Origin: Halorubrum sp. JWXQ-INN 858
GTDB lineage: Archaea > Halobacteriota > Halobacteria > Halobacteriales > Haloferacaceae
Assembly (NCBI RefSeq): GCF_009806985.1
Contig: NZ_WUAX01000016.1
Coordinates: 1 to 64,000 of the forward strand
Direction of reading: 5' to 3'
DNA length: 64,000 bases
Positions 1 through 64,000 of the stretch are shown one piece after another (the stretch's first letter is position 1; each line of letters begins with the position of its first letter). The notes below the pieces were generated by a model. That model made no database searches and was not told where the DNA came from. It saw only the letters and a program-made list of their open reading frames with translations. The position numbers were made by a program, and so were the translations under genes.

Positions 1-37
1 ACTCCCCGCCGAACTCGTTTGGTGTAGTCGTGGACAT
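1..37 (-). CDS. 5' end of an unidentified gene, cut by the window edge
   Basis: An ATG on the minus strand at 37 opens a reading frame that begins MSTTTPNEFGGE and runs off the left edge. A T-rich box (tttata on the minus strand, about 79-88) lies roughly 45 bp upstream and would fit a haloarchaeal promoter with a short leader. Only twelve codons are visible, so no function can be given. It could also be a chance frame. Confidence 0.35.
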   Translation of the reverse strand, partial: MSTTTPNEFGGE

Positions 38-203
38 CGGTCTTCTCCCTCTATTTCGAGAGACGACCCGACACCACGTATAAACCCCCCACGTTCCACG
101 ACCCGGAGAATCGACCACATCCCCACCTGCATCATTCAGCCCTTTATCAGTAGGACGGCGTGAGAGCGGGTCTACGAGCATCGGACGTCCGGCAAGCCGG
201 AGC

Positions 204-264
204 GGCGAGTCGGGCGGATCGGGAAGATCTGACGAGTCGATCGGGAAAGGATCTGGCGAGTCGG
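204..264. repeat. imperfect direct repeats downstream of the first histidine kinase
   Basis: The core grcgagtcgr recurs at 204-213, 231-240 and 255-264, each followed by a variant of tcgggaargatct, so the spacing is 24-27 bp. The copies lie in the roughly 270-bp non-coding stretch between the window-edge gene and the 3' end of the histidine kinase. No other feature was seen there. Confidence 0.4.
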
Positions 265-311
265 GCGGGCGGCGCGGGCCGATCAAACCGGTCGGGCGGG
301 CGGTGCGGTGT

Positions 312-2777
312 TCACGATCCGTCGGTACGAAACTCGAACCGTGTACCCCCGTCAACGCTCTCGGTCGCGGTGACGCTCCAGCCGTGTGCCTCGGCGATCC
401 GCATCACGATCGACAGCCCGAAGCCGGTTCCGCCGCGGGTGGTCGTATAACCGAACTCGAACACCTTCGACCGCTCGGCCGAGGGGATCCCGGGTCCGTC
501 GTCGGCGACGTAGAACCCGTCGCCGTCCGAGAGGTCTCCGACCGTGAGCGTGATGCCCTCACCGCCGTGTTCGACGGCGTTGCGGATGAGGTTCTCGAAC
601 AGCTGTCGGAGCCGGTTCGGGTCCGCGACGACCGTCCTCTCGGTCCGGATCCGGAGCTCGGCGGCCCCCGTCTCGACGGTGTCCCAACAGCGTTCGAGCA
701 GGGCTCCGAGCGCGACCGACTCCGTCTCGGTGACCTCCTCGCCGTCGCGCGCGAGCGTCAGCAGATCGTCGATCAGCGCGCCCATCCGCCCGTGTGCCCG
801 CGCTATCGCGTCGTGATGCTCTGCGGCCGCGGGGGACGTCTCGCGTGCGAGCTCGAGCCGTCCCTGTGCCACGGTGAGCGGGCTCCGGAGGTCGTGGCTC
901 AACACGTCTGCGAACCGTTCCAGCCGGGCGTTCTGTGCCTCGAGCTCGTCGCGCTGGCGTCTGATCGCCGCCTTCCGGTCGTTCGCCTCGAGGACCGTCT
1001 CGACGGTGGTCGCCAGGATCCGTGCCAGCGAGACGTCCGTCTCGTCGAAGGCGTTCGGCTCCAGCTCCCCGACCGAGAGGGTCCCGTACTCGCCGAGCGG
1101 GAGGATCATCAGGCTTCGGAGGCCGGTGCCCGCGTCGATCGCGTCGACGCATTCGATGTCATCGAACACCATCACCTCGCCCGCGTCGTACGCCCGCCAG
1201 TTGAGGCTCCCGCCGTCGGGGCCGAACGCTTCGCGGTCGGGGAGCCGATCCGAGACCGCGTCGCTGTCGGCGACCGGGACGAGCCCCCCGACGTCGGCGT
1301 CGTACAGGCGCACCAGCGTGATCGAGAAGCCGAGGATGTCCTCCGCGGCCGCGACCGCACAGTCTGCGACCTCGGCTTGGGTGTCCGACGCGATCAGCTC
1401 CCGCGTCGCCTCGTGAAGTCGGCCGAGACGGCGTTCGCGCTCCTGGCGACGTTTCTCGCGTTCCACCCGGTTCAGCGCGGTCGTGAGGGTCCGGGCCAGG
1501 ATCTCCGCCAGCGCGTCGTCGGTGTCGGTGAACGCGTTCGGCTCCCGCGCGGAAACGATGAACACGCCGTGATCGCCGAGCGGGTAGACGATCACGCTCC
1601 CGGCGGGCGTCGTCTCGCGGATCCGATCGTCGGCGGCGACGTCGGCCAGCCTCCCCGGCTCGCCGCGCTCGAAGACGTCCCAGACGAACCCCGCCCGCGA
1701 CCCGGGCGGGGCCGATCGCTCGTACGCCGGCGGGGTGCCGAACGCCTCGTGCGCCTGATCGACCAGCAGCACAGGGGCGATCGTCTCCCCGTCATCGTCG
1801 AGGAGGTGGACCCCGCTCAGTGGGGCGCGCATGACGTCCTCGGCGGCGTCGACCGCGATCCGGACCGTCTCGGCCACGTTCGTCGTGAACGACAGATCGC
1901 GAAGGCGGTTTCGGAGCTCGCTGACCCGTCGTTCGCGCTCGATGCGGTCGGTGACGTCCCTGAACGTCGATACCACCGACTCGATGGAGCCGCCGTCGTC
2001 GGTGACGGTCCGGTGGTGCCACTCGCAAGCTATCGTCTCCCCGCCCGCGGTCACGTTGCGCTCGACGCCACACGTCGTTCCGAGACCGTCACGATCGCCG
2101 TCAGCGGCGATCGTGGCCCACGGCTCGCCCCGAAGCGCCGACTCCTCGTAGCCGAGGATCGCCTCGGCCTCCCGGTTCGCTCGGGCGACGCCGAGCGAGC
2201 CGTCCCACTCGACGGCCCCGATCGGGAGCCGATCGAAGAGCGTCTCCCGGACGTCCTCGATCGCCGTGCGCACGCGCGCGCCGAGGTCGAAGTATTCGTC
2301 TCCGAGACGGCCGTCCCCGAGGGATTCGTTTTCGAGGCACGCATCGTCCTCGCCGGTCCGCGGGACGTATTGGGCGGCGTGTCGCGTCGCCTCCCCGGCG
2401 AGCCGTTCGGACCCGGTGCGAGGGAACACGAAGAGCGGGACCTCGGGGTCCCGAGCTCGGACCAACTCGAGCAGCCTCAACGCGTCGATCTCTGGCGGGT
2501 CGTGATCGGACACGACGCAATCGATCGGCCGGGCGTCGACGATCGATATCGCCTCCTCCGTCGATCCGGCCGCGACGACGTCGACGCCAGGGTCTGAGTC
2601 GACGTCAGGATCGGAGCCGCCGTCGACGTCAGGATCGGAGCCACCGTCGGGGCCTCGGTCGACTCCCATCCTCCCCGAAGAGGAGCGACGCACCGTGTGA
2701 CCTCCGATCCCGCTCGCTACCCGATCCGCGGTCGCCGGGTCGCCGTCGACGCACAGCACCCGGATCGGGCGATTCAT
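312..2777 (-). CDS. receiver-PAS-GAF-GAF sensor histidine kinase
   Basis: Predicted soluble sensor kinase of 821 residues. An N-terminal receiver-like domain (about 1-150, with the acceptor-type Asp in VVSDHDPP) is followed by a PAS domain (about 155-265), two GAF domains (about 280-590), a HisKA dimerisation helix with the phospho-acceptor His near 628 (FADVLSHDLRSPL) and a HATPase_c domain (N box NLIRNAVEHG, G boxes DDGPGIP and GGTGFGLS). No membrane segment is seen, so it probably senses a cytoplasmic signal through PAS/GAF ligand pockets. The receiver is interrupted by an Asp/Gly/Pro-rich repeat (GGSDPDVD twice), coded by a short DNA duplication at 2590-2660. The ATG at 2777 is preferred over a GTG at 2792 because a ttttga box lies about 30 bp upstream. 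Partner regulator and signal are unknown. Confidence 0.85.
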   Translation of the reverse strand: MNRPIRVLCVDGDPATADRVASGIGGHTVRRSSSGRMGVDRGPDGGSDPDVDGGSDPDVDSDPGVDVVAAGSTEEAISIVDARPIDCVVSDHDPPEIDALRLLELVRARDPEVPLFVFPRTGSERLAGEATRHAAQYVPRTGEDDACLENESLGDGRLGDEYFDLGARVRTAIEDVRETLFDRLPIGAVEWDGSLGVARANREAEAILGYEESALRGEPWATIAADGDRDGLGTTCGVERNVTAGGETIACEWHHRTVTDDGGSIESVVSTFRDVTDRIERERRVSELRNRLRDLSFTTNVAETVRIAVDAAEDVMRAPLSGVHLLDDDGETIAPVLLVDQAHEAFGTPPAYERSAPPGSRAGFVWDVFERGEPGRLADVAADDRIRETTPAGSVIVYPLGDHGVFIVSAREPNAFTDTDDALAEILARTLTTALNRVEREKRRQERERRLGRLHEATRELIASDTQAEVADCAVAAAEDILGFSITLVRLYDADVGGLVPVADSDAVSDRLPDREAFGPDGGSLNWRAYDAGEVMVFDDIECVDAIDAGTGLRSLMILPLGEYGTLSVGELEPNAFDETDVSLARILATTVETVLEANDRKAAIRRQRDELEAQNARLERFADVLSHDLRSPLTVAQGRLELARETSPAAAEHHDAIARAHGRMGALIDDLLTLARDGEEVTETESVALGALLERCWDTVETGAAELRIRTERTVVADPNRLRQLFENLIRNAVEHGGEGITLTVGDLSDGDGFYVADDGPGIPSAERSKVFEFGYTTTRGGTGFGLSIVMRIAEAHGWSVTATESVDGGTRFEFRTDGS

Positions 2778-2918
2778 GTAACTACCTACCACGTTCGCCC
2801 ATCAAAACCGTTTGGGTCGACCGGGTAACACGGCCGGCGGCGGATCGAGGTGACACGACCTGGAGACCGTCGAAGAAAAGGGGTGACCGCGGCACCAGCT
2901 GTCGGCAACCGTACCGGC

Positions 2919-4445
2919 TCAGAGGTCGTACAGCTCGCCGTACTTCGCCTCGACGTAGTCGACGAACGCGTCGGCCGAGAAGTCGTCGCCGGTGGCCTGC
3001 CGCACGAGTTCGTTCGTCTCGTAGCGGGAGCCGTGCCGGTGGACGTGCTCGGCGAGCCAGTCGTGAAGGGGCTCGAAGTCGCCCTCGGCGATCGAGGACT
3101 CGAGGTCATCGATGTCGTCTTCGGCGGCGGCGTACAGCTGGGCGGCCATCACGGACCCGAGCGAGTAGGTCGGGAAGTACCCGAAGTTGCCGTGGCTCCA
3201 GTGGATGTCCTGGAGACAGCCCTCGGCGTCGGTCTCGGGGCGGATCCCCAGGTACTCCTCGTACTTGTCGTTCCACGCCTCGGGGACGTCCTCGACCGCG
3301 AGGTCGCCGCGGACGAGGTCCCGTTCGATCTCGAACCGGACGACGATGTGGAGGTGGTAGGTGAGTTCGTCGGCCTCGACGCGGATGAGGTTGTCCTCGT
3401 ACACCTGGCTGGCCGCCTCGTAGGCGTCCTCGACGGTCGCGTCCGCCGTGTCGGGGAAGCGCTCCTGGAACGTCGGGAGGAACCGCTCCCAGAACGCGCG
3501 GCTCCGGCCGACGTGGTTCTCCCAGAGCCGCGACTGCGACTCGTGGACGGACAGGTCACGCGACTCCCCGAGCGGGGTGGCCCAGTGCTCCCGTGGGAGC
3601 CCGAGGTTGTACTGGGCGTGGCCGAACTCGTGGATCGTCGAGCCGATCGCGCCGAGCGGGTCGGACTCGTCGAAGCGCGTAGTCACCCGGCAGTCGAACT
3701 GGTTGCCGGAGGTGAACGGGTGCGAGGAGACGTCGAGGCGACCGCGGGAGAAGTCGTACCCGACCAGCTCGAGCGCGTCGCGCGCGAGGGCCTCCTGGTC
3801 GGCCTCCGGGAACGTTCCCTCGAAGGTGTCGACCGCGAGGTCGACGTCGGACTCGCGGATCGCGTCGATCATGGGGACGAGCGTCTCGCGGAGCTCCTCG
3901 AGTATCGCCTCGGCGCGTTCGATCGAGAGGCAGGGCTCGTAGTCCTCGAACAGCACCTCGTACGGGTCGCGGTCGGGGTCGATCCGCGCGGCGTACTCCC
4001 GTTTGAGCTCGACGTGCCGTTCGAGGTGCGGGGCGAACGACTCGAAGTCGTCGTCGGCCCTCGCCGCCTCCCACGCGGGGAGCGCCTCGGAGCTCGCCTC
4101 GGAGATCTCCTCGACGAGGTCGACGGGGACGGCGTCGGCGCGCTCGTAGTCGCGGCGGATCTCCCGAACGACGGCCGCCCGCTCGTCAGCGAGATCGGCG
4201 TCGGCGAGCTCGTCGAGCAGGTCACCGGTTTCGTCGGCGGTGAGCAGGTCGTGGCGGATCGACGAGAGCGTCGAGAGCTGTTTCGACCGGGCGGGGGTCC
4301 CGCCCTCCGGCATCATCACCTGTTGGTCCCACCCGAGCACGCCCGCGGCGCTGCCGACCGTGTTCCAGCGGCGCGCGCGGTCGAGGAGGGCCGCGTACGC
4401 TTCGGGAGCGTCCGACGCGTCGTCTTCCGTGGCTTCCGTTGCCAT
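2919..4445 (-). CDS. M32 family carboxypeptidase (thermostable carboxypeptidase 1 type)
   Basis: Zinc metallocarboxypeptidase of 508 residues, the usual length for peptidase family M32, which removes C-terminal residues from peptides in the cytoplasm. The zinc site is visible: HEFGH near residue 270, followed about 25 residues later by the third-ligand region HESQSRLWENH. The conserved segment IRVEADELTYHLHI of the family is also present. The gene is transcribed alone, away from the threonine aldolase gene. The divergent spacer holds a 27-bp tandem repeat. Likely role is peptide turnover. Substrate preference is not predictable. Confidence 0.92.
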   Translation of the reverse strand: MATEATEDDASDAPEAYAALLDRARRWNTVGSAAGVLGWDQQVMMPEGGTPARSKQLSTLSSIRHDLLTADETGDLLDELADADLADERAAVVREIRRDYERADAVPVDLVEEISEASSEALPAWEAARADDDFESFAPHLERHVELKREYAARIDPDRDPYEVLFEDYEPCLSIERAEAILEELRETLVPMIDAIRESDVDLAVDTFEGTFPEADQEALARDALELVGYDFSRGRLDVSSHPFTSGNQFDCRVTTRFDESDPLGAIGSTIHEFGHAQYNLGLPREHWATPLGESRDLSVHESQSRLWENHVGRSRAFWERFLPTFQERFPDTADATVEDAYEAASQVYEDNLIRVEADELTYHLHIVVRFEIERDLVRGDLAVEDVPEAWNDKYEEYLGIRPETDAEGCLQDIHWSHGNFGYFPTYSLGSVMAAQLYAAAEDDIDDLESSIAEGDFEPLHDWLAEHVHRHGSRYETNELVRQATGDDFSADAFVDYVEAKYGELYDL

Positions 4446-4511
4446 ACGAGGACATCCATCGCCCGACTTAAGAACGGTCCGGACCCGGGCGCGGAACGAA
4501 CGGGTCCCGTG

Positions 4512-4592
4512 CGAGGATCTCGTCCGGAGGATCCCGCCCGAGGGTCTCGTCCGGAGGATCCCGCCCGAGGGTCTCGTCCGGAGGATCCCGTA
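4512..4592. repeat. three tandem 27-bp units in a divergent promoter region
   Basis: Three almost identical 27-bp units (4512-4538, 4539-4565, 4566-4592) share the core tctcgtccggaggatcccg. They fill much of the spacer between the divergently transcribed carboxypeptidase and threonine aldolase genes and end about 48 bp before the aldolase ATG. Copy number could affect promoter spacing for either gene; this is inference. Confidence 0.85.
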
Positions 4593-4639
4593 CGGAGCGC
4601 GAGCTATTTCCGGTCGGACGCGGTACGGGGCCGTAACCG

Positions 4640-5683
4640 ATGGCCGACGCCAGCGACTTCATCGACCTGCGATCCGACACCGTGACCACGCCCTCGGCGG
4701 CCATGCGCGACGCCGCCCGCGACGCCGAGGTCGGGGACGACGTGTACCGCGACGACCCGACCGTCAACGAGCTGGAGCGCCGCGCCGCCGAGGCGGTCGG
4801 CAAGGAGGCGGCCCTCTACGTCCCCTCGGGGACGATGGGGAACCAGATCGCCGTCACGGTCCACACCGAGCCCGGCGACGAGCTCCTGCTCGAACGCGAG
4901 TCCCACATCTACCGCTGGGAGCTGGCCGGCGCGGCCCGGCTCGCCGGGGTCCAGACCCGGACGGTCGACGCGGGCGACCGCTGTGTCCCCACGCCCGAGG
5001 CCGTCCGCGAGGGGCTCGTGACCGAGGACCTGCACCGACCCGGAACCGGGCTGCTCGCGCTGGAGAACACCCACAACTACCGTGGCGGCACGGCGATCCC
5101 GACCGACCGGCTCGACGCGGCCGCGGCCGCCGCCCGCGACGCCGGCGTCCTGGTCCACCTCGACGGCGCGCGCGTGTTCAACGCGAGCGTCGCGCTCGAC
5201 GTCCCCGCGCCCGAACTCGTCGCCTCGGTCGACAGCGTGATGTTCTGTCTCTCGAAGGGACTCGGCGCGCCCGTGGGGTCGATGCTTGCCGGCGACGAGG
5301 CGTTCATCGAGGCGGCCCGTCGCGTGCGCAAGCTGTTCGGCGGCGGGATGCGGCAGGCCGGGATGATCGCCGCGCCGGGGCTGCTCGCGCTGGAGAACGT
5401 CGACCGGCTCGCCGACGACCACGCCAACGCCGAGCGGCTCGCCGACGGCCTCGACGCTCTCTCCGGCTTCGAGGCCCCCGAGCCGGACACGAACATCGTC
5501 GTCGTCCACACCGAGGGGGCGTCGATCCCGGCGGCCGACCTCGTGGACGCCTGCGCGGATGCCGGCGTCGGCGCGGTCGAGTTCGACACGTACACGACCC
5601 GCTTTACCACCCACCTCGACGTCGACGCCGACGACGTCGACGCCGCGCTCGACCGGATCGCCGGAGCCGTCGAGGAGCTGTAG
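4640..5683 (+). CDS. ltaE: low-specificity L-threonine aldolase
   Basis: PLP-dependent fold-type I lyase of 347 residues, splitting L-threonine or L-allo-threonine into glycine and acetaldehyde. The N-terminal family signature FIDLRSDTVTTP is present. The PLP-binding Lys is about residue 206 (CLSKGLGAPVGS), the pyridine-nitrogen Asp is about 175 (LVHLDGAR), and the phosphate-binding SGTMGNQ motif lies near 63. Length and motifs match the beta-eliminating lyase / threonine aldolase family. It is monocistronic and converges on the second histidine kinase. Other beta-hydroxy amino acids could also be substrates. Confidence 0.92.
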   Translation: MADASDFIDLRSDTVTTPSAAMRDAARDAEVGDDVYRDDPTVNELERRAAEAVGKEAALYVPSGTMGNQIAVTVHTEPGDELLLERESHIYRWELAGAARLAGVQTRTVDAGDRCVPTPEAVREGLVTEDLHRPGTGLLALENTHNYRGGTAIPTDRLDAAAAAARDAGVLVHLDGARVFNASVALDVPAPELVASVDSVMFCLSKGLGAPVGSMLAGDEAFIEAARRVRKLFGGGMRQAGMIAAPGLLALENVDRLADDHANAERLADGLDALSGFEAPEPDTNIVVVHTEGASIPAADLVDACADAGVGAVEFDTYTTRFTTHLDVDADDVDAALDRIAGAVEEL

Positions 5684-5727
5684 CCGGGTACCCGAACGCC
5701 CGACGATCGTCGATCGTCGCGGCCCTC

Positions 5728-5890
5728 CTTATAAATCGTCTTCGCAGCATCGCTTATAAGCTACTTTCACAGCAGCACATATAAACGCCTCTCGCGAGAG
5801 TACCTTATAAGCACTCTCGCGGCGCTGTTCATGAATCATCACTTCGGCACTGTATATGAATTACTGCCCCGGAATCACTTATAAATTCGT
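5728..5890. repeat. seven-unit, 25-bp-period array of TATA-like sequences
   Basis: A degenerate tandem array lies between two convergent genes. Units begin at about 5728, 5753, 5778, 5804, 5828, 5853 and 5878, a period of 24-26 bp. Each starts with a TATA-like core (cttataaa, cttataag, catataaa, cttataag, ttcatgaa, tatatgaa, cttataaa), followed by about 17 bp of GC-rich, poorly conserved sequence. The unit heads are conserved and the tails are not, the reverse of a CRISPR array. They resemble haloarchaeal TATA boxes but no gene start follows. Confidence 0.85.
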
Positions 5891-5924
5891 CACCTCGGCG
5901 CCGACGACGTGGGGTCTGCCGGGG

Positions 5925-7871
5925 TCACCCCTCCAGTTTGAACTCGAACCGCGCGCCGCCGGCCGCGCCCGTCATCGCCCGCACGTCCCAGCCGTGGGCC
6001 TCCGCGACGTGTTTACAGATGGCGAGTCCCAGCCCGGTGCCGTCGGGGTCGGTGGTATAGCCGCTCTCGAAGAGTCGCTCGGCGTCGTCGTCGGGGAATC
6101 CTCGACCGTCATCCTCGACGTAAAACCCCCCTGCCCCGCCCGAACGGAGCTCCATGGCTCCGACCCGGACGGTGAGCCGGTCGTCGGTGCTGTCGGTCGA
6201 AGGGTCGCCCGCGGAGCCGCCCGGCGATGGAGCGTCGCCAGTGCCCCCGTGCTCCACGCTGTTCCGGAAGAGGTTCTCGAGCAGCTCGCGGACGCGGTTC
6301 GGGTCGATCTCGCACGTCCGATCCCCCTCGACGACGAGCTCCGCGTCCCCGGTGTCGACGCCGTTCCACGCCTCCTCGGCGAGCAGCGCCAGCGACCGCT
6401 GCTCGGTGTTGCCGACGACCCGTCCCTCGCGAGCTAACGAGAGCAGGTCGCTCACGAGCTCGTCCATCCGATCGAGCGCGTCGTCCACCCGATCGAGGTG
6501 GTCGACGGCGGTGTCGGCGTCGTGGACCGTGTCGGTGTCAGTGGGGGTGTCGGCAGCGGGGTCGGCGTCGGTGGGGGTATCGGCAGCCTCACGGACGAGC
6601 TGGAGGTATCCCTTCGCGACGGAGAGCGGGTTCCGGAGGTCGTGGGAGACGATCGCGGTGAACTCGTCGAGCTGTTCGTTCTGCCGCCGGAGCCGCGCCA
6701 GCCGCTCCCGTCGATCGGTCACGTCGGTGTAGATCGCGTAGCCGGACGCGTTCTCCGCGTCGAGGTGGATGGGGATGACGTGCAGGATGAAGTGCCGGTC
6801 GCCGTCGACGGTCCGCCGGGTCACCTCGCGACGGACGTTCTCCCCGTCACGGAGCTTCGCGTTCAGTTCGATGGCCCCGGCCGACGCGACCGCGTCGGCC
6901 GGGACGATGTAGTCGTCGACCGACTCGCCGATCACGGCGTCCGCGTCGTAGCCGAACGTCCCCTCGAACGCGGAGTTCACGCGCCGGACGATCGAGTCGC
7001 CGTCGACGAGGTCGCACGCGACGGCGGGGTCCGGAACGTTCTCGAACAGCGCCAGCAGCCGGTCGCGTTCGTCCCGGAGCGCCGCGTTGACCCGAAGCCG
7101 GCTGCGCGTTTCCTCGAGGTGTGACGCCAGCAGCTCCGCCAGCTCCAGGTCGCCCTCGTCGAACGCGTCGGTCCCCGTCGACACCGTCTGGAGGACCGCG
7201 TCGTCGCCGACGGCGACGGTGAGGGCCGATCCGTAGACGTCGTGGTCGGGGACCGTCTCGATGACCGGGTCGCCGGTGTCGAGCACCGTCCCCGCCACGC
7301 CCGACCCGACGCGAACGCGCTCGCGATCCCCCGGGAGCTCGTCGGTCGAGACGGCGACCGGCTCGATCCAGTCGCCCTCGAGCACTCCGACGATACAGTG
7401 GTCCACCGAGAACACCTCCTCGGCGATGGCGACGGCGGTCCGGAACGCCTCGGCCGACGACTCCGCCGTCGCGAGCCGGGTCGTCCCCGCGTGGAGCCGC
7501 TCGATGCGCGACGGGCCGTCGGCGTCGGCGTCGTGAAGCGTCCGCCGGGCCCGACGCGCGAAGAGCCACTGAAGCCGCGTGCCGACCTCCTCGGGATCGA
7601 CCGCGGCCGCGTCGACGATCGGATCGACCGCGACGGGATCGGTCGGGTCGTCGACGAGCGCCACCAACGGCGCGTCGGCATGTGACCCCTTTACACGGTC
7701 GAGACCCGAGCGTCCGACGATCACGAACGCGTCGGCCGCGGCGAGCACCTCGTCGTCGACGGCCGACGGCGACGTGTGACTGACGGAACCGACCGGGAGC
7801 GGGTCCGTAAACGGAACGGGACGGCTCGACAGCACGACCACCGCCCGCTCGTCGACGAACGAATCTACCAC
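5925..7871 (-). CDS. GAF-PAS sensor histidine kinase
   Basis: Predicted cytoplasmic histidine kinase of 648 residues. The first ~120 residues resemble a degenerate receiver-like fold. They are followed by a GAF domain (about 130-280), a PAS domain (about 290-395, ending at TDVTDRRERL), HisKA with the acceptor His near 410 (FTAIVSHDLRNPLS) and HATPase_c (NLFRNSVEHG, EDDGRGFP, GTGLGLAICK). Two insertions are odd. A Thr/Asp/Pro-rich acidic stretch of about 25 residues sits inside the HisKA helical hairpin, and a Gly/Ser/Asp stretch follows the N box. Domain order from GAF onward resembles the kinase at 312-2777, so the two may be paralogues. Signal and partner are unknown. Confidence 0.85.
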   Translation of the reverse strand: MVDSFVDERAVVVLSSRPVPFTDPLPVGSVSHTSPSAVDDEVLAAADAFVIVGRSGLDRVKGSHADAPLVALVDDPTDPVAVDPIVDAAAVDPEEVGTRLQWLFARRARRTLHDADADGPSRIERLHAGTTRLATAESSAEAFRTAVAIAEEVFSVDHCIVGVLEGDWIEPVAVSTDELPGDRERVRVGSGVAGTVLDTGDPVIETVPDHDVYGSALTVAVGDDAVLQTVSTGTDAFDEGDLELAELLASHLEETRSRLRVNAALRDERDRLLALFENVPDPAVACDLVDGDSIVRRVNSAFEGTFGYDADAVIGESVDDYIVPADAVASAGAIELNAKLRDGENVRREVTRRTVDGDRHFILHVIPIHLDAENASGYAIYTDVTDRRERLARLRRQNEQLDEFTAIVSHDLRNPLSVAKGYLQLVREAADTPTDADPAADTPTDTDTVHDADTAVDHLDRVDDALDRMDELVSDLLSLAREGRVVGNTEQRSLALLAEEAWNGVDTGDAELVVEGDRTCEIDPNRVRELLENLFRNSVEHGGTGDAPSPGGSAGDPSTDSTDDRLTVRVGAMELRSGGAGGFYVEDDGRGFPDDDAERLFESGYTTDPDGTGLGLAICKHVAEAHGWDVRAMTGAAGGARFEFKLEG

Positions 7872-8000
7872 GAATTGGTCGACGATTGGTGACAGCCATC
7901 ATAACGTTACCGGCTGACTAATCAATCTCGATAACTGATCGGATGGTCGATACGATCCGGAGCTCCGGCGGCGGGTCCCGTCGATAGGGGACGACGACGG

Positions 8001-8120
8001 TCGCGGGGGACCGATGTCGGACGTGACGAGCGATGTCGGTCGCGGGGGGACCGATGTCGGACGTGACGAGCGATGTCGGTCGCGGGGGGACCGATGTCGG
8101 ACGTGACGAGCGATGTCGGT
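8001..8120. repeat. three 40-bp tandem units upstream of alaS
   Basis: Units 8001-8040, 8041-8080 and 8081-8120 are identical apart from the first base or two, and a degenerate fourth begins at 8121. Each unit contains cgatgtcgg twice, so there is an inner half-period near 20 bp. The array occupies the ~360-bp spacer between the divergently transcribed kinase (start 7871) and alaS. Apart from this array and the alaS promoter, nothing else was recognised in the spacer. Confidence 0.9.
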
Positions 8121-8210
8121 CGCGGAGGACCCGTGTCGTCAGTTGCGGGCCGCATCCGGCGTAATAGACCGGCTTCGGCCCGCTCCCCGTGCCGAGCCGC
8201 CCCCGGAACC

Positions 8211-8218
8211 CTTTTAGA
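8211..8218 (+). promoter_or_regulatory. TATA box of alaS
   Basis: The box cttttaga lies 24-31 bp before the two candidate ATG codons at 8236 and 8242. Haloarchaeal transcripts usually start about 25-28 bp after such a box, which would put the 5' end at or next to the ATG at 8242, giving a leaderless mRNA. Confidence 0.6.
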
Positions 8219-8241
8219 CGAACACGGGCCAGGACATGGTA

Positions 8242-11019
8242 ATGAGCGATCTCGAAGCGGAGTACCGCCTCGATTACTTCGAGGAGGAGGGGTTCGTCCG
8301 ACGCGAGTGTTCCTCCTGCGGGGCGGCGTTCTGGACGCGCGACGTCGACCGCGAACTGTGCGGCGAGCCGCCGTGTGCGGACTACAGCTTCATCGACGAC
8401 CCGGGGTTCCCGGAGCCGTACACGCTCGCGGAGATGCGGGAGGCGTTCCTCTCCTTCTTCGAGGACCACGGCCACGAGCGGATCGACCCGTACCCGGTGG
8501 CCGCGAACCGGTGGCGCGACGACGTCCTCCTGACGCAGGCGTCGATCTACGACTTCCAGCCGCTCGTCACCTCCGGGGAGACGCCGCCGCCGGCGAACCC
8601 GCTGACCATCTCCCAGCCCTGCATCCGGATGCAGGACATCGACAACGTCGGGAAGACCGGCCGGCACACGATGGCGTTCGAGATGATGGCACACCACGCG
8701 TTCAACACGCGCGAGGACGCCGAGGCGGAGTACGCCTACGAGGGCGAGGTGTACTGGAAGGACCAGACGGTCGCGTACTGCGACGAGCTGTTCGAGAGCC
8801 TCGGCGCGGACCTCGAGGAGATCACCTACATCGAGGACCCGTGGGTGGGCGGCGGCAACGCCGGCCCCGCCATCGAGGTCATCTACAAGGGCGCGGAGCT
8901 CGCCACGCTCGTCTTCATGTGCATGGAGCGGGACCCCGACGGCGAGTACGAGATGAAGGACGGGCACACGTACTCGTTCATGGACACGTACATCGTCGAC
9001 ACCGGCTACGGGCTGGAGCGGTGGACCTGGATGAGCCAGGGGACCGCGACGGTGTACGAGGCGATCTACCCCGACGCGATCGACTTCCTCAAGGAGAACG
9101 CGGGGATCGAACACACCGACGAGGAGCGGTCGTTGATCCACCGCGCCGCGAAGCTCTCCGGCCGGCTCGACATCGACGACGTCGACGACGTCGAGGACGC
9201 CCGCGACGACATCGCCGACAAGCTCGGCGTGGACGTCGACCGGCTCCGGGCGCTCGTCGAGCCGCTGGAGGACATCTACGCCATCGCCGACCACTCGCGG
9301 ACGCTCGCGTACATGTTCGGCGACGGCATCGTCCCCTCGAACGTGGGGACCGGCTACCTCGCACGGATGGTGCTCCGGCGCACGAAGCGGCTCGTCGACA
9401 CCGTCGGCGTCGACGCCCCGCTCGACGAGCTCGTCGACATGCAGGCCGAGCGGCTCGGCTACGAGAACCGCGACACGATCCGCGAGATCGTCCGCACCGA
9501 GGAGCGGAAGTACCGGAAGACGCTCGAACGCGGCTCCCGGAAGGTGGAGGCGCTCGCGGACGAGTACGCCGGGACGGACGAGCCGATCCCCACCGCGGAG
9601 CTGCTGGAGCTGTACGACTCCCACGGCATCCAGCCGGACATGGTCGTCGAGATCGCCGCCGAGCGCGGCGCGGACGTCGACGTCCCGGACGACTTCTACG
9701 CGCTCGTCGCCGACAGACACGAGGAGATCGGGGCGTCGGCCGAGGAGGAGGAACGCGACGAGCGACTGCGCGACCTCCCCGAGACGGAGAAGCTGTACTA
9801 CGACGACCAGGGGCGCACGGAGTTCGAGGCGATCGTGCTCGACGTGTTCGACCGCGAGGAGGGGTACGACGTCGTGTTGGACCAGACGATGTTCTACCCG
9901 GAGGGCGGCGGCCAGCCCGCCGACCGCGGACAGATCACCGCGGGCGAAACCACCGTCGACGTGCTCGACGTCCAGGAGGTCGACGGCGTCGTCCTCCACC
10001 ACGCCGACGACGACCCCGGGAAGGGCGAGTTCGTGCGGGGACAGGTCGACGGCGAGCGCCGCGACCGGCTCCGAGCACACCACACGGCGACGCACCTGAT
10101 CGGCCACGCCGCCCGCGAGGTGCTCGGCGATCACGTCCGGCAGGCCGGCGCGCAGAAGGGGCTCGACTCCTCGCGGCTCGACCTCCGCCACTTCGAGCGG
10201 ATCACCCGCGAACAGGTCCGGGAGATCGAACGCGTCGCGAACGAGCTCGTCCGCGACGACGTCCCGGTCAGACAGGAGTGGCCCCACCGCCACGAGGCGG
10301 AGGCCGAACACGGGTTCGACCTGTATCAAGGGGGCGTCCCGCCGGGAATGAACGTCCGGCTGATCCACGTCGGCGACGCCGACGTCCAGGCGTGTGCGGG
10401 CACTCACGTCGAGCGGACCGGCGAGATCGGCGCGATCAAGGTGTTGAAGACGGAACCGGTCCAGGACGGCGTCGAGCGCGTCGTCTTCGCCGCCGCGGGC
10501 GCGGCGATCGAGGCGACGCAACGGACGGAGGACGCCCTCTACGACGCGGCCGCCACGCTCGACGTCGACCCGCTCGACGTTCCCGAGACCGCCGAGCGGT
10601 TCTTCGAGGAGTGGAAGGGGCGCGGCAAGGAGATCGAGTCGCTGAAGGAGGCGCTCGCCGAGGCGCGCGCCTCCGGCGGGGCCGACGCCGAGGAGGTCGA
10701 CCTCGACGGGACGACGGCGGTGATCCAGCGGCTCGACGGCGACGCCGACGAGCTGCGGGCGACCGCCAACGCGCACGTCGAGGACGGCAAGGTCGCGGTG
10801 ATCGGGAGCGGCGCGGGCGGCTCGGCCAGCTTCGTCGTCGGCGTCCCGGACGGCGTCGAGATCAACGCGGGGGCGGTCGTCGGCGACCTGGCCGGTCGCG
10901 TCGGCGGCGGCGGCGGCGGCCCGCCGGACTTCGCACAGGGCGGCGGCCCGGACGTCGACGCGCTCGACGACGCGTTGGCGGCCGCCCCCGACGTGCTCCG
11001 GACCCTGCAGGAGGCCTGA
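8242..11019 (+). CDS. alaS: alanine--tRNA ligase, archaeal type
   Basis: Class II aminoacyl-tRNA synthetase of 925 residues that charges tRNA-Ala in the cytoplasm. The N-terminus carries the archaeal zinc-ribbon-like Cys cluster (CSSCGAAFW ... CGEPPC). The aminoacylation core follows ([18 protein letters not shown], motif-2 region). The editing domain has the metal-binding [11 protein letters not shown] and CAGTHVERT motifs, and the C-terminal DHHA1 region ends in a Gly/Pro-rich segment. Full length for the archaeal family. The ATG at 8242 is preferred over 8236 because of the TATA-box spacing. It is followed by a hydrolase-fold gene 73 bp downstream. Confidence 0.97.
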
Positions 11020-11092
11020 CGCCGGGGACGCTTGCGGCGATCGGGACGGGACGACCCGAACGCGTATCACGTCGCCGGCCGAACCCGTCGAC

Positions 11093-11896
11093 GTGGCATA
11101 CGCGACCAACGGCGACGTTGCTATCCGATACGAGGTCGAGGGCGGCAGCGGCGGGGCCGCCGGGGAAGCGATCGTCCTCTGTGGCGACGTCGGGCTGGGC
11201 GCGTGGCAGTTCGGCTGGCAACACGGCGCGCTGGCCGGCCCACGACCGGTCATCACTCCCGAGCTCCGAGGGATCGGGCGGTCCGACGCGCCGCCGGGAC
11301 CGTACACCGTCGAGGAACTCGCGGACGACCTGGACGCCGTCCTCCGGGCGGAAGGCGTCCGGTCGGCCCACGTCGTCGGGTACGGCCTGGGCGGGATGGT
11401 CGCGCTCGCGTACGGGGAGCGGTCCGGACGCCCGGACAGCCTCGCGGTCGTCGGGACCCCGGCGAGCGGCGACGACTACGCCGCCGAACGGGTGTGGGCG
11501 GACCCGAACGACGCGGACGCGGTCCGGGCGTCGACCGCCGGGCTCCTCTCCCCGGAGTTCGTACGCGAGCGCCCCGACGTCGTCGACCGGATCGTCGACT
11601 GGCGGGTCGCGGAGGACGCGACGCCGGCGACGTTCGCGGCCCAGCGGGACGCCGTCTACGGGTTCGATCGCGCCGACCGCCTCTACGAGCTGACCACGCC
11701 GACGCTGGTCGTTCACGGCCGGGCGGACGCCGTCTGTCCCGTTACCGCGGGCGAGTCGCTCGCGGCGGGGCTCCCGCGCGGGGAGTTCCACGCCGTCGAG
11801 GGGGCCAGCCACCTCGTCGGCGTCGAGGCGTCGGCCGCGATCAACGACGCGCTCGCGGGGTGGCTGGCCGAACACGGCGACGACCCGTTCGCGTGA
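11093..11896 (+). CDS. alpha/beta-hydrolase-fold protein lacking the nucleophile serine
   Basis: A 267-residue alpha/beta-hydrolase-fold protein starting at a GTG. The fold is shown by the oxyanion-side strand and loop (VLCGDVGLG), the elbow strand (HVVGYGLGGMVAL), the acid loop (LVVHGRADAVCP) and the His loop (EGASHLVG). At the nucleophile elbow the position normally held by Ser (G-x-S-x-G) is Gly, about residue 98, while the catalytic Asp and His appear intact. It may therefore be inactive as an esterase, use another chemistry, or bind a ligand. It follows alaS on the same strand, but functional linkage is unclear. Confidence 0.8.
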   Translation: MAYATNGDVAIRYEVEGGSGGAAGEAIVLCGDVGLGAWQFGWQHGALAGPRPVITPELRGIGRSDAPPGPYTVEELADDLDAVLRAEGVRSAHVVGYGLGGMVALAYGERSGRPDSLAVVGTPASGDDYAAERVWADPNDADAVRASTAGLLSPEFVRERPDVVDRIVDWRVAEDATPATFAAQRDAVYGFDRADRLYELTTPTLVVHGRADAVCPVTAGESLAAGLPRGEFHAVEGASHLVGVEASAAINDALAGWLAEHGDDPFA

Positions 11897-11997
11897 GCCG
11901 CCACCGACGTACGCCGCCGCATCGAGACGCTCCCAGACAGCGGACAGGATCCGCGGGGGCACAACGGTTTTGAACACGCCGCGCGTTGGACGCGGTA

Positions 11998-12795
11998 ATG
12001 ACACGGCTTCGGTTCGCACTCTTGAACGCCGCCCACGAGGGCGCGGGCACTCGACGGAACTTCCGCCGGGAGCTCGACGCCGACTTGGCGGAGTTCGACG
12101 CCACGGACGGACAGCTCCCCGACCACACCGATTTCGACGGAGTCGTGATCACCGGCTCGCGGTCGTCGGTCTACTGGGACGAAGCGTGGATCCCCCCGCT
12201 CGTCGACTACGTCGCCGAGGCGGCCGAGGCGGACGTCCCGGTGCTCGGCGTCTGTTACGGTCACCAGGTGCTCGCCGAGGCGCTCGGCGGCCACGTCGCC
12301 GGGATGGACGACTTCGAGATCGGGTACAACACGGTTCGACATCGAGGCGACGAGCTGTTCGCCGACGTCGACGAGGAGTTCACGGTGTTTACCACCCACG
12401 GCGACGCGGTCGTCGACCTCCCGCCGGGCGCGGAGCTCATCGCCGAGAACGAGTACGGCGTGCACGCGTTCCGGAAGGGCCACTGCTGGGGCGTCCAGTT
12501 CCATCCCGAGTACGACATCGACACCGCAAAGCGGGTCGCCGACGGGAAACGCGAGCGGCTCGACGACGCTCGCGTCGACGACGTGCTCGCCGGGATCACC
12601 CCCGAGAAGTACGACGCCGCCTGCGAGGCGAAATCGATCTTCGACAACTTCGTCGCGTACGCCAGTGACGTGCGCGCGGACCGACCGGCCGAACCCACCG
12701 CCGTGGACGAGCCCGCCGGCTCCGCCGCCGCGGACCGACCAGCCGACCCCACCGCCGCGGACGACGAGGCCGGCTCCGCCGCCGCTGACGACTGA
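11998..12795 (+). CDS. type 1 glutamine amidotransferase
   Basis: Class I (triad) glutamine amidotransferase of 265 residues. The nucleophile Cys is about residue 86 (LGVCYGHQVLAEALGG) and the partner residues are His169 and Glu171 (GVQFHPEYD). The catalytic fold ends near residue 225. The last ~40 residues are a low-complexity Ala/Asp/Pro tail containing an internal duplication (DRPAEPTA / DRPADPTA). It resembles stand-alone GMP-synthase-like amidotransferases whose acceptor is not known. The ATG at 11998 is chosen over 11986 because a ttttga box at 11968-11973 lies 25-30 bp upstream, suggesting a leaderless start. Confidence 0.88.
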   Translation: MTRLRFALLNAAHEGAGTRRNFRRELDADLAEFDATDGQLPDHTDFDGVVITGSRSSVYWDEAWIPPLVDYVAEAAEADVPVLGVCYGHQVLAEALGGHVAGMDDFEIGYNTVRHRGDELFADVDEEFTVFTTHGDAVVDLPPGAELIAENEYGVHAFRKGHCWGVQFHPEYDIDTAKRVADGKRERLDDARVDDVLAGITPEKYDAACEAKSIFDNFVAYASDVRADRPAEPTAVDEPAGSAAADRPADPTAADDEAGSAAADD

Positions 12796-13000
12796 TTCGA
12801 CCGAACGCCGTGCGGCCGGCGGTGGCCAGCGTCGGCGGCGGCAGCGAGCGGAAACGGGTGGCGTCGGCCGACGGTGGTCGTCGATAAGTGCGACGTGCAC
12901 GACGTGTGCGCCGACGCCGCCGGCCCCGACGAGTGACCACATCTGTACACCAGTGTACCTCTTCGACAGGTACTAACCCGGGGGACACGCATCGGAGTCC

Positions 13001-14236
13001 ATGGCTCACGACTCCGGGACCGGACGGGCGGTCGACCGACGGTCGGTCCTTCGTGCGGGCGGCGCGGCCGCGCTCGGCACCGCGCTGGCCGGCTGTATCG
13101 GTGACGACGGCGACGACGACACGCTGACCATCGGCGCGCTACAGCCGCTTTCCGGCGGATTCGCGGCGTGGGGACAGGCACACGAGGCCGGCCTCGAGTT
13201 CGCCGTCGAGGAGCTGAACGACGACGGTGGCGTGCTCGGTCGAACGGTCGAGGTCGAGACGACGGACACGGGCAGCGACGCCGGCGAGGCCGACACGGTC
13301 TTCCGACGCTTCGTCGAGCGCGACGGAGCGCTCGCGATCACGGGGCCGGTGTCCAGCGACGTCGGGTTGCGGACCCGACAGACCGCGGAGGAGCTCGAAG
13401 TCCCGCTCGTCCTCCACATGGCGGGCTCACACACCATCCTGCCGAAGGACGGCCGATACACGTTCCGAATGGGCTCCCAACCCGCGGTCACCGACGTGCT
13501 CCCCCAGATCGAGCTGATCGAAGCGCGTGGCTACGACACGGTCGGCGCGGTCATCGGCGACTACGAGTGGGGGAACACGCTGGAGGCGAGCCTCGAGGCG
13601 CTCGTTCCGGACGACGTGGAGCTGACGACCACGACCGCGCCGGTCGGGGAGGACGACTTCACGCCGTTCCTCCGCGACCTGCCGGACGACCTCGACCTGT
13701 TGGTCGCGACGGGTCATCCGCCCGGCTCCATCGCCATCCACAACCAGGCGATAGAGATCGGCCTCGACCCCGACCTGACGACCGGCGCGGGGCTCCCGCC
13801 GGGCGTCCTCAACAGCGGGCTCGGCGAGAACGCGGCGGCGGGCTTCCTCCATCTCCACGTCAGCGACCCGTACGGCGAGGCGTTCACGGACGTCGCCGAA
13901 CGGTTCGCCGACGCCCGCGACGAGCGGTTCGACACCCACGAGGCGTACGGCTACGTCACCGGGAAGCTGATCGCGGCCGCCGCCGAGGCGGCCGGCGAGG
14001 CCGACCCCGTCGCCGTCGCCGACGAGATCCGTGAGATCGAGTTCGACACGGTGTTCGCGAACCCGCTCACGTACACGGAGTGGGGGGAGATCGACGGGCT
14101 GAGCCACATGCTCAGCGGCTTCGAGGCGGGCGCGCCCGACTACTACCCGGACGGCGACTGGCGGCTGACCGAGACGTTCCGGTCGTCGCCGCTCGACGGC
14201 TTCGACCCCGACGAGTACGACTTCGTCGACGACTGA
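13001..14236 (+). CDS. livJ: branched-chain amino-acid-type ABC substrate-binding lipoprotein
   Basis: Periplasmic-binding-protein-like receptor of 411 residues, LivJ type. The N-terminus combines a twin-arginine-type motif (DRRSVLRAGGAAALG) with a lipobox (LAGC), so it is probably exported by the Tat pathway and lipid-anchored outside the membrane, as is common in haloarchaea. The mature part starts with the family signature TIGALQPLSGGFAAWG. It faces livF convergently (16-bp gap), with livG, livH and livM nearby, and supplies the solute receptor of that importer. The ligand could be amino acids, amides or short organic acids. A tactaac box about 28 bp upstream fits a leaderless start. Confidence 0.9.
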   Translation: MAHDSGTGRAVDRRSVLRAGGAAALGTALAGCIGDDGDDDTLTIGALQPLSGGFAAWGQAHEAGLEFAVEELNDDGGVLGRTVEVETTDTGSDAGEADTVFRRFVERDGALAITGPVSSDVGLRTRQTAEELEVPLVLHMAGSHTILPKDGRYTFRMGSQPAVTDVLPQIELIEARGYDTVGAVIGDYEWGNTLEASLEALVPDDVELTTTTAPVGEDDFTPFLRDLPDDLDLLVATGHPPGSIAIHNQAIEIGLDPDLTTGAGLPPGVLNSGLGENAAAGFLHLHVSDPYGEAFTDVAERFADARDERFDTHEAYGYVTGKLIAAAAEAAGEADPVAVADEIREIEFDTVFANPLTYTEWGEIDGLSHMLSGFEAGAPDYYPDGDWRLTETFRSSPLDGFDPDEYDFVDD

Positions 14237-14252
14237 GCGCTCTCGGACGCCG

Positions 14253-14948
14253 TTACCCGAGGTACGCGGACCTGACGCGATCGCTCGCGAGCAGCTCCTC
14301 GCCGGTTCCGCTCGCCGCGATCCGGCCGTTCTCCAGCACGTAGCCCCGGTCCGCCATCGACAGCGCCTCGTCGACGTGTTGTTCGACGAGCACGACGGTC
14401 AGCTCCTCGCTCAGGTCCGCGATCGTGTCGAACGTGCGGCGCGCGAGCTGCGGGGCGAGCCCGACGGAGAGCTCGTCGAGCGCCAGCACGGTCGGGTCGG
14501 CCATCAGCGCCCGCCCGATCGCGAGCATCTGCTGTTCCCCGCCCGAGAGCGTCCCCGCGGCCTGTGTGGCCCGCTCCTCGAGCACTGGGAACACGTCGTA
14601 CACGTCGCGAAGCGTCGCCGTCGGATCGTCGGTACGCGTGTACGCACCCATCCGGAGGTTCTCCCGAACGGTCATCCCGTCGAACAGGTGCCGCTCCTCC
14701 GGCACCTGCACGAAGCCGCGGCGGACGATCTCGTCCGGTCGAAGGGCGGCAGCGTCCTCGCCGAACAGCTCGATCCGGCCGTCCGCGACGGGGACGAGCC
14801 CGGAGATCGCCCTGAGGAGCGTCGACTTTCCCGCCCCGTTCGGCCCGACGAGGGCGACGACGCCGTCGTCTGCGCGCACCTCGAGCGAGACGTCCCACAG
14901 CACCTGTAGGTCGCCGTAGGCGACGTCGACGTCAGTGACCCGTATCAC
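14253..14948 (-). CDS. livF: branched-chain-type ABC transporter ATPase, LivF
   Basis: ABC ATPase of 231 residues at the membrane's cytoplasmic face. Walker A is GPNGAGKSTLLRAISG, the signature is LSGGEQQMLAIGRAL, Walker B is TVLALDELSVGL and the H-loop is EQHVDEAL. Length and sequence fit LivF. Its start codon overlaps the livG stop by 4 bp (ATGA), so livG and livF are translationally coupled. It is convergent with livJ. Confidence 0.93.
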   Translation of the reverse strand: MIRVTDVDVAYGDLQVLWDVSLEVRADDGVVALVGPNGAGKSTLLRAISGLVPVADGRIELFGEDAAALRPDEIVRRGFVQVPEERHLFDGMTVRENLRMGAYTRTDDPTATLRDVYDVFPVLEERATQAAGTLSGGEQQMLAIGRALMADPTVLALDELSVGLAPQLARRTFDTIADLSEELTVVLVEQHVDEALSMADRGYVLENGRIAASGTGEELLASDRVRSAYLG

Positions 14949-15787
14949 CGCCCGCCTCCGCCTTCCGCCCGGATCTCGCCAGCGGGCGTCCCTTCCGGCG
15001 TCGTGGCCGCAGGGTCGGCGTTCTCGGGGAGCGGCGCGTCGGTCCCATCGTCGGCGTCCGACGCGGCGACGGTCTCCTCGCCCAGATAGGCCTCGGCGAC
15101 GCGGTCGTTCTCCCGAATCTCCGCCGGCGTCCCCTCGGCGATCAGCGAGCCGTTCTCGAGAACGAGCACGCGGTCGGCACCGCGGAACAGCGCGTCGGTG
15201 ACGTGTTCGATCCAGAGGACGGCGACGCCGCGATCCGCACGGATCCGGCGTATCGTGTCCGTGAGGTCGTCGATCTCGACGGGGGTGAGCCCGCTGCCGA
15301 TCTCATCGAGCAGCAACACGTCGGGGTCCGTGGCGAGCGCGCGCGCCAGTTCGACCCGCTTCCGGGCCGCGATGGGGAGGTCGCTGGCGTGCCGGTCCGC
15401 GTCGCCCGCGAGCCCGACGAGGTCGAGCGCGTCTCGGGTCGCCGCCACGGCCGTCTCGCGATCGCGCCGACCGCCCCCGAACAGCGCGCCCGCGAGGACG
15501 TTCTCGTGAACCGTCGACTCGTCGAACGTCCGGACCGACTGGAACGTGCGGGCGACCCCGGCCCGGCACGCCGCGTTGGGACGGGCGCCGGTGAGGTCCA
15601 CACCGCGGAGGCGAACCGTCCCCGAGTCGGGCGCTTCGACGCCGGTGACCGCGTTGAAAAGCGTCGTCTTCCCGGCCCCGTTCGGGCCGATGACGCCGAC
15701 GATCTCCCCGGCGTCGACGGAGAACCCGACGTCGTCGACGGCGGTCAGGCCGCCGTACGTCCGCGTGATCCCGTCGACTTCGAGCAT
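14945..15787 (-). CDS. livG: branched-chain-type ABC transporter ATPase, LivG
   Basis: Second ATPase of the importer, 280 residues. Walker A is GPNGAGKTTLFNAVTG and Walker B is DVLLLDEIGSGL. The C-terminal extension typical of LivG (VLENGSLIAEGTPAEIREN) is present, followed by an acidic Ala/Pro tail. The signature loop has drifted (LPIAARKRVELARA instead of an LSGGQ/LSYGQ form), which is odd for an active ABC protein. The start MLEVDGITRTYGG at 15787 is chosen because the upstream part of the longer frame is non-homologous. It is divergent from livH across a 135-bp shared promoter region. Confidence 0.92.
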   Translation of the reverse strand: MLEVDGITRTYGGLTAVDDVGFSVDAGEIVGVIGPNGAGKTTLFNAVTGVEAPDSGTVRLRGVDLTGARPNAACRAGVARTFQSVRTFDESTVHENVLAGALFGGGRRDRETAVAATRDALDLVGLAGDADRHASDLPIAARKRVELARALATDPDVLLLDEIGSGLTPVEIDDLTDTIRRIRADRGVAVLWIEHVTDALFRGADRVLVLENGSLIAEGTPAEIRENDRVAEAYLGEETVAASDADDGTDAPLPENADPAATTPEGTPAGEIRAEGGGGR

Positions 15788-15922
15788 ACGCGTACTGGCG
15801 CGTCCGATGACAAATCCCTTTCGTTGCTGTACACCTTCGCCCGCCAACGATCGAACGTGGGCATCGATGCGGTCGTATCGAAGGAGCCATACCCTTCGAC
15901 CGGAAGGTCTCAACGAGAACCG

Positions 15923-16780
15923 ATGGTGGTAGCAACCGGCCTGGAGGTCGCGATCGACGGGGTCGCCCGGGGGCTCTCGTTCGCGCTCCTCGGTGCCGCG
16001 ATCACGCTCGTGTTCGGCCTCGGAAACGTGTTGAACCTCGCGCTCGGCAGCTTCGCGGTGATCGCGGTAGTGGTCGCGGTCGCGGTCGCCGGCGCGGTCG
16101 GCAGCGTCGTCGGCGGCGCGGCGGCCGGCATCGCGGCCGTCGCCCTCCTCGGGCTGGCCGTCGACCGAACGCTGCTGTCGAGCGTGTACCGCTCGGAGGG
16201 CGAAGAGCGGATCGTCCTCGGGATCTTCGTCACGCTCGGGCTCGCGATCGCGATCGACGGCGTCCTGTTCGTGTACGTCCCGCTCACGTACTCGATCGCA
16301 CACGGCGTGCCCGCGCTGGAGCTGGCCGGGGTCGCCGTCCGCGGGTCGACGCTGCTCACCGTCGCCGTCGCGGCGCCCGTCCTCGCCGGGCTGTTCGGGT
16401 TCCTCGACCGGACCCGCCTCGGAACGGCGACGCGAACCGTCGTCCACGACGAGACGGGCGCGCTGTTGTGCGGGGTGAACCCCCGCCGCATCCGGACGCT
16501 CGTCTTCGTCCTGAGCGTCGTGCTCGCGGGGGTCGCGGGGCTGTTGCGGGCCGCCAGCTCCGACGTCACCGTCGCCGCCGGCTTCGAGCTCACCGTCTTC
16601 GCGATCATCGTCGCCATCGTCGGCGGCGTCCGCGACCTGCGGGGCACTGTCGTCGCCGGGCTCGGGCTCGGCGTCGTGATCACGTTCGCCAACTTCCTCG
16701 TCGGCGCGTACCTCGCGAACGTCCTGCTGTTCGGGGTCGCCGTGGCGGTGCTCGTCGCGCGCCCGGAGGAGATCTCGTGA
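15923..16780 (+). CDS. livH: branched-chain-type ABC transporter permease, LivH
   Basis: Membrane permease of 285 residues with about eight hydrophobic segments. The start MVVATGLEVAIDGVARGLSF leads into the LivH-like ALLGAAITLVFGLGNVLNLA, and the C-terminal coupling region contains AIIVAIVGGVRDLRGT. It pairs with LivM to form the channel. The stop overlaps the GTG start of livM by four bases (GTGA), showing translational coupling. Confidence 0.92.
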   Translation: MVVATGLEVAIDGVARGLSFALLGAAITLVFGLGNVLNLALGSFAVIAVVVAVAVAGAVGSVVGGAAAGIAAVALLGLAVDRTLLSSVYRSEGEERIVLGIFVTLGLAIAIDGVLFVYVPLTYSIAHGVPALELAGVAVRGSTLLTVAVAAPVLAGLFGFLDRTRLGTATRTVVHDETGALLCGVNPRRIRTLVFVLSVVLAGVAGLLRAASSDVTVAAGFELTVFAIIVAIVGGVRDLRGTVVAGLGLGVVITFANFLVGAYLANVLLFGVAVAVLVARPEEIS

Positions 16781-17781
16781 TCCCCGCCGCCGACGCGAGG
16801 CGGATCGCCGCGGTCACCGCGGCGCTCGCGCCGGTCCCGCTGTTGGTGACCGCCGGCGGCGCGACCTACCAGCTGCGGATCTTCGTCCTGTTCCTCGTGT
16901 TCGCGACGTTCACCGTCGCGCTCAACGTCGCGTTCGCCCACACCGACCAGCTGTTCCTCTTCCTCGGGGCGCTCGCCGGGGTCGGCGCGTACACGACCGC
17001 GCTGACGGCCGAGGCGGTCGGGATCACGGCGTGGGCGACGCTCCCGCTCGGGGCGGTCGCGGCCGGCGCGCTCGGGGCCGTCGTCAGCTACGTGGCGGCC
17101 AGGCGCGGGATGACGGTGATCGTCCTCGCGATACTCACCCTCTCCGTCCAGCTCGCGGCCATGGAGGCGTTCGTCGGGATGCGCGACGTCACCGGCGGGA
17201 GCACGGGGTTCCCGTTCTCGGGGCTCTCGGTCGACTTCGTTGCCGACGCCGTCGGCGTCGACCAGCGCGTCGCCTTCGCGTACGTCCTGCTCGGCCTGCT
17301 GGTCGCGTCGCTCGTCGGGTACAGCCGGCTGCGAGCCTCGCGCTGGGGCACCGCGTTCGAGGTGGTGCGACAGGACCCCGTCGCGGCGGAGGCGGCCGGT
17401 ATCGACGTGGTCCGAACGAAGGTGCTGGCCGGGTTCCTCGCGGCGGCGCTCGTCGGGACGACCGGCGCGCTGTACGTCCAGGCGGACGGGTACGTGTTGC
17501 CGTCGGCGTTCGCGTTCCAAGCGATCGACGTGCTCGTGCTCGTCATGCTGGTGTTGGGTGGGTCACGGACCCTGCTGGGTCCCGTCGTCGGTGCGGGAGC
17601 GATCGTGCTGCTCGACGAGCTGTTGGGCGAGGTCGGACAGTGGCGAACGGCCGCGCTCGGCGTCCTGCTCATCGTGCTCTTCCTCTCGTTCCGACGGGGG
17701 ATCGTGCCGAAGGCACGCGAAGCGTACGACTCGTACGTCGGGGATCGGGACGGAAACGACGGGACGAGCGACGCGTCGTAA
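16777..17781 (+). CDS. livM: branched-chain-type ABC transporter permease, LivM
   Basis: Second membrane permease, 334 residues, starting at GTG inside the livH stop (GTGA overlap). It has about nine hydrophobic segments. The LivM-type coupling helix region DPVAAEAAGIDVVRTKVLAG and the later VLVMLVLGGSRTLLGPVVGA are recognisable. With livH, livG, livF and livJ it completes a five-component importer. The acyl-CoA dehydrogenase gene follows 82 bp later on the same strand and may share its physiological role. Confidence 0.92.
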   Translation: MIPAADARRIAAVTAALAPVPLLVTAGGATYQLRIFVLFLVFATFTVALNVAFAHTDQLFLFLGALAGVGAYTTALTAEAVGITAWATLPLGAVAAGALGAVVSYVAARRGMTVIVLAILTLSVQLAAMEAFVGMRDVTGGSTGFPFSGLSVDFVADAVGVDQRVAFAYVLLGLLVASLVGYSRLRASRWGTAFEVVRQDPVAAEAAGIDVVRTKVLAGFLAAALVGTTGALYVQADGYVLPSAFAFQAIDVLVLVMLVLGGSRTLLGPVVGAGAIVLLDELLGEVGQWRTAALGVLLIVLFLSFRRGIVPKAREAYDSYVGDRDGNDGTSDAS

Positions 17782-17863
17782 CGATCGCCGGGACGACTCG
17801 ACGCGTGTCTCCGGTCGGAGACATCCCGAATCGTTTTTGTGACGACGACCCTCACACACGATC

Positions 17864-19027
17864 ATGCTCGACTACGTGGGGCTCGAAGGAGACCTCGACG
17901 AAGAGGAGCGACTCATTCGCGACACCGCCCGCCGGTTCGTCGACGAGAAGGTCCGACCCGACATCGGCGACCACTTCGAGGCCGGCACGTTCCCGACGGA
18001 GCTCATTTCCGAGATGGGCGAGCTCGGGTTCTACGCGCCCAACCTCGAGGGATACGGCCTTCCCAACGTCTCCGAGACCGCGTACGGCCTGTTGATGCAG
18101 GAGTTGGAGGCGTGCGACTCCGGGCTCCGCTCGATGGCCAGCGTGCAGGGCGCGCTGGTGATGTACCCCATCCACGCGTACGGGAGCGACGAACAGAAGG
18201 AGCGCTGGCTTCCCGAGATGGGGATGGGCGAGAAGCTGGGCTGTTTCGGCCTCACCGAGCCGGAGCACGGCTCGAACCCGACCGCGATGGAGACGCGCGC
18301 GGAGCAGGACGGCGACGAGTACGTCCTCAACGGCTCGAAGACGTGGATCACGAACTCCCCAATCGCTGACGTCGCGCTCGTCTGGGCCCGGGAGACGTCC
18401 GCCGAGGGGAGCCCGGTCCGCGGCTTCCTCGTCGAGACCGACCGCGACGGCGTGACGACCAACGAGATCAAAGAGAAGCTGTCGCTTCGCGCGTCGATCA
18501 CCGGCGAGATCAGTCTCCAGGACGTCCGGATCCCCGAGGAGAACGTCCTCCCCGGCGTGAGCGGCATGAAGGGGCCGCTGTCGTGTCTCACGCAGGCCCG
18601 CTACGGGATCGCGTGGGGGGCGATCGGCGCGGCACGCGACTGCTTCGAGGAGGCGCGGGCGTACGCGGGCGACCGCGACCAGTTCGGCGGCCCGATCGCG
18701 CGGTTCCAGCTCCAACAGGAGAAGCTCGCCGAGATGGCGACGCAGATCACGACGAGCCAGCTGCTCGCCTACCGGCTCGCGGAGCTGAAAGAGCGCGGCG
18801 ACCTCCGTCCCCAGCACGTCTCGATGGCGAAACGCAACAACGTCCGGATGGCTCGCGACCAGTCGCGGATCGCCCGCGAGATGCTCGGCGGCAACGGGAT
18901 CACGACGGACTACTCGCCGATGCGACACATGTCGAACCTCGAGACCGTCTACACCTACGAGGGCACTCACGACATCCACACCCTGATCCTCGGCGAGGAC
19001 CTGACGGGAATCGCGGCCTACCAGTAA
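17864..19027 (+). CDS. acyl-CoA dehydrogenase, glutaryl-CoA dehydrogenase-like
   Basis: FAD-dependent acyl-CoA dehydrogenase of 387 residues. Family segments include CFGLTEPEHGSNP (FAD/substrate loop), GSKTWITNSPIADV and the C-terminal catalytic Glu in YEGTHDIHTL. The pattern DSGLRSMASVQGALVM is typical of the glutaryl-CoA dehydrogenase branch, which oxidises and decarboxylates glutaryl-CoA to crotonyl-CoA during lysine or aromatic-acid breakdown, so a role downstream of the adjacent importer is plausible. A gtttttgtg box about 30 bp upstream gives it its own promoter. Another short-chain substrate cannot be excluded. Confidence 0.88.
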   Translation: MLDYVGLEGDLDEEERLIRDTARRFVDEKVRPDIGDHFEAGTFPTELISEMGELGFYAPNLEGYGLPNVSETAYGLLMQELEACDSGLRSMASVQGALVMYPIHAYGSDEQKERWLPEMGMGEKLGCFGLTEPEHGSNPTAMETRAEQDGDEYVLNGSKTWITNSPIADVALVWARETSAEGSPVRGFLVETDRDGVTTNEIKEKLSLRASITGEISLQDVRIPEENVLPGVSGMKGPLSCLTQARYGIAWGAIGAARDCFEEARAYAGDRDQFGGPIARFQLQQEKLAEMATQITTSQLLAYRLAELKERGDLRPQHVSMAKRNNVRMARDQSRIAREMLGGNGITTDYSPMRHMSNLETVYTYEGTHDIHTLILGEDLTGIAAYQ

Positions 19028-19093
19028 GCAATCGCACCGGGGCGGCACACGCCGACTCGGCTTTCGGATCGCCGGCGGTTTTGTTCTCGAAGC

Positions 19094-19163
19094 GCCGACA
19101 GCGACCCTCCGAGTAACGTCGACAGCGACCCTCCGAGTAGTGCCGACAACGCCCTCGAGTAGG
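19094..19163. repeat. three 22-24-bp tandem units between convergent genes
   Basis: Units 19094-19117, 19118-19141 and 19142-19163 share the form gycgacarcgaccctccgag. They begin 67 bp after the acyl-CoA dehydrogenase stop codon, in a convergent intergenic region. Confidence 0.75.
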
Positions 19164-19179
19164 GTCGACGCTGAAAAGG

Positions 19180-19255
19180 GAGGAGAAGGGAGAGAAACGA
19201 GGAGAAGGGAGAGAAACGAGGAGAAGGGAGAGAAACGAGGAGAAGGGAGAGAAAG
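19180..19255. repeat. polypurine minisatellite, four 19-bp units
   Basis: Four 19-bp units (gaggagaagggagagaaac) lie at 19180-19198, 19199-19217, 19218-19236 and 19237-19255, within a nearly pure purine run that continues to about 19275. It separates the convergent acyl-CoA dehydrogenase and citrate synthase genes and ends about 30 bp past the citrate synthase stop codon. On the citrate synthase transcript strand it reads as polypyrimidine. Confidence 0.9.
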
Positions 19256-19303
19256 GAGGGAAAGGAAGGGGCGAGGCGAACCCGCGGTGGCCGACGATGG
19301 CCG

Positions 19304-20452
19304 TTATCGCTCGTCGATCGGGACGAACTCGGCGTCGGTCGCGCCGGTGTAGCGGGCGCGCGGGCGGATGAGGCGGTTGTCCTCCTGGTACTCGAAGACG
19401 TGGGCGATCCAGCCGCCGGCGCGGCTCATCGCGAAGATGGGGGTGAACATGTCGAGCGGGATCCCCAAGTGGTCGTAGACGGAGCCGGAGTAGAAGTCGA
19501 CGTTCGGGGCGATCCCCTTCTCGACGAGCCCCTCTTCGGTGAGGTACTCCTCGATCGCGGTGGTGTAATCGAGCCACTTCGTGTCGCCGGACGACTCCGA
19601 GAGGTCACGCAGCTTCGCCTGCAGGAGCTTCGCACGCGGGTCCTTCACCTTGTAGACTCGGTGGCCGAAGCCGGGGATCCGACGGCCCGACTCGCGGACG
19701 TCAATCACCCATTCGACGGGGTCCTTCTCGGACTCGTCGATCTCGTAGAGCACCTCCATCACGTCCTGGTTCGCACCGCCGTGGAGCGGACCGGAGAGCG
19801 CGCCGATACCGCCGATCACTCCGGAGTAGATGTCGGCCATCGTCGACCCGATCACCATCCCCGTGAACGTCGAGGCGTTGAGCCCGTGGTCGGCGTGGAT
19901 CGTCAACGCCATGTCGAACGTCTCCTCGCTGACCGCGTCGGGCTCCGTGCCCGTGAGCATGTACAGGAAGTTCCCGGCGTGTGAGAGGCTCGGGTCCGGG
20001 TCGACGGGGTCTTCGCCCTGTCGCGCCCGCTCGAACGCGGCGAGGATCGTCGGGATCTTGGCGGTGATCCGGCGACCCTTACGGAGCGCGGCGTCGCGGT
20101 CCTCGGCGTCGGCGTCCGCCTCCGGCTCGTACGCCGACAGCATCGACGTCGCCGTTCGGAGCGCCGCCATCGGGCGCTCGTCGGCCTCCGCGAGCGTCGC
20201 CACCGTCTCGAGGAGGTCGTCGTCGACCTCGCGCTCGGCGACGAGCTCGTCGGTGAACGCGTCGAGTTCCGCACGCGTCGGGAGCTCGCCGTGCCACAAC
20301 AGGTAGAGGACCTCCTCGTACTCCGCCTTCAACGCGAGGTCCTCGATGTCGTAGCCGCGGTATACGAGCTTCCCGACCTGCCCGTCGACGTGGCTCAACC
20401 CGGACTCCGCGACCACGACGCCTTCCAACCCCCGCTTTAGCTCGTCTGACAT
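19304..20452 (-). CDS. gltA: citrate synthase (citrate/2-methylcitrate synthase family)
   Basis: Type II-like short archaeal citrate synthase of 382 residues, condensing acetyl-CoA with oxaloacetate. Active-site regions are present: HADHGLNAST (His), SGPLHGGANQDVME (His), and IPGFGHRVYKVKDPRA (catalytic region with Arg). The start MSDELKRGLEGVVVAES at 20452 is the family N-terminus; the longer frame adds nine unconvincing residues. Because methylmalonyl-CoA genes are nearby, a 2-methylcitrate side activity is possible but unproven. It is monocistronic. Confidence 0.95.
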   Translation of the reverse strand: MSDELKRGLEGVVVAESGLSHVDGQVGKLVYRGYDIEDLALKAEYEEVLYLLWHGELPTRAELDAFTDELVAEREVDDDLLETVATLAEADERPMAALRTATSMLSAYEPEADADAEDRDAALRKGRRITAKIPTILAAFERARQGEDPVDPDPSLSHAGNFLYMLTGTEPDAVSEETFDMALTIHADHGLNASTFTGMVIGSTMADIYSGVIGGIGALSGPLHGGANQDVMEVLYEIDESEKDPVEWVIDVRESGRRIPGFGHRVYKVKDPRAKLLQAKLRDLSESSGDTKWLDYTTAIEEYLTEEGLVEKGIAPNVDFYSGSVYDHLGIPLDMFTPIFAMSRAGGWIAHVFEYQEDNRLIRPRARYTGATDAEFVPIDER

Positions 20453-20708
20453 GGGTGAATGGTTCCCACCACCGTCCAAAAAGCGTTATCTTTCAGGAGG
20501 GACTCGTTACGTCGATCGACGAAGACGAAGGAGTCGAACGGCGTCAGATACGGCCACGAGCGCCCGCTCGTGTCTGTCGATCGCCACGACACGGGCCCGG
20601 AACGCGGTGTGAACCCGGACGAGCGGTTCGGACGAATGATCGCCCGCGCGCCCGCGCCTCGATGGAGAACGTACCGTGATGCCGACAATTTCCGGACTGC
20701 CGACCGTC

Positions 20709-22607
20709 TCAGCGCGCCGGGACGACCGTGATCGACTGCTTGCGGTCGATCGCGTCCTCGAGCTCCTCGGCGATCGCGGAGCCGCGTGACACCTGGACCT
20801 CGCCGCCGCGCCCGACCGTCGCGGTGAAGAGGTACTCGCCGTTGGCGCGTACTTCGACCGTCTCGCCGACGCCGTCGTCGACGCCGATGACGACGTGTCG
20901 CGAGGTGATCTCCGGCGTCACCACGGAGCCGCGGTCCTCGCCGACCTGGCTCCCGCTTCCGGAGCCGTTCGAGCCGCGTCCGCCCGAGCCGCGCCCGCCC
21001 GAGCCGCCTCCCGACCCGGGCTTCTCGTCGTGGGTCCGGACGTCGATGTCGATCCCGAGCCGGTTCTCGATGTCGGTGATCCGTCCGCCCCCCTTCCCGA
21101 TGACGGAGGCGATGTCGCGCTCCTCCACGTAGACGGTCGCGTCGTTCCCGCCCTGGAGGTCGACCTCGACGTGTCCGCGCGCGACCGAACGGATCTCGCG
21201 TTCGATCTCCTGTTTGGCGATCCGGCCGACGCCGGTCTCGGCGTCCTCGTCGTCCCCCTCGCTCAACGGGACGGTGACGACCTGCCGGTTGAACGTGTAG
21301 ATCTCGAACTCGGGCTCGCCCGTCGCAAAGTTCGTCACCTGAATGACCGGGCGCGCGAGGTCCTCGGCCGTGAGCCCGGCCGGGACCTTCACCTCGGTCT
21401 TCACGTCGTAGACGGTGTGGACCTCCCCGGCCTCGATGTAGACGACGGTGTCGACGATCTGGGGGATCATCCCCAACTCGACCCGCCCGACGAGCCGCTG
21501 GAGCGCGTCGATCGCGCGGGACGCGTGGACGACGCCGACCATCCCGACGCCCGCCATCCGCATGTCCGAGAACACCTCGAAGTCGTTCGTCTTGCGGACC
21601 TCGTCGTAGATGGTGTAGTCCGGCCGGACCAGAAGCAGCGCGTCGGCGGTGTTCTCCATCCGCCCGCCGAGCGCGCCGTACTGGGTGATCTCCGGGCCGA
21701 CCTGCAGGTCGCGCGGCTTCTCCATCGTCTTGACCGCGTAGTCGTTGTCGTTGAGGAACTCCGCGACCGCCTGTGCAAACGTCGACTTCCCGGCCCCGGG
21801 CGACCCCGAGATGAGGACGCCGCGCTGGCGCTCGAGGAAGCGCTCGCGGAGCTCGTCGGCGAACTCGTAGTCGTCGAGGGTCGTCTTCGCGATGGGTCGA
21901 ACTGCCGTGATCTCGATCCCGTCCGCGAACGGCGGACGTGCGATCGCGATCCGGTAGTTGCGGTACTGGACGATGTCCATCCCGTCGTCGGAGAGCTCGA
22001 TGAACCCCTCGTTCGACTGTCTCGCGAGGTTGACGATGGCGGTCGCCCACTCGTTCATCCGCTCCTCGCTCGTCGGCTCGTCGTCGATGGTCTCGTACCG
22101 CATCTCGCCGAGCGAGCCGCGCTTCGCCTTCGGCAGGGTGTTCGACTTGAGGTGGACCGACATCGTCTCCTCGGTGAACAGGTCCACGATCGGGAGCTCG
22201 TCGACGACGCCGCGGGCGACGGGTTCGACGTACTCGACGTCCAACCCCTTCGCCCGTCCGACCTCCGCCTGCACGATGTCGCTCGTCAGCAGCGTCGCGC
22301 CGTGCTCGTCGGCGACGTCGCGGATCAGCGCGTCGACGTCGCCCTCGTCCGCGCGGTCCTTCGCGCCCGTGTCCGGGCGGACCCCGACGTACTCCAGCTC
22401 GATCGTTCCGTCGTCGGCGTACTCGGCGAGCCGCTGGAGCTCGGAGAGACCGTCCCATCCCGACTCGAGCCCCTCGTTGGCCTGCGACTCCAGCTCGCCG
22501 ACCACCGCTTCGGGGACGAGCACGGTCGCCCCCCGATAGGAGCCGCCGTCGACCCGTTCGGACACGCGGCCGTCGACGACCGCACTGGTGTCCGGTACTA
22601 CGTTCAT
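20709..22607 (-). CDS. PIN-domain / VirB11-like ATPase / KH-domain protein
   Basis: A 632-residue archaeal protein with three parts. An N-terminal PIN-type nuclease domain (about 1-135; acidic residues in PDTSAVVDG, EAVVGELES and GDVDALIRD) is followed by a PilT/VirB11-like ATPase (Walker A GSPGAGKSTFAQA near 240; PDYTIYDEVRKT), and then a KH RNA-binding domain (VIGKGGGRITDIENRLGI). A Gly/Ser linker and a short C-terminal domain (about 545-632) follow. The family is conserved in archaea and is predicted to act on RNA, but a defined role is not established. A cttatacg box about 27 bp upstream of the ATG suggests a leaderless start. Confidence 0.9.
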   Translation of the reverse strand: MNVVPDTSAVVDGRVSERVDGGSYRGATVLVPEAVVGELESQANEGLESGWDGLSELQRLAEYADDGTIELEYVGVRPDTGAKDRADEGDVDALIRDVADEHGATLLTSDIVQAEVGRAKGLDVEYVEPVARGVVDELPIVDLFTEETMSVHLKSNTLPKAKRGSLGEMRYETIDDEPTSEERMNEWATAIVNLARQSNEGFIELSDDGMDIVQYRNYRIAIARPPFADGIEITAVRPIAKTTLDDYEFADELRERFLERQRGVLISGSPGAGKSTFAQAVAEFLNDNDYAVKTMEKPRDLQVGPEITQYGALGGRMENTADALLLVRPDYTIYDEVRKTNDFEVFSDMRMAGVGMVGVVHASRAIDALQRLVGRVELGMIPQIVDTVVYIEAGEVHTVYDVKTEVKVPAGLTAEDLARPVIQVTNFATGEPEFEIYTFNRQVVTVPLSEGDDEDAETGVGRIAKQEIEREIRSVARGHVEVDLQGGNDATVYVEERDIASVIGKGGGRITDIENRLGIDIDVRTHDEKPGSGGGSGGRGSGGRGSNGSGSGSQVGEDRGSVVTPEITSRHVVIGVDDGVGETVEVRANGEYLFTATVGRGGEVQVSRGSAIAEELEDAIDRKQSITVVPAR

Positions 22608-22668
22608 ACCGGATCCTGCGGGCGGGAACCGTATAAGGGTGTTCGACCGGAACGGGCCGCGGTCGGGC

Positions 22669-22778
22669 GTCGCGGACGTGTCGCGGGCCTGTCGCGGACG
22701 TGCCGCGTGCCTGTCGCGGACGTGTCGCGTGCCTGTCGCGGGGCTGTTACTTACCTGTCGCGGACCTGTCGCTCGGCG
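22669..22778. repeat. five 22-bp tandem units between the PIN-ATPase gene and rps3ae
   Basis: Five consecutive 22-bp units start at 22669, 22691, 22713, 22735 and 22757, with the core gtcgcggacgtgtcgcg; the fourth is the most diverged. The array ends 35 bp downstream of the rps3ae stop codon and begins about 60 bp upstream of the PIN-ATPase start. Confidence 0.85.
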
Positions 22779-22812
22779 GTCGATAAACGAAGGATCGGTG
22801 GCGGCGTCGCGG

Positions 22813-23454
22813 CTACTCGTCGACCGCGACGTCGTCGGTGTCGACGTCGACGGCCGCCTCTTCCTCGGCGGCGACCTCCTCGGGCCGTGCCTCGAGGGTC
22901 AGCTTCTGGATCTCGACGCGGCGCAGCGGGTAGATCGTCTTCGCGTCGGCGTAGATGGCCGACGAGAGGTTCCCGTCGACGATCGCGTCGACGAACGCCT
23001 CGAAGGTGCGGTCCTCGGCGGCCGCGTGGACCTTGTCGATCATGACGCGGCGGATCGCCTTCTCCTGTGAGCGGTCCGCCTTCTTCGTCGTCAGCGCCAC
23101 CGGCTGGACGCGGATGCGGTGGTCGTCCGTCGTCAGCACGGTGATCGACGCCTCGACCTTCGACGCGCCGCGGCGGACGAGCGAGCGCAGGTAATCGCGC
23201 GTCAGCTCGTACTTGATGAACTCGGTGTACGCCGTGTCGCTGCCGACGTTCGTGATCTTGAAGGTGAGCTTCGTGTTGTTCGCGCCGGAGTCGCCGGTGA
23301 TATCGCCGAGCGTCGTCGTGATCGTGCGACCGACCACCTGGTCGGGCTCCTCGGCGAGCGTCTCGCCGAGTTCGGCGCGGTCGAACTGTTCGGGCGCTAG
23401 CACGGAGTACCAGCGCTTCTGTCCTCTCGTCTTGGATACTGATCGTTCACTCAT
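22813..23454 (-). CDS. rps3ae: 30S ribosomal protein S3Ae (eS1)
   Basis: Archaeal/eukaryotic-type small-subunit ribosomal protein of 213 residues. The family start MSERSVSKTRGQKRWYSVLA and the segment FKITNVGSDTAYTEFIKYEL are clear. The C-terminus is acidic (last ~25 residues rich in Glu, Asp, Val), as in other haloarchaea. The start at 23454 overlaps the end of pcc1 by 8 bp. It is the last gene of the rps15 - RecJ-like - pcc1 - rps3ae cluster. Confidence 0.96.
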   Translation of the reverse strand: MSERSVSKTRGQKRWYSVLAPEQFDRAELGETLAEEPDQVVGRTITTTLGDITGDSGANNTKLTFKITNVGSDTAYTEFIKYELTRDYLRSLVRRGASKVEASITVLTTDDHRIRVQPVALTTKKADRSQEKAIRRVMIDKVHAAAEDRTFEAFVDAIVDGNLSSAIYADAKTIYPLRRVEIQKLTLEARPEEVAAEEEAAVDVDTDDVAVDE

Positions 23455-23761
23455 GTGTCGTGTGTCGTGTCGGTGTCGTGTCGGTGTCTGTGTCTTCGTC
23501 GGTGTTCGATGCGTCCGTGTCGCGGTGCGCCCGCGCACGAGCGATGACGCGGTCCGCCACCCGCAGGTTCACCACGTAGTCGTCGACCGTCGACCGGAGC
23601 CCGCCCGTCGTCGGCCGCGTGACGGTACACGTGATCGTGTCCCCGTCGACGCGCGCCGCGATGGAGTCGGTGTCGTCCGGCGCGAGCGCGGCGGCCACGA
23701 GCGGCGCGTCCGCGTGTGTCGTCCGGAGCGTCGCGACACGGTCGGCCTCGGTCTCGGTCAT
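23447..23761 (-). CDS. pcc1: KEOPS complex subunit Pcc1
   Basis: Small subunit (104 residues) of the KEOPS complex, which makes the t6A modification at position 37 of ANN-decoding tRNAs. The Pcc1 fold is recognisable from the central strand-helix pattern (SIAARVDGDTITCTVTR) and the helix TVDDYVVNLRVADRVIA. The last ~22 residues are an Asp/Thr-rich tail coded by a tgtcgtgtcggt-type DNA repeat that also contains the region before the rps3ae start. It overlaps rps3ae by 8 bp and the upstream RecJ-like gene by 4 bp (ATGA), so translation is coupled. Confidence 0.88.
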   Translation of the reverse strand: MTETEADRVATLRTTHADAPLVAAALAPDDTDSIAARVDGDTITCTVTRPTTGGLRSTVDDYVVNLRVADRVIARARAHRDTDASNTDEDTDTDTTPTRHTTHE

Positions 23762-24930
23762 CGCGGGAGTTCCTCCCGGAGCGCCGCGAGCGCCTCCGTC
23801 GGGTCGCCGTCGGTAACGAGCCCGCCGCGGGTCGCGTTCCCCCAGCCGTCCCCGCCGACCGCGGTCGCGGCCGCGCGGCAGGCGTCACCGAGGCCGGTCC
23901 CGCCGACGCCGTCGATCGCCGCCGCCGCGATCGCCCCCGAGGCCTCCTCGAGCGCGATCGCGACGGGCTCCGGCGACCGGAAGTCCCGGATCAGCCGGGC
24001 GGCCGTCGGGAGCGTCGTCGCAGACGCCTCGACGCGGGCGACGACGCAGCCGTCGTATCGGCCGATCGTCGCCGCGTCGAGCGCGCGGTGTGTCTCGTGT
24101 CCGTGGGTCCGCCAGACGTCGAGCGCCGCGGTCCGTGCCGGCGGGTCCGGGTCGGCCGCGAGCGCTAGGGCGACGCCGGTGCCGGGCGATTCGAGCGCGA
24201 GCGCGTCGAGGACGTCGGCGTAGCCGCCGACCGTCGCGAACGGGGCGGCGTCGCCGTCCGTCGCGTACGGCCGGAGCGCGCGTTCGACCGCCGAGGCGGC
24301 CCGCTCGCTGGCGGACTCCGCGGCGACGACGTCGACGGCCACGAGCGACGCGAGGCGTCGGTGAGCGTCGTCGTCGAGCGTCGCCGGCAGCCCGAGGTCC
24401 GCCAGCGCGGCGCGTGTCGACTCCGGGTCGCCGGAGTACGGCGCTCGGATCAGCGTCGACGCGGCGAGGCCGTCCGCGAGGTCCGCGGTCGGCACCGCGA
24501 CGCCGGGCCGCCGATCGACGAGTCCCGCGCGTTCGGCCGCCTCGAGCGCGTCGCCGGAGCCGTCCGTGCCGGGCACGGATCCGGCCGCGACGACGCCCGC
24601 CAACGGGAGCACCGGGTCGGGAGCGACGCCGAGCGCCGCGGCGACCGCGAACGCGGTCGTGCTCGCCGGCCGGCCCGTCGCAGGGATCGCGTGCGGGCCG
24701 GCCGCCGACCCGACGGTGACGACGACGTCGTCGTCCGTCGCGTCGGGGACGGGGTCTCGCGAGACGCGGACCTGAAACGGTATCGCACGCTGTCGGAGCG
24801 CGCGGGCGAGCGTGCCGGCGGCCGCGAGCGCGTCGCCGTCGTCCGTCGCGACGAGCCGAACGAACGGCGCGTCGGCGAGGACGCTGGCGAGCGCGTCGGG
24901 TGCTGGCGCGGCGGCGGTGGTCTCGGTCAC
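23758..24930 (-). CDS. RecJ/Cdc45-like DHH-family protein with degenerate motifs
   Basis: A 390-residue, Ala-rich acidic protein that occupies the position of the RecJ-like (DHH/DHHA1) exonuclease gene in the rps15 cluster of haloarchaea. A remnant of the first metal motif is seen (TDDGDALAAAG, about 30), but no DHH triplet is found in the expected place (VTVGSAAGPHAI). The C-terminal DHHA1 glycine motif is altered (GGDGWGNATRG). It may be a catalytically dead, Cdc45-like structural partner rather than a nuclease. It overlaps pcc1 (ATGA). Assignment rests on position plus weak similarity. Confidence 0.7.
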   Translation of the reverse strand: MTETTAAAPAPDALASVLADAPFVRLVATDDGDALAAAGTLARALRQRAIPFQVRVSRDPVPDATDDDVVVTVGSAAGPHAIPATGRPASTTAFAVAAALGVAPDPVLPLAGVVAAGSVPGTDGSGDALEAAERAGLVDRRPGVAVPTADLADGLAASTLIRAPYSGDPESTRAALADLGLPATLDDDAHRRLASLVAVDVVAAESASERAASAVERALRPYATDGDAAPFATVGGYADVLDALALESPGTGVALALAADPDPPARTAALDVWRTHGHETHRALDAATIGRYDGCVVARVEASATTLPTAARLIRDFRSPEPVAIALEEASGAIAAAAIDGVGGTGLGDACRAAATAVGGDGWGNATRGGLVTDGDPTEALAALREELPR

Positions 24931-25042
24931 GGGTTGTCGTGGGTTGTCGTGGGGTGTCGGTGGGCGGTCGGTCGCGGCGGTCGGTCTCGTTGCGTAACGG
25001 TTCGCCGTGGCGATGTGGCGTCGGCGCGTGTCGCGTTACTCG

Positions 25043-25510
25043 TTACTCCTCGAGGAGCTCGGCCGCGTCCTCGTAGGTGTACGTGAACTCCTCGTCGAGC
25101 TGATCGCCGCGGTAGTAGTTGACGACGCGGCGGATCTTCGACTCCGTGTTCTGGAGCGCCCGCTTGTTCTGGTAGTCCTGGCCGTTCTCCTCCATGTGCT
25201 CGCGCAGGCGGACCGCGCGAGCCATCAGGTTACGGAGGTCCTCGGGCAGGTCGGTACCGGCGTCGTGCTCCTCGAGGATCTCGGTGAGCTTCTTGCCGGT
25301 GGCTAACTTCACGTCCGGGACCGGGACGCCCTTGACGCCCTCGTCGCGCAGCTTGAGGCCGATGACGCTGGGGTCGTGGCCCTGCTCCGCCAGTTCGACG
25401 ACGCGGGACTCGATGTCCTCGGCGTCGACGTCGCTCCACTCCGGGTTCTCGTCCGTCGCCGGCTTGTCCGAGCCGGACGAACCGCGACGGCGCGTGTGCA
25501 TTCGTGCCAT
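25043..25510 (-). CDS. rps15: 30S ribosomal protein S15 (uS15)
   Basis: Archaeal-type S15 of 155 residues with the N-terminal extension absent from bacteria (MARMHTRRRGSSGSDKP, then DPSVIGLKLRDEGVKGVPVP). The S15 core follows (LMARAVRLREHMEENG, ALQNTESKIRRVVNYYR). It binds 16S rRNA in the central domain. The ATG at 25510 is the family start. The RecJ-like gene begins 112 bp downstream, after a short ggttgtcgtg repeat. Confidence 0.96.
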   Translation of the reverse strand: MARMHTRRRGSSGSDKPATDENPEWSDVDAEDIESRVVELAEQGHDPSVIGLKLRDEGVKGVPVPDVKLATGKKLTEILEEHDAGTDLPEDLRNLMARAVRLREHMEENGQDYQNKRALQNTESKIRRVVNYYRGDQLDEEFTYTYEDAAELLEE

Positions 25511-25740
25511 TGGTTGAAATTGGAACGGCACAACCACAAGACGTGACCGGGCCTCCGCGCCGCGCGGCTGTCGAGACGCCGGTGAACGCCGGCATCGCGA
25601 GCGCGTAGCGGGAGACGTCGGCGCACTGCTACAATCCCAAGCCGTGGGCGAAACGTCCCCGGCGGGTCGGATTTGCAGCTGTGCTGTTCCCGTTCGATCG
25701 GTCACCGTCGCCCCTCTTAAGGGTGTTCTTGTGTAGCTGA

Positions 25741-25780
25741 CGGCCCCGCCGATCACTCCTCGGCCCCGCCGATCACTCCT
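25741..25780. repeat. 20-bp duplication carrying the meaB stop codon
   Basis: Two identical 20-bp units, 25741-25760 and 25761-25780 (cggccccgccgatcactcct). The second contains the meaB TGA (25773-25775, minus strand), so the first carries an extra copy of the last Glu-Glu codons and stop just downstream of the gene. Confidence 0.9.
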
Positions 25781-26915
25781 CCGCGGCGTCGACACACGCC
25801 GCGATCGGCGCGACGACCTCGTCGGCGACGGTGTACGGATCGGTCTCCCGCCGTCGGACGCGATCGGCGAGCGCCTCGATCCCGCCCCGGCGCTCGATCT
25901 CCGCGGCCGCGAGCGCGCCGATGTCCGACCGGACGAGCGTCCGTATCTCCTCGGCGTAGCGCCGTCGCTCGGCCTGCGCCAGCTCGCCGGAATCCCGGAG
26001 GTGGGCGGCGTGTGCGTCGAACACTGCGATCAGCTCGTCGACGCCCTCGCCGGTCGTGCCGACGGTGCGGAGGACGGGCGGGGTCCATTCGGCGGTGTCC
26101 GCGTCGTCCCCACCATCGCCACCGTGGGCCACGTTGCCCTCGTCACCGTGGGCCACGTTGCCGTCGGCGTCGTCCCCGTTCCCGTCGACGTCCGCGTGGC
26201 CGACGGCTCCGGCGCCGTGATGGGCCGTGTCGAGCCCCCGCGTCGGGCGGTCGCGGAGGTGGACCATCTCCTCCAGTTCGGCGAGGGTCCGCTCCGCGCC
26301 GTCCATGTCGGCCTTGTTGACGACGAACACGTCGCCGATCTCGAGGATCCCGGCCTTCAGCGTCTGGACGTCGTCGCCCGAGCCCGGCTGGACGAGGACG
26401 GCGACCGTGTCCGCCGCGCGAACGACGTCGACCTCGTTCTGTCCGGCCCCGACGGTCTCGATCAGCACCACGTCCTTGCCGAACGCGTCGAGCGCCTTCA
26501 CGGCGTCCGCGGTCGCCGTCGACAGCCCGCCGAGCCGGCCGCGCGCGCTCATCGACCGGAAGAAGACCTCCATGTCGCCGACGTTCGACGCCATCCGGAT
26601 GCGGTCGCCGAGCACCGAGCCGCCGGTGTACGGCGAGGAGGGGTCGACGGCGACGACCCCGACCGTGTCGCCGCGGTCGCGGTAGGCGGCCGCGAGCTTG
26701 TCGACGAGCGTCGACTTGCCCGCGCCGGGCGCGCCCGTCACCCCGATCACGTCGGCGTGGCCGGTGTGTTCGTGCAGCGCGGAGACGAGGTCCCGGTAGC
26801 CCGGCGACCGGTTCTCGATCCGGGTGATCGTCCGCGCGAGCGAGCGCTGGTCGCCGTCGAGGATCCCCGCCACGAGGTCGGCGTCGGCGCTGGACTCGCG
26901 CCGCTCCCCGGCCAT
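25773..26915 (-). CDS. meaB: methylmalonyl-CoA mutase-associated GTPase MeaB
   Basis: G3E-family GTPase of 380 residues that protects and reloads adenosylcobalamin in methylmalonyl-CoA mutase. The P-loop GAPGAGKSTLVDKLA lies near 45; switch and base-recognition regions include VVAVDPSSPYTGGSVLGDR, VLIETVGAGQNEVDV and VVNKADMDGA. An insertion of about 55 residues, rich in Gly, His, Asp and Asn and internally repeated (GNVAHGDE / GNVAHGGD), sits before the C-terminal helices. It is unusual for the family and probably a disordered surface loop. The gene starts immediately after the stop of the B12-binding subunit gene (TAG then ATG), forming a two-gene operon. Confidence 0.94.
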   Translation of the reverse strand: MAGERRESSADADLVAGILDGDQRSLARTITRIENRSPGYRDLVSALHEHTGHADVIGVTGAPGAGKSTLVDKLAAAYRDRGDTVGVVAVDPSSPYTGGSVLGDRIRMASNVGDMEVFFRSMSARGRLGGLSTATADAVKALDAFGKDVVLIETVGAGQNEVDVVRAADTVAVLVQPGSGDDVQTLKAGILEIGDVFVVNKADMDGAERTLAELEEMVHLRDRPTRGLDTAHHGAGAVGHADVDGNGDDADGNVAHGDEGNVAHGGDGGDDADTAEWTPPVLRTVGTTGEGVDELIAVFDAHAAHLRDSGELAQAERRRYAEEIRTLVRSDIGALAAAEIERRGGIEALADRVRRRETDPYTVADEVVAPIAACVDAAEE

Positions 26916-27335
26916 CTACGCCCGGTCCGGGACGTTCGCCCGGACGAACTCGATCGTCTCCGACATCGGCGTGCCGGGGCCGAAAACCTCGGCGACGCCG
27001 AGCTCCTTGAGCGCGGCCGTGTCGTCGTCGGGGACGATACCGCCCACGAGGATCAGCGTGTCCTCGAACGCGCCGTACTCTTTGAGCCCCTCGATCACCT
27101 TCGGAACGAGCGTGTTGTGCGCGCCCGAGAGGATCGAGATCCCGAGCACGTCGACGTCCTCCTGGACCGCCGCCTGGACGATCTCGTCGGGCGCGCGGTG
27201 GAGCCCCGAGTAGACGACCTCGAAGCCCGCGTCACGGAACGCCCGGGCGATCACGTGTGCACCCCGATCGTGGCCGTCCAGCCCGACCTTCGCGACCAGA
27301 CAGCGGATGGTCCGCCCCTCCTGTTCGGCGCTCAT
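26916..27335 (-). CDS. mcmA2: methylmalonyl-CoA mutase B12-binding (small) subunit
   Basis: Stand-alone cobalamin-binding domain, 139 residues. The lower-ligand motif is DGHDRGAHV (DxHxxG), followed by GFEVVYSGLH and the typical loops LGISILSGAH, LVGGIVPDDD and EVFGPGTPM. Together with a large catalytic subunit encoded elsewhere it interconverts methylmalonyl-CoA and succinyl-CoA. The ATG at 27335 (MSAEQEGRTIR) is preferred to one ten codons earlier. It is co-transcribed with meaB. The cobalamin genes at 39-42 kb could supply its cofactor. Confidence 0.92.
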   Translation of the reverse strand: MSAEQEGRTIRCLVAKVGLDGHDRGAHVIARAFRDAGFEVVYSGLHRAPDEIVQAAVQEDVDVLGISILSGAHNTLVPKVIEGLKEYGAFEDTLILVGGIVPDDDTAALKELGVAEVFGPGTPMSETIEFVRANVPDRA

Positions 27336-27429
27336 ACGGGGACGTGGGTCGGCGCGACGTTTCATTCTACCGGCGGCCCGCGGGGCGGGACGGTGCGGCG
27401 AGCGGTGGGAAGGGCGGAATCGGCGCGAT

Positions 27430-27495
27430 TGGTGTGATCGGTGTGGGTGGCGTCGGTGGCGTGGTTGGCGTCGGTGGCGTCGGTGGCGCGGTTAG
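27430..27495. repeat. G-rich minisatellite upstream of the mcmA2-meaB operon
   Basis: Repeats of ggtggcgtc and close variants run for about 65 bp, giving a dense series of GG tracts on the plus strand. It lies about 100 bp upstream of the mcmA2 start. Two-layer G-quadruplex or hairpin structures are conceivable. No open frame here looks real. Confidence 0.7.
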
Positions 27496-27527
27496 CGTCG
27501 CCGTCGCGGGAGCCGTTTCGAGCTATC

Positions 27528-27600
27528 CTTATAAACAGCGGGACGGGCCCAGGTGCGCTTATAAACGACGGGACAGTGAGCCGGAGTGCCTTATAAATCC
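27528..27600. repeat. TATA-like array, three units about 31 bp apart
   Basis: The core cttataaa occurs at 27528, 27558 and 27590, spaced 30 and 32 bp, separated by GC-rich DNA (gacggg appears in each spacer). The style matches the 25-bp array at 5728-5890. No gene begins downstream in either direction at the proper spacing. Confidence 0.75.
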
Positions 27601-27603
27601 GGA

Positions 27604-27640
27604 CGGGGGGTCGGACACGTCAGGTCGGACACGTCAGGGC
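27604..27640. repeat. 14-bp direct duplication
   Basis: The unit ggtcggacacgtca is present twice in a row just after the third TATA-like unit. It is part of the ~725-bp gene-free stretch 27336-28060. Confidence 0.7.
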
Positions 27641-27689
27641 GGGAATGGAGCGGCGTCGGCGTGGCGGTCGGCCGAGCGTGGACCTCACT

Positions 27690-27777
27690 CCTCCCCAGCC
27701 TCGGCAGGCGGGCCGCCGCCGGCTCCCGCCCGGCGGCGGCCCGCCTGCCTCCCTCGCGCGCGTTGCTCGCGCGCGCC
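27690..27777 (-). repeat. two-hairpin intergenic element, copy A
   Basis: Read on the minus strand, this element has a CG-alternating hairpin (cgcgcgcg arms, 27768-27775 and 27755-27762, loop of five), then gaggga, then a perfect 20-bp stem (27730-27749 with 27703-27722, seven-base loop), then cgaggctggggagg. The same order and flanks occur, inverted in the genome, at 38563-38642, where the second stem has a different sequence but still pairs. No coding potential is seen. Confidence 0.85.
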
Positions 27778-27875
27778 GACGTGGGACGGCCGTGTCGGGG
27801 GAGGAGTGTCGGATGAGCGAGGACTGCGACGAGCGGCGGATGGACGACTGCGACGCTCGGTCGCAAGCATCGGCC

Positions 27876-27950
27876 CTTATAAACGGACCGTCCGATCCAC
27901 GGACGGATTACAACCTCGGTTGTGGCGGGAGAGAGCGACTTATAAACTCG
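27876..27950. repeat. second TATA-like array, about 30-33-bp spacing
   Basis: The core cttataaac occurs at 27876 and 27939, with a degenerate gattacaac near 27906, again about 30-33 bp apart. Together with the array at 27528-27600 it brackets hairpin element A. Confidence 0.6.
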
Positions 27951-27961
27951 GTCGGACGCGC

Positions 27962-28040
27962 GGGGCGTGGTCCGCACGGCGTGATCCGTGTGACGTGGGC
28001 CGTGCGGCGTGATCCGTGCGACGTGATCCGCGCGGTGGGG
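27962..28040. repeat. degenerate cgtgatccgtg repeats downstream of the S9 peptidase
   Basis: About four imperfect copies of gcgtgatccgtgygacgtg run from 27962 to 28040 and end about 20 bp past the S9 peptidase stop codon. Copies vary in length and sequence. Confidence 0.6.
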
Positions 28041-28060
28041 TCGACCGCCGGTCCCCGTCC

Positions 28061-29968
28061 TCAGACGTGCTCGGCGAGGAAGTCGACGACCGACCGGTAC
28101 GCCTCGATGCGGTTCTCGAGCTTCGAGAAGCCGTGGCCCTCGTCGTCGAAGACGAGCTTGCGGACTGGCACGTCCTGCTCGCGGGCCCGCTCGACGATCT
28201 GCTCGGCCTCGCTGACGGGCACGCGCGGGTCGTTCGCGCCGTGGAGCACGAACAGCGGCGCGGCGATCCGGTCGATCCGGTTGATCGGCGAGATCGACTC
28301 GAGGAACTCCCGGTCGTCCGCCAGGGAACCGTACTCGGCCTCGCGGAGCGACCGCCGCCAGTCGCCGGTGTTCTCGAGGAACGTGACGAAGTTCGCGATC
28401 CCGACGATGTCGATCCCGGCGGCGAACAGCTCCGGATACTCCGTCAGCGACGCCAACACCATGAAGCCGCCGTACGAGCCGCCCATCGCGACGAGTCGGT
28501 CCGGGTCGACCTCCGGGTGGTCGTGGAGCCACTCCGCGCCGGCGCGGACGTCGGCGACGGAGTCCATCCGCTTCTCGACGTCGTCGAGCGCGGCGTACGC
28601 CTTCCCGTACCCCGCGGAGCCGCGGACGTTGGGCTCGAAGACGGCGTAGCCGTGGTTCAACAGGTACTGTTTCACGGGGGAGAACGACGGCCGGCGCTGT
28701 GACTCGGGCCCGCCGTGAATGTCCACGATCACGGGGTAGCCGGCCGCCGGCGGCTCCGTCTCCGGCACGGAGAAGTACGCCGGGATCTCCAGGCCGTCGA
28801 ACGTCGGGTAGTGGACGAGCTCGGGCTCGATGAACGTGTCCGGCGGGATCCCGGCCGTGGACGCCGCGGTCCAGCGCTCCGTCGCGCCGGTCGTCGTCTC
28901 GACGACGTGGACGTCGGCGGTCGCCGTGCTGCCCGTCGCCGTGATCGCGAACCGGTCGCCGTCGGGACCGAAGCTCACCCCGCCCGCGATCCCGTCCGGG
29001 AGGTCGGGCGCGGGCAGCGCGTCGATCCGGTCGGGCCCGACCAGCTCCCCGACGGTGATCTCCGTGTAGCCGTCGACGTTGCGCGAGTAGACCACGCGCC
29101 GGGAGTCCTCGTGAACGGCGACCCCGTCGACGTTCCACGGCCCCTCCCCGTCGGACGCCGCGTCCCGGTCGTCTCGGGCCCCTTCGTCGTCCTCGTCGCT
29201 CCCGCCGCCCCCGGGAGCCACGTCGCGTTCGCCCTCATCACCGTGAACCGTCTCGACGACGGAGAACCCGCCCGTCGAGAGGTCGAGCCGTTCGAGCCGG
29301 AGGGCGTCGCTGTCGCGGTCGGTGACGAGGTAGATCGACTCGCCGTCGGGGCCCCACTCGGGGCTCCCGTACCGGACGTCGCCGTCGTGGGGCGTGTGGT
29401 GTGTCAGCTCGCCGGTCGCCACCGAGAGCGTGTAGAGGTCGTGGTCGAACGAGGAGCCCGCCTCGTGGACGATCAGGCGGTCGTCGCTCGGTGACCACCC
29501 GGCGACGGAGAGCCACCCGTCCCCCTCGTACAGCCGCTCGGCGTCGCCGTCGGTTCCGTCGCGGTCCTGTACGTACACGTCGAAGACGGCGTTCTCGCGG
29601 CGGTTCGAGGTGAACGCGAAGCGCTCGCCGTCGCCGTCCCAGCCCCCCCACCGGTGTTTGGCGTCGGGGCGGCGCGTGAGGTCCGTGACCCGTCCGCTCC
29701 CGAAGTCGAGCCGGTACAGCTGGGCGCGCTCGTTCCCGCCGCGGTCCATCCCGAAGACCGCCTCCGCGCGCTCGGGCGAGGAGTCGACGAAGGTGACCCG
29801 CTCCTCGGAGAAGGTGTGCTGTTCGGGCCACTCGACCGGCCCCTCGAGCGACCACACCTGCGGGGTACCGGTCGTGTCCAACAGGAACGAGAGCCGCCCG
29901 TCGGGGCCGAGGTCCGCCCCGCCGGCGCTGCGAACGTTGAGGTAGCGCTCGATGTCGTACTGGTGCAT
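28061..29968 (-). CDS. S9 family peptidase (acylaminoacyl/prolyl-oligopeptidase type)
   Basis: Serine peptidase of 635 residues with an N-terminal beta-propeller (about 1-390, TolB/WD-like strands such as SPERAEAVFGMDRGG and TDRDSDALRLERLDL) and a C-terminal alpha/beta-hydrolase domain. The triad is Ser498 (GGSYGGFM), Asp580 (HGANDPRVP) and His612 (DDEGHGFS). It probably trims oligopeptides or acylated peptides in the cytoplasm; no signal peptide is seen. A Gly/Asp/Glu-rich loop (GGGGSDEDDEGARDD) interrupts the propeller. MHQYDIERYLNVRSAGG at 29968 is taken as the start. Confidence 0.9.
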   Translation of the reverse strand: MHQYDIERYLNVRSAGGADLGPDGRLSFLLDTTGTPQVWSLEGPVEWPEQHTFSEERVTFVDSSPERAEAVFGMDRGGNERAQLYRLDFGSGRVTDLTRRPDAKHRWGGWDGDGERFAFTSNRRENAVFDVYVQDRDGTDGDAERLYEGDGWLSVAGWSPSDDRLIVHEAGSSFDHDLYTLSVATGELTHHTPHDGDVRYGSPEWGPDGESIYLVTDRDSDALRLERLDLSTGGFSVVETVHGDEGERDVAPGGGGSDEDDEGARDDRDAASDGEGPWNVDGVAVHEDSRRVVYSRNVDGYTEITVGELVGPDRIDALPAPDLPDGIAGGVSFGPDGDRFAITATGSTATADVHVVETTTGATERWTAASTAGIPPDTFIEPELVHYPTFDGLEIPAYFSVPETEPPAAGYPVIVDIHGGPESQRRPSFSPVKQYLLNHGYAVFEPNVRGSAGYGKAYAALDDVEKRMDSVADVRAGAEWLHDHPEVDPDRLVAMGGSYGGFMVLASLTEYPELFAAGIDIVGIANFVTFLENTGDWRRSLREAEYGSLADDREFLESISPINRIDRIAAPLFVLHGANDPRVPVSEAEQIVERAREQDVPVRKLVFDDEGHGFSKLENRIEAYRSVVDFLAEHV

Positions 29969-30078
29969 ACGCATAGATCCCACGCGCGACCGGAAACCGT
30001 TTCTGGTGGAATGGGTGGGTGAACGGGCGTGATGGAACCGGAACGGGCGAAACGCGCCCGCCGACCCGATGCCGTGTC

Positions 30079-30084
30079 TTTTTA
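30079..30084 (+). promoter_or_regulatory. TATA box of the glycosyltransferase gene
   Basis: The T-rich box tttttacc at about 30079-30086 lies some 28 bp before the ATG at 30110, the spacing expected for a leaderless haloarchaeal transcript. It supports 30110 over the longer frame beginning at 30029. Confidence 0.55.
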
Positions 30085-30109
30085 CCGACCCCACCCATCG
30101 GTTCCGCGT

Positions 30110-31159
30110 ATGCGTGTCGCGTTCGCCTCGCTTTTCACGCCCGGCCACGGCTCCACGCCCGCCCGGGACCGAACGCGGCGTCTCGCCGCCGACCTCGCCG
30201 ACCGCGGACACGACGTGACGTGGCTCTGTGCGCGCTGGTGGGGCGGCGACCACGCGACGTTCGAGGAGGACGGGATCCGCTACCGGTCGGTCGTCGTCGA
30301 CCCGGTCCCCGCGGCGTTCGCCGCGAAGCTCCCGACCGCGGTCCGTCGGTGTGGCCCGGACGTCGTCCACGCCGTGAACAGCCCGCCGACCGCCGGGATC
30401 GCCGCGATAGTCGGCGGGCGGATCGCGCGTGCGCCCGTCGTCGTCGACTGGTGGCGCGACCACCCGGACGACGACCCGCGGCGGTACGGACCGCTCGCGC
30501 GGGCCGCGGACGCCGTCACGACGCCGTCGCGGACGACGAAGACGCGGGTCCGCGAACACGGTGCCGACGGCGACGCCGTCCGGGTCGTCCCGGGAAGCAT
30601 CGACGCCGACCTCGTCGCGTCCGCCGGCGTCGACGACCGGTTCGACGCCGTCTACTCCCGGCGCCTCGACCGTCACGCCAACGTCGAGACGTTCCTCCTG
30701 GCGTTGGCGGAGCTCCGCGGCCGCGACTGGACCGCGGCCGTCATCGGCGACGGCCCCGAGCGCGACCGGATCGAGGCGACCGCGAGCGACCTCCGGATCG
30801 ACGACCGCGTCTCGTTCCTCGGCGACCTGCCGCTCGAGGAGCGCGTCCGGATATTCAAGGGGACCCACGTCGTCGCCGCGACCGCGACGTGGGAGACGTT
30901 CGCGACGGAGCTGGCGTGGGCGCTCGCGTGCGGCTGCGTCGGGCTCGTGGAGTACCAGGCCGACTCCAGCGCCCACGAGCTGCTCGAGGGGCGCGAGCGC
31001 GGACGGCTCGTCACCAGCCCGGCGGAGCTCGCGGACGCGATCGTCGCCGTCGGCGACCTCGAGCGCCGAACGGTCGACCACGACTTCGACGCGTACGACC
31101 ACGCGGCCGTGCTGGACCGGCAGCTCGACTGTTATCGCGTGGTCCGCGGCGACGAGTAG
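30110..31159 (+). CDS. GT4-like glycosyltransferase
   Basis: Predicted GT-B-fold glycosyltransferase of 349 residues. The N-terminal Rossmann half starts MRVAFASLFTPGHGSTPA (nucleotide-sugar enzymes of the GT4 style), and the C-terminal half holds the donor-binding region (AAVIGDGPERDRIEA, VSFLGDLPLEERVRIF, then ETFATELAWALACGC, where GT4 enzymes have an E-x7-E motif). It is probably a cytoplasmic enzyme that adds a sugar to a lipid, protein or polysaccharide. No cell-surface glycan gene cluster lies beside it, so the acceptor is unknown. Confidence 0.85.
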   Translation: MRVAFASLFTPGHGSTPARDRTRRLAADLADRGHDVTWLCARWWGGDHATFEEDGIRYRSVVVDPVPAAFAAKLPTAVRRCGPDVVHAVNSPPTAGIAAIVGGRIARAPVVVDWWRDHPDDDPRRYGPLARAADAVTTPSRTTKTRVREHGADGDAVRVVPGSIDADLVASAGVDDRFDAVYSRRLDRHANVETFLLALAELRGRDWTAAVIGDGPERDRIEATASDLRIDDRVSFLGDLPLEERVRIFKGTHVVAATATWETFATELAWALACGCVGLVEYQADSSAHELLEGRERGRLVTSPAELADAIVAVGDLERRTVDHDFDAYDHAAVLDRQLDCYRVVRGDE

Positions 31160-31251
31160 CGCTCGGGGCAGCGACCCCGACGAGTCGCCGTCGTGCGACG
31201 AGAAAACGAACGCGCCAGTGGCGCGTGCCGACCTTCAGGCCGGGGCGGACG

Positions 31252-31920
31252 TCACTCTTGGGTGATCGTGCCGCCGTACTTCATGAAGAGGAACGCGAGC
31301 CCGAGCGTGCTCACCATCGCGATGAACGTCGCGATCCCGAGCGCGCGAGCGCCCTGCGGGACGAACACCGCACCTGCGCCGCCGCCGCCGCCGACGTCGA
31401 CCGTGGGGACGTCGTCGCCGACCGCGAGCCCGGCGTGCATCCCGACGCCGTCGTGGGGCGCACAGTGGTAGTGGGTGATCCCCTCGTCGTCCTCGCTCGT
31501 CTCGTAGACGTAGGTGAACCCCTCCTCGTCGACGACTTCGCTGTCGAGGTCGGCCGGCCCGTCGACCGTCTCGACGTTGTGGCCGCCGCCGTTCCCGGTC
31601 CACTCCCACGTGATCGTCGTGCCGGGGTCGACCCACAGCAGGGTCGGATCGTACGCGAGGCCGTCGTCGTCCGCGCCGACCATGACCGTCACCTCGTCCT
31701 GTCCACGTGCGTCCTCGTACGTCCCGAGGTTCCCTTCGGCCGCGCTCGGCCAGTCCGGGGCGACGTCCCCGCCGCCGTTTCCGTCGTCCTCCCCGTTCTC
31801 GTCGTCCTCGTCGTCCTGACCCGCCACCGTTCCCGATGCGGCCGTCGCCGCGCCCGCGGCCGCCGCAGCGCCGCCGGCGGTCCGCATGAACGTGCGCCGA
31901 GAGACGTCGTCCGTGCTCAT
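31252..31920 (-). CDS. halocyanin-like blue copper protein, Tat-exported, membrane-anchored
   Basis: Plastocyanin/halocyanin-like electron carrier of 222 residues. The N-terminus has a Tat motif (SRRTFMRTAGG) and Ala-rich hydrophobic core, then a Glu/Asp-rich linker. The cupredoxin domain shows the type-1 copper ligands: a first His (GGGHNVETV) and the C-terminal cluster YHCAPHDGVGM (Cys, His, Met). A Gly/Ala linker leads to one transmembrane helix near the C-terminus (ALGIATFIAMVSTLGLAFLF), so the copper domain sits outside the membrane. It may hand electrons to a terminal oxidase. No oxidase genes are adjacent. Confidence 0.9.
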   Translation of the reverse strand: MSTDDVSRRTFMRTAGGAAAAAGAATAASGTVAGQDDEDDENGEDDGNGGGDVAPDWPSAAEGNLGTYEDARGQDEVTVMVGADDDGLAYDPTLLWVDPGTTITWEWTGNGGGHNVETVDGPADLDSEVVDEEGFTYVYETSEDDEGITHYHCAPHDGVGMHAGLAVGDDVPTVDVGGGGGAGAVFVPQGARALGIATFIAMVSTLGLAFLFMKYGGTITQE

Positions 31921-32067
31921 ACACGCGGGTTGGTGACCGCCTGTAGTGAATATGTTGGTTCCGCCCGCGGATCGGCCGGCGTCCGGCCGGCCGGTTCGCG
32001 GGAAAATCGGACCGCCGTGCGTTCATCGCTTACCGTTTGCCGACCCCGCGTCGATTCGAGTGGGGCG

Positions 32068-34380
32068 TTACCGAACTGAGTCGAGCAGCAGCCGCTGTTC
32101 GACGCGTTTGACCTCGTGTTGGACGTCCCGGACGGCGTCGATGTTCGCGGAGATCGACGACACCCCCTCCTCGACGAGGAACTCGGCCATCTCCGGCTTC
32201 GAGCCCGCCTGCCCGCAGATGCTGGTGTCGACGCCGAGCTCGCGACAGGTCGCGATCGTGTCGCCGATGAGCGTCAACACGGCGGGGTGGAGCTCGTCGA
32301 ACCGGTCGGCGACGTGCTCGTTGTTCCGGTCGACCGCCAGCGTGTACTGGGTGAGGTCGTTGGTGCCGAAGGAGGCGAAGTCGATGCCGGCGGCCGCGAG
32401 CTCCTCGATCTGCAGCGCGCTCGCCGGCGTCTCGATCATGACGCCCCACGTGTGTTGCTCCGGGTCGATGCCGGCCTCGTTCATGTGCCGTTTCGCCCCC
32501 TCGACGTCGGCGGCGTCGTTGACCAGCGGGAACATCAGCTCGATGTTGTCGTAGCCCATGTCGAACAGCCGCGCGAACGCCGCGAGCTCCTGTTGGAACG
32601 CGTCCGGTTTGTCGAGGCTCCGACGGATCCCGCGCCAGCCGAGCATCGGGTTGTGCTCGACGGGCTCGTCGTCGCCGCCCTCGAGCTCGCGGAACTCGTC
32701 GGTCGGCGCGTCGATGGTCCGGACCCTGACCGGTCGGGGGTAGAACTCGTCGGCGACCCCGCGAACGCCCTCGACGAGCTCGTCCTGGTACGCGCGCGCA
32801 CCGTGGTCGCGGATGTACTGCTCCGGGGTCTTCCCGAGCGTCAACACCATGTGTTCGATCCGTAACAGGCCGACGCCGTCCGCGCCCGTCGCCGCCGCGC
32901 GCTCGGCCGCCTCCGGGATCGAGACGTTCACCTTCACCTCCGTCGCCGTCATCGGCTTGACGGGGGTCTGCGGGCGCGCCGCCTCGACCGGCTCGAACTC
33001 CTCGGCCGGTTGGGCGTCCTCGTCGGCCCCGGCGCGGATCGTGCCCTTGTCGCCGTCGATGGTGATCGGCTGCCCGTTCTGGAGGTCCCGCGTCCCCGTG
33101 CCCGTCCCGACGACCGCGGGGACGCCGAGCTCGCGGGAGACGATCGCCGCGTGGCTCGTCATCCCGCCCTCGTCGGTGACGATGCCGGCGGCGCGTTTCA
33201 TCGCGGGGACCATGTCGGGCATCGTCATCTCGGTGACGAGGATGTCGCCCTCCTGCACCTGGTCGAGGTGGTCGAGCTTCGTCACGATCCGGACCGCTCC
33301 GGAGACGATCCCGGGGCTCGCGCCGAGCCCGTGGACGAGGACGTCCGCCGTGGCGTCGGCGGTATCTGCGGCGTTGGCGTCGCCGTTCCCGGCGGCCCCG
33401 GCGGCCCCGGCGGCGACCCCCCCGGACGACTCCTGAATGGTGGTGATCGGCCGCGACTGGAGCATGTAGATGTCGCCCTCGTACATCGCCCACTCGACGT
33501 CCTGCGGGACCCCGTAGTGCTCCTCGACCCGCTCGCCGAGCGCGACCAACGCCTCGATCTGCTCGTCGGAGAGGACGCGCTCGGTCCGGCGGTCGTCGTC
33601 GACGTCGACCTCCACGGTCTCGCCGGTCTCCGGGTCCTTGATCATCATCACCTTCTTGTCGGCGACGGTGACGTCGTCGACGGCGCCGCGGCTCCGGTCG
33701 TACACGTAGTTGTCCGGGGAGACGGTGCCGGAGACGACCGCCTCGCCGAGCCCCCACGCGGCCTCGATGATGAGTCGCGGCTCGCCCGTCGACGGGTGGC
33801 TGGTGAACATGACACCGGAGGTGTCGGCGTCGACCATGCGCTGGACGACGACGGCGATGTCGACCTCGTCGTGGGGGAACCCCTTGCGCTGGCGGTAGTA
33901 GATGGCGCGCTGGGTGAAAAGCGAGGCCCAACACTCCTTGACCCGGCGGAGCAGGTCCGCCTCGCGGACGTTGAGGTACGTGTCCTGTTGGCCGGCGAAG
34001 GAGGCGTCGGGGAGGTCCTCGGCGGTCGCGGACGAACGGACCGCCACGAACGCCTCCGTGCCGTCCTCGCCCATCGACCGGTAGCTCTCGAGGACCTCCT
34101 CGCGGACCGACTCCGGGAAGTCGGTCCCCATGATCAGCTCCGAGGCGGCCTCCGCTCCCGCGCGGAGCGCCGCGGAGTCCTCGGGGTCGACGTCGACGAC
34201 CTCGAACAGCTCGTCGTCGATCCCCGCCTCCTCGATGAACGCTCGATACGTGCCTGCGGTGACGACGAACCCGGGGGGCACCGGGAGGCCCGCGCCGATG
34301 AGCTCGCCCAGCGAGGCCGCTTTGCCGCCGACGGTGTCGATGTCGTCGGCGTCGACTTCGTCCAGCCAGAGTACTGCCAT
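32068..34380 (-). CDS. ppsA: phosphoenolpyruvate synthase (pyruvate, water dikinase)
   Basis: Gluconeogenic enzyme of 770 residues that makes PEP from pyruvate and ATP. The N-terminal ATP-grasp domain has GGKAASLGELIGAGLPVPPGF and AVRSSATAEDLPDASFAGQQ; the swivelling domain has the phospho-His in GGMTSHAAIVSRELG; the C-terminal PEP/pyruvate TIM barrel has FGTNDLTQYTL and the terminal CGQAGSKPEMAEFLV. A short Ala/Gly/Asn-rich insertion sits between the first two domains. The start MAVLWLDEVDADD at 34380 follows the family. Its position next to hexuronate-type genes 9 kb away is probably coincidental. Confidence 0.96.
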   Translation of the reverse strand: MAVLWLDEVDADDIDTVGGKAASLGELIGAGLPVPPGFVVTAGTYRAFIEEAGIDDELFEVVDVDPEDSAALRAGAEAASELIMGTDFPESVREEVLESYRSMGEDGTEAFVAVRSSATAEDLPDASFAGQQDTYLNVREADLLRRVKECWASLFTQRAIYYRQRKGFPHDEVDIAVVVQRMVDADTSGVMFTSHPSTGEPRLIIEAAWGLGEAVVSGTVSPDNYVYDRSRGAVDDVTVADKKVMMIKDPETGETVEVDVDDDRRTERVLSDEQIEALVALGERVEEHYGVPQDVEWAMYEGDIYMLQSRPITTIQESSGGVAAGAAGAAGNGDANAADTADATADVLVHGLGASPGIVSGAVRIVTKLDHLDQVQEGDILVTEMTMPDMVPAMKRAAGIVTDEGGMTSHAAIVSRELGVPAVVGTGTGTRDLQNGQPITIDGDKGTIRAGADEDAQPAEEFEPVEAARPQTPVKPMTATEVKVNVSIPEAAERAAATGADGVGLLRIEHMVLTLGKTPEQYIRDHGARAYQDELVEGVRGVADEFYPRPVRVRTIDAPTDEFRELEGGDDEPVEHNPMLGWRGIRRSLDKPDAFQQELAAFARLFDMGYDNIELMFPLVNDAADVEGAKRHMNEAGIDPEQHTWGVMIETPASALQIEELAAAGIDFASFGTNDLTQYTLAVDRNNEHVADRFDELHPAVLTLIGDTIATCRELGVDTSICGQAGSKPEMAEFLVEEGVSSISANIDAVRDVQHEVKRVEQRLLLDSVR

Positions 34381-34712
34381 CGTGTATCCGGAAAATCCGC
34401 GAGCCAACGTATGAAGCTTCCGACCGGAACGGTGGCGAATAAAAGATAACTCGGCTTCGAGTGGTCGATCCGAACACCGCTGAAACGGCCGACCGTTCCT
34501 CGGTTGCGTGTCGAAAGAGAGGGCCGATGTCGTCGCAGGGCGACGAACCGAACGGAAAGGTTCGCAGCCGTTCGGAGGCGTCGGTGGCACCTATACTTAT
34601 TCGCCGTTCGAGGTTCGGGTGTCGTAACGTGTTACAGAAGCCGTAACAGATCCGGCTATCGTCGGTGAGCACCGACGACCGAACCGCCGGCGCTGCCGGC
34701 GCTCACCGACCG
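34381..34712. other. intergenic region of 332 bp upstream of ppsA
   Basis: This stretch lies upstream of ppsA and downstream of the unknown gene at 34713. It holds two AT-richer parts, 34437-34452 (aataaaagataactc), a possible ppsA promoter box on the minus strand, and 34590-34600 (ctatacttatt). Near 34618-34648 there is a small imperfect repeat (gtaacgtgttacagaagccgtaaca). No gene or RNA was recognised. Confidence 0.4.
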
Positions 34713-35438
34713 TTACAGCCCTTCGAGCCGTCGACGTTCGTCCCGGAGCAGCCGCTCCCAGAGGCCGAACAGCCGGCTGTCGAGGCCGTACGCCTCGTCG
34801 ACGTCCCGGGCCCACGCGTCGTCGGCGAACAGCAGCCGCTGGAACCGCGCGACCGTCGGGGAGAGCCGGTCGGCGTCGCCGGCGTAGTACGCGAGCGACT
34901 CCCGTCGCGTCCGGTCGACGAGGGCGGACGGGACCTCGATCCCGTCGGCGACCGCGGCGTGAACGAACCACTCCAGGTGAAGCAGCGCCGCCGCGGCCAG
35001 GAACCGGTCCACGAATCCGGACAGCCGTTCGAGCGCGGGTCGCCCGTCGACGACCACGTCGCGGGGGCGCGAGAACCGCGGCGCGGACACCGTGACGCCG
35101 GCGGCCCCGGCGACCGTGCGGGCCACGCGTCGCAGCCGCCACTCGCCGTACCGGACCGGTGCGAGCAGCGCGAGCTCGTACCAGAGGGGCATCCACTCGC
35201 AGTACGGCTCCGAGAACGCCCCGTCGGCGAGCAGCGTCGCCCCGACGGACCGTGCGGCCGGACGCGACAGCGACGTCGGGTCCGCGCGGAGCCGCGCCGC
35301 GATCGCCTCGCCGTCGAGGGCGTCCGCCCCGCGGAACCCCATTCCGTCCGCGACCTGCCGGGTATACCCCCGGCTCGCGGCGTACCACTCGGCGAAGTCC
35401 GCGGGGGCCGTCAGCCGGAGGAGACGAAGGACCGTGAT
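34713..35438 (-). CDS. conserved-looking unknown protein without a standard start codon
   Basis: About 241 residues of good protein-like sequence from ITVLRLLRLTAPADFAEWY onward, Arg/Leu/Ala-rich and mostly helical, with no motif I can name. No in-frame ATG, GTG or TTG lies between the upstream gene and residue 33, where ATG encodes Met in VADGMGFRG. The likely position of the start is ATC at 35438 (one base from ATG), or the gene is read by +1 frameshifting from the upstream gene, whose end is TTT TGA C at 35466-35460. It follows a MinD-like ATPase gene and an unknown gene in a tight operon. Boundaries at the 5' end are uncertain. Confidence 0.6.
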   Translation of the reverse strand: MTVLRLLRLTAPADFAEWYAASRGYTRQVADGMGFRGADALDGEAIAARLRADPTSLSRPAARSVGATLLADGAFSEPYCEWMPLWYELALLAPVRYGEWRLRRVARTVAGAAGVTVSAPRFSRPRDVVVDGRPALERLSGFVDRFLAAAALLHLEWFVHAAVADGIEVPSALVDRTRRESLAYYAGDADRLSPTVARFQRLLFADDAWARDVDEAYGLDSRLFGLWERLLRDERRRLEGL

Positions 35439-35460
35439 GGGTCCGTTACGGGCTCCGTCG

Positions 35461-36276
35461 TCAAAACCGATCCGCTGGTTGGTCGCGCTCGCTGCCGTCC
35501 TCGAGCACGCCGTCGCCCCCGCTGTCGTTAGCGAGCACGCCGTCGCCCCCGCTGTCGTCGACGACTGCATCGTCGGCGAGCGCGTCGTCGAAGCCCCACT
35601 CGGCCGCGCGGGTGCGTGCCTCCTCGCGGGCCTGCTCGCGGATCGCCGCGATACGGTCGTCGTCCTCGAGGAACGCCGCCACCGCGTCGGCGTCGTCGCC
35701 GTCGTCCGCCGTCGCCCGGTCGTCGGGCGCGGCCTCGCGGGTCCGGTCGGCGAGCGCCGGGTCGTCCGCGAGCTCGGTGGCGACGCTGCCCGGGGTGACC
35801 CGCAGGGCGTCGGCCTCGTGGGCGGCGTCGAGCGCCGCCGCGTCGACGGCGTACAGCTCGACGCGGTGGGGGCCCGGCACCGCCAGCTCGGCGAGGGCGT
35901 CCGCGCCCCCGTTGTCGGTGACGGTGTTGTACGCCAACACGGGGACGCCGTCCGCGAACGTGATGACGCCGCGGGCCTCCGCCGAGAGCAGCAGCGTCGC
36001 CTGCGGCACGATCGTCGCGTAGCCGGTGAGCTCCCTGTCGAGCGCCGTCGACAGCGGCGTCGACGCGTCGGAGACGACCCGCGACCTGAGGAGGTCACCC
36101 CGGGGGATGTGGAGGGCCGCCTCGTCGCCATCGTTCGTGTCGTCGCCACCGCCCCACCCGTCGCCGCTCCTCGTCCCGTCACCACCGCCCCGCCCGTCGC
36201 CGCCCCTTCTCCCGTCGCCACTGGCTCTCCCGCCGTCCTCGCTCGGTCCGACGTCACTGCCCGGCCCCCGCCTCAT
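35461..36276 (-). CDS. unknown acidic protein in the MinD-like operon
   Basis: A 271-residue protein of unknown function. Residues 1-50 are a Gly/Asp/Arg-rich low-complexity leader. About 55-165 form a compact domain (HIPRGDLLRSRVVSDAS, TGYATIVPQATLLLSAEA, VITFADGVPVLAYNTV). The last ~60 residues are acidic and contain a tandem repeat (NDSGGDGVL) coded by a short DNA duplication near 35500-35550. Its ATG overlaps the minD stop by four bases (ATGA), so translation is coupled. The stop sits in TTT TGA C, a possible +1 frameshift site into the next gene. Confidence 0.75.
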   Translation of the reverse strand: MRRGPGSDVGPSEDGGRASGDGRRGGDGRGGGDGTRSGDGWGGGDDTNDGDEAALHIPRGDLLRSRVVSDASTPLSTALDRELTGYATIVPQATLLLSAEARGVITFADGVPVLAYNTVTDNGGADALAELAVPGPHRVELYAVDAAALDAAHEADALRVTPGSVATELADDPALADRTREAAPDDRATADDGDDADAVAAFLEDDDRIAAIREQAREEARTRAAEWGFDDALADDAVVDDSGGDGVLANDSGGDGVLEDGSERDQPADRF

Positions 36277-37040
36277 GGCGTGTCGGGGACGACGGCGCTG
36301 GAGAACCGATCCGCGACCCGGTCGCCGTCCCCGTCGCGGACGTCCAGCCGGTCCGCGGCGCGTCGGTACGCCACGGCGGCGGGGCTCTCCGGGGCGTGTG
36401 CGAGCAGGGGCTCGCCGGCGCGCCGTGCCGCGCGGGCCGCGTCGCTGTCGGGGACCTGCGCGAGCGTCGGTCCGCCGAAGTGTCGCCCGGCCCGGTCGGC
36501 GACGTCGGCGACGTCGCCGCGGACCTTGTTGAAGAGGACGCCCGCCGTCTCGGTGCCGTACGAGCGGGCGTACTCCTGGACCTTCAGCCCGTCCGAGAGC
36601 GCGGGGATCGTCGGCTCGACGACGATCACCGTCCGGTCGGCCAACACCACCGGGAGCACCGCCGACTTCGAGCCGAGCGCGGCCGGCGAGTCCAACAGGA
36701 GCACGTCCGTGTCGCCCGCGAGGTCGGCGACGACGCCGCGGAGCCGCGCCGGGTCCGCCGCCTCGAACGCCGCCAGCGACGTGCCACAGGGAACGACCGA
36801 CATCCCGAACCGCTCGTACGTCGCCTCCGCCACGTCGGTCGCGGTGCCCTCGACGAGGAGGTCGTGGAGCGTGACCGCCGCGTCGTCGAGCCCGGCGTGG
36901 AACAGCAGGTTCGCCATCCCCGTGTCGGCGTCGACGACGGTGACGTCGTGCTCGGCGGACAGCGCCATCCCGAGCGCTAGCGTGCTCGTCGTCTTGCCCG
37001 TGCCGCCCTTGCCGCTGGCGACGGCGAACGCCTCAACCAT
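36273..37040 (-). CDS. minD: MinD/ParA-like P-loop ATPase
   Basis: Deviant-Walker ATPase of 255 residues. The P-loop is ASGKGGTGKTTSTLALG with the signature Lys, followed by VTVVDADTGMANLLFHAGL and LLLDSPAALGSKSAVLPVV. MinD/ParA relatives dimerise on ATP and organise cell division, motility, chemosensory arrays or DNA in haloarchaea; several paralogues exist per genome and most do not control division. The C-terminus lacks an obvious amphipathic membrane-targeting helix. The next two genes, both unknown, are tightly linked and are candidate partners or effectors. Confidence 0.9.
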   Translation of the reverse strand: MVEAFAVASGKGGTGKTTSTLALGMALSAEHDVTVVDADTGMANLLFHAGLDDAAVTLHDLLVEGTATDVAEATYERFGMSVVPCGTSLAAFEAADPARLRGVVADLAGDTDVLLLDSPAALGSKSAVLPVVLADRTVIVVEPTIPALSDGLKVQEYARSYGTETAGVLFNKVRGDVADVADRAGRHFGGPTLAQVPDSDAARAARRAGEPLLAHAPESPAAVAYRRAADRLDVRDGDGDRVADRFSSAVVPDTP

Positions 37041-37213
37041 GCCCGGGAGTCGCCGCGTCGGCGACTTAAAAACTGTCCATCCGATCGCCGTGGTTGGGGT
37101 CGCGGTCGACGACGACGACCTTGTGGTCGTGGTGACCGGAGCGATCGAGGCGTGGTGCGGTGTCGTCGTCCCGGCGGGGGCACCGTTTTGTTCGGTGCCG
37201 CCGATCGATCCGT

Positions 37214-38488
37214 ATGGTCACCGTCGTCAGCGCAGAGACGTTCCGCGACATGGTCGACGAGCGCCGCCGCGGCGAGCGGTCGTTCACCGTCGTCGACACG
37301 CGGGAGGCGGAGAGCTACGAGGGCTGGCGGGTCGCCGATGCCCTCCACTACTTCTACAAACCGTTCCACGAGTTCGACGTCGAGGCGTTCGAGCGCGAGA
37401 CCGGGCTCGGCCCAGACGACGCCGTCGTCACGATGTGTGCGGTCGGGAAGGCCTCAACCGACCTCGCCGACGCGCTCGCGACCGCGGGCTACGACGACGT
37501 GACGGTCGTCGAGGACGGGATGCACGGCTGGTCCGGGGTGTACGACCGCGTCGCGGTGCCGCTCCCGGACGTCGAGGAGGGGCCGCTCGACGTCATCCAG
37601 GTCCAGCGCCGCGCGAAGGGCTGTCTCGGCTACCTGATCGTCGGCGGCGTGTCCGAGCGGGCGGGCGAGGACGGGAACGCGGACCGCCGCGCCGCCGTCG
37701 CCGTCGACGTCTCCAGACACGGCGCGGAGTGGCGGCGGGCCGCCGAGGACCTCGACGCGGCGATCGTCGGCGTCCTGGACACGCACGTCCACGCGGACCA
37801 CCTCTCCGGCGGGCGGGCGCTCGCCGACGACCTCGGCGTCCCGTACTACCTCCCGGCGGCCGCGGCGGCGCGCGACGTCGCCGACGGGTTCGAGCCGATC
37901 GCGCGCAACGAGGCGCTGGACGTCGGCGGCGTCGACGTGAAGGCGCTCGCGACCCCCGGCCACACCGACGACATGGCGAGCTACCTCGTCGGCCGCTCCG
38001 CGGTCCTCACCGGCGACACCCTCTTCACCGAGGGGGTCGGCCGGACCGAACTCCAGTTCGCGGCGGACGACGCCGACACGGAGGCGGCCGACGCCGACGC
38101 GGAGGCGGCGGCAGCGGCCGCCGGAGCCGGGAAGCTGTACGACTCGCTGCACGCCACGCTGCTGGCGGAGCCCGACGACGTCGTCGTGCTGCCCGGCCAC
38201 TTCACCGTCGAAAGCGACGGGACGACCGGCGGGGCCGTCCCCGGGGAGCCGGTGGTGACGACCGTCGGCGACGCGCGGGTCGGGATCGACGTGCTCGGGC
38301 TCGACCGCGAGGCGTTCGTCGACCGGATCACCGCGACGCTGCCGGAGAAGCCGCCGAACTACGCCGCGATCATCGCCGCGAACCGCGGCGTCGACGCCCC
38401 CGAGGACGAGACGGCCGCGATCGAACTCGAGCTCGGCCCGAACCGCTGTGCCGCCGAGGCCCCGCCGGAATCGAACGCCGACGACTGA
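37214..38488 (+). CDS. rhodanese - MBL-fold (persulfide dioxygenase-like) fusion
   Basis: Two-domain sulfur-metabolism protein of 424 residues. The N-terminal rhodanese domain (about 1-115) has a catalytic-type Cys in VTMCAVGKAS. The C-terminal metallo-beta-lactamase domain (about 125-400) has the metal motif DTHVHADHLSGGR, TPGHTDDMASY, LTGDTLF and a final His in VLPGHF, as in ETHE1-type persulfide dioxygenases. The usual fusions place the MBL domain first, so this order is reversed. An Ala/Asp/Glu-rich insertion interrupts the MBL domain after GRTELQFAADD. The probable role is oxidation or transfer of persulfide sulfur in the cytoplasm. Confidence 0.88.
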   Translation: MVTVVSAETFRDMVDERRRGERSFTVVDTREAESYEGWRVADALHYFYKPFHEFDVEAFERETGLGPDDAVVTMCAVGKASTDLADALATAGYDDVTVVEDGMHGWSGVYDRVAVPLPDVEEGPLDVIQVQRRAKGCLGYLIVGGVSERAGEDGNADRRAAVAVDVSRHGAEWRRAAEDLDAAIVGVLDTHVHADHLSGGRALADDLGVPYYLPAAAAARDVADGFEPIARNEALDVGGVDVKALATPGHTDDMASYLVGRSAVLTGDTLFTEGVGRTELQFAADDADTEAADADAEAAAAAAGAGKLYDSLHATLLAEPDDVVVLPGHFTVESDGTTGGAVPGEPVVTTVGDARVGIDVLGLDREAFVDRITATLPEKPPNYAAIIAANRGVDAPEDETAAIELELGPNRCAAEAPPESNADD

Positions 38489-38518
38489 CGCGGGGGGACT
38501 CATACGGACGGTCGGGTA

Positions 38519-38546
38519 CCTTTAAACCAAAAACGGGTTTTAAACG
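38519..38546. promoter_or_regulatory. AT-rich imperfect inverted repeat after the rhodanese-MBL gene
   Basis: The sequence ctttaaacc, six bases, then gggttttaaac forms an imperfect hairpin with T tracts about 30 bp downstream of the rhodanese-MBL stop. It could end that transcript; this is inference from position and structure. Confidence 0.4.
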
Positions 38547-38560
38547 GCGTTCGGTCGTCC

Positions 38561-38642
38561 GGCGCGCGCGAGGAACGCGCGCGAGGGAGACCGGGGAGCC
38601 GCCGAGCCGTTTCCGGCGGCTCCCCGGTCGAGGCTGGGGAGG
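38561..38642 (+). repeat. two-hairpin intergenic element, copy B
   Basis: Order on the plus strand: CG-alternating hairpin (38563-38570 with 38576-38583, five-base loop), then agggag, then a 15-bp stem (38590-38604 with 38614-38628, nine-base loop), then cgaggctggggagg (38629-38642). It matches copy A at 27690-27777 in flanks and layout but not in the second stem. The rest of the gap to 38835 is GC-rich and holds only the promoter of the next gene. Confidence 0.85.
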
Positions 38643-38804
38643 TCCGAGGCTGTGGTGCCGTATGCGGCTCCGACTCCGTCCGTGACGGTTCTCGCGCGCC
38701 CGCCGTCGCACGGCGGCGGCCGCCGTCGGCCCGGCACCGATCGGCGCGTGCGGCCCCGTGTCAAACCACGATCGTCACGGGGTGACGTGCCCGTTACTCG
38801 GGGA

Positions 38805-38810
38805 TACTTA
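38805..38810 (+). promoter_or_regulatory. TATA box of the flavoprotein gene
   Basis: The box tactta at 38805-38810 (gatacttatc) lies about 28 bp before the ATG at 38836, supporting a leaderless transcript and the shorter start. Confidence 0.55.
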
Positions 38811-38835
38811 TCGCTGGCGACCGATCGATCGAACG

Positions 38836-39432
38836 ATGAGTGACACTCACGCGGACGTGATCGTCGTCGGCGGTGGCCCCGCCGGCCTGAGCGCTGCCCT
38901 CTTCGCACGAAAGAACGGCCTCGACACCCTCCTCTTCGATACGGATTCGACGTGGATGCACAAGGCCCACCTGTTCAACTACCTGGGCATCGGCTCCGTC
39001 GACGGCTCGGCGTTCATGGAGACGGCGCGAGCGCAGGTCGACAGCTTCGGCGTCGAACGCCGACAGGGCGAGGCGGTCGAGGACGTCTCGACGGCCGACG
39101 ACGGCTTCGTCGTCGAGACGGCCGAGGACGAGTACACCGGGTCGTACGTCGTGCTCGCGACCGGCGCGAAGCGCGACCTCGCGGAGTCGCTCGGCTGTGC
39201 GTTCGACGACGACGTCGTCGACGTCGGCGTCACGATGGAGACGAGCGTTCCGAACGCGTACGCCACGGGCGCGATGGTCCGCGTCGAGGAGTGGCAGGCG
39301 GTCATCGCGGCCGGCGACGGCGCGGCCGCCGCGCTGAACGTGCTGTCGAAAGAGAAGGGCGACCGCTACCACGACTTCGACGTCCCCGCCGACGCGACCG
39401 CCGTCTTCGGCGGGATGGCCGACGAGGAGTAG
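38836..39432 (+). CDS. small FAD-dependent oxidoreductase (thioredoxin-reductase-like FAD domain)
   Basis: Flavoprotein of 198 residues. The FAD-binding beta-alpha-beta motif is VIVVGGGPAGLSAALFARKN, with a second FAD contact in YATGAMVRVEEWQAVIAAGDGAAAA. It looks like the FAD domain of the thioredoxin reductase family but lacks both the redox CxxC and the separate NADPH domain, so it is about 100 residues shorter than a full reductase. It may work with a separate electron donor or simply bind a flavin. The ATG at 38836 fits the upstream tactta box. It is transcribed alone and converges on cobQ. Confidence 0.82.
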   Translation: MSDTHADVIVVGGGPAGLSAALFARKNGLDTLLFDTDSTWMHKAHLFNYLGIGSVDGSAFMETARAQVDSFGVERRQGEAVEDVSTADDGFVVETAEDEYTGSYVVLATGAKRDLAESLGCAFDDDVVDVGVTMETSVPNAYATGAMVRVEEWQAVIAAGDGAAAALNVLSKEKGDRYHDFDVPADATAVFGGMADEE

Positions 39433-39505
39433 CGTCACCCCCAACGGTCGGACGGCCGGACGACCGACCGGTCCGCCACCGACTGACCCGTCGGCCGGTC
39501 GACGC

Positions 39506-39555
39506 CGTTCCGCCTTTTAAGAACTGGCCCCGTTCCACCTTTTAAGAACTAGCCC
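39506..39555. repeat. 25-bp duplication carrying the cobQ stop codon
   Basis: Units 39506-39530 and 39531-39555 differ at two bases and share ccttttaagaact. The second contains the last codons and stop (TAA, minus strand, 39542-39544) of cobQ, so a near-copy of the gene end lies just downstream. On the plus strand each unit carries a tttt run, which might serve as a terminator for the converging flavoprotein gene. Confidence 0.88.
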
Positions 39556-41284
39556 CGTCCCGATCGGAGAGGCCCTCCGCATCGTCGCCGATCGGGAGCT
39601 CTAACGCCGCGAGGTCGACGTGGTCGCGGAGGAGGTCCGCGGCGCGGTCGTACGGCGTGGTGCCGTCGCCGCCGGTCCGCTCGGGCGGCCGCTCGATCCC
39701 CGTTCGCTCCCGCAGGTGGCTGATAAAGGCCGAGCGAACGGGATCGTTCTCGAACAGGCCGTGGAGGTAGGTTCCCATCACCCGGTCTGTCGCCGCGCCG
39801 AGCGCGACGCCCGAGCGCCCCTCGGTCCCGCGCCCAGCCCCGTCCCTGGCCTTAAAAGGCATCGAGAGCGCGTCGCCCGAGCGGTCGGCTTCCGCCCCAC
39901 TCGACGAGCCGGCGTCTCCGGCGGGTCGCGTCTCCCCCATGTGGATCTCGTAGCCGGAGACCGGGACGTCCCCGGAGCGTTCCCCGTCGAGTCCGCTCAA
40001 CGGGCCGCCGGCGTCCGAGTCGAACAGCAGCTCGGTCGCGACGACCCGCTTGTCGGCGTCGAACGTCGTCTCGACCGGCAGCAGGCCGATCCCCTCGACG
40101 ACGGGGTCGGGGGCGTCGCCGTCGGCGACCGCGCTCTCGACGCCGGCGTTCCGGATCCGCTCGCCGAGCAGCTGATAGCCGCCACAGAGCCCGACGATCG
40201 GGCCGTCGAACCCGCGGAGCGCGTCGTCGAACCCGGCCTCGCGGCAGGCGAGCAGGTCGTCGACGGTGTTCTTCGTCCCCGGCAGGACGACCGCGTCCGC
40301 CCCCCGAAGATCGTCCTCGAGCGGGACGTACGCGACCCGGACGCCGGGCTCGGCCGCGAGCGGTTCGAGGTCCGTCGCGTTCGAGATCCGGGGCAGCCGC
40401 GGGACCGCCACGGTGACCGCTCGCCCGTCCGGGACGCCGTCGTCCGCGCCGTGGACCGCCCGCTCGCCCGCGGCCGGGAGCGCCACGCTGTCCTCCTCGG
40501 GGAGCCCGGGGTCGTCGTACGGGATCACGCCGAGGACCGGCACCCCCGTCCGCGCCTCGAACGCATCGAGCCCGGGCTCCAACAGGGCGACGTCGCCGCG
40601 GAACTTGGTGATGACCGCGCCGACGACGCGGTCGCGGAGGTCCTCGGGGAGGAGCTCGAGCGTCCCGACGAGCGAGGCGAAGACGCCCCCACGCTCGATG
40701 TCGGCGACGAGCAGCACGTCCGCGTCCGCGAACCGGGCGGTCTCGACGTTGGCGAGGTCGCGGTCGTGGAGGTTGATCTCCGCGATCGACCCCGCGCCCT
40801 CCGCGACGACGACGTCGGCGTCCGCGGCGAGCCGACGGTGTGCGGCCACGGCGGCGTCGCGCGCGTCGTGCCAGTGGGCGTCGTAGTAGCCGCCCGCGGC
40901 GTAGTGGGCGACCGCCCTCCCGTCGACCACCAGTTGGCTCTCCCCCTCGCCGCGGGGCTTCAGGAGGACGGGGTTGTGGTCCGTCTCCGCCGGCACGCGC
41001 GCGGCACGGGCCTGTACGTACTGGGAGACGCCGATCTCGCCGAAGCCGTCACCCGAACCGTCTTCCGCGGCGTCCCGCGAGCCGTCCTCCGGGACGACGC
41101 CCGACGTCGGCACGGCCCGCGCGTTGTTCGACATGTTCTGTGCCTTGAACGGGGCGACGGCGACGCCCGCGTCCGAGAGGAGCCGACAGAGCCCGGCGAC
41201 GACCGTCGACTTGCCGACGTGCGAGGCGGTGCCGGCGACGAGGAGCGTGCGAGCGTCGCCGGGGGCGAGGGTCGGAGCGGTCAC
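39542..41284 (-). CDS. cobQ: cobyric acid synthase
   Basis: Glutamine-dependent amidase of 580 residues that amidates adenosylcobyrinic acid a,c-diamide in cobalamin synthesis. The N-terminal ATPase domain starts [21 protein letters not shown] and has the family signature [10 protein letters not shown]; the amidotransferase domain has the catalytic Cys in [14 protein letters not shown] and the terminal His in [12 protein letters not shown]. An acidic, Ser/Gly-rich insertion lies before that His. The start is GTG at 41284, overlapping the upstream small gene (GTGA). It is the third gene of the cobA - small gene - cobQ operon. Confidence 0.95.
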
Positions 41285-41565
41285 CGCGCGAGCCGCGACG
41301 CCAGCTCGCGGGCCGCGTCGACGTGGTCGTCGGCCGTTCCGTCCCCGGTCGTCTCGAAGCCGTCGAGCAGCTCGCGAACGCTCCCGGCCCGTTCGCGGAC
41401 CGTTTCGGGGTCCAGACCGTCGTCGGTCGCGATCTCGGCCGCGAGCGCCTGTGCCTCCCCGAGGTGCCAGCCCGCCTCCCGCTCGACCGGTCGCTCCTCG
41501 GTCGCTCGGAGGTGCCGGTAGAGCTCGGCCGCGGCGTCGAAGTCGTCCGCGTCCCGACCCGACAT
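41281..41565 (-). CDS. small unknown protein between cobA and cobQ
   Basis: A 94-residue acidic, helical protein starting [23 protein letters not shown]. No motif I can name. It is locked in the cobalamin operon: its ATG overlaps the cobA stop (TGATG) and its stop overlaps the cobQ GTG (GTGA), so all three are translationally coupled. Good coding quality and coupling argue that it is real. A role linked to cobalamin salvage or synthesis is inferred from position only. Confidence 0.8.
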
Positions 41566-42266
41566 CAGTACTCCGTCCCCTTGCGGGCGCGCTGTCCCGC
41601 GTCGATCGGGTGTTTCACCTTGCCGACCTCGGTGATCAGGTCGGCCGCGTCGGCGAGGTAGGCGGGCTCCTCGTGGCTCCCCGTCAGGACGAGTTCGAGG
41701 CCCGGCGGCTTGCGGTCGATCAGGTCGAGGACGTCGGCCGGGTCGATGAGCCCGCGGTCGGCCGCGTAGAGGGCCTCGTCGAGGATCAGCATGTGGATCC
41801 CGTCGTCGGGGTCGCCCTCGAGCGGCAGCGCCGCGTCGAGATCGGCGTCCCCCGCGGCGTCGATCAGTTCCTGGGCGCGCTCGAGCCCGGCCCGTGCGTT
41901 CCGTTCGTGGTCGTCGTCCGCGGAGCCGTCCGCCATCCCGTGCCACCCGTAGTGGCCCGTGTTCTCGTAGGAGAAGCCGGGAAGCGCCGCGATCGCGTTG
42001 TACTCGCCGCGGACCGACTCGACGGAGTCCGCGCCACCCTTCATGAACTGCAGCATGTGGACGCGGTGGCCGTGGCCGACCGCCCGCGCGCCCATCCCGA
42101 GCGCGGCCGTCGTCTTCCCCTTGCCGTCGCCCCACCAGACCTGCACGAGGCCGAACTCGGCGGGAGCGCTCGCCTCGATGGCGTCGTCCGCCGGCGTGAC
42201 CCCGCCGCCGGGCGTGTCGCGATCGCGGGCCCGCTCTCGTCGCTCGTCGTGTGTCCCGTCGCTCAT
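41565..42266 (-). CDS. cobA: cob(I)alamin adenosyltransferase (CobA/CobO type)
   Basis: ATP:corrinoid adenosyltransferase of 233 residues making adenosylcobalamin. The P-loop is [17 protein letters not shown] and the conserved [10 protein letters not shown] follows; later [12 protein letters not shown] and the C-terminal [17 protein letters not shown] fit the CobA family. The first ~35 residues are a charged leader absent from bacterial homologues. It is the first gene of the operon with the small gene and cobQ, and its product would feed the methylmalonyl-CoA mutase encoded at 26-27 kb. Confidence 0.95.
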
Positions 42267-42338
42267 GCGTGTTCCTTGGTGTGAGGGCCCTTGAATCGGG
42301 AGGTCTCCGGTCGCCTACGCGGAGGCGGCGGGGGTGTG

Positions 42339-42370
42339 AGGCGGTGAGGGTACGAGGCGGTGAGGGTACG
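42339..42370. repeat. 16-bp duplication after the small Cys protein gene
   Basis: Two identical 16-bp units (aggcggtgagggtacg) occupy 42339-42354 and 42355-42370, ten bases downstream of the stop codon of the gene at 42381-42653 (minus strand). Confidence 0.8.
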
Positions 42371-42380
42371 AGCGTCGGGG

Positions 42381-42653
42381 CTATTCGTCGTGGATGAACA
42401 CGAGCCGCTTCGAGTCCGTGTTACACAGACAGAGGTTGATCCCGTCGCGCGTCGCCCCGATCCGCTGCCAGCCGTGGTCGCTGACGAACAGGGTCTGGAA
42501 GGTGCCGTCGTCACAGTCCGGGTTCGGACAGCCGACGCCGGCCGCGTTCTTATAAACGGTCGTTCCCCCGCCGGAACTCTGTCGCACCAACCCGTCGGTC
42601 AACGAGCCGAACTCATCGGCCGACATCGGCCCGTCCGTGCCATCGTCTGCCAT
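42381..42653 (-). CDS. small cysteine-containing (zinc-ribbon-like) protein
   Basis: A 90-residue protein with an acidic N-terminus (MADDGTDGPMSADEFGSL) and a Cys pair spaced like a half zinc finger (GCPNPDCDDG), plus a second pair in NLCLCNTDSK. Four Cys could bind one zinc. Such small zinc-finger proteins are common and mostly uncharacterised in haloarchaea. The ATG at 42653 follows a tttttata box on the minus strand (near 42675-42685). It converges with nothing and may be read after, but separately from, the cobalamin operon. Function unknown. Confidence 0.72.
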   Translation of the reverse strand: MADDGTDGPMSADEFGSLTDGLVRQSSGGGTTVYKNAAGVGCPNPDCDDGTFQTLFVSDHGWQRIGATRDGINLCLCNTDSKRLVFIHDE

Positions 42654-42699
42654 AGCAGCCCATTATCCGCCGGTGTATAAAAACCGTCGGACACGTTCG

Positions 42700-42960
42700 T
42701 CGGGATTGGTCCGCCCTATATCAAAGATATATACTATATCAAAAACTGTCTTTCAAATAGTCCTATGCGATTCTAGTTGATCGGGCTGAAATCAGTCTTT
42801 TAGACTCATTAAGCGGATCTAAATGCATAGATCGGCGTCAACGCTACGTATCATAATTGTTCAATACTGATAATTTTTCTGATTTATTTCCTTATCGACA
42901 CCGATCAGATAGTTCGCGTCGAGAGGAACCACCCGAAACGATTTGTCTTCACTCCGCGAC
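42700..42960. other. AT-rich intergenic region at the start of the catabolic section
   Basis: This stretch is strikingly AT-rich compared with its surroundings. It holds two direct copies of ctatatcaaa (42716-42725 and 42734-42743), a hairpin agtct-ttt-agact near 42795, and the near-palindrome gatcta-aatgca-tagatc at 42816-42833. It precedes the SDR gene, and several boxes could serve as its promoter. There is no credible gene in it. It may mark the boundary of an acquired segment or a strongly regulated promoter. Confidence 0.6.
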
Positions 42961-43707
42961 ATGGGAGCCATGCGCACTATCGAGGGTTTCACGGCGGTCG
43001 TTACCGGCGCAAGCGCGGGGATCGGCGAGGCGACGGCACACACGCTGGCGTCGGCGGGGGTCGACCTCGTCCTCGGCGCGCGACGCGAGGAACGGCTCGA
43101 GTCGATCGCCGCGACGCTCCGGGACGACCACGGCGTCGCGGTGACGCCGGTTCGAACCGACGTCACCGAGCGTGAGGACGTCGATCGGCTCGTGGAAACG
43201 GCGGTCGCGGAGCACGGATCGCTGGACGTGTTGGTCAACAACGCCGGGATGGCTCACGCCGGCGACGTCGAGTCGATGGCCGACGAGGAGTACCGACGGA
43301 TGATGGCGGTGAACACCGACGGGATGTTCTACGCGACGCGGGCCGCGCTCCCGCACCTCCGAGAGACGCGGGGCGTGGTCGTGTTCGTCGGAAGCTTCGC
43401 GGGCCAGTATCCCCGGGCGGCGAACCCAGTGTACGCGGCGACGAAGTGGTGGACGCGGGGGTTCGCACACAGCCTCCAGGGACAGGTCGGCGAGGACGGC
43501 GTTGCGGTGTCCGTTATCAACCCTTCCGAGGTCCGGACGGAGTTCGGGTCACAGCGCGGCGCGCCGGCCACCGAACGCTTCGAGGAGGGCGAGGTGACCG
43601 ATCCGACGGCGATCGCCGAGGCGATCCGGTTCGCGGTCCAGCAGGACCGCGTTGACACGGTGAGCGAGCTGAACCTGTACCGGCGCGACAAGTTCACCGG
43701 GTTCTGA
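42961..43707 (+). CDS. SDR family oxidoreductase
   Basis: Classical short-chain dehydrogenase of about 248 residues. The NAD(P) motif is VVTGASAGIGEATA, then NNAGMA, the catalytic Ser in VVFVGSFAGQ and YxxxK as YAATK. The start may be ATG at 42961 or 42970 (MRTIEGFTAV). The C-terminus (LYRRDKFTGF) is intact. The likely role is NAD(P)-dependent oxidation or reduction of a hydroxy or keto acid or sugar. It is the first gene after the AT-rich stretch and lies 107 bp before the malate/lactate-dehydrogenase homologue on the same strand. Confidence 0.88.
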   Translation: MGAMRTIEGFTAVVTGASAGIGEATAHTLASAGVDLVLGARREERLESIAATLRDDHGVAVTPVRTDVTEREDVDRLVETAVAEHGSLDVLVNNAGMAHAGDVESMADEEYRRMMAVNTDGMFYATRAALPHLRETRGVVVFVGSFAGQYPRAANPVYAATKWWTRGFAHSLQGQVGEDGVAVSVINPSEVRTEFGSQRGAPATERFEEGEVTDPTAIAEAIRFAVQQDRVDTVSELNLYRRDKFTGF

Positions 43708-43814
43708 GCGGGGCGGGCGGTTGGCGCTCGACGGGCGACAGATGGACGGGCGGCGGATGCAACCGTTTCTTCCATCCGTATCCTTAAGCGAACCCCTCAC
43801 ATCGTGGGTGACAC

Positions 43815-44780
43815 ATGGAAGTCGCCATCATCGGCGGTGCCGGAACCGTCGGCAGTACGACGGCGTACACCCTCGCGGTCGAACGACCGGACCTCGATCT
43901 CACGCTCGTCGACGTCGACGAGGACGCGGCGACGGGCCACGCCATCGACGTCCGGCACGGCCGGGCGCTCACCCAGCTCCCGCAGTTCGGTCGGGACGGG
44001 CCGACGGGGTCCGTCGGGTCCGGACCGTCCGCGGCCGACGCGATCGCGGACGCGGACCTCGCGGTCGTGGCCGCGAGCGTCCCCCGGCCGGACGACTCCG
44101 CGAAGCGCGGCGGTCGGGCCGCGTTCCTGGACCGGAACCTCGAACTCGCCGGCGAGGTCGCGGCGCTGCTGCGCGAGCACGACCCGATCCCGGTCGTCGT
44201 GGTCAGCAACCCGGTCGATCGGATCGCGTACCGTATCTGGCGCGAGACGGGGTGGGACCGGTCGTACGTGATCGGCTACTCGCTGTCCGAGACCGCGCGG
44301 ACGGCCGACCGGATCGCCCGCCTCCGGGACGTCCCACCGAGTTCGGTGTACTGCCCGGTCGCGGGCGAACACGGGGAACACGTTCTCCCGCTGTTCTCGC
44401 GGCTGACGATCGACGACGAGCCGGCGACGCTGACGGCGAGCGAACGCGAAACCGTCGTGGACTACATCAGGGACGTCCCCTACGACGTGATCGCGTTACG
44501 CGGGGCCGAGGAGACCTCGCGATGGGTCACCGGACAGGGCGTCGCCCGGCTCGTCCGCGCGGTCCTCGACGGCGGGATCGAGGGCGACGGAACCCTCTGC
44601 GTGTCGACCCCGCTCGAGGGCGAGTACGGCCTCGAGGACGTCTGTCTCAGCGTCCCGGTCGAGATCGGACGCGACGGGATCGACCGCGTCGTGGAGTGGG
44701 ACCTCCCGGACACGGAGCGGGAGGGGCTCCGCGCGGCCGCCGAGGCGATCCGCGCCGACGTGGCGGGCGGCGCGGACTGA
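43815..44780 (+). CDS. malate/lactate dehydrogenase family protein
   Basis: NAD-dependent 2-hydroxyacid dehydrogenase fold, 321 residues. The dinucleotide motif is IIGGAGTVGSTTAY, the substrate-loop arginines are in VPRPDDSAKRGGR, and VVSNPVDRIAY and the catalytic His in VAGEHGEHVLP are present. The usual LDxxR helix reads LSETAR here, with Glu in place of the Asp that orients the His. Substrate may therefore differ from malate or lactate. A ccttaagc box about 30 bp upstream gives it a promoter. It converges on the MFS gene. Confidence 0.82.
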   Translation: MEVAIIGGAGTVGSTTAYTLAVERPDLDLTLVDVDEDAATGHAIDVRHGRALTQLPQFGRDGPTGSVGSGPSAADAIADADLAVVAASVPRPDDSAKRGGRAAFLDRNLELAGEVAALLREHDPIPVVVVSNPVDRIAYRIWRETGWDRSYVIGYSLSETARTADRIARLRDVPPSSVYCPVAGEHGEHVLPLFSRLTIDDEPATLTASERETVVDYIRDVPYDVIALRGAEETSRWVTGQGVARLVRAVLDGGIEGDGTLCVSTPLEGEYGLEDVCLSVPVEIGRDGIDRVVEWDLPDTEREGLRAAAEAIRADVAGGAD

Positions 44781-44831
44781 TCGACGTGCGGATCAACCGA
44801 GAGAGATCTCAGATGGCCGCCGATCGCCGGT

Positions 44832-46004
44832 TTAGTACCCGAGATCGAAGGCGGCGTTGACGACCAGCGCACAGAGGACGGCGACCAACAGCGCGACGAG
44901 GACCCAGAACGCCGCGGCCCAGCCGGCGGCGTCGGCGAGGAGCCCGACGACGACCGACCCGAGCGAGCTGATCACGAGGTACACCGTCCTGACGACGCCG
45001 AAGCCGACCCCCTGTTCCCGCTCGGAGAGCTCGTCCATGAACCGCGGCTCGACGGTCACCGCCATGCCGAGCCCGATCCCGATCGAGACGACCGCCACGC
45101 CGATGCCGACGATCCCCGGGGCGACGACGAAAAGCGCCATCCCGAGGGCGCTCGTTCCGAGGCTGACCGCGATCGCGAGGTCCCGACCGTACCCGTCGGA
45201 GAGCCAGCCGAGGGCGGGCTTGACGACCGCCTGCACCACGAAGTACGACGAGAAGAGGACCCCGGCCGTCGTCGACGACAGCCCGTGGTGTTCGATGAGG
45301 AACGTCGGGAGGAACGACGCGGTCCCCTGCCAGACGAACGCGCCGACCGACGCGATCACGGCCGTGAACAGGATCGGCGGGCGCGAGAGCAGCTCGACGA
45401 CGGGGCCGGCCTGGAACCGCTCCCGCATCGGCTGATCGGGGCGTTGGGGCTCCGTGGAGCGGACGGCGAGGGCGAACAGAACGAACGCCGGGACGGCGAC
45501 CGCGGTACCGATCGCGACCGCCGGCCGCCAGCCGTACCGGACGCCGATCCACGCCGCGGCGATCGGCGCGAGCAGCCCGCCCGCCGGTGCGCCGATCGTG
45601 TGGACGCCGATCGCGGTCCCGATGTTGTCGTACGTGCGCGACAGCAGCGCGGTGGCCGTACTGTAGTGGAAGCCGGCGAACGCGCCGAGGAGGACCACGC
45701 AGACGACGAAGACGGCGTATCCGGGCGAGATCGCGACGAGGAAGCTCATCACGCCGGTCCCGCCCACCGCGAGGAGGACGATCGCGCGTTCCCCGTACCG
45801 GTCGCCGAGGACACCGCTGGGGAACTGTGCGAGCGCGTACGACAGCCACATTCCGGTCAACGCGACCCCGATCACCGTGTTGGAGATGGCGAAGTCCGCC
45901 CGGATCTGCGGGACGACCGGGCTCACGGCCAATCGACCGACCATCGTGGCGAAGAACGCGAACGTACAGAGCGCGAGGACGGTGTGTCTGTAACGCCAGT
46001 GCAT
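44832..46004 (-). CDS. MFS transporter
   Basis: Major facilitator of 390 residues with about twelve transmembrane helices in two halves. The loop between helices 2 and 3 carries the family motif variant GVLGDRYGERAIVL, and the second half has a matching GWLSDGYGRDLAIA. The start is MHWRYRHTVLALCTFAFFAT at 46004; upstream residues of the longer frame are non-homologous. It may import a sugar acid or organic acid for the neighbouring catabolic genes. The universal stress gene lies 17 bp upstream on the same strand. Confidence 0.88.
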   Translation of the reverse strand: MHWRYRHTVLALCTFAFFATMVGRLAVSPVVPQIRADFAISNTVIGVALTGMWLSYALAQFPSGVLGDRYGERAIVLLAVGGTGVMSFLVAISPGYAVFVVCVVLLGAFAGFHYSTATALLSRTYDNIGTAIGVHTIGAPAGGLLAPIAAAWIGVRYGWRPAVAIGTAVAVPAFVLFALAVRSTEPQRPDQPMRERFQAGPVVELLSRPPILFTAVIASVGAFVWQGTASFLPTFLIEHHGLSSTTAGVLFSSYFVVQAVVKPALGWLSDGYGRDLAIAVSLGTSALGMALFVVAPGIVGIGVAVVSIGIGLGMAVTVEPRFMDELSEREQGVGFGVVRTVYLVISSLGSVVVGLLADAAGWAAAFWVLVALLVAVLCALVVNAAFDLGY

Positions 46005-46021
46005 TCGGTCCGGGCGACGTC

Positions 46022-46453
46022 TCACTCGGTCCGCGCGACCATCACGGGACGATCGGCCTCGAGGAGCACCGTCTGGGCGACGCTGCCGAACAACGCCTTC
46101 CCGACGGGGCTCCGCTTCCGACCGCCGAGCACCACGAGGTCGGCGTCGAACTCGTCGGCCGCCGCGAGGATCTCCTCCGCGACGTCGCCGTGCCGTCGAA
46201 CGGCCGACGTGTCGATCCCGGCGGCGTGAAGCGCGTCGCGCACGGCGACGACCGTGTCCGGGAACGCCTCGGGGTCGAAGACGTCGTCGGAGTCGACCGT
46301 TCCGCTCTCGGCCCCGGTGACCTCGAACGACTCGAAGACGTTGATGACCGTCGCTTCGACGTCCGCTCCGGCGTCGTGGATCTCGGTGACCGTCGCGGCG
46401 AGCTTCTCCGGCTCCTCCATCTCCGTGTCGGCGGCGACTAACACGTGATACAT
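46022..46453 (-). CDS. universal stress protein (UspA family)
   Basis: UspA-fold protein of 143 residues. It starts MYHVLVAADTEMEEPEKL and ends with the ATP-binding-type motif VLGGRKRSPVGKALFGSVAQ (G-x2-G-x9-G-S). It is probably a cytoplasmic nucleotide-binding stress or regulatory factor. The gene is 17 bp upstream of the MFS gene, so the two are likely co-transcribed, as small Usp proteins often are with transporters in haloarchaea. Confidence 0.9.
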   Translation of the reverse strand: MYHVLVAADTEMEEPEKLAATVTEIHDAGADVEATVINVFESFEVTGAESGTVDSDDVFDPEAFPDTVVAVRDALHAAGIDTSAVRRHGDVAEEILAAADEFDADLVVLGGRKRSPVGKALFGSVAQTVLLEADRPVMVARTE

Positions 46454-46501
46454 ACCCGGTGATCCTCCGCATGCCTACTTTAATCTGTGTGTCCGATGGG
46501 C

Positions 46502-46631
46502 GGCCCTTCGGCGACCGTCCGACGAGCGCCCCTTCGGCGACCGCCCAACGAGCGCCCCTTCGGCGACCGCCCAACGAGCGCCCCTTCGGCGACCGCCCAA
46601 CGAGCGCCCCTTCGGCGACCGTTCAACGGAA
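46502..46631. repeat. five 26-bp tandem units
   Basis: Consecutive 26-bp units begin at 46502, 46528, 46554, 46580 and 46606, with core gccccttcggcgaccgccca. The three middle copies are identical; the outer ones are diverged. They lie in the divergent region between the universal stress gene (start 46453) and the glutaredoxin-peroxiredoxin gene (start 46732). Confidence 0.92.
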
Positions 46632-46731
46632 GCCCGACGACCGGACACGGGAGATCAACACCTCCGCAAGGCCGAACCGCCGGTCGCCGCCACGGGGAGG
46701 CTTTTGGTGACGGGAGTTCAACGGACACGCG

Positions 46732-47541
46732 ATGACGGACCAACCAGCAGCCGAGGGCGACGGGTCGGAACCGCTGACGCTGTACAGGCTCCACGGCTGT
46801 CCGTTCTGTGAGCGGGTCGTCGGCTGGCTCGACGACCACGACGTGTCGTACCGCTCCCGGTTCGTCGCGGGCGAACACAGCAGACGGAACGAGGTCGCCC
46901 GGCTGGCGGGGACGCGGTCGGTCCCGGTGTTGATCGACCCGAACACCGGCGTGACGATGCCTGAAAGCGCCGCGATCCTCGAATACCTCGCGAAGACGTA
47001 CGGCGACGGCGATTCGGTACCCGACCTCACGACGCTCGAGGTCGTCGAGTTTCCCGCGTCGACACACCCGACCGTCGGGGAGCCCGCCCCCGACTTCACG
47101 CGTCCGCTCGTGACCGCCGAGTCGTGGGGGGACGCCTCGCTCTCGTCGATCGCGTCCGCGGCCGGCGGGGCGCTGCTCGTGTTCTACCCGCTGAACTGGG
47201 GCGGGAAGTCGATGTACTGGTGGAAGGAGATCGCCGGGCGCGGGTGGGGCGACGACGCCGACGTCGACGTCGTCGGGATCGGGGTGTCACAGCCGTTCGA
47301 TCACCAGCGGTTCATCGAGGCCCGCGACCTGCCGTATCCGCTGTTCTCCGACCCGTCGAACGGGGTCGCGGCCGCCTACGACGTCGTCCACGACCTGGAC
47401 GGAATGGCGGGGGTCGCGGAGCCGCGGCCCGCGGTGTTCCTCGTCGACGCGGACCTGACGGTCGAGTACGCGTGGGTCGCCGACGAGTGGCCGGAGACGC
47501 CGCCGTACGACGATATCGAGGGGGCGATCCGGGACCGCTGA
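46732..47541 (+). CDS. glutaredoxin-like / peroxiredoxin-like fusion lacking a peroxidatic Cys
   Basis: Fusion protein of 269 residues. The N-terminal thioredoxin-fold domain (about 15-90) has the glutaredoxin active site HGCPFCERV and the cis-Pro in RSVPVLI. The C-terminal AhpC/TSA-like domain (about 105-265) starts VGEPAPDFTRPL and has the strand LLVFYPLNWGG. At the place of the peroxidatic Cys (typically after FYP..FTP) the sequence is GGKSMYWW, with no Cys in the whole domain. It is therefore unlikely to be a normal peroxidase and may be a carrier, chaperone or structural partner for the Grx domain. It is transcribed alone. Confidence 0.85.
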   Translation: MTDQPAAEGDGSEPLTLYRLHGCPFCERVVGWLDDHDVSYRSRFVAGEHSRRNEVARLAGTRSVPVLIDPNTGVTMPESAAILEYLAKTYGDGDSVPDLTTLEVVEFPASTHPTVGEPAPDFTRPLVTAESWGDASLSSIASAAGGALLVFYPLNWGGKSMYWWKEIAGRGWGDDADVDVVGIGVSQPFDHQRFIEARDLPYPLFSDPSNGVAAAYDVVHDLDGMAGVAEPRPAVFLVDADLTVEYAWVADEWPETPPYDDIEGAIRDR

Positions 47542-47593
47542 GGCCGTACCCGAACCATGGAGACCCGCCACGGAGCCGCTCGATCGATCGGGA

Positions 47594-48481
47594 TCAGCCG
47601 CCGAGCGTGACCGTGACCGCGCCGAGAACGACGACGAGGACCGCGAAGAGGAGCCGACCCGTGACCCGTTCCGACTCGCGGAGGAACACCGCCGAGACGG
47701 CGAGCACGATCAGGGGGCTCGTCTGCATGATCGGCACGACGATACCGACGCGGGACACCGAGAGCCCGGCGTAGTACGTGAGCAGGAACCCCGTGCTCAT
47801 GACGCCGGCGAGGACGTACCACCGGAGCTCCGACGACGGGATCGAGCCCGGTTCCGGGAGCGACCGCGTGACCGCGAGGTAGCCGGTGAAGACCGCCATC
47901 GCGGCCCCGGTCTTGATCGCGAGCCCGAGGAACACGCTCGTCCCCTCCCGCAGGCCGATCGTCGCGAATATCGGTTCGAGCGCGAACAGCACCGCCGCGA
48001 CGAGCGGCAGCGCGAGACCGATCCACGGCGTGTCCTCGCCACCGACCCCCGAGCGGCTCCCGTCCCACGTGATCAGCGCGATCCCCGCGACGATGAGGAA
48101 GACCCCCGCGAACTGCTCGGCGGTGACGACTTCGCCGAGGAAGACGACCGCGAGGACCGTCGCGTGAAGCGGCATCGAGGCCTTGATCGGCTCCGCGCGG
48201 CTCGCCCCGATGCGTTTGATGCCGCTATAAAACAGGATCCGACCAAGCATGGTCCCGACGATCCCGGCCGCCGCGAACGCCGCGACCGCCCGGGGCGTGA
48301 TCGTCGGGTCCGGATCGAACACGAGCGCGAGCGGGGCGAGAACGGCGAGGTTGACCCCCATCACGACCAGCAGGACGTCGGCCGAGCTCCCGCGGCGCGT
48401 GGCGACGCGGATCGTCAGTGCCTGTCCTGCGAGGAACACCGCCGCCCCGACCGCGAACGCGACGCCGAGCCATGAGACCAT
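47594..48481 (-). CDS. EamA/DMT family transporter
   Basis: Drug/metabolite transporter of 295 residues with about ten hydrophobic helices arranged as two EamA repeats (first about 5-140, second about 155-290). The conserved repeat ends are EVVTAEQFAGVFLIVAGI and RESERVTGRLLFAVLVVV. Homologues export or import small organic molecules. It is oriented with the downstream aldolase and VOC genes and converges on the Grx-Prx fusion. Confidence 0.86.
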   Translation of the reverse strand: MVSWLGVAFAVGAAVFLAGQALTIRVATRRGSSADVLLVVMGVNLAVLAPLALVFDPDPTITPRAVAAFAAAGIVGTMLGRILFYSGIKRIGASRAEPIKASMPLHATVLAVVFLGEVVTAEQFAGVFLIVAGIALITWDGSRSGVGGEDTPWIGLALPLVAAVLFALEPIFATIGLREGTSVFLGLAIKTGAAMAVFTGYLAVTRSLPEPGSIPSSELRWYVLAGVMSTGFLLTYYAGLSVSRVGIVVPIMQTSPLIVLAVSAVFLRESERVTGRLLFAVLVVVLGAVTVTLGG

Positions 48482-48564
48482 GCGTTCTCGTTCCGTCCGC
48501 CGCGGACCCGCTTAGCTGTTTTGGCACGCGGCAGTTCGGTCGCTGTGGAGACGCGGCCGTCCGG

Positions 48565-48600
48565 CGAGGACGGCCCGTTCGGCAAGGACGGCCCGTTCGG
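48565..48600. repeat. 18-bp duplication just past the aldolase stop codon
   Basis: Units 48565-48582 and 48583-48600 share aggacggcccgttcgg. The array ends five bases from the TAG (48606-48608, minus strand) of the HpcH/HpaI aldolase gene. Confidence 0.8.
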
Positions 48601-48605
48601 GCTGG

Positions 48606-49388
48606 CTAGCCGTCGAACCGGTCGATCGCCTCGTGATACTCGTCGAGCGCGTGATCGTGCCGCTCCATCAGGTAGGAGGTGTCCTTGCCGATGATCTGCC
48701 AGTCGAACCCCTGTTCGACGCGCGGGGGTGCGTCCGCCGGCTGGACGGTCAACGTGCCGACCGGGATCCCCGCGTCGTGGGCGGCGTCGATCACGCGGTC
48801 CATCGCGGCGACGAACTCGGGGTGATCCCACTCGCCGAACACCCCGAGCGCGCCGGAGAGGTCGGCGGGGCCGGCGAACAGCGCGTCGATCCCGTCGACG
48901 TCGGCGATGGCCTCGACGTTCGAGAGCCCCTCCAGCGTCTCGATCTGGGCGATCGTGACGAACGTCTCGTCGGCGTTCGCCACGTACGACCGGAACTCCG
49001 AGCCGTATCCGGCGGCCCGTCCCGACGCGATCCCCCGCGATCCCTCGGGCGGGTAGCGGAGCGAGTCGACGAGCGACTCGGCCTCCGCGACCGTGTCGAT
49101 CATCGGCACCATCACGCCGGAGACCCCGACGTCGAGCACGCGCTTGAGGTACACCGGGTCGTTCCACGGGACCCGGATGACGGTCCCCGTGTCGCCGGGC
49201 GTCGCCTCGACCGCGCGGTGCATGTTCTCGACCGTCTCGAGCGACGTCGTCGTGTGTTCGGTGTCGATGAGAACGAAGTCGAACGGCCGCGTCGCGCTCA
49301 CCTCCGCGACGGTCGGGTTCCCCACCGACACCCACGTCGCGGAGAGGTGTCGTTTCCGCTCGAACGCCGCCTTCAGGTCCTCGCTCAT
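48606..49388 (-). CDS. HpcH/HpaI family class II aldolase
   Basis: Metal-dependent aldolase of 260 residues in the HpcH/HpaI/KDR-aldolase family, which cleaves 2-keto-3-deoxy (or 4-hydroxy-2-keto) acids to pyruvate plus an aldehyde. The segments FVLIDTEHTTTSLETV (conserved Asp and His), VSGVMVPMIDTVAEAE, IAQIETLEGLSNVEAI (metal Glu) and IDALFAGPADLSGALG (metal Asp) are clear. It probably serves the surrounding sugar-acid pathway. The exact chain length and stereochemistry cannot be predicted. Confidence 0.9.
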   Translation of the reverse strand: MSEDLKAAFERKRHLSATWVSVGNPTVAEVSATRPFDFVLIDTEHTTTSLETVENMHRAVEATPGDTGTVIRVPWNDPVYLKRVLDVGVSGVMVPMIDTVAEAESLVDSLRYPPEGSRGIASGRAAGYGSEFRSYVANADETFVTIAQIETLEGLSNVEAIADVDGIDALFAGPADLSGALGVFGEWDHPEFVAAMDRVIDAAHDAGIPVGTLTVQPADAPPRVEQGFDWQIIGKDTSYLMERHDHALDEYHEAIDRFDG

Positions 49389-49506
49389 CGCTCCCTCACG
49401 TCGCCCGGGCGTCCGCCGGAGCGTCCGTCCCCGTTCGTGTGTGTCACGGTCATTCGTCGGAACCGTCGGGGATGACGTATAAAGGTCTTTGCGTGACGAC
49501 GACGCG

Positions 49507-49884
49507 CTACTCGCTCACCTCCTCGATGAGCTCGACCACGTACCCCTCGGGGTCGGTGACGAACGCGATGCGAACGCCCTTCTCCTCGAGCAGCTTCGGG
49601 CCCCGGACCAGCTCGCTGCCGAACTCCGCGCCGAGGGTGTCGATCGTCGCCTCGATGTCCGCCACCGCGATCGCGACGTGGTCGAAGCCCGTCGGGTCGT
49701 CGTCCTCCTCGCCTTCGACGAACTTGAGCTGGATCTCGGCGTCGCTCTCCCCGGCGAAAAAGCGGTTCGTCGCGCCGTCGCCGCCGACGAACTCCCGCGT
49801 GCGTTCGAGCCCCAGCCCCTCGGTGTAGAACTCGTCCATCGCTTCGACGTCGTCGACCCACATCGCGGAGTGTAACACGTCCAT
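49507..49884 (-). CDS. VOC (glyoxalase/bleomycin-resistance) family protein
   Basis: Vicinal oxygen chelate protein of 125 residues with two beta-alpha-beta-beta-beta repeats. The metal-type residues His (VLHSAMWVDD), Glu (IQLKFVEGE), His (GFDHVAIAV) and Glu (YVVELIEEV) occur at the spacings of lactoylglutathione lyase-like proteins. It may act as a glyoxalase, an isomerase or an epimerase for the carbonyl products of the region. A tttatcg box lies about 30 bp before the ATG at 49884. Confidence 0.85.
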   Translation of the reverse strand: MDVLHSAMWVDDVEAMDEFYTEGLGLERTREFVGGDGATNRFFAGESDAEIQLKFVEGEEDDDPTGFDHVAIAVADIEATIDTLGAEFGSELVRGPKLLEEKGVRIAFVTDPEGYVVELIEEVSE

Positions 49885-50073
49885 ACCCGTCGGTGAGCGG
49901 CGACCGATAAATACGTTGTCCAATCGTCGATCCCCCTCCCGCGTCGTCGTCGGCTCGGTTCACGGGTGATCGGGGTGACGCCCCGTGCGTCGGTCGCGTC
50001 GACCGTCGCCTCCCCCGTGACGACCACCACCTGAAGCCGTGACCATCAGAACCTTCGTATACTCCGTCCGTGT

Positions 50074-51537
50074 ATGTCTACCAAGCCGATGGATGCACAC
50101 AGCAACTACGTCGACGGCGACTGGACGCAGTCGGAGAGCGGCGAGACGTTCGAGGTTCGAAACCCGGCGGACGAAACGGAAGTGGTCGGGACCTACCAGG
50201 CGTCGACGCGCTCCGACGCCGAGCGCGCAGTCGAGGCGGCGGTCGGGACGCAGGACGCGTGGGCGGGGACCCCCGCTCCGGAGCGTGGGGGGTTCCTCAG
50301 GGCCACCGCCGAACGGCTGGATGAGCGGAAGGAGGAGGTAACCGAACTGCTCGTCCGCGAGGAGGGAAAGACCCTGAGCGAGGCCGGCGGCGAGGTGGGC
50401 CGGGCGATCGACGTCTTCCACTACTACGCCGAAAAGGCGCGCGACCTTGGCGGGACGGCGAAGGCGTCGAGCGCCCCGGACCGGACCCTGGGAACGCGGC
50501 GGGAGCCGCTCGGGACGGTCGGGCTCATCACCCCTTGGAACTACCCGATCGCGATCCCGGCGTGGAAGCTGGCTCCCGCGATCGCGGCCGGCAATACCGC
50601 CGTGATCAAGCCGGCCTCGGCCGCGCCCGGGATGACGCGGGTCCTCTTCGAGTGCTTCGACGAGGCAGGGCTTCCGGCCGGCGTGGCGAACTACGTGACC
50701 GGCTCGGGGAGTACCATCGGGTCGGTCGTCGGCGAGCATCCCGACATCGACGCCGTCTCCTTCACGGGAAGCACCGCCGTGGGAACGTCGGTCGCCCAGG
50801 CCGCCTCCGAGGACCTCAAACGCGTCCAGTGTGAGATGGGCGGCAAGAACCCCACGGTCGTAACCGAGAGCGCCGACGTCGACGAGGCCGTCGAGATCGT
50901 GGGCGTCGGCGCGTTCGGCACCACCGGTCAATCCTGTACCGCCTGTTCCCGCGCGATCGTCCACGAGGACGTTCACGACGAGTTCGTCGACGCGATGGTC
51001 GACTACGCCGAATCGCTCGACGTCGGTCCCGGCCTCGAGGACCCCGATATGGGACCGCAGGTCAGTCGGAGCGAGCTCGACTCGACGCTGGAGTACGTCG
51101 ACGTCGCACACGAGGACGGCGGCACCTTAGAGACCGGTGGGAACCGGCTGACCGGGGAGTCGTACGAGGATGGCTTCTTCGTGGAACCGACCGTTCTTTC
51201 GGGCATCGAGAGCGACATGCGGATCGCCCAGGAAGAGGTGTTCGGACCGCTCCTCTCCGTAATTCGGGTCGACTCGTTCGACGAGGCGATGGCCGTGGCG
51301 AACGACGTCGAGTTCGGCCTCTCCGCGAGCATCGTCACCCGAGACCTGGGCGAGGCGAACCGGTTCATCGACGGCATCGAGGCGGGCGTCGTGAAGGTCA
51401 ACGAGAAGACCACCGGCGTCGAGTTACACGCCCCCTTCGGCGGGTACAAGAACTCCTCGACGAACACGTATCGCGAACAGGGCGACGCCGGGATCGATTT
51501 CTTCACGTCCACGAAGACCGTGTACACGAACTACTGA
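50074..51537 (+). CDS. aldehyde dehydrogenase, likely 2-oxoglutarate-semialdehyde type
   Basis: NAD(P)-dependent aldehyde dehydrogenase of 487 residues. Catalytic residues are Asn156 (TPWNYPIAIPAWK), Glu254 (CEMGGKNP) and Cys288 (FGTTGQSCTA). In the same gene neighbourhood as a DapA-type lyase, it most probably oxidises 2,5-dioxopentanoate (2-oxoglutarate semialdehyde) to 2-oxoglutarate, though lactaldehyde or glycolaldehyde are alternatives. A cttcgtatac box near 50053-50062 would place a leaderless start at the second ATG (50089, MDAHSNYVDGDW); the first ATG is given here as the longest option. It shows more A/T at third positions than its neighbours. Confidence 0.88.
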   Translation: MSTKPMDAHSNYVDGDWTQSESGETFEVRNPADETEVVGTYQASTRSDAERAVEAAVGTQDAWAGTPAPERGGFLRATAERLDERKEEVTELLVREEGKTLSEAGGEVGRAIDVFHYYAEKARDLGGTAKASSAPDRTLGTRREPLGTVGLITPWNYPIAIPAWKLAPAIAAGNTAVIKPASAAPGMTRVLFECFDEAGLPAGVANYVTGSGSTIGSVVGEHPDIDAVSFTGSTAVGTSVAQAASEDLKRVQCEMGGKNPTVVTESADVDEAVEIVGVGAFGTTGQSCTACSRAIVHEDVHDEFVDAMVDYAESLDVGPGLEDPDMGPQVSRSELDSTLEYVDVAHEDGGTLETGGNRLTGESYEDGFFVEPTVLSGIESDMRIAQEEVFGPLLSVIRVDSFDEAMAVANDVEFGLSASIVTRDLGEANRFIDGIEAGVVKVNEKTTGVELHAPFGGYKNSSTNTYREQGDAGIDFFTSTKTVYTNY

Positions 51538-51602
51538 TCGACGACCGAGGGGCCGAGGTTTCCCCTGCCGCCCGTTCCACGTCGCCGTTTTGACTCGTCA
51601 GC

Positions 51603-51659
51603 GCCCGTGCCGTTCACCGCTCGTGCCACTCACCGCCCGTCCCACTCACCGCCCGTCCC
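51603..51659. repeat. 16-bp tandem units after the aldehyde dehydrogenase gene
   Basis: Three and a half 16-bp units (51603-51618, 51619-51634, 51635-51650, 51651-51659) share the form gcycgtsccactcacc. They lie 65 bp downstream of the aldehyde dehydrogenase stop and about 70 bp before the next gene's start. Confidence 0.82.
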
Positions 51660-51728
51660 GGGTTTCGGGAGCCTTCCGACCGATCGGACCCGCGGGATTT
51701 ATGGTCGCTGCCGGGCCTTGCTTCCGTA

Positions 51729-52673
51729 ATGACGCTAACTGACGAGGCCATCAGGGACCGGCTCCGTGGCGTGGCCGTCGGCCTGCTGACGCCGTTCGAC
51801 GACGACCTCGGGATCGTCCACGACGACCTCGCGGAGAACGCGACCGCGCTGTACGAACGAGGGGCTCGAACGTACCTCGCCACCGCCAACATCAGCGAGT
51901 ACCACTCGCTGTCCCAGCAGGAGCGCGTCGACGTCGCCCGGACGGCGGTCGAAGCGCTCCCCGCGGACGCGTGCGTCCTCGCCGGAGTCGGCGGGAGCAC
52001 GGCCGACGCTCGGGACCTCGTGCGGGAGTACGCCGCGATCGGCGTCGACGCGATGATGGTGATGCCGCCGGACCACACGTACCTCCACGAACGAGGCCTG
52101 CTGGAGTACTACCGAAAGCTCGGCGACGCCAGCGACCGGCCGCTCGTCCCGTACGTCCGTGGCTTCGATCCCTCGGTGTCGTACCTCGAGGCGCTCACGG
52201 AGCTCGACGACGTCGTCGGCGTCAAGTACGCCCTGACGGACACCGTCAAACTCGGGCAGGGAGTCGCGGCCGGGGCCGACGACGTCGTCTGGGTCAACGG
52301 CCTCGCCGAACCGTACGCGCCCGCCTACTGGGCCGAGGGCGCGGAAGGGTTCTCCGCGGGGGTCAGCAACTTCCGCCCGGAGGTCGGGCTCGCGCTGTTC
52401 GACGCGCTGTCCGAGGGGGAGTGGGAGCGCGCGCGAGCGCTTCGAGAGGCCTGCATGCCGTTCCAGACCCTCCGCGGGGGGACCGGCCACGGGAACGAGC
52501 TGCCGGGCGCGGTCAGCGTGCCGGTCGTGAAGGCGGGGTTGGAGTTCGCCGGGCTCAACGGCGGCTCCGTCCGCGAGCCGATCCGACCGCTACCGGCGGA
52601 GATCCGACAGGAAGCGCGGCGACGCTACGAACGCCTCGACGAGGAGATCGGGCGATTGGTCGACGACGCGTGA
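51729..52673 (+). CDS. DapA/NAL superfamily lyase (2-keto-3-deoxy-acid dehydratase or aldolase)
   Basis: Class I Schiff-base lyase of the dihydrodipicolinate synthase superfamily, 314 residues. The Schiff-base Lys is about 166 (VVGVKYALTD), the catalytic Tyr about 142 (VPYVRGFDP). The end of the barrel (GAEGFSAGVSNFRPE) and the C-terminal segment SVREPIRPL resemble 5-dehydro-4-deoxyglucarate / 2-keto-3-deoxy-acid dehydratases. Next to an aldehyde dehydrogenase this suggests conversion of a 2-keto-3-deoxy acid to 2-oxoglutarate semialdehyde, with 2-keto-3-deoxygluconate aldolase as the alternative. A gatttatgg box is about 30 bp upstream. Confidence 0.88.
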   Translation: MTLTDEAIRDRLRGVAVGLLTPFDDDLGIVHDDLAENATALYERGARTYLATANISEYHSLSQQERVDVARTAVEALPADACVLAGVGGSTADARDLVREYAAIGVDAMMVMPPDHTYLHERGLLEYYRKLGDASDRPLVPYVRGFDPSVSYLEALTELDDVVGVKYALTDTVKLGQGVAAGADDVVWVNGLAEPYAPAYWAEGAEGFSAGVSNFRPEVGLALFDALSEGEWERARALREACMPFQTLRGGTGHGNELPGAVSVPVVKAGLEFAGLNGGSVREPIRPLPAEIRQEARRRYERLDEEIGRLVDDA

Positions 52674-52842
52674 CCACCTGCGGCGGGTAGCACAGGGAGC
52701 AGGCGGGTGATGGGTGGTGAGCGATGGATCGGTCGAGCACGGGTCCGCGGGATACGGGACACAATAGGTGGACGGCGGAGGGACTAACGGTCGATGAGCG
52801 ACGACGCGTTCCGCTCTGCCGAACGGCCGCCCACGAATATAC

Positions 52843-52862
52843 TTACGTTCGTATGAATGTAA
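52843..52862. promoter_or_regulatory. 20-bp near-palindrome (ttacgttc-gtat-gaatgtaa)
   Basis: Two eight-base arms match at seven positions around a four-base centre. It sits in a convergent 299-bp spacer (52674-52972), beside TATA-like aatatac. A related acttacgatcgtt occurs at about 52919-52931. It looks like a protein-binding operator. A 39-codon frame starting at 52873 (MIPVRPRRNGRMGEQLL) follows, but I do not regard it as a supported gene. Confidence 0.5.
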
Positions 52863-52950
52863 CGTAGCTCCGATGATACCGGTGCGGCCGCGACGAAACG
52901 GGCGGATGGGCGAACAGTTACTTACGATCGTTCACGAAGATACGGCAAGT

Positions 52951-52971
52951 CCGTTCCGCACTGCGGAACGG
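52951..52971 (-). terminator. hairpin directly after the IclR regulator gene
   Basis: A perfect nine-base stem (ccgttccgc / gcggaacgg) with a three-base loop begins one base after the regulator's TAA. No long T run follows, so its function as a terminator or mRNA 3'-end stabiliser is inferred from position. Confidence 0.5.
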
Positions 52972-52972
52972 G

Positions 52973-53764
52973 TTACCAGTACTTCGCGTTGATCTCGACG
53001 ACTCGCGCGGTGTCCTGGACCAGCTCGGCGATGTCCTGGACGTACGCGTCGTCGCCGAAGCGTTTCGTCGGACCGGAGACGCTGATCGCCCCGAGGAGGT
53101 CCCCGTTCCGGATCACCGGGGCGGCGACGCAGCGCAACCCGCGAATGCGCTCCTCGTGGTCGATCGCGGTGCCCCGCTCGCGGACCCGTTCCAGCTCCTC
53201 GTAGAGGGCGTCCTCGTCCGTGATCGTGTACTTCGTCCACTCGGGGAGGCCGTACTCCTCGACTATCGCCTCGATCCGCTCCTCGGGGAGGTGCGCGAGG
53301 ATCGCCTTCCCGACGCCGCAGGAGTGGAGGTACACTCGGGTCCCGAGGTGGGAGTCGGTGCGGATCGCGTTGTCGCCGAGCGACTGGTAGAGGTAGACCC
53401 CACGTCCGTACTCCTCGACCGCGACCTTCGCGGACTCCCCGGTCTCCGCCGCGAGATCGTCGATCTCGGGTTTCGCGATCTCGTAGAGCTCCTGCTGTTT
53501 CCGTGCGTACCCGCCCAGGCTCAGGAACCGGAGCCCGACCTCGTACTCGTCGCCGTTCCGAGTGAGGTACTTCGTTTCGACGAGCGTCGTGAGGTGGTCG
53601 TGAACGGTGCTCTTGGAGAACCCGAAGTGATCCGCCAGCTCGGTGACCCCCGCTCCGTCCCGCTTCCGGATCTCCTCGACGATCGCCATCGACCGCGTCG
53701 TCGCCTTGATGGGGGCATCGAACTCGGGCGGTTGGGCATCGAACGCGGGCGGTTGGGTAGTCAT
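52973..53764 (-). CDS. IclR family transcriptional regulator
   Basis: One-component regulator of 263 residues with an N-terminal winged helix-turn-helix (about 20-85; RDGAGVTELADHFGFSKSTV, recognition helix) and a C-terminal effector-binding domain (about 95-260; GVGKAILAHLPEERIEAIV, GLRCVAAPVI, GAISVSGPTKRF). IclR proteins control sugar and sugar-acid catabolism in haloarchaea, so it is the probable local regulator. The first ~20 residues contain a tandem repeat (FDAQPPEFDA). An inverted repeat around its own TATA region suggests autoregulation. Confidence 0.93.
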   Translation of the reverse strand: MTTQPPAFDAQPPEFDAPIKATTRSMAIVEEIRKRDGAGVTELADHFGFSKSTVHDHLTTLVETKYLTRNGDEYEVGLRFLSLGGYARKQQELYEIAKPEIDDLAAETGESAKVAVEEYGRGVYLYQSLGDNAIRTDSHLGTRVYLHSCGVGKAILAHLPEERIEAIVEEYGLPEWTKYTITDEDALYEELERVRERGTAIDHEERIRGLRCVAAPVIRNGDLLGAISVSGPTKRFGDDAYVQDIAELVQDTARVVEINAKYW

Positions 53765-53783
53765 GTTCGAGCGTATGGGCCTC

Positions 53784-53809
53784 TGGCTAATAACCGTTCC
53801 CCATAGCCA
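53784..53809. promoter_or_regulatory. candidate IclR-regulator operator
   Basis: The half-sites tggcta (53784-53789) and tagcca (53804-53809) are exact inverted copies 14 bp apart, and enclose the regulator's TATA-like ggttatta on the minus strand. The ATG is 20 bp away. This is a good autoregulatory site candidate; similar half-sites were not found in front of the other genes by eye. Confidence 0.5.
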
Positions 53810-53886
53810 AACGCACGGTGAATATTGCCGGTTCGAATCGTCGGAGGCGGCGGAGTCGCGGTCGCGATCGCGATCCCGGGCGACCT

Positions 53887-55056
53887 CTACTCGTAGACGT
53901 GGACGCTCCCCGTCTTGTTCGCCTCGATGAAGTCCCAGTCGTAGTCGACGCCGAGCCCCGGGCCGTTCGGAACGGTGACCATCCCCTCGTCGTCGACCGT
54001 GTCGAGGAAGTCGGAGTAGTCACAGTCGTAGACGGGCGGTTGGGTGTTCCGGCAGTCGGGGTGGACCAACGCGATCTCGTAGTAGTTCGTGTTGCGGACC
54101 GCCGCGATACAGTGTCTGTGTGCCGGCCCCGGCGCGTGGAACTCGACGTCGAGCCCGAACCCTTCCGCCATCTTGGCTATCTTGAGCGCGCCGGTGATCC
54201 CGCCGTCGTACTCGGGGTCCGCCCGAACGAAGTCCGTCGCCTCGTTGGCGACGAAGTCGGTGTGCGCCTCGAACCCCCGGACGTGCTCGGTCTGCAACAG
54301 CGGGGTGTCGATGATCTGCCGGAGCTTGCGGTGGCTGTGCTGGGAGGTGCCGCCGTCGCGGTACGGGTCCTCGTACCAGAAGAACTCCGCCTCGTCGCAG
54401 GCGCGACCCATCTTCACCGCGTCCGCGAACGTCGGCGGCTCACAGGCTGGGTCGATCATGAGGTCCATGTCGTCGCCGACTCGGCGACCGACCTCGAGGA
54501 TCGTCTCGACCGTCTTGTCGACGTCCGTCCAGTCGCCGCCCCAGTCGTGGATCTTGTACGCCTGATACCCCATATCGAGGCACTGCTCGGCGAAGTCGGC
54601 GAACGCGTCCGGTGAGTCGAGCCCGCCGTTCTCGTCGCCCTGGTACGTCGACGCGTACGCCGGGAACCGCTCGCGGTAGGTCCCCAGCAGCTCGTGGATC
54701 GGCGCGTCGTAGTACTTCCCGGCGAAGTCCCACAGCGCGATGTCGATCGGGCCGATCCCCATGCGGTCGTACTTCCGCAGTGCACGGTTGATGTTGCTCC
54801 AGTGTTTCTCGCGCGCCAGCGGGTTCTTGCCGATCAGGTAGTCGGCGAACATGTTGATCTGGGCGGCCCCCGGCGAGTTCCCGCCGACGTACTCGCCGGT
54901 GATCCCGGTGTCCGTGTGGATCTTGAACCCGAACAGTTTCCGGGAGTTCGTTGCGCCGGGTTCGTAGACGACGCTGAACCCGTTCGGGCTGTACCCCACG
55001 TCCTCGATGTCGTAGGCGAACTCGGTGGACTCGATCCTCGTTATCTCTGGTGACAT
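53887..55056 (-). CDS. mandelate racemase/muconate lactonizing enzyme superfamily dehydratase (paralogue 1)
   Basis: Enolase-superfamily enzyme of 389 residues with capping and barrel domains. Barrel residues include the KxH at AYKIHDWGG, metal ligands Asp (LMIDPACEP), Glu (FWYEDPYRD) and Glu (LQTEHVRG), then RADPEYDGGI, and an acid/base-type His in VEFHAPGPAHRH. The C-terminal VPNGPGLGVDYDWDFIE is shared in style with the other two paralogues of the region. The likely reaction is dehydration or epimerisation of a sugar acid. It is divergent from a repeat-containing spacer and downstream SDR gene on the same strand. Confidence 0.88.
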   Translation of the reverse strand: MSPEITRIESTEFAYDIEDVGYSPNGFSVVYEPGATNSRKLFGFKIHTDTGITGEYVGGNSPGAAQINMFADYLIGKNPLAREKHWSNINRALRKYDRMGIGPIDIALWDFAGKYYDAPIHELLGTYRERFPAYASTYQGDENGGLDSPDAFADFAEQCLDMGYQAYKIHDWGGDWTDVDKTVETILEVGRRVGDDMDLMIDPACEPPTFADAVKMGRACDEAEFFWYEDPYRDGGTSQHSHRKLRQIIDTPLLQTEHVRGFEAHTDFVANEATDFVRADPEYDGGITGALKIAKMAEGFGLDVEFHAPGPAHRHCIAAVRNTNYYEIALVHPDCRNTQPPVYDCDYSDFLDTVDDEGMVTVPNGPGLGVDYDWDFIEANKTGSVHVYE

Positions 55057-55140
55057 GTCCGTACCCACCCACACCCGAGTAAAGTACGTTGTGATCACGG
55101 TAACCGCTCACAGGACGCCGCGAGACGGGGGGCTGCGCGA

Positions 55141-55220
55141 CCTCACAGCGTCGAACTCACCGTCACAGCGTCGAACTCATCGTCACAGCGTCGAACTCAT
55201 CGTCACAGCGTCGAACTCAT
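55141..55220. repeat. four 20-bp units carrying copies of an SDR gene's 3' end
   Basis: Four consecutive 20-bp units (55141-55160, 55161-55180, 55181-55200, 55201-55220) share tcacagcgtcgaactca. On the minus strand each spells the end of the SDR reading frame (Met-Ser-Ser-Thr-Leu-stop), and the last unit is the real gene end (stop at 55203-55205). Confidence 0.93.
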
Positions 55221-55964
55221 CGCGCCGCCGTCGTGCGGGAGCGCGACGCCGTTCACGAAGCTCGACCGGGGCGAACAGAGGAACGCGACCACTTCACCGA
55301 ACTCCTCGGGGCGGCCGATCCGCCCCATCGGGAGACCGGCCCGCCGCGCCTCGAGGTCGAGCCCCTGTGACACCAGCTGGTCGATCCGCGGCGTGTCGTG
55401 CAGGTGCGGGAGCAGCGCGTTGACGCGGACGTCGGGCGCGAGCTCTGTCGACAGCGACTTCTCGAGGCCGAGGACGCTCATCCGGACCGCACTGGAGAGC
55501 ACGTTCGACGGATTCGCCTCCTTGGCGACACACGACGTGACGGTGACGACCGTGCCGCCGCCGTCCGCCCTGAGGTGTGGGCCGGCCTCGCGGACCAGCC
55601 GGACCACGCTCATCACGAGCAGGTCGAACGCGTCGTACCACTCCCGATCGGTCGTCTCGAAGAACCGCCGCCCCGGCGGTCCGCCCGCCGACGTCACGAG
55701 GTGGTCGAGCCCGCCGAACCGCTCGACCGTCGCCTCGACGAGGCCGGTGACCGCGTCCGGGTCGGTGATGTCCGCGGCGACCGTCTCGACCGCCCCGGTC
55801 GCCTCCGCACGCACCTCCGCGGCGGCGGCCGCGAGCCGCTCCTCGTCGCGCCCGTTTATCACGACGTTCACCCCTTCCCGCGCCAGCGCCGCCGCGGACG
55901 CCTTGCCGAGGCCGCTGCTCGATGCCGTGACCAGTGCCGTGTTGCCGTCGATGTCAAGCCCCAT
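55203..55964 (-). CDS. SDR family protein without the usual YxxxK
   Basis: Short-chain dehydrogenase of 253 residues. The NAD(P) motif is ALVTASSSGLGKASA and the SAGGPP loop corresponds to NNAG. At the catalytic site the Ser is present (VVTVTSCVAKE), but the Tyr and Lys positions read NVLSSAVRM, so the canonical Tyr-Lys pair is absent. A known SDR subgroup has this pattern. The start is MGLDIDGNTALV at 55964. The end of the gene is part of a fourfold 20-bp repeat. It probably oxidises or isomerises an intermediate of the sugar-acid pathway, or binds a nucleotide. Confidence 0.85.
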   Translation of the reverse strand: MGLDIDGNTALVTASSSGLGKASAAALAREGVNVVINGRDEERLAAAAAEVRAEATGAVETVAADITDPDAVTGLVEATVERFGGLDHLVTSAGGPPGRRFFETTDREWYDAFDLLVMSVVRLVREAGPHLRADGGGTVVTVTSCVAKEANPSNVLSSAVRMSVLGLEKSLSTELAPDVRVNALLPHLHDTPRIDQLVSQGLDLEARRAGLPMGRIGRPEEFGEVVAFLCSPRSSFVNGVALPHDGGAMSSTL

Positions 55965-56067
55965 GGACGCGACTCGCGACGATGAAGATAAAGCGTGTCG
56001 GTCGTTCGAGTCGAACGGGTCCGGACGGTTCGGAAGGGCCACCGAGAGCCGAGAACCGAGAATCCGT

Positions 56068-57708
56068 TCAGCGGGACATGAACTCGCCGCCCTGCGGCTC
56101 GTCCGGGTCGGTCGGGATCTCGACGAGCGTCGGTCCGTTGTCGACGGCGTCGGCGGCCGCGGCGGCGATCTCCTCGGGCGTCTCCGCCCGCACCGCCCGC
56201 ATCCCCATCCCCTCGGCGATCGTCGAACAGTTCAGCGGGGCGTCCGACCAGCCGTACGCCCCGTCCCCGAGGTCGTACGAGCGGGACGCCTCCTCGCTGA
56301 TGATCGCGTAGTCGTCGTTGTTGAAGACGAAGACGGTGACGTCGAGTCCCTCCGCGACGATCGTGTGGAGCTCCTCGAGACACATCAGCAGGCCGCCCTC
56401 GCCGATGACGACGGCGACCGGCTGGTCAGGGTTGGCGACCTTCGCGCCGATCCCGGCCGGGACGCCCAGCCCCATCGACGCCCACGACCCGGGGTTCACG
56501 TAGTCGCGGGAGTCGTACACCGGGAACGTCATCAGCGTCCAGATCCGCGAGCCGCCGGCGTCCGCGGCCACGATCGCGTCCCGGGGGAGCCCCTCCCTGA
56601 TCGCCGACACCGCGCTCACCGTCGTCAACGGGGCCTCCGAGACGTCCCTGAGCGGTCGCATCCGCTCGGCCTCCGCCTCCCGGACCGCCGCCGCCCGGGA
56701 CTCGCCGTCCGACCCGTCGACCGATCGGTCCGCCAGCTCGGCGTCGATCGCCGAGAGCGTCTCCCGGGCGTCCGCCGCGATCGCGACGCTCGGCTCGTAG
56801 CCGCGGCCGATGTCCGACGTGCCGAGGGTCACGTGGATCAGCTCCTCGGGGAGGTCGTACGACCAGCGTTTGGTCCAGACGGCGTCGAAGTCGGTCCCGA
56901 CGCCGAGGACCGCGTCGGCGTCCTCGAGACACCGTTTCAGCTCCGTGCTCGTCGCGCCACAGAGGACGCCCGCGAAGAGCGGGTGGTCCTCGGGGAACGT
57001 GCCCTTCCCCTTATACGTCGTCGCAACCGGTGCCTGGACCGCCTCGGCGACCGCCCGCAGCTCGGCGCTGGCGTCCGCCGCCCGGACCCCGCCGCCGGCG
57101 ATGACGACCGGCGACGTTGCGTCGGCGAGCGCGTCGCTCGCGCGGACGACCTTCTCGCGGGGGACCTCGACCGTGTCGTCGTGTTCGATTGCGGCGGGCT
57201 CCGCGAGCTCGATGTCCATCGGGACGAAGTTCTTCGGGATCCCGACCCGAACGGGCCCCTTCGGTGCGGTCCGTGCGATGTCGATCGCCCGCTCCAGCTC
57301 GGCGACCGTGCTCTCGGGCGTTTCGACCGTGATGTTCTCCTTGACGACGTTGTCGTAGGTGTCCGGCGGGGTCTCGTGGATCCCGTCGCCGCCCCGCACT
57401 TCCGGTTCGGTCTCGACGGCGATGTGGAGGATCGGCGTGCAGTCGTTCAACGCGTTCTTCAGCCCGTTCATGGCGTTCAAGTCGCCGGGGCCGGGGATCA
57501 CGACCGTCGCGGCCATCCCGCCGCTCGTCTCGGCGAAGCCCCACGCCTGGTGGGAGACGTTCGTCTCGTGACGGGCCATGACGAACCGGATGTCCTCGCG
57601 CTCGCTGATGCTCTCGTTCAGCGGGAGCGTCTGTTTGCCCGGGATGCCGAACACGGTGTCGATCCCGTTCGACGTGAGACAGTCGATGATCGCGTCGTTG
57701 TTTTTCAT
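56068..57708 (-). CDS. ThDP-dependent enzyme, acetolactate-synthase-like
   Basis: Thiamine-diphosphate enzyme of 546 residues with the usual three domains. The catalytic Glu is in FVMARHETNVSHQAWGF, the middle domain has SPVVIAGGGVRAAD, and the cofactor motif in the C-terminal domain reads VIGEGGLLMCLEEL ... FVFNNDDYAII, with Glu in place of the usual Asp of GDG. It may decarboxylate or carboligate a 2-keto acid (benzoylformate-decarboxylase-, acetolactate-synthase- or sulfopyruvate-type). The start at 57708 is MKNNDAIIDCLTSNGID. The gene is divergent from the hydroxyacyl-CoA-dehydrogenase-like gene across 150 bp. Confidence 0.88.
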   Translation of the reverse strand: MKNNDAIIDCLTSNGIDTVFGIPGKQTLPLNESISEREDIRFVMARHETNVSHQAWGFAETSGGMAATVVIPGPGDLNAMNGLKNALNDCTPILHIAVETEPEVRGGDGIHETPPDTYDNVVKENITVETPESTVAELERAIDIARTAPKGPVRVGIPKNFVPMDIELAEPAAIEHDDTVEVPREKVVRASDALADATSPVVIAGGGVRAADASAELRAVAEAVQAPVATTYKGKGTFPEDHPLFAGVLCGATSTELKRCLEDADAVLGVGTDFDAVWTKRWSYDLPEELIHVTLGTSDIGRGYEPSVAIAADARETLSAIDAELADRSVDGSDGESRAAAVREAEAERMRPLRDVSEAPLTTVSAVSAIREGLPRDAIVAADAGGSRIWTLMTFPVYDSRDYVNPGSWASMGLGVPAGIGAKVANPDQPVAVVIGEGGLLMCLEELHTIVAEGLDVTVFVFNNDDYAIISEEASRSYDLGDGAYGWSDAPLNCSTIAEGMGMRAVRAETPEEIAAAAADAVDNGPTLVEIPTDPDEPQGGEFMSR

Positions 57709-57858
57709 GAACGATTGGAGGATCACCCGAGGTACAATAAAGCATTTCGGTGGCGATGGCGCGCCATCCAGCGATGGGCGACCGTCGCCGCGTCACGCGA
57801 TCGCGACGAGCGGGGCGCACAACGCTTATGCGACGACGGGAACGTGGTCTACCATACC

Positions 57859-58797
57859 ATGGAACAGAACGTGTCGGTCATCGGAGCGGGGAACATGGGG
57901 CAAGGGTTCGGCGTCCACTTCGCGGTCCACGGACACGACGTGACGCTCGTCGACCACCGCGACTCGAACCTGGAGCGTGCGGCCGACCGAATGGCGGACG
58001 CGGCCGCCGAGCTACGGGACGGCGGGATCGCCGACGTGACCCCGGAGACGGTCCTCGACCGGGTGACGTTCACCACCGACCAGGCGGCCGGCGTCGCCGA
58101 CGCGGACGTGGTCCTCGAGACGGTCCCAGAGGACCTCGGGATCAAACGGGAGGTGTTCACGGCCCTCGGCGAGCACGCCCCGGACGACGCCGTCCTCGCG
58201 TCGAACACCTCGGGGATCCCGATCACCGAGATCCAGTCCGCGGTCCCCGACTGTGCCGACCGGGTCGTGGGCTGTCACTGGTGGTTCCCGCCGTACCTGC
58301 TCGAACCCGTCGAGATCGTCCGCGGGGAGCGGACGTCGGACCGAACGATGGACCGGATCCGCGCGTTCGTCGAGGACGTCGAGAGGCGGCCGATAACCGT
58401 CGAGAAGGACGTTCCCGGCTTCGTGTGGAACCGGATCCAGAACGCGGTCATCCGGGAGTGTCTCCACTTGCTCGAGGAGGACGTCGCCTCGATCGAGGAC
58501 ATCAACGCCGCCGTCCGGGACGGGTACGCCCGTCGAACGTCCGTGATCGGCCCGTTCGAAACGATGGACATCGCCGGCGTCGAGCAGTTCCGTACGGTCG
58601 CCGAGCACCTGTACCCGCACCTCTGCTCGGCGACGGAGGTCCACGGGACGTTCGACGACCGCCTCGCGGAGGGCGCGACGGGCATCGACGCGGGACGGGG
58701 GTTCTTGGAATACGACGAGCCGGAGGCGGAGATCGTCGCCCGACGCGACAGGCGGCTCGCGGCGTTGCGGCGGTGTTTCGAGTCGTTCGAGGAGTGA
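57859..58797 (+). CDS. 3-hydroxyacyl-CoA dehydrogenase family NAD enzyme
   Basis: NAD-dependent dehydrogenase of 312 residues. The NAD motif is VSVIGAGNMGQGFGVHFA; the catalytic His is in VVGCHWWFPPYLLEPVEIV and the C-terminal helical domain begins at VPGFVWNRIQNAVIREC. The family includes L-gulonate 3-dehydrogenase and carnitine dehydrogenase as well as fatty-acid enzymes. In this setting an L-gulonate- or hexonate-oxidising role is attractive but unproven. A gcttatgc box is about 30 bp upstream of the ATG. It converges on the next gene (10-bp gap). Confidence 0.88.
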   Translation: MEQNVSVIGAGNMGQGFGVHFAVHGHDVTLVDHRDSNLERAADRMADAAAELRDGGIADVTPETVLDRVTFTTDQAAGVADADVVLETVPEDLGIKREVFTALGEHAPDDAVLASNTSGIPITEIQSAVPDCADRVVGCHWWFPPYLLEPVEIVRGERTSDRTMDRIRAFVEDVERRPITVEKDVPGFVWNRIQNAVIRECLHLLEEDVASIEDINAAVRDGYARRTSVIGPFETMDIAGVEQFRTVAEHLYPHLCSATEVHGTFDDRLAEGATGIDAGRGFLEYDEPEAEIVARRDRRLAALRRCFESFEE

Positions 58798-58807
58798 CGC
58801 CGCCCCG

Positions 58808-60040
58808 TCAGTGCTTCCGGTGGGCCTCGACGACGTCCCAGTCGAGCTCGATGCCGAGCCCCGGCGCGTCCGGAACCGTGATCCGCCCGTCCTGGATCAG
58901 CGGCTCCGACCGGACGACCAAGTCGTCCCACCACGGCACGTCCCGCGCGTGGAACTCGAGCGCGAGGAAGTTCGGGACCGTCGCCCCGACGTGGACGCCC
59001 GCCATCGTCGCGACGGGGCTCCCGATGTTGTGGGGAGTGAGCGCGGCGTAGTACGTGTCGGCCAGGTCTCCGATCTTCTTCGTCTCGGCGATCCCCCCCG
59101 TCTTCGGGGTGTCGGGGGCGACGAAGTCGACCGCACCCTCCTCGAGGAGGTCGCGGAACCCGTGTCGGCCGTATCGGTTCTCCCCGGTGAGCAGCGGGAC
59201 GTCCACCTCGCGCGCGAACCGCGCCATCGCGTCGGTGTTCTCGGGCGGGAGCGGGTCCTCGATCCAGATCGGCTCGAACTCGGCGATGGCGTCACACACG
59301 CGCTTTGCGGACTCGACGCTGAAGTTCCAGTGGAGGTCGAACGCGAACTCGGCCTCGTCGCCGACCTCCTCGGCCACCGCCTCGACGAGCCGCCGCTTGT
59401 GTTCGACCTCGGGGCCGGTGAGGTGTCGCGACTTCGTCTGGATCTCCTTCCCGGAGGGGACGTCGAGGTCGAACTTGATGAGATCGTACCCCTCGTCGAC
59501 GGTCTCGCGGGCCTCCTCGGCGTACGCCTCCGGCCGATACGTCTCGGTCGCCTGTCCCTCGATGGCGGCGTCGATCATCGACTCGCCCGCGTGGCAGTCG
59601 GCGTATACGCGGACCTCGTCGCGCATCTTCCCGCCGAGCAGCTGGTACACCGGCTGGTCGAGGACCTTGCCCGTCGCGTCCCACAGCGCGAGTTCGACCC
59701 CGCTTATCGCGATCGTCCCGATCCCCTGTTGGGACCCCCGCCCGGAGAGGCTCTCGCGCATCAGATGGTACAGCCGCTCGACGTCGAGGGGGTTCTCGCC
59801 CACGAGCACCGGTCGGAGGTAATCCGTGATCACCTCGTGAACGCCGGGGGAGGGGTACGCCTCGCCGATCCCGGTGACGCCGGCGTCGGTCTCGATCGTG
59901 ACGATCGTCCAGGGGAAGTTGCCGTCGACGACGACGGTGTCGAGGTCGGTGATCTCCGGCGTGTCTGTGGTGCGTTCCGGGGTGCGGTCGTAGTCGCCCC
60001 ACATCGTCGTCGACAGCTTCGTGGCGAAGTCTTCGTACAT
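58808..60040 (-). CDS. enolase-superfamily sugar-acid dehydratase (paralogue 2, gluconate/galactonate-dehydratase-like)
   Basis: Enolase-superfamily enzyme of 410 residues. The capping domain carries ELALWDATGKVLDQPVY and the barrel carries LIKFDLDVP (Lys-x-Asp), the metal ligand Asp and nearby His in AFDLHWNFS, Glu in IWIEDPLPPEN, Glu in LLTGENRYGRHGF and the acid/base His in ALTPHNIGSPV. The ligand-plus-His pattern matches hexonate dehydratases (gluconate, galactonate or xylonate) more than mandelate racemase. It probably makes a 2-keto-3-deoxy acid that would feed the DapA-type or HpcH-type lyase. A gatttatg box precedes the ATG; the gene is divergent from uxuA. Confidence 0.88.
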   Translation of the reverse strand: MYEDFATKLSTTMWGDYDRTPERTTDTPEITDLDTVVVDGNFPWTIVTIETDAGVTGIGEAYPSPGVHEVITDYLRPVLVGENPLDVERLYHLMRESLSGRGSQQGIGTIAISGVELALWDATGKVLDQPVYQLLGGKMRDEVRVYADCHAGESMIDAAIEGQATETYRPEAYAEEARETVDEGYDLIKFDLDVPSGKEIQTKSRHLTGPEVEHKRRLVEAVAEEVGDEAEFAFDLHWNFSVESAKRVCDAIAEFEPIWIEDPLPPENTDAMARFAREVDVPLLTGENRYGRHGFRDLLEEGAVDFVAPDTPKTGGIAETKKIGDLADTYYAALTPHNIGSPVATMAGVHVGATVPNFLALEFHARDVPWWDDLVVRSEPLIQDGRITVPDAPGLGIELDWDVVEAHRKH

Positions 60041-60159
60041 GGTCGTGGTTCGTGTGAACCAGCACCAACGGAACCCATAAATCTGTTGTTGCGACACCCG
60101 TCTGCGCCGGTTCCGAACGCGGCGGTAGCTCTTTGTACGCCCTCGACACACGCGTTGAC

Positions 60160-61215
60160 ATGGATCACGTAGCGAGCGGTCCGCGGATCGGGTTCCGAAC
60201 GAACACGCTCTCCGACGAACGGCTCCGATACGTCCGACAGCTCGGCGTCCGAGACGTCTTCATCAACCCCGTCGAACCCGGCGGGGGAACCGGCGGGGAC
60301 GTCTTCGACGACGAGAGCGACCGCACCGACACCGACCGTCGACTCCCGCTCGGTCCCGACCACGTCCCGTCGGTCGACGACCTCCGGTCGCTTTCGGACG
60401 CGTGTGCGGACCACGGGGTGACCCTCGAAGGGATACACACCCTCGGGTACAACAGCTACGGCGACGTCAAGTTCGGGCGGGAGGGACGCGACGAGCAGCT
60501 CGCGGCGATCGTCGAGCTGATCGAGAACATGGGCGAGGCCGACCTCCCCGTCCTCGGCTACCAGTGGAACCCGCGCGGCGTCGTCCCGATGCGGACGGGG
60601 ACCGTCGCGCTCCGCGGGGACGCTCGCGGGACCGGTTTCGACCTGTCGGAGCTCGAGCTCGGCGACGGCCCCGTTATGGACCGCGAATACAGCGAAGCCG
60701 AACTCTGGGAGAACTACGAGGGGTTTCTCCGGGAGGTCCTCCCGGTCGCCGAACGGGCCGGCGTGACTCTCGCGCTCCACCCGATCGACCCGCCGTCGAT
60801 CGAGGAGCTGGGCGGGATCCCTCGGCTGTTCCGGAGCGTCGAGAGCTTCCGCCGGGCGATGGACCTCGTCCCGAGCGGGAACCACGGCCTGAAGCTGTGT
60901 CTCGGCTGCTTCTCCGAGATGGGCGTCGACGTCGTCGACGTGGTGCGGGAGTTCGGTGAGCGCGGGGACATCACGTTCGTCCACTTCAGGGACGTCGAGG
61001 GGACGGCCGAGTCGTTCAACGAGACGTTCGTCGACTGCGGAAACTACGACGAAGCGGCGGTCATGCGGGCGCTCGTCGACGTCGGGTTCGACGGCGTCGT
61101 CATCCCCGATCACGTCCCTCGGATGGACGGCGACACCGACTGGGGACACCGAGCGAGGGGGTACACGGCGGGCTACCTTCGCGGGCTCCTACGGGCGACG
61201 ACCGCCGCCCGGTAA
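60160..61215 (+). CDS. uxuA: mannonate dehydratase (UxuA family)
   Basis: TIM-barrel enzyme of 351 residues that dehydrates D-mannonate to 2-keto-3-deoxy-D-gluconate in hexuronate breakdown. Recognisable UxuA segments are IENMGEADLPVLGYQWNP, VTLALHPIDPPSIEELGGIP, LFRSVESFRRAM, NHGLKLCLGCFSEMG and ITFVHFRDVEG, and the end VIPDHVPRMDGD. A His and Asp/Glu set for Mn binding is distributed through these. A tctttgta box about 30 bp before the ATG at 60160 fixes the start. It is divergent from the gene at 58808-60040, so the two could share a regulated promoter. Confidence 0.92.
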   Translation: MDHVASGPRIGFRTNTLSDERLRYVRQLGVRDVFINPVEPGGGTGGDVFDDESDRTDTDRRLPLGPDHVPSVDDLRSLSDACADHGVTLEGIHTLGYNSYGDVKFGREGRDEQLAAIVELIENMGEADLPVLGYQWNPRGVVPMRTGTVALRGDARGTGFDLSELELGDGPVMDREYSEAELWENYEGFLREVLPVAERAGVTLALHPIDPPSIEELGGIPRLFRSVESFRRAMDLVPSGNHGLKLCLGCFSEMGVDVVDVVREFGERGDITFVHFRDVEGTAESFNETFVDCGNYDEAAVMRALVDVGFDGVVIPDHVPRMDGDTDWGHRARGYTAGYLRGLLRATTAAR

Positions 61216-61257
61216 CACGGTCGACACAGTTTTGCCGCGCGCGTCGGAACGGCGGGT

Positions 61258-61455
61258 ATGGACCGGAGCACGACCCCGTACCTGCTGTTACACTACCTAC
61301 TGCTCATCGGGCTCATCCTGTTGACCGTCGACCTCGTCGAGCGGACGGGGACCGCCGTCCCCCTCTGGTTGGGAGTCCTGATCGCGATCGGCGTCGGGGT
61401 TCTCTATCCCCGCGCCGTCACCGCCCTCGGGGTCGCGCCCGAGGGGTGGGAGTGA
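61258..61455 (+). CDS. small two-helix membrane protein
   Basis: A 65-residue protein with two hydrophobic segments (YLLLHYLLLIGLILLTV and VPLWLGVLIAIGVGVLYP), separated by a charged turn (DLVERTGTA), and a short hydrophilic tail (LGVAPEGWE). Good coding quality, with a gttttgcc box upstream. It lies 42 bp after uxuA on the same strand and may be co-transcribed or independent. No function is known to me; similar small proteins are common in haloarchaea. Confidence 0.7.
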   Translation: MDRSTTPYLLLHYLLLIGLILLTVDLVERTGTAVPLWLGVLIAIGVGVLYPRAVTALGVAPEGWE

Positions 61456-61484
61456 CACCGATCGGCCGTCGCCGGTCGGGCCAG

Positions 61485-62729
61485 TCACTCGTCGTAGTGG
61501 AACTCGGTCCACGGGCCGTCCGTCGGGGGGTACTCCTCGACGACGTCCAAGTCGACGGTGACGCCGAGTCCCGGGCCGTCCGGAACGGCCAATTCCCCGT
61601 CCGTGACGTCCACCGTTTCCTCGATGACGTCGAACGCCAGGTCGAACGGGTACATCCCCGGGTCCGCCCCCGCGGGGTCCAGGGCCGGGTCGTTCTCGAA
61701 CACCGGGTACTCGAGCAGCCGCACCTCGGGGGCGGCGGCGACGAGGTGGGCGTTGGCGACGAGCCCGAGCCACGTGCCGAAGTTGTGCGGAACGAACTCG
61801 ACGTCCCGGCCGAGACACCACTCGATAGCCTCGCCACAGCCCGTGTAGCCGCGGTGGTGGCGGACGTCCCCCTGGAGGAAATCGACCGCTCCCGTCTCCC
61901 CGAGGGCGATGAGCCCCCCTGGGGACTCCTCGCTCTCGCCGCCCGCCAACGGCACGCCGCGCTCGGCGAGGTCGACGTAGCCGTCGTAGTCGTCCGGGGC
62001 GACCGGCTCCTCGACCCAGTACGCGCCGTGTTCGCCGGCGTGTTCGACGAGGTCGGCGACGACCGACGGCGTGTACGTCCCCGCCTCGAGTTTCCACCAG
62101 GTGTGGCCGTCGAGCATGAGCTCGGCGGTATCGAGGGCGTCCGCGAGCAGTTCGACGGTCCGCCGGTCGCCCGCCGGGCCGATCCCCGGCCGGTACTTGT
62201 ACCCGAAGAACCCGAGGTCGTCGATGACCGCGGCCTGCTCGGCGTACCCCTCCGGCTCCATGTACATGCCCGCGCTGGCGTACATCGGCAGCGACGTGTC
62301 CGGGTCGGTCCCGTACGTCTCACACAGCAGCTCGTAGATCGGCGCGCCGACCTCCTTGCCGCGGAGGTCGTACAGCGCGACGTCGATCGCCGAGACCGCC
62401 TCGTGACGGACCCGCTCGGGGACGTCGAGCGCGTCGATCAGGTCGTGTGCATCGGTGATCTCGTCGATCGTCTCTCCCTCGAGCGCGTCGGCGATCGGCC
62501 CCTCGACGACGTCGGCGAACGTCGCCTGCGAGTCGCCTTCGAAGTACTCCCGCATGGCGGAGCTGCTCGCGCCCGCGGGGGCGAACCCCCGTGCGCCGTC
62601 GGCCGTCTCCACGACCACGAGGACGACGTCCCGTTTCAGGAGCCGCCGGACGCCGCCGTGAAACCGGCGGTCTTGGGGCGGGTCGATGGGCGATGACAAC
62701 GCGTAGCCGCTGACGTCTGTGACGCGCAT
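61485..62729 (-). CDS. enolase-superfamily enzyme (paralogue 3)
   Basis: Enolase-superfamily dehydratase or racemase of 414 residues, the most diverged of the three. The capping domain is followed by YKYRPGIGPA, the metal-ligand run Asp (LMLDGHTWW), Glu (YWVEEPVAP), Glu (LAGGESEE), then LQGDVRHHRG and the acid/base-type His in EFVPHNFGTWLGLVANAH. It starts MRVTDVSGYALSSPI at 62729. It is adjacent to, and divergent from, the LarA-like gene (120 bp), a pairing that suggests handling of both epimers of one hydroxy acid. The substrate is unknown. Confidence 0.87.
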   Translation of the reverse strand: MRVTDVSGYALSSPIDPPQDRRFHGGVRRLLKRDVVLVVVETADGARGFAPAGASSSAMREYFEGDSQATFADVVEGPIADALEGETIDEITDAHDLIDALDVPERVRHEAVSAIDVALYDLRGKEVGAPIYELLCETYGTDPDTSLPMYASAGMYMEPEGYAEQAAVIDDLGFFGYKYRPGIGPAGDRRTVELLADALDTAELMLDGHTWWKLEAGTYTPSVVADLVEHAGEHGAYWVEEPVAPDDYDGYVDLAERGVPLAGGESEESPGGLIALGETGAVDFLQGDVRHHRGYTGCGEAIEWCLGRDVEFVPHNFGTWLGLVANAHLVAAAPEVRLLEYPVFENDPALDPAGADPGMYPFDLAFDVIEETVDVTDGELAVPDGPGLGVTVDLDVVEEYPPTDGPWTEFHYDE

Positions 62730-62849
62730 AGCCGGACCGACCGATCGGAGACACTTAAAGCAGGGGGGCGAGAACGGCGTCGACGGGCCGCGGGCGGTTC
62801 GAGGACGCCGAGACGAGCTTTTAATACGCCGGTTCGACAGCATCAAGGT

Positions 62850-64000
62850 ATGGAATCAGATCGAGACGCGAGCCGCATCGTCCCGGAGGAGACGATCAGG
62901 GACATCTGTGGGGACCGCGACGTTCCGGAGTTGGGAACCATCGAGCAGGTGTGGGATCCGGACCCGATCCCCCCGGACGAGATCGAGTCCCGCGCGGCGG
63001 AAGCCGTAACCGATCTCACGTGGGATGGCGTGCCCGACGGCGGCGAGGTCGCGATCGGCGTCGGGAGCCGCGGGATCGCGAACCTCGAGGCGATCGTTCG
63101 CGGCACCGTCGACGGCGTCCTCGAGGCGGGGTACGACCCGTTCATCTTCCCGGCGATGGGGAGCCACGGCGGCGCGACCGCGGAAGGGCAACGAGAGGTC
63201 CTCGAATCGTACGGGATCACCGCCTCGTCCGTCGGCTGTGCGATCCGAGCGACCATGGACGTCGAACGGATCGGGGAGACGCCCGATCGGGGCGTCCCGG
63301 TCTACGTCGACGCCAACGCGGTCACGGCGGACGCGATCCTGCCGATCAACCGGGTCAAACCGCACACGATGTTCGCCGGCGACGTCGAGAGCGGGCTCTC
63401 GAAGATGCTCGTGATCGGGATGGGCAAACAGCCGGGCGCGAAGATGGCCCACGAGTGGGCGCTCGACTGGAGCTTCCGGAACATGATCCCCGAGATAACG
63501 AAGCGGATCATCGAGGACCTCCCCGTCGTCGGCGGCGTCGCCATCGTCGAGGACCAGCTCGACGACACCGCGGTCATCGAGGGCGTCCCGGCGTCGGGGT
63601 TCCTCGGCCGGGAGGCCGAACTGCTGGAGACGGCCTACGAGCTGATGCCCCAGCTCCCGTTCGACGACATCGACGTCGTCGTCTTCGACCGGATGGGCAA
63701 GGAGATCAGCGGAGCGGGAATGGACACGAACGTGACCGGACGGTTGCTGCCGTTCAACGAGCCGTCCCCGGAGAAGCCGTTCATCCGCCGGATCTACACG
63801 CGGTCGCTCACGGAGGCCTCACACGGGAACGCCACGGGGGTCGGGCAGGCCGACTTCATCCACGCGGACCTCCTGGCGGACCTCGCGGTCGAGGACACCG
63901 TGATCAACACGGTGACGGCCGGCAGCGTCGAGAACGCCCGGATACCCGCCACGGTCGAGACCGACTGGGCCGGGATCGTCGCGAGCCTCTCGACCGTCGG
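62850..64000 (+). CDS. LarA-like (DUF2088) protein, 3' end cut by the window
   Basis: The first 383 residues of a lactate-racemase-like protein. It starts MESDRDASRIVPEETIRD, and the family hallmark PAMGSHGGATAEGQ is followed by ILPINRVKPHTMFAGDV and SKMLVIGMGKQPGAK. The family includes nickel-pincer-cofactor enzymes that racemise or epimerise 2-hydroxy acids; members lacking characterised substrates are common. Here the reading frame is open to the end of the window. A cttttaata box (62818-62826) lies about 28 bp before the ATG. No larB, larC or larE gene is inside the window. Confidence 0.85.
   Translation, partial: MESDRDASRIVPEETIRDICGDRDVPELGTIEQVWDPDPIPPDEIESRAAEAVTDLTWDGVPDGGEVAIGVGSRGIANLEAIVRGTVDGVLEAGYDPFIFPAMGSHGGATAEGQREVLESYGITASSVGCAIRATMDVERIGETPDRGVPVYVDANAVTADAILPINRVKPHTMFAGDVESGLSKMLVIGMGKQPGAKMAHEWALDWSFRNMIPEITKRIIEDLPVVGGVAIVEDQLDDTAVIEGVPASGFLGREAELLETAYELMPQLPFDDIDVVVFDRMGKEISGAGMDTNVTGRLLPFNEPSPEKPFIRRIYTRSLTEASHGNATGVGQADFIHADLLADLAVEDTVINTVTAGSVENARIPATVETDWAGIVASLSTV

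Follow-up and report, generated by a model that had tools for sequence, protein, structure and literature searches.

The window, that is, the whole stretch of 64 kb that was analysed, belongs to a genome of 3.1 Mb. Near its left end a threonine aldolase gene and a sensor histidine kinase gene face each other (Table 1), which bears out the convergent arrangement given in the first-pass annotation. By this aldolase, with 82-86% identity, the nearest named relatives of the genome are Halorubrum species. The two genes are separated by a gap of 241 bp with 54% G+C, compared with 70% G+C for the window, and this gap contains the array of seven units.

Table 1. Positions of the genes, array units and repeat elements in the window
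Feature	Position	Strand	Basis
Threonine aldolase / beta-eliminating lyase family (PF01212), upstream convergent gene	4640-5683	+	ORF; Pfam E=1.9e-97
Array, seven ~25-bp units with AT-rich palindromic heads	5728-5890	none	sequence, tail homology, shuffle tests
Head 1, TTATAA (CTTATAAA)	5729-5734	none	sequence
Head 2, TTATAA (CTTATAAG)	5754-5759	none	sequence
Head 3, ATATAA, one mismatch	5779-5784	none	sequence
Inverted repeat CGCGAGAGT-acc-TTATAA-gc-ACTCTCGCG centred on head 4	5793-5821	none	sequence, predicted stem
Head 4, TTATAA (CTTATAAG)	5805-5810	none	sequence
Head 5, TCATGA, two mismatches	5829-5834	none	sequence
Head 6, ATATGA, two mismatches	5854-5859	none	sequence
Head 7, TTATAA (CTTATAAA)	5879-5884	none	sequence
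GAF/PAS sensor histidine kinase, downstream convergent gene	5925-7871	-	ORF; Pfam HATPase_c, HisKA, PAS, GAF
Related array, three TTATAA (27529/27559/27591), spacing 30/32 bp, left of hairpin element	27529-27596	none	pattern searches
Dispersed hairpin element: CTCCCCAGCCTCG, long GC-rich inverted repeat, CTCCCTCGCGCGCG, second hairpin	27691-27785	+	pattern and locus comparisons
Related TTATAA pair (27877/27940), right of hairpin element	27877-27945	none	pattern searches
25-bp tandem pair, head CTTTTAAG, in another convergent gap	39505-39558	none	tandem-repeat and gap analysis

An old tandem array

The seven AT-rich heads with a period of 24-26 bp that had been described from the sequence were confirmed by the head-to-head spacings (25, 25, 26, 24, 25 and 25 bp) and by the A/T autocorrelation, which has its maximum at lag 25 (0.235; p ~0.003, as 6 of 2000 dinucleotide shuffles reach this value at any lag from 8 to 60). 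The description needs one correction, namely that exact TTATAA is present in only four of the seven heads, while the other three are decayed. These four copies compare with 0.07 expected, and none of 2000 dinucleotide shuffles reaches three. Moreover, the tails of the array are homologous to each other, with 53% mean identity (z = 4.0 versus composition-matched shuffles). Such homology of head-to-tail units is what marks a minisatellite, and it reaches z = 19 in other arrays. TRF at score 30 missed the array at 5728-5890. Since the seven units have diverged but homologous tails, the array is, judged by its sequence, an old tandem repeat (minisatellite) with a unit of about 25 bp rather than a chance run, and the palindromic octamer YTTATAAR appears to be its sole well-kept part. 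Helical phasing was dropped as the cause of the period, since spacings of 22, 25, 32 and 34 bp all occur and do not correspond to whole numbers of helical turns.

The inverted repeat around head 4 resembles the TTATAA-centred hairpins of the dispersed element described below. Membership of the array itself in the hairpin family is only suggested by this resemblance.

Related arrays in the window and the genome

The less regular relatives proposed at 27528-27600 and 27876-27950 are real and consist of three TTATAA and one TTATAA pair, respectively. The 63 bp between the members of the pair equal two periods with a decayed middle unit. The tandem pair at 39505-39558 is possibly an array of the same kind that has a different AT-rich palindrome as its head. 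The window also contains further minisatellites at 4505-4597, 7998-8125, 19180-19259, 46500-46628 and 55143-55222, with periods of 27, 40, 19, 26 and 20 bp.

We then examined the genome by pattern searches and sampled stretches, on which all genome-wide statements here are based. YTTATAAR octamers number 264, compared with 16 for the control pattern, and TTATAA pairs 5-35 bp apart number 64, compared with 2 for the reversed control. Genome-wide enrichment of spaced motifs had been set beforehand as a refutation test, and its outcome was thus positive. The pairs fall into spacing classes of 24-26 and 30-34 bp; multiples of 50-51 and 63-64 bp also occur, where the middle head has decayed. Tail identity within arrays is 100% in L112 (26 bp x 4), 85% in L111, 73% in L106, 63% in L104 and 53% in the array at 5728, which indicates arrays of all ages and supports, as far as origin is concerned, the earlier idea of a slipped repeat. 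Tails of different arrays in the genome have a mean identity of 49% (a raw figure, without a null), which gives no sign of a common interior and argues against their having been copied from a single mobile sequence. Local growth of each array is the probable origin.

These sequence comparisons place the array in a family of intergenic repeats that is lineage-specific and occurs in Halorubrum and a sister genus. A search of Rfam with the window and the hairpin-core loci returned only the S15-Halobacteria ribosomal protein leader (RF03143), which lies on the minus strand at 25623-25693, and the plasmid records searched with the array gave no match. No relevant description of TTATAA repeats in Halorubrum or haloarchaea was found in the literature searched. 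Together with the hairpin element beside them, the arrays thus make up a widespread Halorubrum family of intergenic repeats that is apparently undescribed in Rfam and the searched literature.

The dispersed hairpin element

The layout of the hairpin element is CTCCCCARCCTCG, a variable well-paired stem, CTCCCTCGCGCGCG, a second hairpin and GCGCGCCACCGCA, as seen in the window copy and in L159-L188 and L189-L228. Written in short, the element is CTCCCCARCCTCG-hairpin-CTCCCTCGCGCG. The stem changes in sequence from copy to copy with its pairing kept. The first motif CTCCCCARCCTCG has 33 exact copies in the source genome, and every Halorubrum genome searched contains the element in 8 to about 190 copies. 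It has no match in Rfam and is a possible ncRNA or REP-like mobile element. In two species a second conserved part, CCAAAGCCCCAGCCG-hairpin-CGGCTGCCCCTTTGAGTCCCACCC, lies upstream of the element (L189-L228).

Among the matches listed, 17 of the 36 arrays are located within 500 bp of the hairpin element, and arrays occur on both of its sides. TTATAA is found at most 300 bp from the hairpin core at 24 of 30 loci in the source genome (two overlapping pairs included) and at 19 of 20 in G094, versus 6 of 48 comparable gaps. In several copies (L160, L165, L175, L187, L211, L216 and L225) TTATAA is the exact centre of the hairpin. G019, a genome without TTATAA excess, has 124 hairpin cores with TTATAA near only 1 of 20, which indicates that the element does not need TTATAA and that TTATAA is an addition in some lineages.

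Symmetry of the motif

We compiled 154 distinct TTATAA sites, of which 136 have a pyrimidine at -1 and 140 a purine at +1. Further out, C and G are the commonest bases at -3 and -2, respectively, and again at +2 and +3. The consensus, which the non-promoter sites have in common, is the dyad CGY-TTATAA-RCG, with the palindromic form CGYTTATAARCG, and such symmetry is as expected for a dimeric binder. Arrays were detected via their TTATAA heads, and this ascertainment bias makes the better conservation of heads than tails a biased test of selection. A purine at +1 is present in about 130 of 138 non-promoter sites versus about 10 of the 16 TTATAA lying 22-55 bp upstream of start codons; in this wider promoter set the base at +1 is C in six.

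Location of arrays relative to genes

The arrays are placed at the downstream ends of genes, with a preference for convergent gaps. The sample consisted of the 36 own-genome arrays among the matches listed of the pair search, with their neighbourhoods; gene calls came from a simple codon model, so that individual boundaries may be off. Of these arrays, 13 occupy convergent gaps, 21 co-directional and two divergent ones. In an unselected sample of 464 kb, intergenic bases by length are about 54% co-directional, 32.8% divergent and 12.8% convergent. For the 36 arrays among the matches listed, the convergent excess has p = 3e-4 and the divergent deficit p = 1e-4. The 19 arrays among the matches listed that have no hairpin element include 11 in convergent gaps and none in divergent ones. 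In other Halorubrum species and the sister genus (g25; Halopenitus persicus is among the carriers), five of eight arrays of at least three units without the hairpin element occupy short convergent gaps, and the convergent gaps that hold arrays of at least three units there are 89-169 bp long.

Distribution within the genus

Across 52 Halorubrum genomes the ratio of YTTATAAR to its control ranges from about 0.5 to about 20-fold, with the highest counts being 626 versus 33 and 571 versus 26. The octamer falls below its reversed control in G019 (22 versus 45), G033 (44 versus 98) and G095 (21 versus 31), and this deficit could reflect avoidance, for example in response to a restriction enzyme or as a guard against spurious TATA boxes. 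Spaced TTATAA pairs number from 0 to about 60 per genome. Rich species are alkaliphilum (59), salipaludis (47), salsamenti (45), aidingense (34), halophilum (33), distributum (26) and lipolyticum (25), and poor ones are saccharovorum (5), coriense (2), californiense (1) and persicum (0). Arrays of three strict units are present in four of 293 genomes of the order, belonging to two genera only. The family has undergone lineage-specific loss and gain, and the absence of an excess in some Halorubrum genomes such as G019 indicates that its function is dispensable in the genus. In G009, G015, G017 and G088 we also noticed a 34-bp unit, TTATAAACAGCCGMCAGCAACACC...TTATAA, that is dispersed over many loci and, unlike the arrays of the window genome, has a conserved interior.

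We also compared the region downstream of the aldolase. Relatives in which the next gene is convergent can have TTATAA there (L234, L245, L257) or a decayed form of it (L240, L233), and none was found in the examined relatives with a co-directional next gene. Within the saccharovorum group the orthologous gap contains TTATAA in L025, TTATAG/TTATAA in L245 and TTATGA/TCACGA in L024/L240; this free decay of heads suggests that any one array is under weak selection, or under selection in certain lineages only. An orthologous array was not found in close relatives, and the match in the Halorubrum genomes searched is the aldolase end alone. The only cases found of a kinase-like end after the aldolase, in Halalkalirubrum and Natronocalculus (L052, L059), have no TTATAA.

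Comparison with known repeats

Bacterial REP/BIME elements are short palindromic repeats with tens to hundreds of copies per genome, which are clustered downstream of coding regions, mainly between convergent or co-directional genes; in E. coli, REPs are sites for gyrase, IHF and Pol I (PMC3733652, PMC1525189). By analogy, they are the best match in behaviour for the array family, which is likewise a high-copy short palindromic intergenic unit and which, in 34 of the 36 arrays among the matches listed, is situated between convergent or co-directional ORFs. By sequence the array is not a REP/BIME: the palindrome is an AT-rich core of only 8-12 bp, the units run head to tail, the host is archaeal, and the seven units have no common tag, unlike REPs with GTAG or CGTC beside their stem-loop.

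The palindrome-associated transposable elements (PATEs) of Haloquadratum, which are haloarchaeal, intergenic, palindromic, present in many copies and devoid of coding sequence (PMC3119063), may be the nearest kin of the hairpin element associated with the arrays. However, PATEs have IS605-like ends, whereas this element keeps its pairing while the stem sequence changes. In halovirus HF2, repeated AT motifs in intergenic DNA are promoters, with scattered copies of 58 or 29 bp that contain BRE, TATA and start elements (PMC8707807). The arrays described here, unlike the HF2 repeats, are placed at gene 3' ends. CRISPR arrays, made of identical repeats of at least 20 bp with unique spacers, share with them short conserved repeats, regular spacing and variable DNA in between. 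CRISPR was ruled out, since the heads have 6-8 bp and the tails, instead of being unique, show mutual homology.

Possible function

To our knowledge, little is known about how archaea handle colliding transcription and supercoils. On sequence and position, the repeats at gene ends are probably binding sites or boundaries and not promoters, and the combination of a dyad motif with a place between convergent genes points to a function that works in both directions. Our main reading, to which we give a probability of roughly 0.4, is that the array is a REP/BIME-like lineage-specific intergenic repeat whose heads form a row of putative sites bound by a sequence-specific dimeric protein or by a factor that handles DNA topology. 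This factor would bind where two transcription units collide, and the bound array would be a two-way boundary at gene ends that either blocks read-through or absorbs positive supercoils like bacterial REP/BIME clusters; the protein, its binding and the boundary are what we infer. The architectural or protein site proposed in the first-pass annotation is compatible with the palindromic consensus and the gene-end location, with its role being putative. If the heads are binding sites, the arrays would represent a natural lineage-switchable boundary between convergent genes in archaea, and the on/off pattern inside one genus would make the responsible factor findable by genome comparison. A more specific version, which we consider unlikely, is an archaeal insulator system in which a dimeric protein found only in some Halorubrum/Halopenitus lineages would recognise CGYTTATAARCG arrays, spaced at 25 or 32 bp, both in convergent gaps and next to hairpin elements, and would set up two-way transcriptional or topological boundaries as a counterpart of BIME topological insulators.

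The main and close rival of the boundary reading, to which we give a somewhat lower probability, is a neutral or selfish repeat. Units would arise by slippage or from a mobile hairpin element, spread in the lineage and be tolerated downstream of genes, where there is no promoter to break; TTATAA would be kept for the mobilising or duplicating machinery and not for the host. The range from perfect arrays (L112) to almost erased ones, the dispersed 34-bp unit of other species, TTATAA on both flanks of the hairpin element, the great variation of copy number within the genus, with some species lacking arrays, and the decay of orthologous arrays in some species are all consistent with it. However, array interiors are not common to loci in the source genome, a dyad consensus and a preference of the arrays for convergent rather than co-directional gaps are more than tolerance alone would give, and hairpin elements are equally numerous without TTATAA enrichment, as in G019. 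If this reading is right, arrays and hairpin element would still constitute a widespread Halorubrum intergenic repeat family.

An RNA-level 3'-end signal, in which the array on either strand would end or process both convergent transcripts as a two-way terminator, processing or stabiliser element, is quite unlikely. It would agree with the location at gene ends, with TTATAA being identical on both strands, with the lack of any TTTT or AAAA run in the aldolase/kinase gap, and with the folding of this gap, which is somewhat better than that of shuffles (z -2.3 and -3.8). However, the intergenic terminators known from haloarchaea consist of T stretches (PMC7237163), and the source genome likewise has an excess of T4 runs right after stops, whereas TTATAA is not concentrated there and does not exclude T4 (p = 0.27); the advantage of other solo arrays over shuffles in folding is slight (mean z -1.1 and -1.7). 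A T-run terminator was itself dropped for this gap, which has no T run just downstream of the stop.

A cluster of TATA boxes, either as a TBP/TFB sink or as a set of antisense promoters, as the first-pass annotation had proposed, is very unlikely despite the HF2 precedent: divergent gaps are avoided (2 of 36 arrays among the matches listed), the heads lie at gene 3' ends with palindromic flanks rather than 22-35 bp before a start with a directional flank and BRE, no BRE-like sequence is evident before the heads of 5728-5890, the purine bias at +1 is weaker at promoter sites, and other members of the genus manage without arrays, a range from none to about 20-fold enrichment that fits poorly with any requirement for TATA boxes. 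Judged by position, TTATAA does appear to serve also as a TATA box elsewhere in the genome, with 12 of about 44 copies in the unselected 464 kb lying 22-35 bp upstream of a start codon.
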